A stretch of DNA of 41,900 nt from Prevotellaceae bacterium (GTDB lineage: Bacteria; Bacteroidota; Bacteroidia; Bacteroidales; UBA932), in assembly GCA_031270845.1 (NCBI GenBank), contig JAISXF010000050.1:1-41900 (forward strand). Direction: 5' to 3'. Below the pieces are notes generated by a model. That model searched no databases. It was not told the DNA's origin and saw only the letters and a program-made list of their open reading frames with translations. Positions within the stretch are counted from its first letter, which is position 1. The number at the start of each line of letters is the position of its first letter. Positions 1 through 41,900 of the stretch are shown one piece after another. The position numbers and the translations under genes were made by a program.

Positions 1-55
1 ATGAACGGCCTGCGGCGGATACAATATATAAGGTTACTCGCCTGTCGCCGTTCAT
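1..55. repeat. 9-bp inverted repeat at the window edge
   Basis: The first nine bases (ATGAACGGC) are the exact reverse complement of bases 47-55 (GCCGTTCAT), giving a hairpin with a 37-nt loop directly before the 7-bp array. It could be the terminator-like end of an upstream unit, or part of a larger repeat cut by the window edge. No gene can be assigned to this stretch. Confidence 0.45.
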
Positions 56-127
56 ACTTCATACTTCATACTTCATACTTCATACTTCATACTTCATACT
101 TCATACTTCATACTTCATAATTCATAA
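51..127. repeat. 7-bp tandem array (TTCATAC)n upstream of cdaA
   Basis: Nine perfect copies of TTCATAC run from 51 to 113, followed by two copies of the variant TTCATAA (114-127). The array ends 8 bp before the TAnnTTTG box of cdaA, so its last units occupy the place where the promoter -33 element should lie. Simple tandem arrays of this kind can change copy number by slipped-strand replication. No coding function is seen. Confidence 0.95.
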
Positions 128-135
128 TTAATTCC

Positions 136-143
136 TACCTTTG
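136..143 (+). promoter_or_regulatory. Bacteroidota -7 box (TACCTTTG) of cdaA
   Basis: TACCTTTG fits the Bacteroidota sigma-ABfr -7 consensus TAnnTTTG. The cdaA ATG starts at 150, six bases after the box, so transcription should begin at or very near the start codon and the mRNA would be leaderless or nearly so. Confidence 0.75.
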
Positions 144-149
144 CAGCCA

Positions 150-944
150 ATGTTTGACTTTATTCATATTAGCCTTTCCGATGTGCTCGATATTGCCTTC
201 GTGGCGTTGCTTGGATATCAAATCTACAAGCTCATTCGCGGAACGAATGCCGTGAATATTATTACCATCGTGTTGCTGCTGTACTTCCTGTGGTATGTAG
301 TGCAGGCCTTGCACATGGATGTTTCTTCGGCGATTCTCGGGCAGATTTTGGGCGTGGGGATTCTGGCGCTTATTATTCTGTTCCAGCAGGAAATCCGCCG
401 CTATCTGCTCTACCTCGGCACGCGGTTTAACATGCAGCGCTATGCCTGGCTGCAGCGCATTTTCAATCAACATACGACGGCGGCGGTTACGCTCGATTTG
501 GATGCCCTGACGATGGCCTGCCGCAATATGTCGGAAACGAAAACCGGCGCCCTCATTGTCGTCGGTCGCAAGTCGGAGATGGGCATGTACGCCGGCACCG
601 GCGATGTCATAGATGCGAAAATGAATAACCGGCTTCTCGAAAATATTTTCTTTAAAAATTCTCCGCTGCACGACGGGGCGGTGATTATTGTCAATAATAA
701 AATCCACGCCGCCCGCTGTACGTTGCCCATTACCGACCGTCAGATGCCGGCGCACTATGGTTTGCGGCACCGCGCGGCCGTTGGCCTCACCGAAAATACC
801 GATGCCATTGTCGTCGTTGTGTCGGAGGAAACGGGGCGCATTGCGCTGGTTTGCGACGGTGAAATTTCCCGCATCAGCGGCGCTAATGAATTGCGGGTGA
901 AGGTAGAAAATCTTCTGAATTATGAACGGCAAAGTATGAATTAG
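150..944 (+). CDS. cdaA: Diadenylate cyclase CdaA (c-di-AMP synthase)
   Basis: A membrane-anchored diadenylate cyclase that condenses two ATP into cyclic di-AMP, a second messenger tied to potassium, osmotic and cell-wall homeostasis. Hydrophobic N-terminal segments (about residues 8-85) precede the DAC (DisA_N) domain, in which the catalytic signatures are clear: DGA in 'LHDGAVIIV' and RHR in 'GLRHRAAVGL'. Length (264 aa) is normal for the family. The ORF track begins at a TTG at 141, but that TTG is part of the promoter box, so I choose ATG 150 (MFDFIHISLSDV). prs follows after 15 bp and is probably co-transcribed. The last residues (NYERQSMN) come from AT-rich words like those in the intergenic repeats. 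Identification is firm; regulation is inferred. Confidence 0.93.
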   Translation: MFDFIHISLSDVLDIAFVALLGYQIYKLIRGTNAVNIITIVLLLYFLWYVVQALHMDVSSAILGQILGVGILALIILFQQEIRRYLLYLGTRFNMQRYAWLQRIFNQHTTAAVTLDLDALTMACRNMSETKTGALIVVGRKSEMGMYAGTGDVIDAKMNNRLLENIFFKNSPLHDGAVIIVNNKIHAARCTLPITDRQMPAHYGLRHRAAVGLTENTDAIVVVVSEETGRIALVCDGEISRISGANELRVKVENLLNYERQSMN

Positions 945-959
945 GAACTTAAAATAAAT

Positions 960-1907
960 ATGGATACACATCAAATTAAAATCTTTTCGGGGCGCGGCTC
1001 GTTTTATCTGGCCGATAAAATTGCCTCTGCCCTGCAATCGGAGCTGGGACGGACAACCGTGCTCGAGTTTAGCGACGGCGAGTTCCAGCCGGCATTCGAC
1101 GAAAGCGTGCGCGGCTGTACGGTTTTCATTATCCAATCGACCTTCCCGCCGGTTGATAATCTTTTTGAGTTGCTGCTCATGATTGACGCCGCGCGCCGCG
1201 CTTCGGCCTATAAGGTGATGGCGGTGATACCCTATTTCGGCTGGGCGAGGCAGGACCGCAAAGACCGCCCCCGCGTGTCGATTGGCGCCAAGTTAGTCGC
1301 CAACTTGCTGCACGCCGCCGGCTGCGACCGCGTGATGACGCTCGACCTTCATGCCGACCAGATTCAGGGTTTTTTTGATTTTCCGGTCGATCATGTCTAT
1401 GCGAGTTCGATTTTTTTACCGTATATCCGTGATTTGAATCTCGAAAATCTCTCGATTGCGGCGCCCGATATGGGTGGCGCCAAGCGCGCCAATGCGTATT
1501 CCCGCATCCTGCAGTGTCCGATGATTATCTGTCATAAATCGCGTGAGAAAGCCAATGTTGTCGGGGAGATGACAGCCATCGGCGACGTCGAAAACCGCCA
1601 TATTATTATTGTTGATGATATGATCGACACCGCCGGCACGGTTGTCAAAGCCGCTGAGATGATGATCAGCAAAGGCGCCCGCAGCGTCCGCGCGATGGCT
1701 ACGCATGCCGTCCTCTCGGGGCCGGCTTATGAACGCATTGCCGACTCGATGCTCGAAGAAGTGCTGGTTACCGACACCATTCCCCTGTCGTGCCGCGCGG
1801 GTGTTGACACGGCGAAAATCAGGGTGCTGTCGGTAGCCGAGCTCATGGCCGATGTCATCAACAAAGTATATCTTAATAAATCAATCAGCACTAATTTTGT
1901 AATGTAA
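960..1907 (+). CDS. prs: Ribose-phosphate pyrophosphokinase
   Basis: Cytosolic enzyme making PRPP from ribose 5-phosphate and ATP, the precursor for purines, pyrimidines, NAD, histidine and tryptophan. Seen in the sequence: the N-terminal 'SGRGSFYLADKIA', the metal/ATP segment 'DLHADQIQGFF' and the PRPP-binding loop 'VDDMIDTAGTV' near residue 220. Length of 315 aa is typical. ATG 960 follows 'ttaaaataaat', an AT-rich context without Shine-Dalgarno, as usual in Bacteroidota. It lies 15 bp after cdaA, and nadE starts two bases after its stop, so the three probably form one transcript. prs next to nadE makes metabolic sense because NAD synthesis consumes PRPP. Confidence 0.96.
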   Translation: MDTHQIKIFSGRGSFYLADKIASALQSELGRTTVLEFSDGEFQPAFDESVRGCTVFIIQSTFPPVDNLFELLLMIDAARRASAYKVMAVIPYFGWARQDRKDRPRVSIGAKLVANLLHAAGCDRVMTLDLHADQIQGFFDFPVDHVYASSIFLPYIRDLNLENLSIAAPDMGGAKRANAYSRILQCPMIICHKSREKANVVGEMTAIGDVENRHIIIVDDMIDTAGTVVKAAEMMISKGARSVRAMATHAVLSGPAYERIADSMLEEVLVTDTIPLSCRAGVDTAKIRVLSVAELMADVINKVYLNKSISTNFVM

Positions 1908-1908
1908 T

Positions 1909-2739
1909 ATGACTTCCGAAATCATTCATGAGCGTTTAATTGAAGGCCTGCGGCAATTTTTTTTACAAAATAAAAAAACCGATGCCGTTGTCGGGCTGTC
2001 GGGAGGGATTGACTCGGCAGTGGTGGCTGCGTTGGCCGTCGAGGCATTGGGAAAGGAGCACGTTACGGGCGTGCTGATGCCGTCGCAGTATTCGACGCTG
2101 CATTCCGTAGCCGATGCCGTGATGCTGGCCGAGAACCTCGACATTACGCATTATCTGATACCGATTGAAAGTATTTATCATACCTTTATTAAAGAGCTGG
2201 CGCCGGTTTTCGGAAGCCGGAAAAAGATGGATGTTACCGAAGAAAACCTGCAGGCACGCATCCGCGCGACGCTGCTGATGGCGGTGTCCAATAAATATGA
2301 CTCGCTGGTGCTTAATACATCGAATAAGAGCGAGCTTGCGATGGGTTACGGCACCCTTTACGGCGACCTCATCGGCGCCCTGATGGTGATTGGCGACCTT
2401 TATAAAACACAGGTCTATGACACGGCGCGGTGCCTTAATCACAGCAGGCATGTTGTGCCGCTCAATACGTTGCATAAGGAGCCTTCGGCGGAGTTGCGCC
2501 CCGGGCAAAAGGATCGCGACACGCTGCCGCCTTATCCGGTGCTTGACCCCATCCTGCACGCCCTCATCGACGAGCAGCTGTCGCCCGACGAGGCCATTCA
2601 AAAGGGTTTTGACCCGACGACCGTCGGCCGTGTAGTCCGGCAAATGGAGCGTGTTGCTTTCAAAGGCCACCAGCTACCGTTGCTCCTCAAAATCGGAGAC
2701 CGTCCGTTGCTTGGCAGCGAGAAATGGTTTGTCTGTTAA
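1909..2739 (+). CDS. nadE: NAD(+) synthetase, ammonia-dependent type
   Basis: Converts deamido-NAD to NAD+ using ATP and ammonia. The PP-loop 'SGGIDSAVVAAL' (about residues 30-41), 'NTSNKSELAMGYGTLYGD' and the C-terminal 'KEPSAELRPGQKDRD' loop are all present. At 276 aa it consists of the synthetase domain only; the N-terminal nitrilase-type glutaminase domain of the long, glutamine-using form is absent, so free ammonia or another amidotransferase would be the nitrogen source. It starts two bases after the prs stop and is therefore likely coupled with prs. Downstream lies the 21-bp dyad array and then a bidirectional terminator. Confidence 0.93.
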   Translation: MTSEIIHERLIEGLRQFFLQNKKTDAVVGLSGGIDSAVVAALAVEALGKEHVTGVLMPSQYSTLHSVADAVMLAENLDITHYLIPIESIYHTFIKELAPVFGSRKKMDVTEENLQARIRATLLMAVSNKYDSLVLNTSNKSELAMGYGTLYGDLIGALMVIGDLYKTQVYDTARCLNHSRHVVPLNTLHKEPSAELRPGQKDRDTLPPYPVLDPILHALIDEQLSPDEAIQKGFDPTTVGRVVRQMERVAFKGHQLPLLLKIGDRPLLGSEKWFVC

Positions 2740-2789
2740 GTGTCGGAGAGCGGGTTTTCATTTTCAATTTTCAGGTAAAAAGATCCCTT

Positions 2790-3062
2790 CTTGGAGTTAA
2801 TAACTCCAAACTTGGAGTTAAAAGCCTCGCGCGCCGAGTTCCGAACTCGGCACGCCGAGTTCCGAACTCGGCACGTCGAGTTCCGAACTCGGCACGTCGA
2901 GTTCCGAACTCGGCACGTCGAGTTCCGAACCCCGCGCGTCGAGTTCCGAACTCGGAATTTGGAGTTCCGAACTCGGCACGTCGAGTTCCGAACCCCGTAC
3001 GTCGGGTTTTGAATGCAGCGCGCCGAGCTCCGAACTCGGCGTATCGGGTTTTGAGGATGTCC
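2790..3062. repeat. 21-bp dyad tandem array (13 units)
   Basis: This is the main content of the 397-bp gap 2740-3136. The motif GAGTT (or GGGTT/GAGCT) recurs at 2794, 2815, 2836, 2857, 2878, 2899, 2920, 2941, 2962, 2983, 3004, 3025 and 3046, exactly 21 bp apart with no indels. Most units contain a near-perfect dyad, CCGAGTTC-C-GAACTCGG; the first unit has TTGGAGTT-AAT-AACTCCAA, which keeps the dyad although bases differ. Because 21 is a multiple of 3, several frames on both strands stay open (ORF-track entries 2724-3140, 2736-3107, 2771-3082, 2791-3012). I regard those as by-products, not genes. Confidence 0.95.
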
Positions 3063-3080
3063 TGCCGGACGGAAAAGGAC

Positions 3081-3117
3081 AAAAAAAACGTGCGACATTT
3101 GCCGCACGCTCTTTTTT
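3081..3117. terminator. Bidirectional hairpin terminator between nadE/array and the 3137 gene
   Basis: An A8 tract, a six-base stem CGTGCG/CGCACG with an 8-nt loop, then CTCTTTTTT. The A and T runs make it usable in both directions, which suits the convergent arrangement of nadE (+) and the gene at 3137-3607 (-). Confidence 0.75.
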
Positions 3118-3136
3118 ACATCAGGAATTACTCCTG

Positions 3137-3607
3137 TTAGTCAATCTGACCGCCTCTTCCTGGCCTGTAAAAGCGTTCTTTCAGCTCGCTGTACACTGTC
3201 TGCGCGCCGGGTACATTCTGCGAAGCCAGCAACTTAACATTGTTGTAAAACCCAAGGGCTGCCAGGTAGGCTTCGCTGCCGGCTACCTTTTCGGTGTCAC
3301 TAATCATGTCAAAAAGCTGACGAACGGAGTTGGCAAGCGTCCGAAGATTGGTGGAGTCCTTAATGTCGGCCTGAAAATTAGTCATGTTAAGGAACGACGG
3401 GCGCAACGAAGGATTCGCCACCGCAAAATCATACGCTTTGCCCCCAAAGGCAATGGTCTTGTCGGCCATCTTCGGGATTGTTTGCCGTTCCTCAGGAGTC
3501 AACGGCGTTACATAAGTAAGCAGCGCCGTAATGACGGCCTCTACTTTTGTTTGTGCGTCCTCCAGCACTGTGGCTGGGATTGGGACGGGGTGTCTGTTTG
3601 AATTCAT
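3137..3607 (-). CDS. Hypothetical protein, 156 aa, probably all-helical
   Basis: Not assignable to a function. The protein is soluble-looking, without signal peptide or membrane segment, and reads as helical with conserved-looking stretches 'ALLTYVTPLTPEERQTIPKM', 'VAGSEAYLAALGFYNNVK' and 'NVPGAQTVYSELKERF'. From memory it resembles a family of ~150-aa uncharacterised proteins of Bacteroidota with the same 'AGSEAY...FYN' and 'VPGA' segments; I cannot verify this. The C-terminus is basic and glycine-rich (RPGRGG). A -7 box (TATA-less form TAAATTTG, minus strand) lies about 46 bp upstream, and a shared terminator lies downstream, so it appears to be a monocistronic, expressed gene flanked by a repeat array. 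Confidence 0.82.
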   Translation of the reverse strand: MNSNRHPVPIPATVLEDAQTKVEAVITALLTYVTPLTPEERQTIPKMADKTIAFGGKAYDFAVANPSLRPSFLNMTNFQADIKDSTNLRTLANSVRQLFDMISDTEKVAGSEAYLAALGFYNNVKLLASQNVPGAQTVYSELKERFYRPGRGGQID

Positions 3608-3653
3608 ACTGCGTTTTTTTTAATTAATAAATAAATTTTTTATATAAACGCTG

Positions 3654-3661
3654 CAAATTTA
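3654..3661 (-). promoter_or_regulatory. -7 box for the hypothetical gene at 3137-3607
   Basis: CAAATTTA on the + strand reads TAAATTTG on the minus strand, matching TAnnTTTG. It is 46 bp before the ATG at 3607, giving a leader of about 40 nt. Confidence 0.6.
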
Positions 3662-3850
3662 CTGTAAAGTTTTCGATATACCAAATTTTTTTTTCGATCT
3701 GTTTCATTTTTTTTTCATTTTTTTTTCACCGGCGCGCCGCGCATTCGGAAACCGAATAAACACAGGGAGGGTGGGAGGTATGGCATCCGATTTTGAAACG
3801 CAAAATCGGAAGAAAAACGGAGCAGTCGGCATCAATTCAAAAAAAATTCC

Positions 3851-3858
3851 TACTTTTG
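3851..3858 (+). promoter_or_regulatory. -7 box (TACTTTTG) of rfbD
   Basis: TACTTTTG matches TAnnTTTG and lies 26 bp before ATG 3885. This excludes the upstream ATG at 3771 used in the ORF track, because that codon would be outside the transcript. The rest of the 3608-3884 gap is AT-rich with several T8-T9 runs and no other feature. Confidence 0.7.
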
Positions 3859-3884
3859 TCGTTCTGAAAAAAAAGAAACAGCGC

Positions 3885-4769
3885 ATGAAAATTTTAGTAA
3901 CAGGCAGTAAAGGACAGTTAGGATACGCATTGCAAAGCCTTGCGGCGCATTTTCCGCAGTGGCGGTTTGTGTTTGTCGATATCGACGAGCTGGATATTAC
4001 CGCCGGCGATGAGGTGATGGAGTTTACAGGCCTGCACCGTCCCGACATCATTATCAATACCGCCGCCTACACGGCGGTCGATAAAGCCGAAGACGAGCCG
4101 GCGGCCGCCGAACAGGTCAATGCGTTTGCCGCCGGCAATCTGGTAAAAGCGGCGTTTGCGGTCAATGCCTATTTGTTACACATTTCGACCGATTATGTCT
4201 TCGACGGGGAAGCGACCGCGCCGTATCAGGAAACCGATGCCGTAAACCCGCTTTCTGTCTATGGCCGCACGAAGCTCGAAGGCGAGCGCGCCGTGCTGTC
4301 GTACAATCGTGGGATGGTCGTGCGGACATCGTGGCTGTATTCTCCGGGAGGAAATAACTTCGTCCGTACGATGCTGCGGCTGGGCTGCGAGCAGGATCAT
4401 CTGCGCGTGGTTGCCGACCAGACCGGCTCTCCCACTTTTGCCGCCGACCTGGCCGTCGCGCTGCTTCGGATAACGGAACAGATAGCCGCAGAACCGAAAC
4501 GGTTTGACGCCGGCATCTTTCATTATGCCAATGCCGGCGCCTGTAGCTGGTATGAGTTTGCGAAAAAAATCATGCACTGGGGCAAATGCAGCTGTCGGGT
4601 CGAGCCCTGCACGACGGCCGACTACCCGACAAAAGCCCGCAGGCCCCGTAACAGTGTGCTTGATTGTAATAAAATACAGCGTGTCTATGGCGTTGCCATT
4701 CCCGCATGGGAAGATGCCCTGAAACGCTGCCTCAAAGCAATGAACGCGCCACAGAGCGCCTCCGAATGA
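3885..4769 (+). CDS. rfbD: dTDP-4-dehydrorhamnose reductase
   Basis: NADPH-dependent SDR-type enzyme for the last step of dTDP-L-rhamnose synthesis, used for surface polysaccharide. The nucleotide-binding 'GSKGQLG' is at residues 7-13; 'NTAAYTAVDKAEDE' and the active-site 'YGRTKLEGE' (Tyr-x3-Lys) follow, with 'SPTFAADLA' in the C-terminal half. The ORF-track start at 3771 adds 38 low-complexity residues upstream of the promoter box; ATG 3885 (MKILVTGSKGQ) gives the normal length of 294 aa. No other dTDP-rhamnose genes (rfbA/B/C) are in the window. The next gene, a phospho-sugar mutase, starts 45 bp downstream on the same strand and may supply sugar phosphates to the same pathway. Confidence 0.93.
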   Translation: MKILVTGSKGQLGYALQSLAAHFPQWRFVFVDIDELDITAGDEVMEFTGLHRPDIIINTAAYTAVDKAEDEPAAAEQVNAFAAGNLVKAAFAVNAYLLHISTDYVFDGEATAPYQETDAVNPLSVYGRTKLEGERAVLSYNRGMVVRTSWLYSPGGNNFVRTMLRLGCEQDHLRVVADQTGSPTFAADLAVALLRITEQIAAEPKRFDAGIFHYANAGACSWYEFAKKIMHWGKCSCRVEPCTTADYPTKARRPRNSVLDCNKIQRVYGVAIPAWEDALKRCLKAMNAPQSASE

Positions 4770-4814
4770 GTATTAGAAACCAAATTACATAAATAACCTT
4801 ACAAAAACACAGAT

Positions 4815-6551
4815 ATGGAAAAACAGGTAGAACAGCGCGCGCAGGCGTGGCTCACCGGCAGCTACGACGCCGACACCAAAGCAGCCGTAAAAGCATTGAT
4901 GGAAACCAATCCGGACGAACTGACCGAGAGTTTCTACAAAAATATGGAGTTCGGCACCGGTGGACTGCGCGGTATCATGGGCGTCGGCACCAACCGGATG
5001 AATAAATATACGGTCGGCATGGCCACGCAGGGACTGGCCAATTACCTCAAGCGGTGTTTCCCGGAATTGCCGGAGATAAAAGTGGCTATCGCCTACGACT
5101 GCCGGAATAACAGCTCCTGCTTTGCGAAAATAACGGCGCATGTGCTGGCTGCAAACGGCATCAAAGCGTATATTTTTGAGGCGCTGCGGCCTACTCCCGC
5201 GTTGAGTTTTGCCGTAAGGCAGCTCGGCTGTCAAAGCGGCGTCGTGATTACGGCTTCGCATAACCCGAAGGAATATAACGGCTACAAAGCCTATTGGAAC
5301 GACGGCGCGCAGGTAACTCCGCCGCACGACAGGAATATTATGGACGAGGTGGAGAAAATTACCGGCCCCGAACAGGTAAAATTTGAGGGCAACGAGAGTA
5401 ATATTTTGCGTATCGGAAAAGATATTGATGAATTGTATCTGTCAAAAGTACTCTCGCTGGAGCTGTCGCCCGAAGCGGTCGCGGCGCACGGCAGCCTGCG
5501 GATTGTCTATACCCCGCTTCACGGCACGGGCGTAACGCTCATCCCGGAAGCCTTAAAGCGGAAAGGCTTTACGAATATCATCCGCGTGCCGGAGCAGGAT
5601 GTGTGCGACGGTAATTTCCCGACCGTCGAGTCGCCAAACCCCGAAGACCCGGCAGCGTTAAAGATGGCCATCGACAAAGCGACAACGGCCGGCGCCGACA
5701 TCGTGATGGCCTCCGACCCCGATGCCGACCGCGTGGGACTGGCTATCCGCAACCGCGAAGGCGAGTTTATACTGCTCAATGGCAACCAGACCAATGTGCT
5801 GCTCACGGCCTATATTCTGCGTCGCTGGCAGGAATTGGGCTTCCTGACCGGCACGGAATATATCATTAAAACCATCGTTACTACTGACCTCATGCGGCGC
5901 ATTGCCGACCACTACGGCGTGGAGTGTTATAACGTGTACACCGGTTTTAAAAATATCGCCGAGGTCATCCGCGATAACGAGGGCAGACGTACTTTTATTG
6001 CCGGCGGTGAAGAAAGCTTCGGTTACAACGTCGGCGAGTTTGTGCGCGACAAGGATGCCGTGACCACCTGCTGTACTATCGCCGAAATGGCGGCATGGGC
6101 TGCCGGAGAAGGCAAAACGCTCTTCGATATGCTGCTTGATATTTATGTCGAATACGGTTATTTCAAGGAAACACTGATTGCCCTCACGAAAAAAGGCAAG
6201 GACGGGCTGGCGCAGATAGAAAATATTATGAAACGCTTCCGTGAAAAACCCCTGCAAACGATTGACGGCGCCAAAGTAGTGCGGATTTATGACTACCAGA
6301 CCCTCGAAACCATCGACGTCGCCAGCGGCGCCCGCTCGAAAATTGATTTGAGGGAGCCGTCCAATGTGTTGCAATACGAAACCGATGACCATACCCTCGT
6401 CTCCCTGAGGCCATCGGGTACCGAACCGAAAATTAAATTCTACTTCAGCGTCGCCGCCGAACTGCCCTCAAAAGACGACTACGCCCGCGTCGCTGCCAAA
6501 ATGGACGCCAAGTTTGAACGCATAGCGGAAGAGTTAGGCATTGGGAATTAG
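4815..6551 (+). CDS. Phospho-sugar mutase (phosphoglucomutase/phosphomannomutase, PgcA type)
   Basis: An alpha-D-phosphohexomutase that interconverts hexose 1- and 6-phosphates. The four-domain signature set is complete: active-site serine loop 'TASHNPKEYNGYK', metal loop 'DPDADRVG', sugar loop 'GGEESFGYNVG' and phosphate-binding 'RPSGTEPKIKFY'. The length of 578 aa fits the longer PgcA-like group of Bacteroidota rather than the ~450-aa ManB/GlmM forms. It lies 45 bp behind rfbD and 12 bp before the YbgC-like gene. The terminal 'ELGIGN' is encoded by repeat-like text (ggcattgggaattaggcactgg). Substrate preference (glucose or mannose) cannot be read from sequence. Confidence 0.93.
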   Translation: MEKQVEQRAQAWLTGSYDADTKAAVKALMETNPDELTESFYKNMEFGTGGLRGIMGVGTNRMNKYTVGMATQGLANYLKRCFPELPEIKVAIAYDCRNNSSCFAKITAHVLAANGIKAYIFEALRPTPALSFAVRQLGCQSGVVITASHNPKEYNGYKAYWNDGAQVTPPHDRNIMDEVEKITGPEQVKFEGNESNILRIGKDIDELYLSKVLSLELSPEAVAAHGSLRIVYTPLHGTGVTLIPEALKRKGFTNIIRVPEQDVCDGNFPTVESPNPEDPAALKMAIDKATTAGADIVMASDPDADRVGLAIRNREGEFILLNGNQTNVLLTAYILRRWQELGFLTGTEYIIKTIVTTDLMRRIADHYGVECYNVYTGFKNIAEVIRDNEGRRTFIAGGEESFGYNVGEFVRDKDAVTTCCTIAEMAAWAAGEGKTLFDMLLDIYVEYGYFKETLIALTKKGKDGLAQIENIMKRFREKPLQTIDGAKVVRIYDYQTLETIDVASGARSKIDLREPSNVLQYETDDHTLVSLRPSGTEPKIKFYFSVAAELPSKDDYARVAAKMDAKFERIAEELGIGN

Positions 6552-6563
6552 GCACTGGAAATT

Positions 6564-6986
6564 ATGCACGAGACCACTATTCGCGTACAATATTATGAAA
6601 CCGACCTGATGGGCATAGTCCATCATTCCAATTATATCCGTTATTTTGAAACCGCCCGGACGGAATATATCCGCTCGCTGGGTATCCCGTATGCCGACAT
6701 CGAAGCCGACGGCGTGCTGATGCCTATTATCGCCACCGAATGCCGCTACTTCACCCCCGCCCGCTATGACGAAGAGCTCACTGTCCGTACCCGAATCAGC
6801 GGCGCCATTACCGCCCGCATTCGCTTTGAATATGGCATCGTCAATGCCGCCGGCGAGCTGGTCTGCACCGGCGCTACCGAGCTGGCATTTATTGACGCCC
6901 GCACGCGCCGCCCCTGCCGACCGCCAAAAACAATCAGAGAGTTGAAAGTAGAAAGTGAAGAGCGGAAAGTGGAGAATGAGCAATGA
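6564..6986 (+). CDS. Acyl-CoA thioesterase, YbgC/4-HBT hot-dog family
   Basis: A 140-aa single-domain hot-dog thioesterase. The family active-site segment is visible as 'YYETDLMGIVHHSNYIRYFE', with the catalytic Asp followed by the helix start, and 'ARTEYIRSLG'. Members hydrolyse acyl-CoA or acyl-ACP thioesters; the Tol-associated role of E. coli YbgC cannot be assumed because no tol genes are nearby. The C-terminal 15 residues (ELKVESEERKVENEQ) are highly charged and encoded by an imperfect repeat of 'gaaagtRgaaagtg', which looks like intergenic repeat text that became coding. The stop overlaps a possible 34-codon ORF (ATGA), and recR follows. Confidence 0.88.
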   Translation: MHETTIRVQYYETDLMGIVHHSNYIRYFETARTEYIRSLGIPYADIEADGVLMPIIATECRYFTPARYDEELTVRTRISGAITARIRFEYGIVNAAGELVCTGATELAFIDARTRRPCRPPKTIRELKVESEERKVENEQ

Positions 6987-7087
6987 AAGAATGGCGTTGC
7001 CTGTCGGCAGAAACATGTTTCGGACATTATGACATATTTTCCCTGTCGGAAAAACCCAAAAGCAGACATATTGGCATAAGAAAATAA
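6983..7087 (+). CDS. Possible small ORF (34 codons) between ybgC and recR
   Basis: ATG 6983 overlaps the ybgC stop in the ATGA arrangement typical of coupled translation; the frame stays open to a TAA at 7085-7087, ten bases before recR. The peptide begins MKEWRCLSAE and ends GIRK, with two Cys and no membrane segment. The stretch contains the word CCTGTCGG twice, a word also seen in other gaps of this window, so it may just be intergenic sequence open by chance. I have no homologue to offer. Confidence 0.22.
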   Translation: MKEWRCLSAETCFGHYDIFSLSEKPKSRHIGIRK

Positions 7088-7097
7088 AGAATAGACA

Positions 7098-7706
7098 ATG
7101 CCGGAATTTTCATCTAAATTATTAAATGCCGCGGTCGATGCGTTTGCAAAGCTGCCGGGGATAGGCCGGAAGACCGCCCTGCGGCTTGCGCTGTACCTGC
7201 TCAAACAGTCGCAGGAGGAGGTGGAACGCTTCGGCCATGCTTTTATTTCGCTTCGCAGCGAAGTAAAATACTGCACGGAATGCCACACAATATCCGACAC
7301 CGACCGCTGTCCGATATGCGCCAGCCCGCGCCGCGACCACACGATTGTCTGCGTCGTCGAAACCGTCCGCGACGTGCTCAGTATCGAAAATACGCAACAG
7401 TACAACGGCGTGTACCATGTCCTTGGCGGTATCATCTCGCCGATGGACGGCATCGGGCCTCACGACCTGGCTATCGACTCCCTGGTGGCGCGCGTAGCCA
7501 CCGGAACGGTCAAAGAGGTTGTATTGGCTTTGAGTACTACAATGGAGGGCGAAACGACCTGCTTTTATCTCTATAAAAAACTGCATAATTTCCCGCTCTC
7601 CGTAACCACCATCGCCCGCGGCGTCGGCTTTGGCGACGAGTTGGAATATACCGACGAATTGACGCTGGGACGATCGATCAAAAACCGCCAACCGTTTACG
7701 GTATGA
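7098..7706 (+). CDS. recR: Recombination mediator RecR
   Basis: DNA-binding protein of the RecFOR pathway, which loads RecA on gapped DNA. In order: helix-hairpin-helix '[16 protein letters not shown]' (about residues 16-31), a Cys4 zinc motif '[16 protein letters not shown]' (about 58-73) and a Toprim domain beginning '[15 protein letters not shown]'. Length of 202 aa is normal. It sits six bases before the DUF2851 gene and downstream of ybgC, all on the + strand, so it is probably expressed with them. Another repair gene, recN, is about 3 kb away on the opposite strand. Confidence 0.96.
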
Positions 7707-7712
7707 AATGAA

Positions 7713-8993
7713 ATGATGAAAGAGGAGTTTCTGCATTTTGCGTGGGAATATGGTCTGTTCGACAAGTCGGACTTGCAGACAACGGAGGGCGAGCCGGTGG
7801 AAATCGTCGCCCCCGGGCAGCATAATACCGACGCCGGCCCCGACTTCTTCAACGCGAAAATCAAAATCGGCGATACGCTCTGGGCCGGCAATGTGGAAAT
7901 CCACTGCCGGGCTTCCGACTGGTCGAGGCACGAACACAGCCGCGACAGAAGCTACGACAACGTTATCCTGCATGTCGTGGCAGACAACGACCGGCCGGTA
8001 GCATGTCCCGACGGGCAGTTGCTGCCCACATTAGTCCTGCGCTGTGCTCCGGAACCGGAACAGCGCTATACCGCCCTGCTGCAATCGTCCGAATGGGTGC
8101 CATGCGGGACGGCGGTAGCGCAAATCGACCTGTTTCGAATAAAATATTTTTTGGGGCGCCTGCTGATCGAACGCTTGGAGCGGAAATCGCAGCAAATAAA
8201 CGGCGTCCTGCAAGCTACGCAGAACGACTGGCGCGAGGTTTTTCACCGCTTGCTCTTCCGTGCCTTCGGCTTTAGTGTCAATGCCGACCCGTTTGAGATG
8301 CTGGCAAAGGCCACTCCGATGGCCGCTATCGGGAAACACCGCCATTCGTTGATGCAAATAGAAGCCTTGCTGTTCGGGCAAGCCGGATTTTTGCAGGGCG
8401 AAGCAAACGACCCCTATCAGCAGGCGCTGCAAAAGGAATACGCCTTTCTGCAAGCCAAATTTTCGCTTACGCCGCTCGAAAAGCATATTTGGAAATTCCT
8501 GCGCCTGCGCCCCTACAACTTCCCTACGGTACGCATTGCGCAGCTGGCACGGCTACTGCAGCAATCCGACAACCTGATGGATAGAATCATTTATTTCCGC
8601 ACCACCGACGAGCTGTACACACTCTTCGACGTACAGGCCTCTGCGTATTGGGACACACATTTTACCTTTGAAAAAACCGCCGGGCAACTCCCCAAAACGC
8701 TCGGACGCACATCGGCCGAACAGATTTTGATAAATGTATTAATCCCCTTCCTCTTTGCCTGCGGCCGCCGGCAAGGCGACGACACACTTTGCCACAAAGC
8801 GATTGCCCTGCTGGAAACATTACCGCCCGAAAAAAACCGGATTACCAACGGATGGGCAAGCATCGGCCTGACCGCCGAAAACGCTTTTTGTACGCAGGCG
8901 TTCATCCAGTTGAAAACAAATTATTGTGATAAAAAACAATGCCTGAAATGCAATATCGGACATTTGAAATTGAAAGTTGCCCGCTTGCCGTGA
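7713..8993 (+). CDS. DUF2851 family protein
   Basis: A 426-aa protein of a family found mainly in Bacteroidota and of unknown function. The N-terminal block is typical: 'NTDAGPDFFNAKIKIGDTLW', 'AGNVEIHCRASDW' and 'YDNVILHVVADNDRP', which by its D/H/E-rich pattern may bind metal or a phosphorylated ligand (inference only). The C-terminal 'NYCDKKQCLKCNIGH' has three Cys plus His, a possible small zinc site, as usual for the family. ATG at 7713 or 7716 are equally possible. It follows recR by six bases. The end (LKLKVARLP) abuts the convergent thioesterase with only three bases between the stop codons, so no intrinsic terminator fits between them. Confidence 0.88.
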   Translation: MMKEEFLHFAWEYGLFDKSDLQTTEGEPVEIVAPGQHNTDAGPDFFNAKIKIGDTLWAGNVEIHCRASDWSRHEHSRDRSYDNVILHVVADNDRPVACPDGQLLPTLVLRCAPEPEQRYTALLQSSEWVPCGTAVAQIDLFRIKYFLGRLLIERLERKSQQINGVLQATQNDWREVFHRLLFRAFGFSVNADPFEMLAKATPMAAIGKHRHSLMQIEALLFGQAGFLQGEANDPYQQALQKEYAFLQAKFSLTPLEKHIWKFLRLRPYNFPTVRIAQLARLLQQSDNLMDRIIYFRTTDELYTLFDVQASAYWDTHFTFEKTAGQLPKTLGRTSAEQILINVLIPFLFACGRRQGDDTLCHKAIALLETLPPEKNRITNGWASIGLTAENAFCTQAFIQLKTNYCDKKQCLKCNIGHLKLKVARLP

Positions 8994-8996
8994 TTT

Positions 8997-9419
8997 TCAA
9001 CGCTCAACTTTTTCCATAAACCGCTTCCGGTGGATGATGTATCGCGTGTGCGTGCCGCTACCGATTTCGCCTTTTTCATCGTGGGCGATGAGTTGGAAAA
9101 AGAGCTTCCGCCCATCGACTTTCACCAGCGTAGCGGTCGCTTCTATGGCGCTGCCTACCGGCGACGCCCTCTTGTGGCTCAAGGCAATCTCAACGCCTAC
9201 CGTACTCTCGTCGGGCGACAGGCAGGGGCTGACTGCCAGCATGGCGGCGTTCTCTAATAATGCGATAAGCGCCGGCGTAGCCAGCACGCTCAAATCGCCC
9301 GACCCGTGATGCCGCGCCGTGTCGTGCGGAGTTACGGTTTGGCGGGAGGTGTGTTGCAGGCCTTCTGTTTTATTGATTATTGATTTTAAATTTGGGATTT
9401 GGGATTGTTCATTTTTCAT
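8997..9419 (-). CDS. Thioesterase, fluoroacetyl-CoA-thioesterase (FlK)-like hot-dog protein
   Basis: A 140-aa hot-dog protein. The body matches the FlK-like family: 'GSGDLSVLATPALIALLENAA', 'STVGVEIALSHKRASPVGS' and 'GEIGSGTHTRYII', including the Glu of the LLENAA helix and the His of SGTHxR. Real FlK defends against fluoroacetate; most homologues have unknown acyl-CoA substrates. The N-terminus (MKNEQSQIPNLKSIINKTEG) is odd: it is encoded by short direct repeats typical of the gaps here (caatcccaaatcccaaattt), and there is no later ATG or GTG before the conserved part. It starts three bases after mntP ends and is probably co-transcribed with it. Confidence 0.82.
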   Translation of the reverse strand: MKNEQSQIPNLKSIINKTEGLQHTSRQTVTPHDTARHHGSGDLSVLATPALIALLENAAMLAVSPCLSPDESTVGVEIALSHKRASPVGSAIEATATLVKVDGRKLFFQLIAHDEKGEIGSGTHTRYIIHRKRFMEKVER

Positions 9420-9422
9420 TGT

Positions 9423-9983
9423 TTACTCCATCAAATGTTCTATCAAAATTTTCGTTCCGATGGCGATAAGCATGATGCCGCCTACGATTTCGGCGCGTTT
9501 GCCGATGCGAGCTCCTAATCGACGGCCACTCAAAAGGCCGGCAACCGTCGCCGCTACGGTAACAACAAACATCTGCAGGGCGGCAATGCCCATCATCGGG
9601 AGCAGAATGTGACTGCAGGCCAGCGAAACGCCTACGGCAATGGCGTCGATGCTGCACGCAAGCGCTATGATGAGCAGGACGTAGTTGTGCGCAAGGTTGG
9701 TTGAAGCAGCGCCCGGCTCGAAGCTCTCCTTAATCATCTTACCGCCGATGAAAGCCAGTAAGCCAAAGGCGACCCAATGGTCAACCGGCGCAATCCAGGT
9801 AAGCACCGACGTGCCTAACAGCCACCCGGCCGCCAGCATCGCCGTATGGAAAAAAGCGAAGACGCCACTGATTTTGGCAATTCTCATGGCTGTGGGTTTG
9901 GCGTCAATCCCGCCCGACAGCGAGACCGCAAAGGTGTCGAAACATAAGCCGACAGCCAATAAAAATAGAGAGAAGAGAGTCAT
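9423..9983 (-). CDS. mntP: Manganese efflux pump MntP
   Basis: Six-helix inner-membrane Mn2+ exporter of the MntP/YebN family, 186 aa as expected. The paired signature is visible in helix 1, 'GLCFDTFAVSLSGG', and again after the midpoint, 'ALACSIDAIAVGVSLA', with the conserved acidic residues. The thioesterase gene follows after three bases. Upstream, the 212-bp gap to recN holds a strong hairpin (10123-10170) but no TAnnTTTG box on this strand, and no recognisable yybP-ykoY manganese-riboswitch core. Confidence 0.93.
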   Translation of the reverse strand: MTLFSLFLLAVGLCFDTFAVSLSGGIDAKPTAMRIAKISGVFAFFHTAMLAAGWLLGTSVLTWIAPVDHWVAFGLLAFIGGKMIKESFEPGAASTNLAHNYVLLIIALACSIDAIAVGVSLACSHILLPMMGIAALQMFVVTVAATVAGLLSGRRLGARIGKRAEIVGGIMLIAIGTKILIEHLME

Positions 9984-10122
9984 TGTGGATTTGTTTATTT
10001 ACGGATTTACAGATTTAGGAATTGATTTATTTGTTCATTGTTATTTCACGAATACGCTATACGCTGTAGAAGCACCGGTGCTGTTCGTCGGTTGCGGCAT
10101 GCCGTTCTTCCGGACAGTGGTC

Positions 10123-10170
10123 TTTTTAGGAGATTGCCCCCCTGCCTGCTGGGGAACGTCTCCTCAAAAA
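10123..10170. other. Long hairpin between recN and mntP
   Basis: TTTTTAGGAGA pairs with TCTCCTcAAAAA (one bulged base), and an inner CCCC pairs with GGGG. The stem can form on either strand. Downstream of recN (read on the minus strand) it could end recN transcripts, although the U-tract lies inside the stem rather than after it; it could equally be part of a structured mntP leader. The neighbouring stretch 10081-10117 adds CTGT/ACAG and CGGCATGCCG pairings. No known RNA family was recognised. Confidence 0.5.
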
Positions 10171-10195
10171 CTTGCCTATCGTCCATAATTCATAA

Positions 10196-11860
10196 TTAAC
10201 CATTAACCATTAACAACTCTTTGGCGTTGGCGATGGCAGCAGGGGTGATGTTTTGCCCGCTCAGCATTTTGGCGATTTCCATTATCCGTTCGTCGCGGGT
10301 GAGCAGTTTGATGCGGGTGGCAGGGTGGCCGTCGGTTGTCAGTTCCTTGTAAACGACATAGTGCCGGTCGCCTTTGCCGGCAATTTGCGGCAGGTGGGTA
10401 ATATTAATCACCTGCATGGTTTTCGAGAGGTCGTAAATGATAGAGCCCATCTTGTCGGCGATTTCGCCGGAGACGCCGGTGTCGATTTCGTCAAAAACAA
10501 TCGTGGGGAGGCCGGCGCCCTTTACCAGAAGGGATTTGAGGCAAAGCATCAGTCTCGACATTTCGCCACCCGACGCTACTCGCGATATTTCCTGTGGCGG
10601 TATTTCCCTGTTGGCCGAAAAGAGGAATTGCACGGTGTCGCGCCCGGTTGCGCCATACTGTTCGGCCGGTGTGATGGTAATGGTAAACACGGCATGGGGC
10701 ATCCCCAACGTCCGTAACATGCCGGTAACGTAGGGCATGATGGCGGGCGCCGTCCGCCGCCGCCCGTCCGAGAGGCCGGCGGCCAGTTCTTCGACCTGTT
10801 GCAGGCATACGGAGCAACGCGCTTGCAATTCCTCAAGGTTCCGGTCGAAACTGTCGATTGTATGCAGCCGTTCGCCGATGCTTTCCTTGAGGGCAATCAG
10901 CGCTTCGACGTCGCTAACGCGATGCTTGTGCTGGAGCGAGTAGAGGGTGTTCAATCGATCTTCGACCCATTGTTGCCGCACGGGGTCGCTCTCTATCCTT
11001 TCGCCGGCGGCGCCGATTTCGGCGGCGATGTCGCTCAATTCAAGGCGGCACGAGCCGACTCGCTCGGCCAGTGTCGATGCGGCCGGCCACACCGGTTCTA
11101 TCTTTTGCAATCCCTGCGCCACATCGCGCAAGGCGGCGATCGCTGCCCGCTCATCGTCCTGCAACAGGGCGAGGCTGTGCCACAAGGCCGTTTTTATTTC
11201 CCCGGCATGGGATAATTGTTGCAATTCTTCATCCAATGCCTGCTGCTCGCCGCTTTTCAGCTGCGCCGCCTGCAGCTCGCCGTACTGGAATTGCAGGTAA
11301 TCGTAATCGGCACGGCTGCGGTCGGCCTTATCCTGCAAGGTTTTCAGGGCAGTGCAAGCGGTTTTATAATCTGCGAATGCCCGACGGTAGCGCTGCAACG
11401 CCGCCGCATGACCCGCCTGCGCATCCAATACATCCAATTGAAATGCCGACGATCCCAACAGCAAATTCTGGTGTTGCGAATGAATATCAATCAACCGGTC
11501 GCCCAACTCTTTCAGCACATTCAGAGTAACGGGCACGTCGTTCACAAATGCCCGTGATTTGCCTCCCTGCATAATCAACCGGCGGATGGTTACCACCGGT
11601 GCATAGTCAATGTCTTTTTCCAGGAACAAGGCTTCCAGTCCGTACCCGTCGATGGTAAACTCGCCTTCCACAATACAATTGCGTGCGGCGTCCTGAACGG
11701 CAAGCGAATCGGCGCGTTGCCCCAATATCAACGACAGCGCACCCAATAAAATGGATTTCCCCGCGCCCGTTTCACCGGTAATAATACTCAGCCCGTCCGA
11801 AAACCCGATATGCAATTTGTCTATCAGAGCGTAATTTTCTATGGTCAGCGACTGTAACAC
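10196..11860 (-). CDS. recN: DNA repair protein RecN
   Basis: SMC-like ATPase for double-strand-break repair. 'GETGAGKS' (Walker A, residues 30-37) opens the head domain. The coiled-coil arms span roughly residues 150-350. The head is completed by the signature 'VASGGEMSRLMLCLKS', Walker B 'TIVFDEIDTGVSG' and the D-/H-loop region 'INITHLPQIAGKGD'. Length of 554 aa is normal. It is the last gene of the run trxB-bamD-omega-coaBC-DUF4835-recN on this strand, 67 bp after DUF4835. Its last codons (MVNG) come from the repeated word 'ttaaccattaacc'. No LexA-type box was recognised. Confidence 0.96.
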   Translation of the reverse strand: MLQSLTIENYALIDKLHIGFSDGLSIITGETGAGKSILLGALSLILGQRADSLAVQDAARNCIVEGEFTIDGYGLEALFLEKDIDYAPVVTIRRLIMQGGKSRAFVNDVPVTLNVLKELGDRLIDIHSQHQNLLLGSSAFQLDVLDAQAGHAAALQRYRRAFADYKTACTALKTLQDKADRSRADYDYLQFQYGELQAAQLKSGEQQALDEELQQLSHAGEIKTALWHSLALLQDDERAAIAALRDVAQGLQKIEPVWPAASTLAERVGSCRLELSDIAAEIGAAGERIESDPVRQQWVEDRLNTLYSLQHKHRVSDVEALIALKESIGERLHTIDSFDRNLEELQARCSVCLQQVEELAAGLSDGRRRTAPAIMPYVTGMLRTLGMPHAVFTITITPAEQYGATGRDTVQFLFSANREIPPQEISRVASGGEMSRLMLCLKSLLVKGAGLPTIVFDEIDTGVSGEIADKMGSIIYDLSKTMQVINITHLPQIAGKGDRHYVVYKELTTDGHPATRIKLLTRDERIMEIAKMLSGQNITPAAIANAKELLMVNG

Positions 11861-11927
11861 GAAAAGAATTATGAATTATGATAGGTGTCTATTGCTTACT
11901 GCTACTGCCTATTGTTACTGCCTATTG

Positions 11928-12845
11928 TCAAAAGGGGTTGACGGCTTCCTTCAGTTTTTTGTACTTGTTTTCGTTGGCCTTGTCGATTTCGAGCAGGATT
12001 TGATGCACGCGGCTGCGTTCCTGCTGTGTAGCTTCCGAAAAGATATTGACAATTTCGTCGGCTTTAGCATCGAAAAATATCTTGAGAAAAAACAAATAAT
12101 TGTCCGGGCGTTCGCGATAAACGCGCTGAATATCGAGGATGGCATTAAGCACTTCGTCACGCCCTTCGGACACCTGTTCGCTCATGCGGTCAAGTCCTAA
12201 GCGGTGGTATTTGTAATAGGCGCCCCGTTCTGGGTTATATTTTGTATTGAGGATATTTTCAATCATCCAATAGCGGTTGTTGCGCGAGCCGTCGTAAGGC
12301 TTCCAGCCGCTTTCTGTCGCATTTTGCGCAAGCAGTACGATTTGTTCCGCTTTCTTAAACCATTCTGTCCCCCCACGCAGCGAGAACGTGTCATAATCGA
12401 GGCCGATAATAATGTAGGCATAAAATGCCACCAGCGAAACCAGCGACGAATATTGATTCTCGTTAAACTCCAGCTTGTCGTATTCGAGGTATTGAAACGC
12501 AATGTCGTTGTCCATAAAATTGAATACCGGCGACGTATAGGCGCTGCCGTACACCGGCCGGCTCGCCTGCACCTGCAACGTGCCTTTGAAATCGCTTGTG
12601 CCGATTTGTTCGTTAATCGTGATAAAAATCGAACATTCGATACGTTCATCTTGTGCGAAAATGTTAGTCGTCCATGCTGTCGTATTGACAAACTCGTACA
12701 AATCCCGCTGCAGGGTATTGAATACCGATTTATTGGTTCCCTGAATGCGCGACGAATTGACGCTGATGTTGCAGCGTAATTCCTGCGCCTGCAAAACCGG
12801 CGCTACCGCTACCATCCAGACCAACCATAGTATTGTTCTTTTCAT
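11928..12845 (-). CDS. DUF4835 family secreted protein (possible type IX secretion component, PorD-like)
   Basis: A 305-aa exported protein: an N-terminal signal peptide (MKRTILWLVWMVAVAPVLQA|QE) and then the DUF4835 body, with 'CNISVNSSRIQGTNKSVFNTLQRDLYEFVN', 'PVFNFMDNDIAFQYLEYDKLEF' and 'GLDYDTFSLRGGTEWFKKA'. The family is restricted to Bacteroidota and always seems to sit between coaBC and recN, as here. From memory it has been linked to the type IX secretion system under the name PorD; no other T9SS gene is in this window, so this stays tentative. Its start is four bases after coaBC ends. Confidence 0.88.
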   Translation of the reverse strand: MKRTILWLVWMVAVAPVLQAQELRCNISVNSSRIQGTNKSVFNTLQRDLYEFVNTTAWTTNIFAQDERIECSIFITINEQIGTSDFKGTLQVQASRPVYGSAYTSPVFNFMDNDIAFQYLEYDKLEFNENQYSSLVSLVAFYAYIIIGLDYDTFSLRGGTEWFKKAEQIVLLAQNATESGWKPYDGSRNNRYWMIENILNTKYNPERGAYYKYHRLGLDRMSEQVSEGRDEVLNAILDIQRVYRERPDNYLFFLKIFFDAKADEIVNIFSEATQQERSRVHQILLEIDKANENKYKKLKEAVNPF

Positions 12846-12849
12846 TGAG

Positions 12850-14064
12850 TTATGATGTTACATGAGTTAGGTTTTTTTCCAATGTATCTATAATGATTTC
12901 CGCGACGGCCTGCTTGCTTTGCAGCGGATATTCGTACTGCCCGCCGCGGCTGTCGAGAATAGTGATTTTGTTCGTGTCCGTACCGAAGCCTGCGCCCTCG
13001 TCGTTAAGCGAATTGAGGACGATAAGGTCGAGGTTTTTGGCTTGCAGTTTTTGTTGGGCGTTGGTCGTTTCGTTGTCGGTTTCCAAGGCAAAGCCGACGA
13101 GGCGCTGGTTGTCCCGTTTCTGCCTCCCCAACGCCGCGGCGATGTCAATCGTTGGTTTCAGTTCGAGCAACAGGGTTTCCGGCGTGTGTTTGATTTTCTT
13201 TGTAGCCGGCGCCACAGGCGTGTAATCGGCCACTGCCGCGCAAAGGATAGCCGCGTCCGTATCGGGGAAACAGCGCAAGGTTGCTTCGTACATTTCCTGC
13301 GCGCCGGTTACGCACAGCCGTTCGATACCTGCGTGCACGGGTGTCAAGGCCGTAGGGCCGCTAATCAATGTAACCCGTACGCCGCGTTGCGCCAATGCTT
13401 CTGCCAGGGCATAGCCCATTTTGCCCGATGAGTGATTGCCGATATAGCGCACAGGGTCGATGGCTTCGTAAGTAGGACCGGCCGTTACGAGCGCCCGCTT
13501 AATCGGGGATGATTTTTTTTTAACCAACAGTTGTGCGGCGGCATCGGCGATGCATTCGGGTTCTTCCATCCGGCCTTTGCCGTCGAGGCCGCTGGCGAGC
13601 TCTCCAGCGGTCGGTTCGATGATATGTACACCGCGCTGGCGGAGGATTTGCAGGTTGTCCTGCGTCGCCGGATGCTGCCACATATCCATGTCCATAGCCG
13701 GCGCCGCCATCACCGGACAGCGTGCCGACAGGTAAGCGGTCAACAGCAGATTATCGGCAATGCCGGCGGCCATTTTTGCCAGGGTATTTGCCGTAGCGGG
13801 TGCAATGATAAACAAGTCGGCCCACAGGCCTAACCGCACATGACTGTTCCATTCTCCGTTTTCGGGGTTGTAAAATTCCGTCAGCACCGGATGCTTGGAG
13901 AGGGTGGCCATCGTGAGGGGCGTAATGAGGTGTTTGGCGGCCGGTGTCATCAACACGCGGACTTCCGCGCCGTTTTTGACCAGTGTCCGCACGAGCGTAG
14001 CCGTTTTGTAGGCGGCAATACCGCCCGTAACACCTATTATTATATGTTGGCCGTTCAAGTCCAC
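12850..14064 (-). CDS. coaBC: Bifunctional phosphopantothenoylcysteine decarboxylase / phosphopantothenate-cysteine ligase
   Basis: Two consecutive steps of coenzyme A synthesis in one 404-aa protein. The N-terminal CoaC flavoprotein domain (about 1-180) has 'GVTGGIAAYKTATLVR' and the FMN/active-site segment 'APAMDMDMW'; most CoaC proteins have PAMN here, and Asp in place of Asn appears to be the usual form in Bacteroidota. The C-terminal CoaB domain (about 185-404) has 'VTAGPTYEAIDPVRYIGNHS' and the lysine segment 'ATKKIKHTPE'. It lies between the omega-like subunit and DUF4835 within one operon, 48 bp and 4 bp apart. Confidence 0.95.
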   Translation of the reverse strand: MDLNGQHIIIGVTGGIAAYKTATLVRTLVKNGAEVRVLMTPAAKHLITPLTMATLSKHPVLTEFYNPENGEWNSHVRLGLWADLFIIAPATANTLAKMAAGIADNLLLTAYLSARCPVMAAPAMDMDMWQHPATQDNLQILRQRGVHIIEPTAGELASGLDGKGRMEEPECIADAAAQLLVKKKSSPIKRALVTAGPTYEAIDPVRYIGNHSSGKMGYALAEALAQRGVRVTLISGPTALTPVHAGIERLCVTGAQEMYEATLRCFPDTDAAILCAAVADYTPVAPATKKIKHTPETLLLELKPTIDIAAALGRQKRDNQRLVGFALETDNETTNAQQKLQAKNLDLIVLNSLNDEGAGFGTDTNKITILDSRGGQYEYPLQSKQAVAEIIIDTLEKNLTHVTS

Positions 14065-14112
14065 CGCGAAAGAGTTAAGATTTATCCGGTTATGGATTAC
14101 AACCGCATGCGG

Positions 14113-14448
14113 TTACTCTTTTTTGTCTTCGATTTTACGGTAGTAAATTTTGCCTTCCTCAAATTCGCGAACAGCGACCAGTGTGGCTTTCGGCAGTTTT
14201 TCGTACTGCCGCGAAACTTCAATCTGTTCGCGGTTTTCAAACGTTTCTTCAAGGCTGTCGGAGAAGCCGGAAAATTCTTCCATCCGGTGCGTCAGTTCCT
14301 GTTTCATTTCTGCCGCTATCTGGTTGGCGCGTTTGGCAATAATCATGGTGGTTTCGTACACGTTGCCCGTTGGTTGGGAGAGCTGGCTCATGTCGCGGGT
14401 AATCGTATCGTTGGTGAAAACCCCTGTGTTGTGTTTTTTTCTGCTCAT
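14113..14448 (-). CDS. RNA polymerase Rpb6/omega-like subunit, Bacteroidota type
   Basis: A 111-aa protein in the position where Bacteroidota encode their divergent omega subunit, between bamD and coaBC. The recognisable part is 'GNVYETTMIIAKRANQIAAEMKQEL', the helix that in omega/Rpb6 packs on the beta-prime subunit, followed by an acidic linker and a C-terminal strand-rich end (YEKLPKATLVAVREFEEGKIYYR). Its start is 12 bp after the bamD stop. Function is taken from family and context; canonical RpoZ similarity is weak. Confidence 0.85.
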   Translation of the reverse strand: MSRKKHNTGVFTNDTITRDMSQLSQPTGNVYETTMIIAKRANQIAAEMKQELTHRMEEFSGFSDSLEETFENREQIEVSRQYEKLPKATLVAVREFEEGKIYYRKIEDKKE

Positions 14449-14460
14449 GGTTGTTTTTTG

Positions 14461-15324
14461 TTAATTGTTGGTGTTTATTTCTGTCGGCGTATCTTTCGCT
14501 TGCCCTTTGCGTACTTGCCGCGAGGCATTTTCAAACATCCGTTCGACTTCCTTCCGGTGTTTCGAATCGGGAAATTCGCTGACAAAGTTATAATATTCGT
14601 CGATAACCGCCTGGTAGCGGTCTTTTTGCAGGTGCTGATAGCTTTGTTCGGCGTACTTATAGGCCGACGCGACCATCAGGTACAAAATTTCTTCGCGGAA
14701 GCGGCTGTCCGGGTAGTCGCGCATCGAGGTGCGCAAGGCGGCGGTGGCGGCTTTGTAGTCTTCCGTGAGGTAGTATAATTTAGCTGATTCGTATTGTTTT
14801 TCGTCAATCCGTTGCAGCAGTTCCTCTTTCATTTCTTTGCATCGGGCGGCGTATTCGCTCTTCGGGTAGGCGTAAAGAAATTCGTCAACCGCCGTAAGTG
14901 TTTTATAGCTCGGCGCCTGGTCTAATTCATAGCGGTAAGTTTGCTCGTAAAGCGAAACGATTTGCAGGTAATACGCCTCTTCGATAAACGGACTGCGGGG
15001 AAAGGCCGTACAGAACTGCGAAAAATAATATTCGGATGAGTAAATATCGCCGTATTTAAAATAGCTTTTTGCGAGGAAAAAATTCAGGCTGTCGTCCTGC
15101 GGAAGCCCGCGATAGTACATCGCCGCCTGCTCGTAGAGCGCCGATGCCTTCTGGTATTTACCGGCTTCGTAGTACTGCCCGGCCGTCCGGTATTTCAACG
15201 CATAATCGGTACTTTTAAGCACCTTGTCGTATTGCGTGGTACACGCGACGGCCAGCAGCATCGCGCACACTGCCGCGTAACTGCCTGCAACCCGTAAAAT
15301 CCTGAAACTGTTCCGTAAAATCAT
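14461..15324 (-). CDS. bamD: Outer-membrane assembly lipoprotein BamD
   Basis: TPR lipoprotein of the BAM complex that inserts beta-barrel proteins in the outer membrane. The signal peptide ends in the lipobox 'LLAVAC', giving lipidated Cys near residue 28, then 'TTQYDKVLKSTDYALKYRTAGQYYE', and five TPR-like helix pairs through residue ~260 ('ASALYEQAAMYYRGL', 'SKYAARCKEMKEELL', 'YQAVIDEYYNFVSEFPDSKH'). 287 aa is normal. It lies 36 bp behind trxB and leads directly into the omega-like gene. The C-terminal 'TPTEINTNN' is low complexity. Confidence 0.92.
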   Translation of the reverse strand: MILRNSFRILRVAGSYAAVCAMLLAVACTTQYDKVLKSTDYALKYRTAGQYYEAGKYQKASALYEQAAMYYRGLPQDDSLNFFLAKSYFKYGDIYSSEYYFSQFCTAFPRSPFIEEAYYLQIVSLYEQTYRYELDQAPSYKTLTAVDEFLYAYPKSEYAARCKEMKEELLQRIDEKQYESAKLYYLTEDYKAATAALRTSMRDYPDSRFREEILYLMVASAYKYAEQSYQHLQKDRYQAVIDEYYNFVSEFPDSKHRKEVERMFENASRQVRKGQAKDTPTEINTNN

Positions 15325-15360
15325 ATCTTCTTGCGTTAAAATGTATATGTAGCGTATTTG

Positions 15361-16299
15361 TTAGTTGAGCGCATTCAAAAAACGTTCGGCGTCGATGGCC
15401 GCCATGCAGCCCGATGCCGCCGCCGTGATGGCCTGTTTGTACGACGTATCCTGCACATCGCCGGCGGCAAACACGCCCGGCACATTGGTGTGCGAACTTT
15501 TCCCACGGGTTACGATGTAGCCTTGGTCGTCGGTTTCGACCGCGTGTTTGAACAGCTCCGAATTGGGATGATGCCCGATAGCGAGGAACAGTCCGTGAAT
15601 GTCGATCGTCCGTTCGCCGCCGTTTTTGCCGGCCAGCCGCAGGCCGGTTACGCCGCTCTCGTCACCCAATACTTCGGCAGGCTGGTGTTCCCACAGGATT
15701 TCGATTTTCGGATTACACATCACCCGTGCCTGCATGGTTTTCGAGGCGCGTAGCACATTGCGGCGGACAATCATATACACCTTCCGGCAAATACCAGCCA
15801 GGTAAACCGCCTCTTCGCATGCCGTGTCGCCGCCGCCAACTACCGCCACGTCGCGGTTGCGGTAGAAGAACCCGTCGCAGGTAGCGCAGGCTGAAACGCC
15901 CTGACCCCGGAAGCGCTGTTCCGACTCCAGTCCCAAATAGCGGGCTGTAGCGCCGGTTGCGATAATCAGCGCGTCGGCTTCTATTTGATGTGCATCGTCA
16001 ATCGTGATTTTAAAAGGCCGCTGCGACAGATCGGCGCGGGTCGCCATGCCGAAACGGATGTCGGCGCCAAAGCGTTCGGCCTGTGCCTTGATGTCGGCCA
16101 TCATCGCCTGCCCCGATACCCCGTTGGGGTATCCCGGAAAGTTTTCGACATCGGTGGTCGTGGTTAGCTGTCCACCCGGTGCCGAGCCTTCATACAGCAC
16201 CGGCTTCAGATTTGCCCGCGACAAGTAAATGGCCGCCGTATAACCGGCCGGCCCGCCTCCGATAATCAAACATGGTGTTTTCTCGACCTTGATACTCAT
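15361..16299 (-). CDS. trxB: Thioredoxin-disulfide reductase
   Basis: NADPH- and FAD-dependent flavoenzyme that reduces thioredoxin. The FAD site 'IIGGGPAGYTAAIYLSRA' is at the N-terminus, the redox-active 'ACATCDGFF' (CxxC) lies near residues 138-146, the NADPH site 'VAVVGGGDTACEEA' follows, and the C-terminal FAD segment is 'GVFAAGDVQDTSYKQ'. Length of 312 aa is standard. A -7 box lies 37 bp before the ATG. It is the first gene of the run ending with recN. Confidence 0.97.
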   Translation of the reverse strand: MSIKVEKTPCLIIGGGPAGYTAAIYLSRANLKPVLYEGSAPGGQLTTTTDVENFPGYPNGVSGQAMMADIKAQAERFGADIRFGMATRADLSQRPFKITIDDAHQIEADALIIATGATARYLGLESEQRFRGQGVSACATCDGFFYRNRDVAVVGGGDTACEEAVYLAGICRKVYMIVRRNVLRASKTMQARVMCNPKIEILWEHQPAEVLGDESGVTGLRLAGKNGGERTIDIHGLFLAIGHHPNSELFKHAVETDDQGYIVTRGKSSHTNVPGVFAAGDVQDTSYKQAITAAASGCMAAIDAERFLNALN

Positions 16300-16335
16300 T
16301 TTTTATTTGCTTATTCTATTTAGTAAAATGGCCCG

Positions 16336-16343
16336 CAAAAGTA
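16336..16343 (-). promoter_or_regulatory. -7 box (TACTTTTG on minus strand) of trxB
   Basis: CAAAAGTA on the + strand is the reverse complement of TACTTTTG, matching TAnnTTTG, 36 bp from the trxB ATG at 16299. It probably also drives bamD and the genes behind it. Confidence 0.7.
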
Positions 16344-16758
16344 CAATTTTTTTTTCAGTTATGAAAAAAAGATGAATAGATAAATGCGCTTCACACGACG
16401 AGAGGGCAGAATGCAGGGGCGCTCTCGCAGGCATCCTGTACTATCTGTGAGTATCTTTGTGCAGCCTATGAGGTTCTTTGTGTAATTTGATTTTTCTTAC
16501 ATAGAGAAACACAGAGACAATTAGGAATTATAAAATCACACACATTACAAAAATCAAAAAAATAAAAGTTCAGACAAAATAAAACGTGCCGGAAAAAAAT
16601 ACGCAGAAAAATGAAATACACACAATAGAAAAAAAGGAAACCATGCATGTTTTTTCCACTTTTTTCTACGATAAGCTGATTTTCGCGTATGGTTCGATTT
16701 TTTCTTCGTTTCGCAGGGGCGTTATTGCTATGTGAACTTAATTATCCATCATCCGTTT
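16344..16758. other. 415-bp AT-rich gap between trxB and the acyl-CoA synthetase
   Basis: Besides the trxB promoter this gap holds only AT-rich, low-complexity DNA. It contains words such as 'ttctttgtgtaattt' and 'acatagagaaacacagagac' that look like decayed short repeats. A TATCTTTG at 16452-16459 fits a + strand -7 box but no gene follows it. The 60-codon ORF at 16466-16648 (-) is Phe/Cys-rich and has no support. The left edge of the G-rich block (see findings) falls here. Confidence 0.5.
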
Positions 16759-18819
16759 TTAATTTTCTATACGGATTCGGGCATCTACGGCGACGATTTT
16801 GCCGGCATCGGCGAGGAGGGGGTTCAAATCGAGTTCGGTTATTTCGGGAGCGGCCATGCACAGGGCGGCGACGCGGGTGATGATGCGGGCAAAGAGGGGG
16901 ATATTGACGGGTTTTTGTCCGCGCAGGCCGTTCAGTATTTTGTATCCGCGCAAGCGGAGAATCATGTCGTTGGCTTCGTCGAGGGAGAGAGGGGCGAGGC
17001 CGGCGCTTACGTCGTTAAGGGCTTCGATAAAGATGCCACCAAGGCCGCAGAGGAGCGTGTGTCCAAAGAGGCCTTCGCGCTTTGCGCCGATGAATAGCTG
17101 CTGGCCGCCGAGCATGGGCTGCAGGAGAACGGCGGTGGCGCCGGGGATGCGGATCATACGGTTGAACTCACGGTTGACGGCGGGGAGGTCGGTGATGTTG
17201 AGGGCGACGCCGCCGACATCGGTCTTGTGAACAGGGCCAACGACTTTCATGACTAAGGGGAAGCCTAATTGTGCGGCGGCATTGGTGGCATCGTCAGGAG
17301 TGGCGGCGAGGGATTCGGGGACACGGGGGATGCCTGCGGCGTCGAGGAGGATTTGTACCTGTTCGGGGGGGAGGTATCCGGTGGCGGCGCAGTCGATAAG
17401 GGCGCGCACGGTGACGATGTCGATGTGTGGCTGGGATTCGGGAGGATCGGACGGAAAGTTTTTAGTGTGTATGACCTTTGCGAGGGCGTTGCCGAGCAGA
17501 ACTTCGTCGGGGAAGGTGATATTTCCTTTGGAGACAAAGTCGTCTATTTCGTCACGCGAATTAACGACGGTGGGCATAACGGCATAAATTGGTTTGGGGT
17601 CGTGCAGGGCGTGGTGATGGATGATGTCATAGACGTCGAATACGCGGACGAGGCCGGGGTTTCCAAAGATGACGACGGTGGCGTCGATGCTTTCAAAGTC
17701 ATTTCGGCAAGCATCGAGGATGTGGTTGAGCTGGGCGGCGGTTCCGGTGGCAAGAAAGTCGATGGGATTGGCAACGGACGACCCGGGGTGGAGTTTTGCA
17801 AGGAGTTCGCAGGCCTTCGGGCCGGTGATGGGAGGAACATTGATGTTGTTGTGTGCAAGAGTGTCGGTGAGCATAACAGCGGGGCCTCCGGCATGGGTAA
17901 CGATGGCGATATTGCGGCCTTTTGGCAAGGGATGCATGAGCACCGCGGCGACGGCAATGAGTTCGCTCCGGCTGTGGCACCGGACGATGCCGGCTTTTCG
18001 GAAAAGAGCATCGACGGCGGTGTCGGGGGTAGCGATTGCGCCGGTATGAGAGGATGCAGCGCGACTGCCGGCTTCGCTGCTGCCGGCTTTAATGGCGGCA
18101 ATGCGAGCACCTTTGCGGATGAGGGAGTCAGCGTGTTTGAGCAGTTTTTGAGGATTGCCAATATGTTCAATATAAAGCATCTTCACGGGAGCGCTTTGGC
18201 CGTGCCGGTAGGTGATGTCGAGGTGCTCGAGAATATCTTCAACGCCTGTTTGGGCAGAGTTTCCGACAGAGTAGATGCCGGCGAACCGCAAGCCGTATTG
18301 AATGGCGGCATCGATGATAAATACGGCGGTGGCTCCGGAACCGGTGATGAAATCGATGCTACAGGGGTCGAGGACGGGGACAGGAGTGGTGAATATGCCG
18401 GCATAATGCGTGGTCAGGACGCCAATGCAATTGGGGCCGATGAGACAGGCTCCGGCATCGTTGACGGTTTCGACGAGTTTTGCTTCAAGGGCAGCTCCTG
18501 CGGGGCCTTCTTCGTGGAACCCGGCAGAAAGGACGATAAACGCTTTGGTTTGTTTCTGTTTTGCGAGGATATCGACGGCGGCAGGGCAAGCTATTGCAGG
18601 GATAGCGAGGATAGCAAGATCGACCGGGGGCAGATCGTTAACGGTGCGGCAGGCAGGGATGCCCTGTATGCTGTCAGCTTTGGGGTTTACGATGTGCAGA
18701 CGGCCGTTGAATCCGTGATCGATGAGGTTTTTTATAATTTTTCCGCCGGGCTTGCGGATGTCGTCAGAGCCTCCGACGATAACAATACTGGCGGGCATCA
18801 ATAATTGCTGGGGTATCAT
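16759..18819 (-). CDS. Acyl/acetate-CoA ligase (ADP-forming), fused alpha-beta subunits
   Basis: An NDP-forming acyl-CoA synthetase of 686 aa, which makes ATP from acetyl-CoA (or another acyl-CoA), ADP and phosphate during fermentation. Domains in order: CoA-binding Rossmann domain with 'SIVIVGGSDDIRKPGGK', a succinyl-CoA-synthetase-like flavodoxin domain with 'LIGPNCIGVL' and the phospho-histidine loop 'RAASSHTGAIA', then the ATP-grasp (beta) domain with 'GFPLVMKVVGPVHKTDVGGV'. The ORF-track start at 18888 lies upstream of the -7 box at 18851-18858, so I take ATG 18819 (MIPQQLLMPASIV); ATG 18798 (MPASIV) is also possible. A protein-acetyltransferase role is unlikely because no GNAT domain is present. 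The acyl substrate cannot be decided. Confidence 0.9.
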   Translation of the reverse strand: MIPQQLLMPASIVIVGGSDDIRKPGGKIIKNLIDHGFNGRLHIVNPKADSIQGIPACRTVNDLPPVDLAILAIPAIACPAAVDILAKQKQTKAFIVLSAGFHEEGPAGAALEAKLVETVNDAGACLIGPNCIGVLTTHYAGIFTTPVPVLDPCSIDFITGSGATAVFIIDAAIQYGLRFAGIYSVGNSAQTGVEDILEHLDITYRHGQSAPVKMLYIEHIGNPQKLLKHADSLIRKGARIAAIKAGSSEAGSRAASSHTGAIATPDTAVDALFRKAGIVRCHSRSELIAVAAVLMHPLPKGRNIAIVTHAGGPAVMLTDTLAHNNINVPPITGPKACELLAKLHPGSSVANPIDFLATGTAAQLNHILDACRNDFESIDATVVIFGNPGLVRVFDVYDIIHHHALHDPKPIYAVMPTVVNSRDEIDDFVSKGNITFPDEVLLGNALAKVIHTKNFPSDPPESQPHIDIVTVRALIDCAATGYLPPEQVQILLDAAGIPRVPESLAATPDDATNAAAQLGFPLVMKVVGPVHKTDVGGVALNITDLPAVNREFNRMIRIPGATAVLLQPMLGGQQLFIGAKREGLFGHTLLCGLGGIFIEALNDVSAGLAPLSLDEANDMILRLRGYKILNGLRGQKPVNIPLFARIITRVAALCMAAPEITELDLNPLLADAGKIVAVDARIRIEN

Positions 18820-18850
18820 AAAAGATTTGTTCGTTTTTACAAATTTTATA

Positions 18851-18858
18851 CAAAGATA
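18851..18858 (-). promoter_or_regulatory. -7 box (TATCTTTG on minus strand) of the acyl-CoA synthetase
   Basis: CAAAGATA on + reads TATCTTTG on minus, 31 bp before ATG 18819. It decides the start codon, since the longer ORF begins upstream of it. Confidence 0.7.
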
Positions 18859-18979
18859 GCAATTAAATTCTAAATTCGAGATTGGCAATTACACATTGCC
18901 TGCAGAAGGAGCAGGGTGCCGGGTGAAAGGTGCGGAGTCATTCATCATTCATATTTTATCATTCATAATTATTAATTTG

Positions 18980-18987
18980 TATCTTTG
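18980..18987 (+). promoter_or_regulatory. -7 box (TATCTTTG) of the ABC-2 permease
   Basis: TATCTTTG lies 16 bp before ATG 19004, giving a leader of roughly 10 nt. The divergent box for the acyl-CoA synthetase lies about 120 bp away. Between them are repeat-like words (tcattcatcattcat, atcattcataatt). Confidence 0.7.
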
Positions 18988-19003
18988 CGGACAATTTTAG
19001 ATA

Positions 19004-20320
19004 ATGAAAATGAAAAAAGTGTTTTTGGTCATTGAACGCGAGTTTTCTACGCGAGTGAAGAAGAAATCGTTTATTATTACAACGATTTTGGTGCCGTTGC
19101 TGATGGCAGGGCTGATGGTAGTGCCGTTTTTGGTGCAATCGTATTTGAAAGATACGGAAAAGAAGACGATTGTGGTAACAGACCGGTCGGGTTTGGCGCG
19201 TGAAGCGCTGGTGGACAGCGAAGATTTAACGTTTGTGTTCGCAGACGGTGCGTCGCCGGACTCATTGAGGGAGCTGTTCGGAGAATCGGGCTGGTACGCG
19301 GTGGTAGATGTGGGGGTTTTGGGAGATAATGGAACTCCTTCGATAGAGATTTATTCGTTTAAGCAAACAAATATGGACGTGCAGCAGCGCATTGAGGCGA
19401 GCATGGGGAAAGCCGTCGAGCGCTCGAAGATGAAGGCATACAACATAGAAGGACTTGAGGAGATGCTGGCGTCGATACAGACGAGCTTGCATGTTAAGAC
19501 GTACCTTTGGGGAGAAGACGGGCAGGAGAAGGCGAGTTATACGTTTGTTTATATGGGAATTTCATACCTTTTCAGTTTTTTGATTTACATATTTATCGTA
19601 CTGTTCGGGGGCATGGTGATAAGAGGGGTGATTGAGGAAAAGACGAGCCGGATTGTGGAAGTAATAGTGTCGTCGCTTAAGCCATTTGAGCTGATGATTG
19701 GGAAAATTCTGGGGGTTGCTTCGGTAGGACTGCTGCAATTTGTGATATGGGTGGCGTTGACGGCAGGTATTTATGCGGTGGCGATGGGCACGTTGCTGAG
19801 TTCGGCGGATACTTCGTCGCTGGGGGCGGCGACGGGCGAGGCCGGGGCGATGGCGACGGGGTTGCTGCCGGATATTCGGTCGATTGTGGAGAGTATTGAC
19901 TTTGTGTCGATAATAGGCGCCTTTATTTTATATTTTCTTTTCGGGTATTTGCTGTATGCGGCGCTGTATGCGGCGATAGGTTCGGCGGTTGAGAGCGAAG
20001 CGGATACGCAACAGCTGATGCTTCCGGTGACGATTCCGTTAATGATCGGGATATTTATCATGCTTCATACGTTTCAGTACCCGGACAGCTCGTTATCGTT
20101 CTGGTGTTCGATGATTCCGTTCACATCACCGATGGTGATGATGGCACGTATCCCCTTTGGGGTACCATTTTGGGAGATTGCGCTGTCGCTTTCGCTGTTG
20201 CTGGTTACATTTTTGGGGGTTGCGTGGTTAGCCGGAAAGATTTATCGCACAGGCATACTGATGTACGGAAAAAAAGTCAGTTTTAAGGAAATGTGGAGAA
20301 TAATCATTCACTATAAATGA
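19004..20320 (+). CDS. ABC-2 type transporter permease (NatB/YhaP-like)
   Basis: A 438-aa membrane protein. The topology is typical of ABC-2 permeases of the NatB type: an N-terminal TM helix ('SFIITTILVPLLMAGLMVVPFLV'), a ~150-aa extracytoplasmic domain, then five or six TM helices from residue ~180, including 'SYLFSFLIYIFIVLFGGMVI' and the cytoplasmic 'EEKTSRIVEVIVSSLKPFELMIGKILG' that contacts the ATPase. ATG 19004 and 19010 are both possible. No ATP-binding partner gene is adjacent, which is unusual, since NatA/YhaQ is normally the neighbour. Substrate unknown (Na+ or lipid/peptide export in relatives). Confidence 0.88.
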   Translation: MKMKKVFLVIEREFSTRVKKKSFIITTILVPLLMAGLMVVPFLVQSYLKDTEKKTIVVTDRSGLAREALVDSEDLTFVFADGASPDSLRELFGESGWYAVVDVGVLGDNGTPSIEIYSFKQTNMDVQQRIEASMGKAVERSKMKAYNIEGLEEMLASIQTSLHVKTYLWGEDGQEKASYTFVYMGISYLFSFLIYIFIVLFGGMVIRGVIEEKTSRIVEVIVSSLKPFELMIGKILGVASVGLLQFVIWVALTAGIYAVAMGTLLSSADTSSLGAATGEAGAMATGLLPDIRSIVESIDFVSIIGAFILYFLFGYLLYAALYAAIGSAVESEADTQQLMLPVTIPLMIGIFIMLHTFQYPDSSLSFWCSMIPFTSPMVMMARIPFGVPFWEIALSLSLLLVTFLGVAWLAGKIYRTGILMYGKKVSFKEMWRIIIHYK

Positions 20321-20353
20321 TAGTCGGTTAGAGGTTGGGTTGAGTATTTTTCA

Positions 20354-20373
20354 TTCCCGACAGGGATTTTTTA
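20354..20373 (+). terminator. Weak hairpin with T-run after the ABC permease
   Basis: TCCC-GACA-GGGA followed by six T. The stem is only four base pairs, so termination would be partial at most. It sits between the permease and the flippase-like gene. Confidence 0.35.
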
Positions 20374-20401
20374 ATTATTAAAATAAAAACAGTACATATT
20401 T

Positions 20402-21385
20402 ATGAAAAAAGTTGGAAAATATTTGGTGTTCCTGTCGTTGACAGGGGTGTTGCTGTACTTTTCGTTTAAGGGCGTTTCGTGGAAAGAGCTGTTGTCGGGC
20501 ATAAAAGAAGCGAACGGGTGGTGGATTGGCGCGTCGATGGCGGCAGGTTATGCGGCTTTTTTGATACGTGCGCGGCGCTGGCAGTTTATTATTCATCCAT
20601 TGGGATATAATCCGTCGTTCAAGCACACATATGATGCGGTGATGATGACTTATTTAGCGAATTTTGCGATGCCTCGCATGGGCGAGGTGGTTCGATGCGG
20701 GGTTTTGCAGCGGACGGAGAAGATTCCGTTTGAATCGTTGCTGGGCACGGTGGTGATGGAGCGGGCATTCGACTTTATTTGCCTGTTGTTGATCTCAATT
20801 AGCGTGATCTTTTTACAATTTGATACGTTTGTGGCGTTTTGGGGCGAGTTGCAGGCCGCAGAATCGGCGTCGGCGGCGGGAACGGCGGCGAGCGGGGGCG
20901 CTCTTTTATATATATTGGCGGGAACGGCGGCGTTTTTGGCGATAGCGGTTGGGTTGTTGGTGTTTGGTAAGAAGATTGCGGCGTTATCGCTTGGGATGAA
21001 GGTGAAAAAACTGTGGTTCGGGCTGCTCGATGGGCTGAAAGCGGGGTTTCGACTGGAGCGCAGGGTATTATTTTTAACGTACACGGTGGGATTGTGGGTG
21101 ATTTATTTTTTGCAGGCCTACACCGTGATGTTAGCGATGCCGGACACGGTGCATCTTGGGGCGAGCGATGCGCTGTTTTTAATGGTTGTGGGGGGGCTTG
21201 GCTGGGTTGCTCCGGTAAATGCGGGGATTGGGGCGTATCATTTTCTGATAAAGAGCGCACTTTTGATTTACGGGGTGGAAAATGGTGTGGTATTCGCCAC
21301 CATTTCGCATGAGACACAATCATTAATAATGATTTTGTTCGGGCTTGTATCGTGGGTGAGCGTAATGGCCATGCGCAGGCGCTAA
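20402..21385 (+). CDS. Flippase-like integral membrane protein (LPG synthase TM / UPF0104 family)
   Basis: A 327-aa polytopic protein with about eight TM helices. Family marks are the N-terminal 'YLVFLSLTGVLLYFSFKGVSWKELLSGIKEANGWW', 'ANFAMPRMGEVVRCGVLQR' (the P-R-x-G-E motif) and 'GGLGWVAPVNAGIGAYHFL' near the C-terminus. Homologues include the flippase domain of MprF and hopanoid/lipid-linked enzymes without the soluble transferase; this protein also lacks the C-terminal aminoacyl transferase domain. It follows the ABC permease by 81 bp without a separate -7 box that I can see. Lipid movement is inferred from family only. Confidence 0.88.
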   Translation: MKKVGKYLVFLSLTGVLLYFSFKGVSWKELLSGIKEANGWWIGASMAAGYAAFLIRARRWQFIIHPLGYNPSFKHTYDAVMMTYLANFAMPRMGEVVRCGVLQRTEKIPFESLLGTVVMERAFDFICLLLISISVIFLQFDTFVAFWGELQAAESASAAGTAASGGALLYILAGTAAFLAIAVGLLVFGKKIAALSLGMKVKKLWFGLLDGLKAGFRLERRVLFLTYTVGLWVIYFLQAYTVMLAMPDTVHLGASDALFLMVVGGLGWVAPVNAGIGAYHFLIKSALLIYGVENGVVFATISHETQSLIMILFGLVSWVSVMAMRRR

Positions 21386-21477
21386 AAATTAAGGTACTGG
21401 GGGACAGCGTTTGAGATTGGGGCGCGAAAAGGGGAGATCTACGTAAAATTTCTTAAGTTTAAGGCATTATGTGCGGA

Positions 21478-22065
21478 GTGCATGATGATAATTCTCGTGT
21501 GCACGGCGAGAAGAGGGGAGTTTTTTCTTATATTTTTTAAGTGCGTTCTAAAATTTTTTAAGTTTTTTCTAAAATTTTAGAAGTTTTTTCTAAGATTTTT
21601 TAAGTTTTTTCTAAAATTTTTGAAATGCGTTCTTAGATTTTTTAAGTTCTTTCTAAAATTTTGGAAGTTTTTTCTAAAATTTTGGAAGTTTTTTCTAAAA
21701 TTTTGGAAATTCGTTCTAAAATTTTGGAAGTTTTTTCTAAAATTTTGGAAATTCTTTCTAAAATTTTGGAAGTTTTTTCTAAAATTTTGGAAGTTTTTTC
21801 TAAAATTTTGGAAGTTTTTTCTAAAATTTTGGAAGTGCGCGGAGAGATTTGGGGGGGGCGCGATGAGATGAGGCAGGTGCACGATGAGATGAGGCAGGTG
21901 CACGATGAGATGAGGCAGGTGCACGATGAGATGAGGCAGGTGCACGAAGAGATGAGGCAGGTGCACGAAGAGATTTTGCGAGTGCACGATGAGATGAGGC
22001 AGGTGCACGAAGAGATGAGGCAGGTGCACGAAGAGATGAGGCAGGTGCACGATGAAAACTTCTTC
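21478..22065. repeat. Composite 21-bp tandem array, 28 units, two sequence families in one register
   Basis: Units run without indels at 21-bp steps. Two B-like units (21478 gtgcatgatgataattctcgt-type and 21499) are followed by fifteen A units (21520-21834, type gttttttctaaaattttgga+a), one transitional unit (21835-21855), and ten B units (21856-22065, type gtgcacgatgagatgaggca+g). Some A units begin with the B-like GTGCG (21541, 21625 ATGCG). Early A units contain in-frame TAA/TAG, so only the part from 21646 on is open; there it would encode heptads VFSKILE and then VHDEMRQ, both coiled-coil-like. ORF-track entries 21620-21871, 21661-22113 and the antisense ones arise from this. Confidence 0.95.
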
Positions 22066-22222
22066 CTCCGCGCTGTGAACAGGCGAGATAGCGCCGGCGA
22101 GAGGAGAGAATGAGCGAAGAGGAACAGGGATTTTTAGGGGACTTTTGGGACTTTGGGGACTTTTGGGACAGATGGGGCAAAGAGTAGAGGGGGAGGAAGC
22201 AAAGAATAGAGGAGAGAAAGGA

Positions 22223-22266
22223 AGGAACCACCCCGCCCTGCGGGCACCCCTCCGAAGGAGGGGAAA
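22223..22266 (+). repeat. Double-hairpin GC-rich element, copy 1
   Basis: Core CCACCCCGCCCTGCGGGCA followed by CCCCTCC-GAA-GGAGGGG. The first hairpin is GCCC-TGC-GGGC, the second a 7-bp stem with a three-base loop. Three further copies lie at 22296-22340, 25166-25208 and 25237-25280, all in the same orientation. Confidence 0.9.
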
Positions 22267-22295
22267 AGGAGGGGGAGTTTTGGGGAGAGGAGGGG

Positions 22296-22340
22296 GAGGA
22301 ACCACCCCGCCCTGCGGGCACCCCTCCGAAGGAGGGGAAT
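22296..22340 (+). repeat. Double-hairpin GC-rich element, copy 2
   Basis: Same core as copy 1, loop GAA in the second hairpin, 73 bp downstream of it. The spacer is G-rich (gggggagttttggggagagg). ORF-track entries reading PPCGHPSEGG or SFGGVPAGRGG come from these copies and are not genes. Confidence 0.9.
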
Positions 22341-22401
22341 GGAGGGGAAAAGGAGGGGAGTTTTAATGCGGAATTTAGTTGGCGGAAGCCGTTTGTTACA
22401 T

Positions 22402-22480
22402 GCGAATTGAGAGGCACGAATTAAGAACATGCGAATTAAGAGGCACGAATTGAGAACAGCGAATTGAGAGGCACGAATTT
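22402..22480. repeat. 28/29-bp tandem repeat, about 2.8 copies
   Basis: Units beginning GCGAATTRAGAGGCACGAATT start at 22402, 22431 and 22459 (spacing 29 and 28). Each unit is itself two related halves (gcgaattgagag / gcacgaattaagaaca). Confidence 0.8.
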
Positions 22481-22557
22481 AAAATGAGGGAATTAGAGGT
22501 ATTGATTTTTCTTTCATGGGTCGTAAGATTTTTTTTTAAAATGGGTGAAATTTTTTC

Positions 22558-22565
22558 CAAAAGTA
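22558..22565 (-). promoter_or_regulatory. Orphan -7 box-like TACTTTTG on the minus strand
   Basis: CAAAAGTA on + reads TACTTTTG on minus. The first ATG downstream is at 22517, but its frame closes after 12 codons (MKEKSIPLIPSF). It may be a leftover of a lost gene, or may drive an RNA through the repeat elements to its left. It may also be chance in AT-rich DNA. Confidence 0.3.
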
Positions 22566-22584
22566 GTAATTTTTTTCTTATAAA

Positions 22585-22647
22585 ACGTAAAACGTAAGAC
22601 GTAAGACGTAAGACGCAAGACGTAAGACGTAAGCCGTAAGACGTAAT
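22585..22647. repeat. 7-bp tandem array (ACGTAAG)n
   Basis: Nine units: ACGTAAA, three ACGTAAG, ACGCAAG, two ACGTAAG, CCGTAAG and ACGTAAT. It is followed at once by ATCCGGCGGAAGCCG, a CGGC-GGAA-GCCG mini-hairpin at 22653-22664. Confidence 0.92.
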
Positions 22648-22704
22648 TCATCCGGCGGAAGCCGTCTATGTTCTATTATCTATTGTCTATTGTCTGTGTT
22701 CTTT

Positions 22705-22772
22705 CGTAATTCGTAATTCGTAATTCGTAATTTATCCGGCGTAAGCCGTAATTCGGAATGCGGAATGCGGAA
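22705..22772. repeat. 7-bp array (CGTAATT)4, mini-hairpin, (GGAATGC)2 at the end of relA
   Basis: Four perfect CGTAATT units (22705-22732), then ATCCGGC-GTAA-GCCG (hairpin 22737-22748), then GGAATGC twice plus a partial unit. The last repeat runs up to the stop codon of the RelA/SpoT gene. Confidence 0.9.
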
Positions 22773-22773
22773 T

Positions 22774-24972
22774 TTAGTTGAGGCGGCTGATTTTTTCGAG
22801 GCCACGGAGGTTTCGGAGATGGTGCATGAGCATGTCAAGATGCTTGTTGTCCTTGACCATGACCTGCAAGTAGCCGGTGAAGGAACCATTGTTGTTATCG
22901 GTAAGGTTTATCGAGCGGAGCGAGCAGTGCAGCTTGGTTATTGTTTCGGTGATGGTGGCAATTAAACCGGTTTCGGTCTCACCGGCGATGCGGAGCTTAA
23001 CAGGAAAGTTGGACGCGAGGGTAGCTGCACGCCACCGTGCCTGTAGTATCCGGTAGGGGTACTTTTCGAGCAGGCGCGCGGCGTTGGGACATGAATGCCG
23101 GTGAATTTTAATCCCTTCGGCAACGGAGACAAAGCCGAAGACGTCGTCGCCATAGATGGGATTGCAGCATTTTGCCAGTTTATAGTCAGTACTTCGCAGT
23201 TTTTCATCAATAATTATATAGTCGTTGTCGGCAGGAGCGTCGGCAGGGGCGGGAGAAAGCGGGAGCTTGCTGCCGGACGCGGCGAGCGGGGCATTAGCGG
23301 CCGCGAGCGGGCTGTCGGCGGTGATGATTTCCTTAATTTGTGCAATGTCAATCTGTTCATTTGCCAAGCCGGCGTAGAGATCGGTAATGTTTTTCAGCTT
23401 ATAATGCTTGAGGAGGCGATTTAATGCTTCGTCGGGGAGGGTAATTTTCCAGTTTTTGAGGCGTCTTTCAAGGAGTTCTCTACCTTCACGCGCGCGCCTT
23501 GCCTCTTCTTCGCGAAGCCGCTGCTTAATTTTCGACCTTGCTTTGGAAGTGATGACGTAATTTAGCCAATCGGCTGCGGGCAGGCGGTTTTTTGCGGTGG
23601 TTATCTCCACGGTATCGCCGGTGTGGAGGGTTTCTTTGATGGCTGCCATGCGACCGTTAATTTTTGCGCCAACGGTATGGAGGCCAATGTTGGTATGGAG
23701 GTCGAATGCAAAGTCAAGGACGGATGCTCCGGCGGGAAGCCGCCGTAAATCGCCGGCAGGCGTGATGACAATTATCTCATTGAGCGCGATTGGTTCGGGT
23801 AAACGGTTGTGGGTGTCGTTGGGCGCTTCGAGCAACTGACGAACCTGGTCGAGCCATGCCTGCATACTTCCTAAATGATGAATACCCTTGTATTTCCAGT
23901 GTGCAGCGACGCCGCGCTCGGCGGCCTCGTCCATGGCGGTGGTGCGGATTTGGACTTCGAGGGGGTGCCCATCGGGGGTTTTGACGGTGGTGTGCAGGGA
24001 TCGGTAACCACTGCTTTTGGGCTGACTGATCCAATCACGAAGCCGGCTGATGTCGGTTTCGTAACATTTCTCGACAATGGAGTAGGCTTTCCAACAGGCG
24101 GCGTCTTCGGCGTCACGAACGGGGGGCGTGTCAATAATTATGCGGATGGCGAAAATATCATAGACTTTTTCAAAGTCAATTTTCTGGTTTTGCATCTTTT
24201 TCCAAATGGAATAGATGGATTTTGTGCGGCTTTTGATGTCAAAAGCAAATCCATCATTCTTTAAAGCGGCTTCAATCGGCCGGATAATATGCTGCAAGAA
24301 CTTTTCACGCTCGGCGGCGGTAGTTTTTAGCTTGTTTGTGATGTGTCTCCAGGCTTCGGGTTCGGTAAATTTGAGGGATAAGTCCTCCATTTCGGATTTG
24401 ACGTTATAAAGACCAAGCTGATGAGCGAGAGGCGCGTAGAGGAGGAGGGTTTCGGTGGCTTTCTGCTGCTGTTTTGCTTTGGGGAAGGCGTCAAGTCGGC
24501 GCATTACTTCGAGACGATCGAGGAGTTTGATGATGACGACGCGGGGGTCTGTGGAAAAAGAAAGTATCAGTTTACGAAAGTTTTCGGCCTGGAGGCTTGT
24601 TTGCTTGATGTCGATGGCGGCGATGCGGTTTAGTCCGTCAACGATGGCGGTTATTTCATCACCATATACTTTACGGATGTCGATTTCGCGCTTTTTCTGC
24701 ATGGCTTCGCATTCCTTCGGCGTTTTTCCGGCGTATTCCTTCTCTTCATGGCGCATTGTTTCGTGCAAAAGAATGGCAATGACGGGAGCGGCCATCAGTC
24801 CGATATCCTCGACGGCGATTTTCGCGACAGCGAGGGCGTGATACAACATGGGATCGCCGTTGTGGCGGAACTTTCCGGCCATGGCCGTGGCGGCGTCGTT
24901 GCAGGCGCGGAGAATGAGTGCGCGCTCGTGTTCAGAAAAATGGGCAGCGGACTGTAAGAGCTGGTGTTGCAT
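22774..24972 (-). CDS. RelA/SpoT-family (p)ppGpp synthetase with altered HD domain
   Basis: A full-length RSH protein of 732 aa: HD hydrolase domain (1-~175), synthetase (~210-370), TGS ('IIVITPAGDLRRLPAGASVLDFAFDLH'), conserved-Cys region ('AKCCNPIYGDDVFGFVS') and ACT ('GLIATITETITKLHCSLRSI'). The synthetase looks active: 'RTKSIYSIWKKMQ', 'SGYRSLHTTV' and 'LEVQIRT' are present. In the HD domain His45 and Asp152 remain but the metal-binding HD pair is 'LLHET' (Asp -> Glu71) and the next ED residues are lost (MRHEE), so hydrolysis is doubtful. The ORF-track start at 24996 is a TTG inside the promoter box; ATG 24972 (MQHQLLQ) is chosen. Its last codons border a 7-bp repeat. Confidence 0.92.
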   Translation of the reverse strand: MQHQLLQSAAHFSEHERALILRACNDAATAMAGKFRHNGDPMLYHALAVAKIAVEDIGLMAAPVIAILLHETMRHEEKEYAGKTPKECEAMQKKREIDIRKVYGDEITAIVDGLNRIAAIDIKQTSLQAENFRKLILSFSTDPRVVIIKLLDRLEVMRRLDAFPKAKQQQKATETLLLYAPLAHQLGLYNVKSEMEDLSLKFTEPEAWRHITNKLKTTAAEREKFLQHIIRPIEAALKNDGFAFDIKSRTKSIYSIWKKMQNQKIDFEKVYDIFAIRIIIDTPPVRDAEDAACWKAYSIVEKCYETDISRLRDWISQPKSSGYRSLHTTVKTPDGHPLEVQIRTTAMDEAAERGVAAHWKYKGIHHLGSMQAWLDQVRQLLEAPNDTHNRLPEPIALNEIIVITPAGDLRRLPAGASVLDFAFDLHTNIGLHTVGAKINGRMAAIKETLHTGDTVEITTAKNRLPAADWLNYVITSKARSKIKQRLREEEARRAREGRELLERRLKNWKITLPDEALNRLLKHYKLKNITDLYAGLANEQIDIAQIKEIITADSPLAAANAPLAASGSKLPLSPAPADAPADNDYIIIDEKLRSTDYKLAKCCNPIYGDDVFGFVSVAEGIKIHRHSCPNAARLLEKYPYRILQARWRAATLASNFPVKLRIAGETETGLIATITETITKLHCSLRSINLTDNNNGSFTGYLQVMVKDNKHLDMLMHHLRNLRGLEKISRLN

Positions 24973-24993
24973 GACGGGTTCGATTGTTTTTTG

Positions 24994-25001
24994 CAAAGGT
25001 A
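24994..25001 (-). promoter_or_regulatory. -7 box (TACCTTTG on minus strand) of the relA-type gene
   Basis: CAAAGGTA on + reads TACCTTTG on minus, 21 bp before ATG 24972. It rules out the longer start in the ORF track. Confidence 0.75.
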
Positions 25002-25023
25002 TGAAAAAAAATGGAGTTTTTTT

Positions 25024-25160
25024 TTAGACTTTAGACTTTGAGACTTTAGACGGAGAGACTTTTGGGGGAGACTTTAGACGGAGAGACTTTTTGGGGAGAC
25101 TTTAGACGGAGAGACTTTAGACAGAGAGACTTTAGACGGAGAGACTTTGGGGGGAGAGAG
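25024..25160. repeat. GAGACTTT tandem array, 15/13-bp spacing
   Basis: The word GAGACTTT (mostly GAGACTTTAGACGGA) starts at 25040, 25055, 25068, 25083, 25096, 25111, 25126 and 25141, spacing 15, 13, 15, 13, 15, 15, 15. With the two GC-rich elements that follow it fills the 387-bp gap 24973-25359. Related AGACTTT words occur near 39.8 kb. Confidence 0.88.
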
Positions 25161-25165
25161 GGGGG

Positions 25166-25208
25166 AGAACCACCCCGCCCTGCGGGCACCCCTCCGGGGG
25201 AGGGGAAT
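25166..25208 (+). repeat. Double-hairpin GC-rich element, copy 3
   Basis: Same core as copies 1 and 2, but the second hairpin reads CCCCTCC-GGG-GGAGGGG; stem unchanged, loop different. Confidence 0.88.
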
Positions 25209-25236
25209 GGAGGGGGAGAGGAGGGGAAAGGCGGGG

Positions 25237-25280
25237 GAGGAACCACCCCGCCCTGCGGGCACCCCTCCGGAGGAGGGGAA
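25237..25280 (+). repeat. Double-hairpin GC-rich element, copy 4
   Basis: Second hairpin CCCCTCC-GGA-GGAGGGG. As with copies 1-2, it forms a pair with copy 3 at about 70 bp distance, so the unit of spread may be the pair. Confidence 0.88.
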
Positions 25281-25359
25281 TGGAGGGGAATTTTTGGGGA
25301 GAGGAGGCGGGAGGCGGGATGAAACGCTTAGTTCTTAACGCTTAGTTCTGAACTGAAGG

Positions 25360-26406
25360 TTAACGGAAGAGATGCAGCCGGTCGAGTGCACGGCGATAAC
25401 GCACGGCATTGCTGTTGTGCTGGGCGAGGGTGCGAGCAAAGACGTGATAGCCGCTAAAATCGTCGTTGGCACAGAAATAGAAATAGTCGTGCTTCTCGTA
25501 TTGCAGGACGGCATCGATGGCGGCGATGGAGGGTATGCAGACGGGGCCGGGTGGTAATCCGGTATGCTTGTAGGTGTTGTAGGGCGAGTCGATGTTTTTG
25601 TGGCGGTCGAGTATGCGCTTGATGGTAAAATCGCCGGCGGCGTACTTAAGCGTGGGGTCTGCCTGGAGAGGCATCCCGCTGTGGAGACGATTGATGTAAA
25701 CACCTGCGATACGGGGCATTTCATCGGTCATATTTGTTTCTTCATTGACGATGGAAGCGAGGATTGCGACGTCATTTGGCGTCAGTCCGATGGCATCGGC
25801 GCGGGCGGTGCGGGTATCATTCCAGAACGTTTTCATTTCTTTATGAAGCCGTTGGAGAAGAAGCTCGGGCGAGACCGTCCAATAGACCTGATATGTGTTC
25901 GGTATCACGATGAGGGCGACCGTTTCGGGGGCATAGCCGAGAGAGGCAAGGAGCTGTGTGTCGGCGAGGGCGTTGAAGATGGATGCGGAGTCGGCCTCGA
26001 TGGTTCGGGCGAGAATGGCGGCGAGTTTTTCGCTGTTGCGGATATGCCCTGCGATGGTGATGTTTACAGGTTCCTGGTCAGCGGTTTTAAGTTTTCGGAT
26101 GAGCTGCTTATTGGTCATTCCGGCGGTGATTTTATACCGCCCCGGCCGCACTTTTCGGGGGTAGTTTTCGTCGGCAGCGGCGCGCAGGAAGGTATTTTCG
26201 CTGTGCATGATGCGAGCTTCGCGGAGACTGTCGATAACATTGTCGAAGGTGGCGCCGGAAGGGATGAGGAGGATGGCATCGGCAGAGACGTTTTTGGAAT
26301 AAAAGGTGGTGTATATGCGGATTATGCCTTCGGCGATGTATCCGATACAAAGCAGGGAGATGAAGAGGATAATCAACAATAAATAACGTTTGACTTTGCG
26401 GCTCAT
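25360..26406 (-). CDS. mltG: Endolytic murein transglycosylase MltG (YceG-like)
   Basis: Inner-membrane lytic transglycosylase that cleaves nascent glycan strands and so sets their length. One N-terminal TM helix ('YLLLIILFISLLCIGYIAEGI', residues 8-28), a LysM-like region ('NKQLIRKLKTADQEPVNITI') and the YceG catalytic part: 'ASIVNEETNMTDEMPRIAGVYINRL' with the catalytic Glu, 'LQADPTLKYA' and 'SPYNTYKHTGLPPGPVCIPS'. Length of 348 aa is normal. It is the last gene of the three-gene unit LPP20-PEGA-MltG, 39 bp behind the PEGA gene. Confidence 0.95.
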   Translation of the reverse strand: MSRKVKRYLLLIILFISLLCIGYIAEGIIRIYTTFYSKNVSADAILLIPSGATFDNVIDSLREARIMHSENTFLRAAADENYPRKVRPGRYKITAGMTNKQLIRKLKTADQEPVNITIAGHIRNSEKLAAILARTIEADSASIFNALADTQLLASLGYAPETVALIVIPNTYQVYWTVSPELLLQRLHKEMKTFWNDTRTARADAIGLTPNDVAILASIVNEETNMTDEMPRIAGVYINRLHSGMPLQADPTLKYAAGDFTIKRILDRHKNIDSPYNTYKHTGLPPGPVCIPSIAAIDAVLQYEKHDYFYFCANDDFSGYHVFARTLAQHNSNAVRYRRALDRLHLFR

Positions 26407-26445
26407 TGGGAGGTGCTGTTTGGGGATGTGCGGGCTATTTTTATT

Positions 26446-28521
26446 TTAAAAGGCGAGACCGACACCGAGGAAGAGACCGCCGGAAGCATCGGTTTCGTCC
26501 TCTGTAAGAATGGAATGGTAGCCGAAAGAAAGGTAGAAAATAGAATAAAGATAGCTTAAGCCGGCTTCAATTTCAAGGCCGCGCTGGAGGTCTGGAGAAT
26601 AGTATTCGGCACTGTTTGTTAATGACTTATGAACCGTTCCGCACTCCCCGTAACCCAGCCCGCCATGCAGGTAAAGACTGCCGCCGAGATTATAGATTAC
26701 GCCGGCAGAAAGGGACTCATAACGGTATTTTTTGGTATCCATATCATAATCGGAGGTATTTATTGCATCATCATCGTTATCGGTCAAAATACTGTTGTTA
26801 TTGGACTCACTCTTCGCAACAAGAGAAAAGAGGGCATCGCCCTTATATCGCAGATAAAAACCCCATTGTTTACAGTATCCGACGGAAGCCCCGTAGGGCG
26901 CCTTGAAGGAGAAAATGTACTCCGCCAAAATCTTACCACGATCGCTGTAGGAATAGCGTTTCGGTTCCATATTTCCGTAGATTTCGTTGTCTCCGGCCTT
27001 GAGGATGACGGTCTGTTTGAGGTTTTTGTAACCTGAACTGCTAAACTCGACGGTTGTTTTACCGAGCGGGAGGCCGGTTTTAGTGAGGGGCGTGTTTCCG
27101 GCATTGGTTCCGTTGATACTTACGGCGGCACTGCCGACATTGGCGTCGATACGGAGGGTTGCGAGCGAGGGTTTCTCGAGGAGCGTGGCGTTGACGGAGG
27201 TCATTTGATTTTCTTCTATCGTTACGGTCTGGCTCCAGGTGATATATCCTTCGGCCTGGAGGGTTATTTTTCGGGTTCCGGTGAGAATTTTGTCAATCAC
27301 GACGGGCGTTTGGCTCGGCCATTGGCTATCATCAATGAGGACGGTGGCATCGACATTGGACCGGATGTCAATGATGCCGTATATGGGGACAGGCGGGTCG
27401 AGGGTTCGGGTAAACGTGTCGCCATTGCGGGCTTCGATGGTGGTGAAGGAGGAACGGTGCGAGGGCTTTCGGACTTCAACCCTGTAGAGGCCGGGGGTGA
27501 GGCGGGTGTTCCAGGTATTGGCGGCCTTGCGTTCGTCATTGAGGTAGATGTCGCCGTCGGCGATGAGGGTGACGGTGGCAAAGTTTGACGGCAACGTGAT
27601 TTGGACGGTTGTATCGGCGCCATCACGGACGGTTATTTTTTGAGCTGCGGGCATGAAGAGGTTTTTTACGGCGCGGACGGTGTGTTCACCGCCGGGTATC
27701 CGCTCGATTGTTAAGGGAGATAGTCCACGCCGTTCGCTGTTGATAAAAATTTCGGCGCCCTGTTCGGGCAGTGTGTGGATGATTAGCTTACCAAAGGCGG
27801 GTCGGAGGATTGCATTCAAGGGTTCGGGCTTTTCGGCGGTGATTTCTATCATACCTGTGCTGGAGTGGTAAAGAGGCGCTTCGATGGTGTAGGTATGTTT
27901 TCCGTAGGGGAGGAGTTTTTGAAAACGCCCGCCGTCAAACGGTTCGGGCGCGGCGGTATCAATCTTAATAGTCGCGCCATCGATGGCGCAATTGGCAACG
28001 AGATACTGGAACATCGGGCGATCGTCGATGGTTGTACGGATAGTTGCGGCGGTGAGTTTCATAATATATACGGTTGCTTCGCGGAGAGGCTCGCCGAACT
28101 CGTAGTTTCGCACGGTTCCGAGATAAGTATGGGTGAGCGTGAGGCGTCGTGCGCCGGGCGAGAGGAAAACCCATATTTCCCCTTTCTCCTGTTGCGAGTG
28201 CTCGATGCCGGTCATGCCGGCATCGAAGGTAAAGTCGGCGAGCGCGAGCGGGGTTTCGATTTTGAGTATCGCACAGGTTTTGTTGTTTCTATCAATTCGC
28301 TTGTGCGTGATCCTTGCAGCCTGGTCGGCCTCGTCAAGATAAAAGCGCTCGACGGCAAGCTCCTGCGCCGCGGCGGGGATGGAAAGGATTAAAAAAAGGA
28401 AAAGAAGAAAATAGCTAAAAATGGAAGAAAAAGAGGAAAGAGGATGACCGTTGGAGAAGATGGGAGAAATGACCGGGAGCGGATGCAAATGGTTGAAAGA
28501 GGCAGGTGAAAGCTGTTTCAT
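26446..28521 (-). CDS. PEGA-repeat protein with C-terminal outer-membrane beta-barrel
   Basis: A 691-aa exported protein. The signal peptide's hydrophobic core is unusually late (residues ~36-52, 'YFLLFLFLILSIPAAAQ') because of a ~35-residue Pro/Ser/His-rich start encoded by pyrimidine-rich DNA. Five PEGA-like modules follow at about 176-240, 245-310, 316-375, 380-448 and 454-520 (for example 'PEQGAEIFINSERRGLSPLT', 'GSAAVSINGTNAGNTPL'). Residues 525-691 look like an eight-stranded barrel with alternating strands and a terminal Phe ('GLFLGVGLAF'), the usual outer-membrane signal. Thus a periplasmic stalk anchored in the outer membrane is likely. It starts 12 bp after the LPP20-like gene and precedes mltG. 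Function is unknown; PEGA modules are thought to bind surface carbohydrate or protein. Confidence 0.85.
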   Translation of the reverse strand: MKQLSPASFNHLHPLPVISPIFSNGHPLSSFSSIFSYFLLFLFLILSIPAAAQELAVERFYLDEADQAARITHKRIDRNNKTCAILKIETPLALADFTFDAGMTGIEHSQQEKGEIWVFLSPGARRLTLTHTYLGTVRNYEFGEPLREATVYIMKLTAATIRTTIDDRPMFQYLVANCAIDGATIKIDTAAPEPFDGGRFQKLLPYGKHTYTIEAPLYHSSTGMIEITAEKPEPLNAILRPAFGKLIIHTLPEQGAEIFINSERRGLSPLTIERIPGGEHTVRAVKNLFMPAAQKITVRDGADTTVQITLPSNFATVTLIADGDIYLNDERKAANTWNTRLTPGLYRVEVRKPSHRSSFTTIEARNGDTFTRTLDPPVPIYGIIDIRSNVDATVLIDDSQWPSQTPVVIDKILTGTRKITLQAEGYITWSQTVTIEENQMTSVNATLLEKPSLATLRIDANVGSAAVSINGTNAGNTPLTKTGLPLGKTTVEFSSSGYKNLKQTVILKAGDNEIYGNMEPKRYSYSDRGKILAEYIFSFKAPYGASVGYCKQWGFYLRYKGDALFSLVAKSESNNNSILTDNDDDAINTSDYDMDTKKYRYESLSAGVIYNLGGSLYLHGGLGYGECGTVHKSLTNSAEYYSPDLQRGLEIEAGLSYLYSIFYLSFGYHSILTEDETDASGGLFLGVGLAF

Positions 28522-28533
28522 AATTCGTTGATA

Positions 28534-30336
28534 TTAAAAATAAGAAATGTCGTATAGTCCGAAGTCAGGGTCTTTTTCGGGCTGCCAGGTTCGGATGTGA
28601 ATGAGGGGTTCGTCGGTTTTGTTCAAATCGACCATGAGGAACAGGTAGCCGGTGTCGCCGTACGAGGTGGAAAAATAATCCTGCTTGAGCTGGATTCCAT
28701 ATATTTCGCCGCCGGCACCGGCCTGCTTGACGCTGATGTCGGTGAAATGGAGATTGACGTACTCGTTGCTTCGGAATACGGTTGCGAGCTGCCGGATATA
28801 CTGTTCCTTTTTGTATTGCGTGAGGCGGACAGAGTTGGGAATAAAGGGCTGGTCGGGGCCGGTATAGTTTTTGACTACCTTACCGACGATGATGAGGGCG
28901 TTTTCGGAGAATATTGACTCGATAAAATCAAGTCTTTTCAAAGCGTAGGCGGTTTTGTAGGTTTCGATAAAGTGGATGATTGCGATGCGGGAGTAGGTTC
29001 CCCACTGATCGTGCTGCGCTATTTCGTTGCAGACGTTGTCGGAAAGGGCAAAAGAAAGGGATCGGATTTTACCGCTGTCCTTCGCGATGTGAAATACCAC
29101 GTTTTCGACAAATTGTTTTCGGTTGTTGCTAAAACTGAAACGCATTGGGAGGGATCGCGCCATGATGCCGTCCTCGAATGCGACGAATTGGTAGTCAGGC
29201 TGAGCGATGATCAGGGCTTTTCCGTATTGCACGAGCCGGATAAAGATTTCATATCCCTCATCGGTAAAGCAATCGCGCACGGAATCGTACCGGCGCGAGC
29301 GGATGGCGTTTTCGACGCGCATGAGCATGGAGATATAGGGCGTATTGTCGAGTTCCTGCCGGGGTAAGGGCTTTAATTCCTGTAAAGACTCTAAGGCCGG
29401 AGAAGGCATTAAAGAAGGCGAAGGCGCAGAAGGCTCTAAAGCGACATCCATATAACTTTTCTTAAAGATGACGGGTTCGATTTTCCTGAGGACGTCGTCG
29501 ATTTCCTTGTCGATTCGCCATTCGTTTTCAAAAGCGTACTCTATTTTGATGCGGAGGTTTTTGTGGAGGCTGTTGTCTCCGGTCATTTCGGCGATTCCTT
29601 TACCGTCTTTTGCGGCAATTGTTTCCGACCAGTTTCGCCCGTCGAAGAAGGCATAGTCGCAATTGACGGCCGGGTGGTCGCGATAGCGGATTTCGAGCAG
29701 ATAATGCGTGAGGTTTCCGTCGATCTGTTTGCCGGTAACGGTTACCGAAAGGTTATCGAGCAGCGCATTTATGCGTTCGGGAATATATACGTCCAACTTG
29801 CGGGAAGCCCCGTTGAGGTCGGCAGTCATTTCGGTGGCATCGGGGTGGCTTTGCAGCAGCAGCAAAGCCCAATAGTAGTAACGGAGAGCATCGGCCACCT
29901 GCCACTGGGCATCGGCGCGGGAGGCTATCGCGACAAATTCTTTGATTTTGTTTTCGCGGTCGGCAAAAATTTTATAGACTTCCGTTCGTTTGACAAATCG
30001 AAATACGTGCACATCCGGTTCCTCTCCCCAGCTTAGGATTTCGGTATTTTTGACAGCGGCGCTCGAATAGGTTTGCACCAGGGAGTGGACATATTGGTTG
30101 TGTTGCGCCCGCCCGTCGCGCATTTCCTCGCTGCTTTGCACACTGAACCTGCTTTCCACGGTTGTCGAAATGCTTCCGATAAGCATCGCCATGGCTTCTT
30201 TGTCGGCCTGCGCGGTGGTTTTGCCGACGCCTTCGCCCCAGTAGTACTGTTTATTGTTTTTTACCTGTTCGACGGTCTGCGCGCAGGCGCCTATTGCCGC
30301 CGCGGTAAAGAAGAACCATATAGCTATGCGTTTCAT
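28534..30336 (-). CDS. LPP20-like exported lipoprotein
   Basis: A 600-aa protein with signal peptide 'MKRIAIWFFFTAAAIGACAQ'; I-G-A-C fits a lipobox, though simple signal-peptidase I cleavage is possible. Residues ~25-135 match the LPP20/FlgO-type fold: 'QYYWGEGVGKTTAQADKEAMAMLIGSIST' and 'YVHSLVQTYSSAAVKNTEILSW'. A C-terminal part (about 455-600) with 'IHFIETYKTAYALKRLDFIESIFSENA' resembles NTF2/SnoaL-like domains and ends in a strand-rich tail. It has its own -7 box 45 bp upstream and heads the operon with the PEGA-barrel protein and MltG. A shared envelope role is inferred from that arrangement. Confidence 0.83.
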   Translation of the reverse strand: MKRIAIWFFFTAAAIGACAQTVEQVKNNKQYYWGEGVGKTTAQADKEAMAMLIGSISTTVESRFSVQSSEEMRDGRAQHNQYVHSLVQTYSSAAVKNTEILSWGEEPDVHVFRFVKRTEVYKIFADRENKIKEFVAIASRADAQWQVADALRYYYWALLLLQSHPDATEMTADLNGASRKLDVYIPERINALLDNLSVTVTGKQIDGNLTHYLLEIRYRDHPAVNCDYAFFDGRNWSETIAAKDGKGIAEMTGDNSLHKNLRIKIEYAFENEWRIDKEIDDVLRKIEPVIFKKSYMDVALEPSAPSPSLMPSPALESLQELKPLPRQELDNTPYISMLMRVENAIRSRRYDSVRDCFTDEGYEIFIRLVQYGKALIIAQPDYQFVAFEDGIMARSLPMRFSFSNNRKQFVENVVFHIAKDSGKIRSLSFALSDNVCNEIAQHDQWGTYSRIAIIHFIETYKTAYALKRLDFIESIFSENALIIVGKVVKNYTGPDQPFIPNSVRLTQYKKEQYIRQLATVFRSNEYVNLHFTDISVKQAGAGGEIYGIQLKQDYFSTSYGDTGYLFLMVDLNKTDEPLIHIRTWQPEKDPDFGLYDISYF

Positions 30337-30380
30337 AATTTCGTTGAGTTGTTGAGTCGTTGAGTTATAATTTTAGAAGA

Positions 30381-30388
30381 CAAAGGTA
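30381..30388 (-). promoter_or_regulatory. -7 box (TACCTTTG on minus strand) of the LPP20-PEGA-mltG operon
   Basis: CAAAGGTA on +, 44 bp before ATG 30336. It is the only such box before the three genes, whose spacings are 12 and 39 bp. Confidence 0.75.
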
Positions 30389-30462
30389 GAAAAAATAATG
30401 CCAATATCCATAAATAAAAATAATTGCCGGAGGATAAGGATTCAGCAATTCGACAAAATAAT

Positions 30463-30470
30463 TACCTTTG
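30463..30470 (+). promoter_or_regulatory. -7 box (TACCTTTG) of mnmD
   Basis: TACCTTTG ends four bases before ATG 30475, so the transcript should start at or inside the start codon. It shows that the ORF-track start at 30424 cannot be used. Confidence 0.78.
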
Positions 30471-30474
30471 TATC

Positions 30475-31200
30475 ATGAATTGCCAACAACCAACAGCAAC
30501 AGCCGACTTCCGACTGATTATTACCTCCGACGGCTCGCACACGCTTTATGTGCCGTCATTGAACGAGCATTATCATTCGGTGAGGGGAGCGGTGCAGGAA
30601 TCGCGGCATGTATATATCGGGTCGGGGTTTCGCTATATCTGCAAAAACATGCTTCACGATTCGTTGAAGATACTGGAGGTGGGGTTCGGAACAGGGTTGA
30701 ATGCGCTGCTCACCCTGCTTGAGGCAGAACACGCCGGAGTCGAAGTCTATTACGAAGCGCTGGAGAAATATCCGCTACCGATGGAGGTGGTTGCAGAATT
30801 GAATTACGCTACGGCTTCGGGACTGCCCGACAAGCGCCTGTTTATGCGCCTGCACAGCACGGCATGGGATCAACAGGTGTGTCTGTCGCCGTATTTCACG
30901 CTCCACAAACGCCTTGCCGACCTTCTTGCGTATGAACCGGAGATGCTGTTTGACCTTATCTACTTCGATGCCTTCGCTCCCGACGTCCAGCCCGACCTGT
31001 GGACAGAGGCCGTATTCCGCAAACTTTACGAGTGCCTCTGCCCCGGCGGCACGCTGGTAACTTACTCTTCCAAAGGAGCAGTCAAAATCGCCCTTCGACA
31101 GGCCGGCTTTAACCTCTGGCGACTGTCCGGCGCCGGAGGAAAACGGCATATGCTGAGAGCCGTAAAATCAGGAATTACAGTCCCCGCAGGCAATTCGTAA
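30475..31200 (+). CDS. mnmD: tRNA 5-methylaminomethyl-2-thiouridine-34 methyltransferase MnmD
   Basis: SAM-dependent methyltransferase completing mnm5s2U at the wobble position of certain tRNAs. The 241-aa protein equals the first domain of E. coli MnmC; the FAD oxidase domain (MnmC2) is absent, as in the MnmD group. Visible motifs: SAM site 'LKILEVGFGTGLNALLTLLEAE' followed by 'YYEALEKYPLP', and the catalytic/acceptor segment 'DLIYFDAFAPDVQPDLWTEAVF' with 'GGTLVTYSSKGAVK'. Start is ATG 30475 (MNCQQPTATADF), four bases after the -7 box. Its last codons (GNS) are encoded by 'ggcaattcgtaattcc', the repeat word shared with the end of the convergent SDR gene. Confidence 0.93.
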   Translation: MNCQQPTATADFRLIITSDGSHTLYVPSLNEHYHSVRGAVQESRHVYIGSGFRYICKNMLHDSLKILEVGFGTGLNALLTLLEAEHAGVEVYYEALEKYPLPMEVVAELNYATASGLPDKRLFMRLHSTAWDQQVCLSPYFTLHKRLADLLAYEPEMLFDLIYFDAFAPDVQPDLWTEAVFRKLYECLCPGGTLVTYSSKGAVKIALRQAGFNLWRLSGAGGKRHMLRAVKSGITVPAGNS

Positions 31201-31203
31201 TTC

Positions 31204-31959
31204 CTAATTCCTGAACAGCGATGCCGAGGCTTGGGCAGCGGGAAGCACCAGCACATCGGCTACGTTGACGTGCGGCGGACAGCCGACGATGTAGCCGACA
31301 ACATCGGCCACGTCGGCGGCGTGCAGCGGTTCAAAGCCTTTGTACACATTGTCGGCGCGGGAGTGGTCGCCCTTGAAGCGCACCGTCGAAAACTCCGTCT
31401 CTACCGCCCCCGGCGCTACCTGCGAGACGCGGATGCCATACGGCAAAAGCTCCATCCGCAGGCCTTTTGTGAGGGCATCGACGGCGTACTTCGTTGCACA
31501 ATAGACATTGCCGTTTGCATATACTTCGCGGCCGGCTATCGACCCGATATTAATAATGTGTCCTGTCCGACGGGCTATCATGTGCGGCGCCACGGTGCGC
31601 GTAACATAAAGCAGCCCGTTGATATTGGTGTCGATCATCCGTTCCCAGTCGCCGGTCAGGCCGTCGTGCAGGGGGTTGAGGCCGACGGCGAGGCCGGCAT
31701 TGTTCACCAGCACGTCGATATTCTGCCAGCGTTCGGGCAGGCAACCGATGTGCTCCTCGACCTGCTGCCTTTCGCGCACATCGAAGCACAGCGGCAGGGC
31801 AGCCACGCCGCAGTCGCCCGACAGGCGCCCGGCCAGCGCGTTCAGGCGGTCGTGGCGGCGACCGGTAATAATAATATCAAAATGATCGGCAGCCAGCCGC
31901 AAGGCTACGGCCTCGCCAATGCCCGACGTCGCGCCGGTAATACAAGCAATTTTATTCAT
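31204..31959 (-). CDS. SDR-family oxidoreductase (YdfG-like)
   Basis: Classical short-chain dehydrogenase/reductase, 251 aa. Cofactor site 'TGATSGIGEAVALRL' (residues 8-22) with Arg-Arg after strand 2 ('ITGRRHDRL'), which favours NADP; 'NNAGLA' and the active-site 'NIGSIAGREVYANGNVYCATKYA' (Ser...Tyr-x3-Lys) are intact. Closest in pattern to YdfG-type 3-hydroxy acid/serine dehydrogenases; the true substrate is unknown. It converges on mnmD with three bases between stop codons. The 151-bp gap upstream (31960-32110) shows no TAnnTTTG box. Confidence 0.9.
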   Translation of the reverse strand: MNKIACITGATSGIGEAVALRLAADHFDIIITGRRHDRLNALAGRLSGDCGVAALPLCFDVRERQQVEEHIGCLPERWQNIDVLVNNAGLAVGLNPLHDGLTGDWERMIDTNINGLLYVTRTVAPHMIARRTGHIINIGSIAGREVYANGNVYCATKYAVDALTKGLRMELLPYGIRVSQVAPGAVETEFSTVRFKGDHSRADNVYKGFEPLHAADVADVVGYIVGCPPHVNVADVLVLPAAQASASLFRN

Positions 31960-32110
31960 GATTATTGGATATTAGAATTTGTGGAGCCTCTTGTGAGGGA
32001 TAAATATTACACCACGCCCAAACGCCAGCCGAATCCCTATGAAATGCAGGCTGGAACGGAATGCAAGAGTGCGACAATTTGAAATGCACCCCCGATGATT
32101 GCTGTAATGC

Positions 32111-32938
32111 CTAATTGATTTCTCCGAAGCTACTATCGACGAGGATCCGGCCGCAGTATTCGCAGACGATGATTTTTTTGCTTAATGCGATGTCAAGTTG
32201 GCGTTGGGGCGGGATTTTGTTGAAGCATCCGCCGCAGGCATCACGCTGTACGGTTACTACCGCCAGCCCGTTGCGGGCGTTCTGGCGCACTTTGAGGTAG
32301 GCGGTCAACATGCGTGCGTCGAGCAGCGATTGCAGTTCGGACGATTTTTTTTCCAGTTCTTTTTCTTCCTTAGCGGTTTCGGAGACAATTTCGTCGAGTT
32401 CCTTTTTCTTCACATCGAGGTCTTCGCTGCGTTCGGTCATGCGTTTTTTGGTTTCGTCGAGCAGGGCTTTGCGTTCTTTCAGCTGTTCGGAATATTCTTT
32501 CATACGCTTGTTGGCCAATTCGATTTCCAGATTTTGGTATTCGATTTCTTTTGACAGCGAATCATATTCACGGTTATTTTTCACGTTTTTTTGCTGTTCG
32601 CCGTACCGTTTTACTGCTGCCGTGGCCGTTTCGATATCTAATTTTTTCTTTGTAATATTCGACTCCGTATCCTTGACGTCGGACTGCAAGTTCGAGATAC
32701 GGGTTTTCAGCCCGTGGATTTCATCTTCGAGGTCGCGTACTTCGAGGGGCAGCTCGCCACGCAATAGCCGCAGCTGGTCGATTTGCGAATCGGTTTGCTG
32801 CATTTGAAAGAGGATGCGCAATTTTGCTTCGGGCGAATCATTGTCGCCGATTGTTTTTTTAGGCGGGGCTGTTTTAGCCGCTGCCGGGTCCGTTTCCTGT
32901 TTTACGGATGTTTTCTTTGTTGTTTTTGTTGTTGCCAT
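32111..32938 (-). CDS. Coiled-coil protein with C-terminal C4 zinc ribbon (zf-RING_7)
   Basis: A 275-aa cytosolic protein. A Lys/Thr/Pro-rich, probably disordered start (MATTKTTKKTSVKQ) is followed by a long coiled coil (about residues 40-205, with 'EVRDLEDEIHGLKTRISNLQSDVKDTE') and a zinc ribbon built of 'CGGCFNKIPPQ' and 'CEYCGRIL'. The family is widespread, usually beside Nif3, as here (two bases after its stop). Function unclear; nucleic-acid or ribosome contact has been suggested for relatives. A separate -7 box lies within the end of nif3, so it can be made independently. Confidence 0.9.
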   Translation of the reverse strand: MATTKTTKKTSVKQETDPAAAKTAPPKKTIGDNDSPEAKLRILFQMQQTDSQIDQLRLLRGELPLEVRDLEDEIHGLKTRISNLQSDVKDTESNITKKKLDIETATAAVKRYGEQQKNVKNNREYDSLSKEIEYQNLEIELANKRMKEYSEQLKERKALLDETKKRMTERSEDLDVKKKELDEIVSETAKEEKELEKKSSELQSLLDARMLTAYLKVRQNARNGLAVVTVQRDACGGCFNKIPPQRQLDIALSKKIIVCEYCGRILVDSSFGEIN

Positions 32939-32940
32939 AT

Positions 32941-33732
32941 TTAATAATAGTTTATAGCGTTTGTAGTATTTTTTGTTAATCGGACGGCAAAGGTAGGCAT
33001 TTTTTTCGTAAGACAGCGGTAAAAAATATGCATGACTTCCTGTTCACTTTCGTAGTGGCCGACATCGACAATCATCAGGTGGTTGTCGGCATCGAAAAAG
33101 TCGTGGTATTTAAAATCGGCGCTGACGAATGCCTGCACGCCGTCGGCTGCTGCTGCCGGAAGCAGGAATGCCCCGCTGCCGCCGCATACGGCCACCCGCG
33201 CCACAAGCCCCGCCGGCGGATGCGAATAGCGGAGGGTCGGCGTGCCGAAGGTGTTTTTTACTGTTTGCAGGAAATCGGCCGGCGGCAGCGGTTGCGGCAA
33301 GTCGCCCGTCATGCCGAAGCCTGTGTCGGCGCCGGCGTCGCGGGGCGAAAGGATGCGGGCATGGCGCAGCTTCAATCGTTCGCACATGGCTTCGCTTACG
33401 CCGCCGCGCACGCTGTCGATATTCGTATGGGCGGCGTAAAGCACAAGGTTGTGCCGGATGGCCTGCTCGACTATCCGTTCTGCGCGGGTTTGCCCGGTGA
33501 GGTGTTTCAATCCTTTAAAAATAACGGGATGGTGTGAAATGATAAGGTTCGCGCCGGTGTCGATGGCTTCGCGGAGCACGGCTTCGGTTACATCGACGCA
33601 TAAAAGCGCCGCCGTAACTTCGGCGTGCGGATTGCCTACGCAAAACCCGGCATTATCGTAAGATTCCTGATAATGCAGGGGCGCCAGTTCTTCTATGGCA
33701 GCGGCGATGCAGGCGGCGGTCGGTCGGTTCAT
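32941..33732 (-). CDS. Nif3-like dinuclear metal-center protein
   Basis: Nif3/YbgI family (often called GTP cyclohydrolase 1 type 2), 263 aa. Metal ligands are visible in 'ANLIISHHPVIFKGLK', 'YAAHTNIDSVRGG' and the C-terminal 'IVDVGHYESEQ'. The middle PII-like insertion of the longer (~365-aa) Nif3 proteins common in this phylum is missing, so this is the short form. Precise function is uncertain. It follows merR by 15 bp. Its last ~20 codons overlap the promoter of the zinc-ribbon gene. Confidence 0.93.
   Translation of the reverse strand: MNRPTAACIAAAIEELAPLHYQESYDNAGFCVGNPHAEVTAALLCVDVTEAVLREAIDTGANLIISHHPVIFKGLKHLTGQTRAERIVEQAIRHNLVLYAAHTNIDSVRGGVSEAMCERLKLRHARILSPRDAGADTGFGMTGDLPQPLPPADFLQTVKNTFGTPTLRYSHPPAGLVARVAVCGGSGAFLLPAAAADGVQAFVSADFKYHDFFDADNHLMIVDVGHYESEQEVMHIFYRCLTKKMPTFAVRLTKNTTNAINYY
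32988..32995 (-). promoter_or_regulatory. -7 box (TACCTTTG on minus strand) inside the 3' end of nif3
   Basis: CAAAGGTA on +, 49 bp before the zinc-ribbon ATG at 32938 and within the nif3 reading frame. Confidence 0.65.
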
Positions 33733-33747
33733 GGGGCAGGGTAGGGA

Positions 33748-34086
33748 TTAGAGCAGTTCTTTTACTTCGAGCAGTTCCTGTTTAATGGCTTTCAGCGATG
33801 CAATGATTTCGAGGGTATGATTTTCGCCGTGCTTGTTTTCCCTGATTCGTTTATGTGCGCCGTCGAGGGTCATTCCCTGTTCTTTGATAAGGCGGTGCAG
33901 GATTTTCAGTGTTTCCACATCGTGCGGCAAAAACAGCCGGTTTCCCTTACGGTTTTTCGCCGGGCGGATAATGTCGTCCATTTTGTTTGACCAGAAACGC
34001 ACCAGCGAGGTCGCTTCGCCCAGTATCTCGGCGACTTCGCCAATGGTGTAGTACAGTTTTTCGATGTTTGGTTCTTTGTATGCCAT
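33748..34086 (-). CDS. MerR-family transcriptional regulator
   Basis: A 112-aa winged-helix protein. DNA-binding part 'YYTIGEVAEILGEATSLVRFWSNKMDDIIRPAKNRKGNRLFLPHDVETLKILHRLI' (residues 12-67), then a short helix for dimerisation ('LEIIASLKAIKQELLEVKELL'). No C-terminal effector domain and no Cys cluster, so it does not look like a metal sensor. It sits between the tandem M23 genes and nif3, an order common in Bacteroidota; targets unknown. Confidence 0.92.
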   Translation of the reverse strand: MAYKEPNIEKLYYTIGEVAEILGEATSLVRFWSNKMDDIIRPAKNRKGNRLFLPHDVETLKILHRLIKEQGMTLDGAHKRIRENKHGENHTLEIIASLKAIKQELLEVKELL

Positions 34087-34144
34087 TTAGTTTACCTCCG
34101 AATATATTTTATCCATTTTCATCTTTTCATCGCGCGTAGCGCAT

Positions 34145-35113
34145 CTAATCCAGCGACTGCCCGCTGTTGGTTGCTAACTGTATCATCCGGTCGCGCTCGT
34201 CGGGCATGATGTCGATGATAAAAAAGTTCAGCGGGTCTTGAAATTTGCCATCCTTCAGTACTTCGTAATGCAGGTGGGGGGTCATGGCCATGGCCATGCC
34301 GGAGTTCCCGACCGTAGCGATCACCTGTCCGCGCGTTACCCGCTGTCCTTTTGTTACGAGAATGGTATTGAGGTGGGCGTACACGGTGGTGTAGCCGTTG
34401 TCGTGGTCGATAACGACTTTGTTGCCGTACCCGCGCATCGACCGTTCGACAGTGGCGACCGTGCCGTTGGCCGTAGCCATGACATCGACGCCCATCGCCG
34501 AAATAAAATCAATGCCCGTATGTTCCCGCAGCACTTTGTAGAAGGGGTGAATACGCAGGCCGACCGATGCGCCGGTGCGCGACAGGTCTTTGTTTTGTAT
34601 GGGCTGTATGGCCGGCAGGTTGAGGAATGCCGCTTCGGTATGTTGCAGCATGGCGGTAATGCTGTCGAGCGAAGCCGATTGCCTTTGCACACGGAGGGCG
34701 AGGTTACGCAGGCGCCGGTCGGTAGTTATTACCAAATCTTTATTGCTAAACAGCTCCAGCTCTTCGTAGCGATCGACGCCGCCAATGCCCGTGCCTGTAT
34801 AGGGCAGCGGGTCGGCCTGAAAAATGGTACGATAAATCTGGTTATCGCGCCGGCTGATGTCGTTCAATACGGTTTCGAGCTGGTCGAAGCGCCGGTCGAG
34901 CGCGTCGTACTGCTGTGTGAGCATTTGATTTTCGCGCAGCAGTCCGCGTTCTTCGGGCGTGTAGAAGAAGGCGGAAAACACAAAATAATAGACAATGGCG
35001 AGCAGTACGCTACCTGTGAAATACAGCGCAAAGCGCCGTATTCCATGCCAGATACCCCGGCGGACTTTAACGAAATCGAGCAGCTCATGGCTGTATTTAT
35101 ACCGGTATTGCAT
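34145..35113 (-). CDS. M23 (LytM) peptidase-like membrane protein, second of pair
   Basis: A 322-aa protein with short cytosolic start, one TM helix ('FALYFTGSVLLAIVYYFVFSAFFY', about 27-50), a coiled-coil stretch (~55-90) and a C-terminal LytM domain. Zinc ligands of an active M23 enzyme are present: 'HTGIDF' (H-x3-D) and 'HLHYEV' (H-x-H). It probably cuts peptidoglycan cross-links or activates amidases. The start ATG overlaps the stop of the upstream M23 gene (TGATG), so translation is likely coupled. It shares overall architecture with that gene, pointing to a tandem duplication. Confidence 0.92.
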   Translation of the reverse strand: MQYRYKYSHELLDFVKVRRGIWHGIRRFALYFTGSVLLAIVYYFVFSAFFYTPEERGLLRENQMLTQQYDALDRRFDQLETVLNDISRRDNQIYRTIFQADPLPYTGTGIGGVDRYEELELFSNKDLVITTDRRLRNLALRVQRQSASLDSITAMLQHTEAAFLNLPAIQPIQNKDLSRTGASVGLRIHPFYKVLREHTGIDFISAMGVDVMATANGTVATVERSMRGYGNKVVIDHDNGYTTVYAHLNTILVTKGQRVTRGQVIATVGNSGMAMAMTPHLHYEVLKDGKFQDPLNFFIIDIMPDERDRMIQLATNSGQSLD

Positions 35114-36081
35114 CAGTCAAATTCTTTATTGCCCTGCGCATTGGCCAGGATTTGTTCGTATTCATCAATGTCAATATCACTGCTGAAATAATTCATCGGA
35201 TTTTGAGGTTTGTCGCGATAACGTACCTCATAGTGCAGGTGCGGGCCGGTGCTTTTACCCGTATTGCCCGACAGGGCTACCTGTTCGCCCCGCTTAACCG
35301 GCTGACCTTCGGTTACCATAATTTTACTCAAATGCGCATAGGTCGTGGAATAGCCGAACCCGTGATTGATGATGATATAATTTCCATATCCAAAAAACGA
35401 ATATTTGGCGGTTTGAACCACTCCGTCGCCGGTGGCGAATATGGGCGTTCCAACAGGAATGCCAATATCAATGCCATTGTGGTTCTGAGGCGTACCGGCC
35501 ACCGGATGCACCGCCCGGAAACGAAACACATCCGTGATACGCATTTGATTGGTCGGCACCGGCTGGATAGCCGGAACGCAATAGCTCATCTGCTCGGTCA
35601 TGATAGCCAGCTTGGCAATCGTATCAAAAGAAATGGACTGAATGTACGCTTTCTTCAAAAGAATATCCAGCTGTTTCGAGGTTTGGATTAAAACCGGTGC
35701 GTAAGTCGATTCTTCGAGATGGCTGTAGCGGTCAATACCGCCGAAGCCGGCGTCGCGTATCGAAGCGGGGATAATATCAAGGCCGAAAGTAGCGCGGTAC
35801 ATGTTATTGTCGCGGCGCTGTATATGGGTGAGGAAGGCATTCGTTTCTTCAAAGCGTTTATTGAGCAAATCGTATTTAACCAATAAATCGGCATTGCTGC
35901 GGCGCATCGACAGCAGATGCGGCGTATCGAAATACTGAATATAGACCGTGTAATAGCCAACCGTCAACAGTACGCTCACGAAAAAGCCGCATAGAAAACG
36001 TTTGAATTTCGTTCTGCGGGAAATGTGAGTTACCTCAAACAAAAGCGTTTCCGTATTAAACCGATAATGTGATCGAGCCAT
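35113..36081 (-). CDS. M23 (LytM) peptidase-like membrane protein, first of pair
   Basis: A 322-aa protein laid out like its neighbour: TM helix ('FLCGFFVSVLLTVGYYTVYIQYF', ~28-50), coiled coil, and LytM domain with 'HNGIDIGIPVGTPIFATGDG' and 'GPHLHYEVRYRDKPQNPMNYF', both metal sites intact. The ORF track starts at 36174, but the -7 box at 36113-36120 lies inside that extension, so the start is ATG 36081 (MARSHYRFNTET). It heads the minus-strand unit M23-M23-merR-nif3-zinc ribbon and is divergent from alaS. Confidence 0.92.
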   Translation of the reverse strand: MARSHYRFNTETLLFEVTHISRRTKFKRFLCGFFVSVLLTVGYYTVYIQYFDTPHLLSMRRSNADLLVKYDLLNKRFEETNAFLTHIQRRDNNMYRATFGLDIIPASIRDAGFGGIDRYSHLEESTYAPVLIQTSKQLDILLKKAYIQSISFDTIAKLAIMTEQMSYCVPAIQPVPTNQMRITDVFRFRAVHPVAGTPQNHNGIDIGIPVGTPIFATGDGVVQTAKYSFFGYGNYIIINHGFGYSTTYAHLSKIMVTEGQPVKRGEQVALSGNTGKSTGPHLHYEVRYRDKPQNPMNYFSSDIDIDEYEQILANAQGNKEFD

Positions 36082-36112
36082 GTAAATTGGTAAAATTCTT
36101 TTTATTGAGGTG

Positions 36113-36120
36113 CAAATATA
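36113..36120 (-). promoter_or_regulatory. -7 box (TATATTTG on minus strand) of the M23 operon
   Basis: CAAATATA on +, 31 bp before ATG 36081; it fixes the start of the first M23 gene. Confidence 0.7.
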
Positions 36121-36151
36121 AGGATTTTTTCTAATAACACGAAAAAAATTG

Positions 36152-36159
36152 TAATTTTG
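36152..36159 (+). promoter_or_regulatory. -7 box (TAATTTTG) of alaS
   Basis: TAATTTTG fits TAnnTTTG. ATG 36272 is 112 bp downstream, so alaS has an unusually long leader for this window (about 105 nt). Confidence 0.6.
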
Positions 36160-36218
36160 CACAAAATTTATCATAGTCTTTAACGCATGTTATATCGTAC
36201 ATTTTCCCCTGCAAGTTA

Positions 36219-36258
36219 TAAAAGGCCGGCGCCCGGCGGGTGTTGCCCTTTTCATTTT
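36219..36258 (+). promoter_or_regulatory. Hairpins in the alaS leader, possible attenuator
   Basis: GCCGG-CGC-CCGGC (36225-36237) is followed by GGG-TGTTG-CCC-TTTT (36238-36252), a small stem with a T-run. Outer AAAAG/CTTTT pairing could enclose both. It resembles a terminator within the leader; no T-box features (such as a tRNA-pairing bulge) were recognised. Confidence 0.35.
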
Positions 36259-36271
36259 AATCTTTAAAAAT

Positions 36272-38902
36272 ATGATGTCATCTCAGGAAATCCGTCAAAC
36301 CTTTCTTCAATTTTTTGCAAACAAACAGCACGCCATTGTTCCGTCGGCGCCGATGGTGGTGAAAAACGACCCGACGCTGATGTTCACCAATGCGGGCATG
36401 AACCAGTTTAAGGACTGGTTTCTGGGTAATACGCCGCCCGACCATCCGCGCGTAGCCGATACGCAAAAATGCCTGCGCGTAAGCGGCAAGCACAACGACC
36501 TCGAGGAGGTCGGGCATGATACCTATCATCATACGATGTTTGAAATGATGGGCAACTGGAGTTTTGGCGATTATTTCAAACAGGAAGCCATTGCGTGGGC
36601 GTGGGAGCTGCTCACGGAGGTGTATAAAATCGACCGCGAGCGGCTGTACGTCACCTTTTTTGAAGGCCATGCGTCGGAAGGGCTGGAGGCCGACACGGAG
36701 GCGCTGGCGTTCTGGCGGCAGTTTTTGCCCGACGAGCGTATCCTGCGCGGCGCGCGGAAAGATAATTTTTGGGAGATGGGCGATGTCGGTCCCTGCGGCC
36801 CGTGCAGCGAAATACATGCCGACCTGCGCGACGCCAGCGAGCGGCAGGCCATCGACGGCGCCACGTTAGTCAATCGGGGGCATCCGCTGGTGGTTGAAAT
36901 ATGGAATCTCGTATTTATTCAATATAACCGTAAAGCCAGCGGCGAGCTGGAGCTGCTGCCCAAAAAGCATGTCGATACCGGCATGGGGTTCGAGCGGCTT
37001 TGCATGCTGCTGCAGGGCGTCCAGAGCAACTACGATACGGACGTGTTCCAGCCCGTTATCCGCGAGATTGCCCGCCTGAGCGGGAAAATTTATGGCGCCC
37101 AGCCGCAGCAGACCGTTGCGATGCGCGTCATTGCCGACCATCTGCGTGCCTGCTGTTTTTCGATTGCCGACGGGCAGCTGCCCTCGAATGCGAAGGCGGG
37201 GTATGTCATCCGGCGGATTTTGCGGCGCGCGGTGCGCTATGGCTATACGTTTTTAGGCTTTAACGAACCGTTTATCTGCCGGCTTGTGCCGGCGCTGGTA
37301 GCGCAGATGGGCGCCGCCTACCCCGAACTGCAGGCGCGGCAGACGCTCATCGAGCAGGTGCTTCGCGAGGAGGAAACGGCCTTCCTGCGGACACTCGAAA
37401 CAGGCATCCGGCTGCTTGAGACGGTGATGGAAAAGAATGCGGCGACGAAAATCATCGCCGGCAAGGAAGCTTTCCAGCTCTATGACACCTACGGGTTCCC
37501 GGTTGATTTGACAGCCCTGATGGCGCGTGAAAAGGGCTTCGAGGTCGATATGCCGGCGTTTGAGAAGGAGCTGGAAAACCAGAAACAGCGCAGCCGCAAC
37601 GCCGCCGCCACCGAAGAAAGCGACTGGATAACCGTGCGACCGGCCGCCGGACCGACCGTGTTTGTCGGGTACGATATGGTGACGGCCGGCGTGCATATCG
37701 TCCGTTACAGGACGGTGAAAACCAAAGGAAAGGAGCAGGTACAGCTGGTATTCGACCGGACGCCCTTCTACGGCGAAAGCGGCGGCCAGACAGGCGACGC
37801 GGGCGTCATCGGCAACGACCGGGAACAAATCATCATCGTCGATACGAAAAAGGAAAACAAACTGACCGTCCACCTTGCCGACCGCCTGCCCGACGACGTT
37901 GCCGCCGGCTTCACGGCGCAGGTCGATACCGCACGCCGGCAGGCCACGGCCTGTAATCATACGGCGACGCATCTGCTCCATCATGCGCTGCGGAGCGTGC
38001 TCGGCGGGCATGTCGAGCAGAAGGGTTCGCTGGTGAGCGCCGATTATCTGCGATTCGATTTTTCGCATTTTCAAAAAGTAACCGACGAGGAAATCCGCCG
38101 CGTCGAGCATCTGGTCAATGCCATGATACGCGCCAACAGTCCGCTCGAAGAGCATCGCCGGATGCCCGTTGCCGAGGCGCAGGCGATGGGCGCGATGGCG
38201 CTGTTCGGTGAAAAATATGAACCGCAGGTGCGGGTTGTGCGCTATGGCGAGTCGGTCGAACTGTGCGGCGGGACGCATGTGGGGGCTACGGGTGAGATTG
38301 GTTTTTTCCGCATCATCGGCGAGAGCGCGGTGGCGGCCGGCGTCCGCCGGATTGAAGCCGTTTCGGCCTCTGGCGCCGAAGCCCTTATCGACGGCCTGCA
38401 GGATATGGTGCGCAGCGTCGGGGCGCTGTTCAACAACGCGCCGAATGTCGTGCAGGCCATCCGCAAGGTGATTAGCGACAATACGTCGCTCGAAAAACAG
38501 GTGCAGGCCTTTGTCGCCGAGCGGGTGGAGCAGCTTAAGGCAAGTCTGGAGCGGCATCTGCGGGTGGTGAATGGCTGTTATGTGGCGGTGTTGCAGGCGC
38601 ATATTCCGCCCGATATGGTTAAAGACCTTGCCTTCCGCATCCGCAACGCGCATCCGGCGCTGCTCTTCGTGGGCGGCGTTGTGCATGACGGCAGGCCCTC
38701 ACTCACGGTGGCGCTCTCGGACGATATGGTCGAAAGAGGCCTCAATGCGGCGCTTGTCGTCCGCGAAGCGGCCAAAGAAATCGGCGGCAGTGGCGGCGGT
38801 CAGAAGTTCCTTGCTACTGCCGGCGGAAAAAATCCCGATGGCCTCCAGGCGGCCATCGACAAAGTGATAGCCTTAAGCTGCGGCGAACCCGATAAAAACT
38901 GA
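36272..38902 (+). CDS. alaS: Alanyl-tRNA synthetase
   Basis: Class II synthetase, 876 aa, full length. N-terminal catalytic core with '[14 protein letters not shown]' and '[21 protein letters not shown]'; editing domain with the zinc-binding '[13 protein letters not shown]' and '[16 protein letters not shown]'; C-terminal C-Ala domain ending '[15 protein letters not shown]'. ATG 36272 or 36275 (two Met in a row) are both possible. Convergence is absent on the right: a strong hairpin terminator follows at 38932-38956 before plsY. The antisense ORF 37253-38686 of the track is a codon-bias shadow. Confidence 0.97.
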
Positions 38903-38931
38903 CCGTCGCCCCCGCGCCCGCTATCCAACGT

Positions 38932-38956
38932 TTAAAAAAGGGGCTCCCTTTTTTAA
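38932..38956. terminator. Intrinsic terminator after alaS
   Basis: TTAAAAAAGGG-GCT-CCCTTTTTTAA, a perfect 11-bp stem with a three-base loop and a T6 run in its right arm, 30 bp after the alaS stop. Its right arm overlaps the start of the 30-bp inverted repeat that follows. Confidence 0.75.
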
Positions 38957-39027
38957 TTACGAATTACGAATTACGAATTACGGCTACGCAGGAAAAACGT
39001 AATTCGTAATTCGTAATTCGTAATTAA
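38953..39027. repeat. Perfect 30-bp inverted repeat built of 7-mers
   Basis: Left arm TTAATTACG plus three more AATTACG units (38953-38982), loop of 15 nt (gctacgcaggaaaaa), right arm CGTAATT x3 plus CGTAATTAA (38998-39027). The arms are exact reverse complements. Then follows ATCCGGCATAAGCC, a variant of the mini-hairpin found after other 7-mer arrays. Confidence 0.95.
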
Positions 39028-39075
39028 ATCCGGCATAAGCCAAAGGGGAGGGGAGGCTCCTTAAAAATTATTATT

Positions 39076-39083
39076 TACCTTTG
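39076..39083 (+). promoter_or_regulatory. -7 box (TACCTTTG) of plsY
   Basis: TACCTTTG, 13 bp before ATG 39097, giving a leader of only a few bases. Confidence 0.75.
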
Positions 39084-39096
39084 CACAAAAAAAATC

Positions 39097-39786
39097 ATGA
39101 GCGTTATTCTTTTTATTACATTAATTGCGGCGGCCTATCTGACAGGCTCGATCTCCAATGCCCTCTGGATTGGCAAACTGTGTTTCAATACCGATGTCCG
39201 AAAGCACGGCAGTAACAACGCCGGAGCGACCAATGTCATGCGCGTCCTCGGCTGGAAGGCGGCCGTGCCGGTGTTTGTCCTCGATATTGCCAAAGGCGTG
39301 CTCGCCGTATGCCTGATACTGTTTACGCCGTTGGAAAAGAACCCCGCCAATTACGTTGAGGCCAATGGCTTTGTGAGCTTCCAGATTGCGCTGGGCATTG
39401 CGGTGGTTGTCGGGCATATTTTTCCGGTATTTGCGTCGTTCAGAGGCGGCAAAGGGGTGGCCACTACGGCCGGCGTGGTGCTGGCGATATTTCCGGTGGC
39501 GATGCTGATGGTATTCGGTGTTTTTCTGGTTTGCCTGCTCGTTACCCGTTATGTTTCGCTCAGTTCGCTGATTGGCGCGCTGTTTCTGCCGCTTATTGTT
39601 ATTGTTTTATTCGATTTCATTATCGGTACTTATGAGCCGCTGATGCTGGAGATATTCAGCGTCCTTGTTACGGTAACGATTTTTATTACGCATCGTAAAA
39701 ATATCCGGCGCCTGCGCGCCGGCACGGAACACAAAATCGTTATCCGCAAAAACCCTTCAATTGATATTTCAAGGGAGAGACGTTAG
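39097..39786 (+). CDS. plsY: Acyl-phosphate glycerol-3-phosphate acyltransferase PlsY
   Basis: Inner-membrane enzyme that acylates glycerol-3-phosphate with acyl-phosphate, the first step of phospholipid synthesis. The three family motifs are present: 'GSISNALWIGK', the glycine-rich 'HGSNNAGATNVMRVLGW' and 'SFRGGKGVATTAGV'. Several TM helices span the 229 aa; the basic tail (IRRLRAGTEHKIVIRKN) is slightly longer than usual. The stop codon lies at the edge of an 8-bp repeat region, and the convergent pepT gene ends 178 bp away. Confidence 0.95.
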   Translation: MSVILFITLIAAAYLTGSISNALWIGKLCFNTDVRKHGSNNAGATNVMRVLGWKAAVPVFVLDIAKGVLAVCLILFTPLEKNPANYVEANGFVSFQIALGIAVVVGHIFPVFASFRGGKGVATTAGVVLAIFPVAMLMVFGVFLVCLLVTRYVSLSSLIGALFLPLIVIVLFDFIIGTYEPLMLEIFSVLVTVTIFITHRKNIRRLRAGTEHKIVIRKNPSIDISRERR

Positions 39787-39964
39787 ATTTTTAGACTTTT
39801 AGACTTTTAGACAATGGACTTTTAGACGTTGAGACGTTGTCTCTTTGTCTATGTTCTCAAAGTCTAACGTCTCAACGTCTCAACGTCTCAACGTCTAAAC
39901 GTCTAAACGTCTAAAAGTCTAAACGTCTAAAAGTCTATGTTCTCAAAGTCTATGTTCTCAAAGT
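39787..39964. repeat. 8-bp repeats with inverted halves between plsY and pepT
   Basis: The left part carries TTTTAGAC and GTTGAGAC words; the right part carries their reverse complements as runs of ACGTCTCA / ACGTCTAA / AAGTCTAA (about 39866-39936), then two copies of TCTATGTTCTCAAAG. The halves can fold on each other, so the region may end both convergent transcripts. The last pepT codons (EQRQ) are part of it. Confidence 0.88.
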
Positions 39965-41203
39965 CTATTGTCTCTGTTCTCCAAGGCACAGCTCGACGGC
40001 CACTTCTGCGGCTTTCTGCATGCTTTCGACAGGCAGAAATTCGTATTTCCCGTGCGGGTTATGGCCTCCGGCAAAAATATTGGGGCATGGCAGCCCCATG
40101 AACGAAAGGCGTGCGCCGTCGGTGCCGCCGCGTGCGGCGGTAATCACCGGTTCGACACCCGCACGGCGCATCGCCGCGGCCGCCCGCTCGACAATATAAA
40201 AATGCGGGAGGATTTGCTCAATCATATTATAATACTGGTCTCGCAGTCGGACGATCACCGTCGCCGCGCCGTATTGCTCATTGACCTGCCGGACAATGAG
40301 CCGCAGGGTCTCTTTGCGCTGCTCGAAGGCCTGACGGTCGAAATCACGGATGATATACTGCATCGTCGCCTGCTCTTCGGTGCCATGCAGGGCGGTGAGG
40401 TGATAAAAACCGGCGCGGGCGTCGGTTGTTTCGGGGCGCTCGTCCGGCGGGAGCGCGAGGTGAATCGTGGCCGCGACATTGAGGGCATTCACCATGCGCC
40501 CTTTCGCATAGCCGGTGTGGATGTTATTCCCTCTGATGGTGAGGCGGGCTTCGGCGGCATTGAAGTTCTCGTATTCAAGCTCTCCAAGCTCGCCGCCGTC
40601 GAAGGTGTAGGCGTAGTCGGCGGCGAAGCGCCGGATGTCGAAGCGGTCGGTACCCCGTCCGATTTCCTCGTCGGGCGTAAAGGCGATGCGTATCTTGCCG
40701 TGCTTGAGTTCGCCGTGCGCAAGGAGACAGGCGGCGGCGCTCATAATGGCGGCGATGCCGGCCTTGTCGTCGGCGCCGAGGAGGGTGGTTCCGTCGGTGG
40801 TGATGATCGTCTGGCCAATATAGCGCGCCAGCTCGGGGAACTCAGCCGGGCGGAGCAGTATCTTTTTTGTTTCATTGAGGACAATATCGCCGCCGCCGTA
40901 CCGTTCTGTGATTTGCGGGCAGACGTTGGCGCCGCTCATGTCGGGCGACGTGTCGAGATGGGCAATGAGGCCGATAACGGGGACTTCGCTGTCCGTATTG
41001 GCGGGGATGGTGGCCGTCAGGTAGCCGTTTTCGTCGAGCAGGACATCGGCGGCGCCCATCGCACGCAGTTCGGCGGCTAAGGCTTCGGCCAGCGCCAGCT
41101 GCGTCCGCGTGCTGGGGACGGTTTCCGACGCCGGGTCTGACTGGGTATCGTAGCGCGCATAGCGCAGAAATCGCGCCATTATTTCTTCCTTGTCAATGTT
41201 CAT
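39965..41203 (-). CDS. pepT: Peptidase T (tripeptide aminopeptidase)
   Basis: Cytosolic M20-family di-zinc peptidase that removes N-terminal residues from tripeptides; 412 aa as usual. Metal ligands and catalytic residues are seen in 'GLIAHLDTSPDMSG' (H and D), 'TTLLGADDKAGIAAI' (bridging Asp), 'FTPDEEIGRGTDRFD' (Glu-Glu), 'DGGELGELEYENFNAA' and the final His in 'FAGGHNPHGKYEFLPV'. The ATG overlaps the stop of the YhbP-like gene by four bases (ATGA), so the two are co-translated. Its C-terminus (EQRQ) is encoded by the adjoining repeat. Confidence 0.96.
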   Translation of the reverse strand: MNIDKEEIMARFLRYARYDTQSDPASETVPSTRTQLALAEALAAELRAMGAADVLLDENGYLTATIPANTDSEVPVIGLIAHLDTSPDMSGANVCPQITERYGGGDIVLNETKKILLRPAEFPELARYIGQTIITTDGTTLLGADDKAGIAAIMSAAACLLAHGELKHGKIRIAFTPDEEIGRGTDRFDIRRFAADYAYTFDGGELGELEYENFNAAEARLTIRGNNIHTGYAKGRMVNALNVAATIHLALPPDERPETTDARAGFYHLTALHGTEEQATMQYIIRDFDRQAFEQRKETLRLIVRQVNEQYGAATVIVRLRDQYYNMIEQILPHFYIVERAAAAMRRAGVEPVITAARGGTDGARLSFMGLPCPNIFAGGHNPHGKYEFLPVESMQKAAEVAVELCLGEQRQ

Positions 41204-41652
41204 AGCGGTTGATTTTCGTTCGATGGTAATGTGATGATTATTTTTTTACCGAAGCCCAGCCGGTTGTCGGTATATTTAAAGAATGTCGGACGCAGCGCCC
41301 AGAGCGGGGAGCCTTTCAGTACGGCAAACGGGAACCGGCGCAGGTATGCGCGGCGGGCTTTGCGTTTGAGGTCTTTGTCGGGCAGCAGCAGCGCGCCCTG
41401 CCATTGCAGGCCGCGAATCAACCCGACGGTGGCTGTTTCCAGCGCCACCGCCCCCGCCACCGTATGGCTGTGCAGGGCTTCGCCGATGTGGCGCGTGGAG
41501 GCGCTGGAGGTCACGACAAACACATTCTCGGCGTCGAGATACACGTAAAACAGATGGGCGCAGTAGGGGATACCGTTTACGCACGTGGCGAGCGTAAGGA
41601 CATGATGTTCGTGGATAAAGGCGATTATACGTTTGTCGATGATGGAATACAT
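41200..41652 (-). CDS. YhbP/UPF0306-like flavin-binding split-barrel protein
   Basis: A 150-aa protein of the pyridoxamine-phosphate-oxidase-like split-barrel fold, YhbP group. Marks: 'HHVLTLATCVNGIPYCAHLFYVYL', 'VFVVTSSASTRHIGEAL' and 'TVGLIRGLQWQGALLLP'. FMN or another cofactor is likely, but the reaction is unknown. The ATG lies four bases after a -7 box, so the mRNA should be leaderless; pepT follows with a 4-bp overlap. Confidence 0.88.
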   Translation of the reverse strand: MYSIIDKRIIAFIHEHHVLTLATCVNGIPYCAHLFYVYLDAENVFVVTSSASTRHIGEALHSHTVAGAVALETATVGLIRGLQWQGALLLPDKDLKRKARRAYLRRFPFAVLKGSPLWALRPTFFKYTDNRLGFGKKIIITLPSNENQPL

Positions 41653-41656
41653 GCTG

Positions 41657-41664
41657 CAAAAGTA
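41657..41664 (-). promoter_or_regulatory. -7 box (TACTTTTG on minus strand) of the YhbP-pepT unit
   Basis: CAAAAGTA on +, ending four bases before ATG 41652 in the direction of transcription. Confidence 0.75.
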
Positions 41665-41703
41665 GGAAAAATAATTACGAATTACGAATTACGAATTACG
41701 GAC

Positions 41704-41731
41704 GTAAGGGCGAAAAATTTTTCGCCCCTAC
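41704..41731. repeat. 28-bp palindrome, core GAAAAATTTTTC
   Basis: GTAAGGGC-GAAAAATTTTTC-GCCCCTAC. Palindromic except one position (A against C). It shares its outer eight bases with the next palindrome. Confidence 0.92.
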
Positions 41732-41759
41732 CTTTAATTACGAATTACGAATTACGGAC

Positions 41760-41787
41760 GTAGGGGCAACACATGTGTTGCCCCTAC
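41760..41787. repeat. 28-bp perfect palindrome, core AACACATGTGTT
   Basis: GTAGGGGC-AACACATGTGTT-GCCCCTAC, perfect over all 28 bp. Both palindromes are preceded by GGAC and a 7-mer run, so they appear to be inserted at equivalent places. Confidence 0.95.
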
Positions 41788-41900
41788 AATGAACGGGGAA
41801 CCCGTAATTCGTAATTCGTAATTCGTAATTCATCCGGCTGTCATTTTGACAGCGTATAGAATATTTTATGTCATTTTGACAGGAAAGCACCCTCGTACCA

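Follow-up and report, generated by a model that had tools for sequence, protein, structure and literature searches.

What is a run of short dyads in strict 21-bp register doing in the gap behind a bacterial nadE gene, and with which of its neighbours does it belong? The window, by which we mean the whole 41,900-nucleotide stretch analysed here, carries this array at positions 2790..3062, where TRF, a unit listing and a dyad scan define 13 units centred at 2800, 2821, 2842, 2863, 2884, 2905, 2926, 2947, 2968, 2989, 3010, 3031 and 3052, in perfect 21-bp register. TRF itself reports 2835-3040 with a period of 21, 9.8 copies, 81% matches and 0% indels. The core dyad is GAGTTCNGAACTC, intact dyads usually read GAGTTCCGAACTC, and the first unit is TTGGAGTTAATAACTCCAA, which keeps its dyad with different bases exactly as the original prediction stated. 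That prediction also counted thirteen dyad sites at exact 21-bp spacing; the 13 units are indeed in register, but the count was generous, as only eight of them (2800, 2842, 2863, 2884, 2905, 2947, 2968 and 3031) keep a good dyad with at least six of seven pairs, the dyads of units 2821, 2926, 2989, 3010 and 3052 being broken.

The array is confirmed as real and chance is excluded, because the genome-wide search for the motif at 21-bp spacing that had been proposed, run with the pattern GAGTTN3AACTC-N8-GAGTTN3AACTC, returned 33 exact tandem pairs and none for the reversed control pattern. The pattern lies on six contigs (C25, C41, C88, C89, C92 and C111), and the motif forms 21-bp arrays on five contigs further to that of the window (C41, C88, C89, C92 and C111), two of these arrays reaching a contig end; the assembly is a fragmented MAG (2.01 Mb, 116 contigs, 85% complete) in which array lengths may be collapsed. 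By our reading the genes of the window are Bacteroidales-like, in agreement with the names of MAGs that have similar arrays.

The array and its neighbours in the window

The array lies between two convergent genes, nadE (NAD synthase; 1909..2739, + strand; PF02540, E=2e-68) on the left and, on the right, an ORF at 3137..3607 on the - strand for a 156-aa protein, modelled as all-helical, of a family with no known match. We refer to this gene as X; its 3′ end faces the array. Between the two sits a bidirectional intrinsic-terminator-like hairpin at 3081..3116, called by the terminator scan at 3116-3081 on the - strand and at 3089-3108 on the + strand. The suggestion that the array is a terminator series after nadE was not upheld, as 3081-3116 is an ordinary bidirectional terminator, the units lack a hairpin plus T-tract each, and terminator-like sites occur only outside the array. 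The original prediction missed the key partner, the 156-aa gene opposite, whose homologues in other phyla have 21-bp arrays on their 3′ side. nadE is probably no part of the X/array module. The array is absent from the orthologous nadE locus of seven same-genus genomes, and in one genome of the genus (G004) rfbD directly follows nadE, X and the array both being absent there, an adjacency that fits joint gain or loss of both.

A CRISPR array was ruled out since the units abut in 21-bp register with no unique spacers between them. ARAGORN called a tRNA-Pro inside the array (2846-2942, - strand), a false positive that the repeated dyads most likely produced; an Rfam scan of the window gave no match and thus no tRNA at this place.

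The window holds further repeats. Two 21-bp arrays with unrelated units stand side by side between convergent genes at 21519-22055: one at 21519..21836 (TRF; unit AGTTTTTTCTAAAATTTTGGA, 15.1 copies), with A/T tracts at a 10-11 bp sub-period and no X adjoining, and one at 21861..22055 (TRF; unit CGATGAGATGAGGCAGGTGCA, 9.3 copies), for which the palindrome test was not significant. Perfect or near-perfect intergenic 7-bp tandem repeats (TTCATAC, TAAGACG, AATTACG) occur at 51-126, 22581-22646, 38955-39025 and 41673-41831.

The 21-bp format in the genome and its relatives

TRF was run on 670 kb, one third of the genome, and found 274 arrays (41 per 100 kb), with period 7 the commonest class (77 of 274). 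Among arrays of at least five copies and a period of 15-70, periods 21 (31 arrays), 42 (6) and 63 (3) made up 40 of 41, and the last had period 23. Dyads with at least six perfect pairs were spaced by 21.0, 42.0 and 63.0 bp in 158, 143 and 111 pairs and by the half-multiples 10.5, 31.5 and 52.5 bp in 59, 52 and 42, over a background of ~2.5 per spacing; the half-integer values arise because symmetric periodic units give them, and 21.0 bp is the real finding. With array periods and dyad distances peaking at the same values, the original view of the 21-bp spacing as more than an accident gained support. Arrays of period 21, 42 or 63 numbered 87 in the sampled third, and the genome probably holds hundreds in this format, nearly all of them away from X.

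Their units are locus-specific, for example TTTGGTTCCCGGGTACCAAAC, AAACGTGCGCACGTTTTACCG and TCCGAGAGCTCTCGGAAACTC, and loci have only format and period in common. The dimeric protein first proposed, taken as one regulator with a single operator, does not fit a genome in which each locus has its own palindrome. Unit sequences that differ per locus and turn over fast do fit the main rival explanation, that the arrays are selfish or neutral minisatellites whose palindromes extrude as hairpins in replication and amplify in 21-bp steps, symmetry being amplified rather than functional. The absence of the array from the nadE locus of the seven genomes points the same way. We regard this explanation as a serious possibility, though we doubt it, and several of the following results bear on it.

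Consensus 21-bp units were more palindromic than shuffles (p<0.05) in 24 of 40 cases, compared with 0 of 11 for 14- or 15-bp units. In 23 palindromic 21-bp arrays the arms were less variable than linkers and loops (5.0% variation in arms against 12.5% in linkers; Wilcoxon p = 3.5e-4; 0/500 shuffles as extreme), and dyad symmetry is thus somehow favoured. The claim that retained symmetry argues for selection on the dyad was sustained in so far as arms vary less than linkers, but clear compensation was seen at two positions only. These emerged from 51 distinct units of six GAGTT-family arrays, in which a C-G/A-T switch of the central pair was compensated in 11 units against 2 single changes (0/2000 permutations as extreme) and one linker pair also changed with compensation. 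Most other arm positions changed singly (pair 5/15: 18 singles, 0 compensated), so that the covariation of half-sites proposed as a check came out divided. Within arrays, compensation was rare (7 compensated pairs against ~80 broken) and adds no support for selection, and for indel depletion, a sign of selection on spacing, the 21-bp arrays were no different from 7/14-bp repeats. As an observation apart, two related 21-bp arrays (L087:18691-18952 and L071:9152-9372) have stems that change with compensation around a loop NNCT, the variants being CGTTA-TCCT-TAACG, CGTTG-AACT-CAACG, CACTG-ACCT-CAGTG and CGTGG-AACT-CCACG.

Arrays with 42-bp units show the spacing of dyads apart from their sequence. 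Seventeen have unrelated halves and nine contain two dyads, whose centres lie exactly 21.0 bp apart in six of the nine (0.007 in shuffled units). Whole-unit symmetry was rejected as a trivial cause of this distance, as the linkers were symmetric at 18 of 82 positions, about chance. The 21.0-bp spacing of unrelated dyads is left unexplained by the minisatellite reading. One family of 42-bp arrays (L042, L045, L047, L050, L051, L052 and L054, many of them at contig ends) has in common a stretch like CTCTCTCGCANGCTGCG, with second halves that differ by locus.

Could the period have an origin outside DNA geometry? Coding repeats were rejected, the top codon-position share being 0.560 against 0.581 in shuffles and open frames numbering 4.03 against 3.99 expected. 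A descent of the 21-bp unit from three diverged 7-bp copies, similar to the heptamers of cyanobacteria and Beggiatoaceae, draws on the lag-7 signal of the GAGTT family (0.43-0.55 against ~0.26) and on the abundance of heptamer arrays in the genome. Over 21-bp arrays generally, however, the lag-7 signal is missing (mean excess -0.01), which refutes it as a general explanation, and arrays of 14, 28 and 35 bp are rare among the long ones. We give this origin next to no likelihood for the format as a whole; it may describe the start of the GAGTT family alone.

The density of 21n arrays (at least 2.5 copies) falls from 10.9 per 100 kb in the source genome to 4.6 in the rest of the genus and 0.5 in the family, and none were seen in 160 kb from the order. 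Intergenic 21n arrays with both neighbours known lie in tandem (21), convergent (11) and divergent (2) gaps, the corresponding numbers for all gaps being 98, 41 and 43. Avoidance of divergent promoter gaps (2/34 against 43/182) is again in line with minisatellites. The format is not always 21 bp: within the genus, dyads are spaced by 20.5/41/61.5 bp in one genome (G006) and by 23/46/69 bp in another (G001), the 41-bp version of the arrays being present in one same-genus genome and the 23-bp version in others. SbcD (TIGR00619) had no match in 9/9 genomes of the genus, against 13/14 control genomes with a match. Loss of SbcD was rejected as the cause of the arrays, since nearly the whole family, poor in arrays, also gave no SbcD match, and yet SbcD is present in many array-bearing genomes of other phyla.

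The X family and its 3′ arrays

The GAGTT tandem pattern was found in 0 of 59 relatives and, across ~85,000 species genomes, in only 25 stretches, from Treponema, Bacteroidales, Planctomycetes, Streptococcaceae, Nostoc, Oscillatoria, Thiosymbion, Burkholderiaceae and others. Many of these are MAGs, and the isolate codes of many look like one termite-gut series, as judged from the codes alone. No similar DNA was found in plasmids, phages or viral contigs. Homologues of X occur in Treponema, Bacteroidales, Cyclobacteriaceae, Nostoc, Thiosymbion and others, and adjoin GAGTT arrays in these five named groups, always with the 3′ end facing the array. The family has no significant match in Pfam, NCBIfam, PHROGs, PADLOC or PDB. 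An AlphaFold2 model of X, of moderate confidence (pLDDT 75.8, pTM 0.51), is all-helical, and a fold search with it gave no match at E below 0.001.

X is present in 17 of 22 genomes chosen for their GAGTT array, often in multiple copies, with one X detected in the source genome, and, among 395 further genomes sampled evenly across Bacteroidota, in 30, about 8%. The chosen genomes, picked by the array, are a biased set; the Bacteroidota sample was drawn blind to arrays and is the fair test of linkage. In this drawn sample, strong 21/42/63-bp periodicity was found within 600 bp on the 3′ side of 11 of 29 X copies and on the 5′ side of none, 18 of the 29 having no strong array within that distance; TRF placed 12 arrays on the 3′ side and 0 on the 5′ side within 500 bp of X. 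In the chosen genomes the array was 3′ of X in 20 of 24 copies and 5′ in 3 of 24. The best lag between 14 and 28 was 21 in 45 of 56 3′ flanks of X as against 8 of 55 5′ flanks, ordinary genes giving 14-21%. Ordinary genes, defined by simple ORF calls, had an array in 1/399 cases (0.3%) in family and order relatives, in 6/171 (3.5%) in the chosen genomes and in 52/442 (11.8%) in the array-rich source genome. No other conserved neighbour of X was seen within 1.5 kb on each side, nor any partner ATPase gene. In a Burkholderiaceae genome (G071), two loci (L183 and L196) have an array of 42- or 126-bp period 5′ of X, the reverse of the usual order. Two features of this linkage, the 3′ bias at X and the exact period of 21 in several phyla, are not explained by minisatellites, for which X would either take part in amplification or be a mobile gene that lands beside arrays.

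The letters of the arrays are far less constant than their place. X-linked units surpassed their shuffled versions in palindromic symmetry (5.29 against 3.47), with p<0.05 in 18 of 33 cases, though several are not clearly palindromic. Unit similarity was clear (0.67) only for X pairs above 70% identity (3 pairs) and hardly above chance for pairs of 55-70% identity (0.52 against 0.47 shuffled). On the X tree the GTTC..GAAC motif is scattered, with no clustering and 10 changes for 10 rows. Gene and array thus remain linked in a fixed format even as the unit sequence changes. Arrays can exist without X, because the source genome has 87 arrays against one detected X and because G001 (94% completeness) has 21n-type arrays with X not detected; the many arrays away from X are also a point in favour of minisatellites.

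A mobile element would account for part of this pattern, with the array as the recognised terminal end of an X element and X-less arrays as remnants after X loss. The multiple copies of X in many genomes agree with it, as do the nadE-rfbD adjacency described above and an X tree that mixes phyla, one supported group holding, for example, copies from Streptococcaceae together with Bacteroidales, and from Planctomycetaceae together with Treponema; part of the X copies and arrays derive from MAGs that may be mis-binned. X lacks a transposase domain, however, Y1_Tnp is undetected in the source genome, and no X was found in the plasmid, phage and viral collections searched. We consider a mobile element improbable.

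Does the array act as RNA? As a transcribed hairpin series it could be an mRNA stabiliser, an attenuator or an RNA partner of X, similar to the repeats of type III toxin-antitoxin systems. As RNA, the window array has a strong fold (z = -7.75), and raw counts on the X strand favour G-U over A-C (85 against 53). Counting repeated changes once reduces this preference in X-linked arrays to 44:32 (p=0.21), no firm bias, and arrays away from X have none (17:16). In 11 of 33 loci (0.4 expected) X and the array are separated by a terminator-like site, which places the array beyond the X transcript in those loci, and no locus has such a site in the 150 bp past the array. An exact 21-bp register would also be no requirement for RNA. 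An RNA-level role is thus very unlikely.

A proposed two-part module and known systems

In several phyla, X is linked to an array on its 3′ side that keeps its period and its dyads, the format staying constant as the letters change fast. That X and array form a module is well supported. We read it as an undescribed two-part module in which the array acts at the DNA level, and put this reading a little short of an even chance; the lack of a fold match for the X model counts against it, as do the arrays that exist away from X, the scarcity of compensation within arrays, the X-linked units with no clear palindrome and the 18 of 29 drawn X copies with no strong array nearby. The proposed layout is X (~155 aa) and, mostly no more than ~200 bp downstream and in many cases beyond a terminator, an exact 21-bp (42/63) tandem array whose units often contain a short palindrome. 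As for mechanism, we infer that the array works as double-stranded DNA. Two helical turns equal 21 bp, and every dyad would accordingly be presented on the same DNA face, so that the phased dyads may form a platform for cooperative assembly of a symmetric protein, most likely X as a putative DNA-binding protein. For such a protein, symmetry and phase would count for more than the bases themselves. Arrays away from X might be its targets in trans or relics of modules since lost, and unequal exchange and slippage would keep units alike within one array. A broader proposal, of a new class of bacterial system in which a small helical protein would build, maintain or read palindrome arrays through symmetry and helical phase rather than sequence, leaving the letters of each locus free while the 21-bp format persists across several phyla, we offer as a tentative and rather doubtful one.

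The literature search, covering open-licence papers, found neither the motif nor gene-linked 21-bp arrays described. Conserved sequence is the usual route to protein-DNA modules, and an X/array module, in which only spacing, symmetry and the place behind X are kept, would escape such searches. If X recognises symmetry and phase, this would be a mode of DNA recognition absent from the open-licence literature searched; if X makes arrays grow, it would offer a handle on the origin of bacterial minisatellites. Either way there is now reason to study a family of unassigned function present in ~8% of sampled Bacteroidota and in several other phyla.

Several known systems resemble the module in part. 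REP/RAYT systems likewise have a gene with adjoining palindromic repeats and more repeats scattered between genes; the REPs of a given genome have their sequence in common, and the gene encodes a Y1_Tnp transposase (PMC3116915, PMC3733652). They were rejected as an explanation, as the source genome (85% complete) and G001 have no Y1_Tnp (PF01797), which is present in 12 of 21 relatives searched, and the locus-specific units form no genome-wide shared repeat family. The BrickBuilt MITE of Porphyromonas gingivalis also consists of intergenic Bacteroidales tandem repeats of similar unit length with predicted stem-loops, and has a 23-nt unit of one shared sequence and a leader and tail with terminal inverted repeats; it differs from the X module in that no associated gene is described (PMC4596501). 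The heptamer repeats of Beggiatoaceae and cyanobacteria are likewise short tandem repeats that abound between genes and are patchily distributed across phyla. The TAACTGA repeats of Beggiatoaceae have a 7-bp unit of one sequence and no palindrome (PMC4679880). In contrast to heptamers, 21-bp arrays in general have no 7-bp sub-period.

Type III toxin-antitoxin systems, too, place a small gene beside a tandem array and separate the two by a terminator. The ToxIN array precedes the toxin on its 5′ side, and both are transcribed together. Type III systems (ToxIN, CptIN, TenpIN) were rejected, as the arrays are 3′ of X in most copies, not 5′, and X is not of the ToxN family, having no Pfam match above chance. 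The sopC-type centromere arrays of F plasmid partition are direct repeats carrying inverted repeats and adjoin the gene of their binding protein. The X module has a similar array with inverted repeats next to a gene, for which a binding role is our proposal. X has no Pfam match and thus no ParB-family domain, and no conserved partner ATPase gene adjoins it. Unlike the sopC-type arrays, the X module is chromosomal and often multi-copy, and its letters differ from locus to locus.
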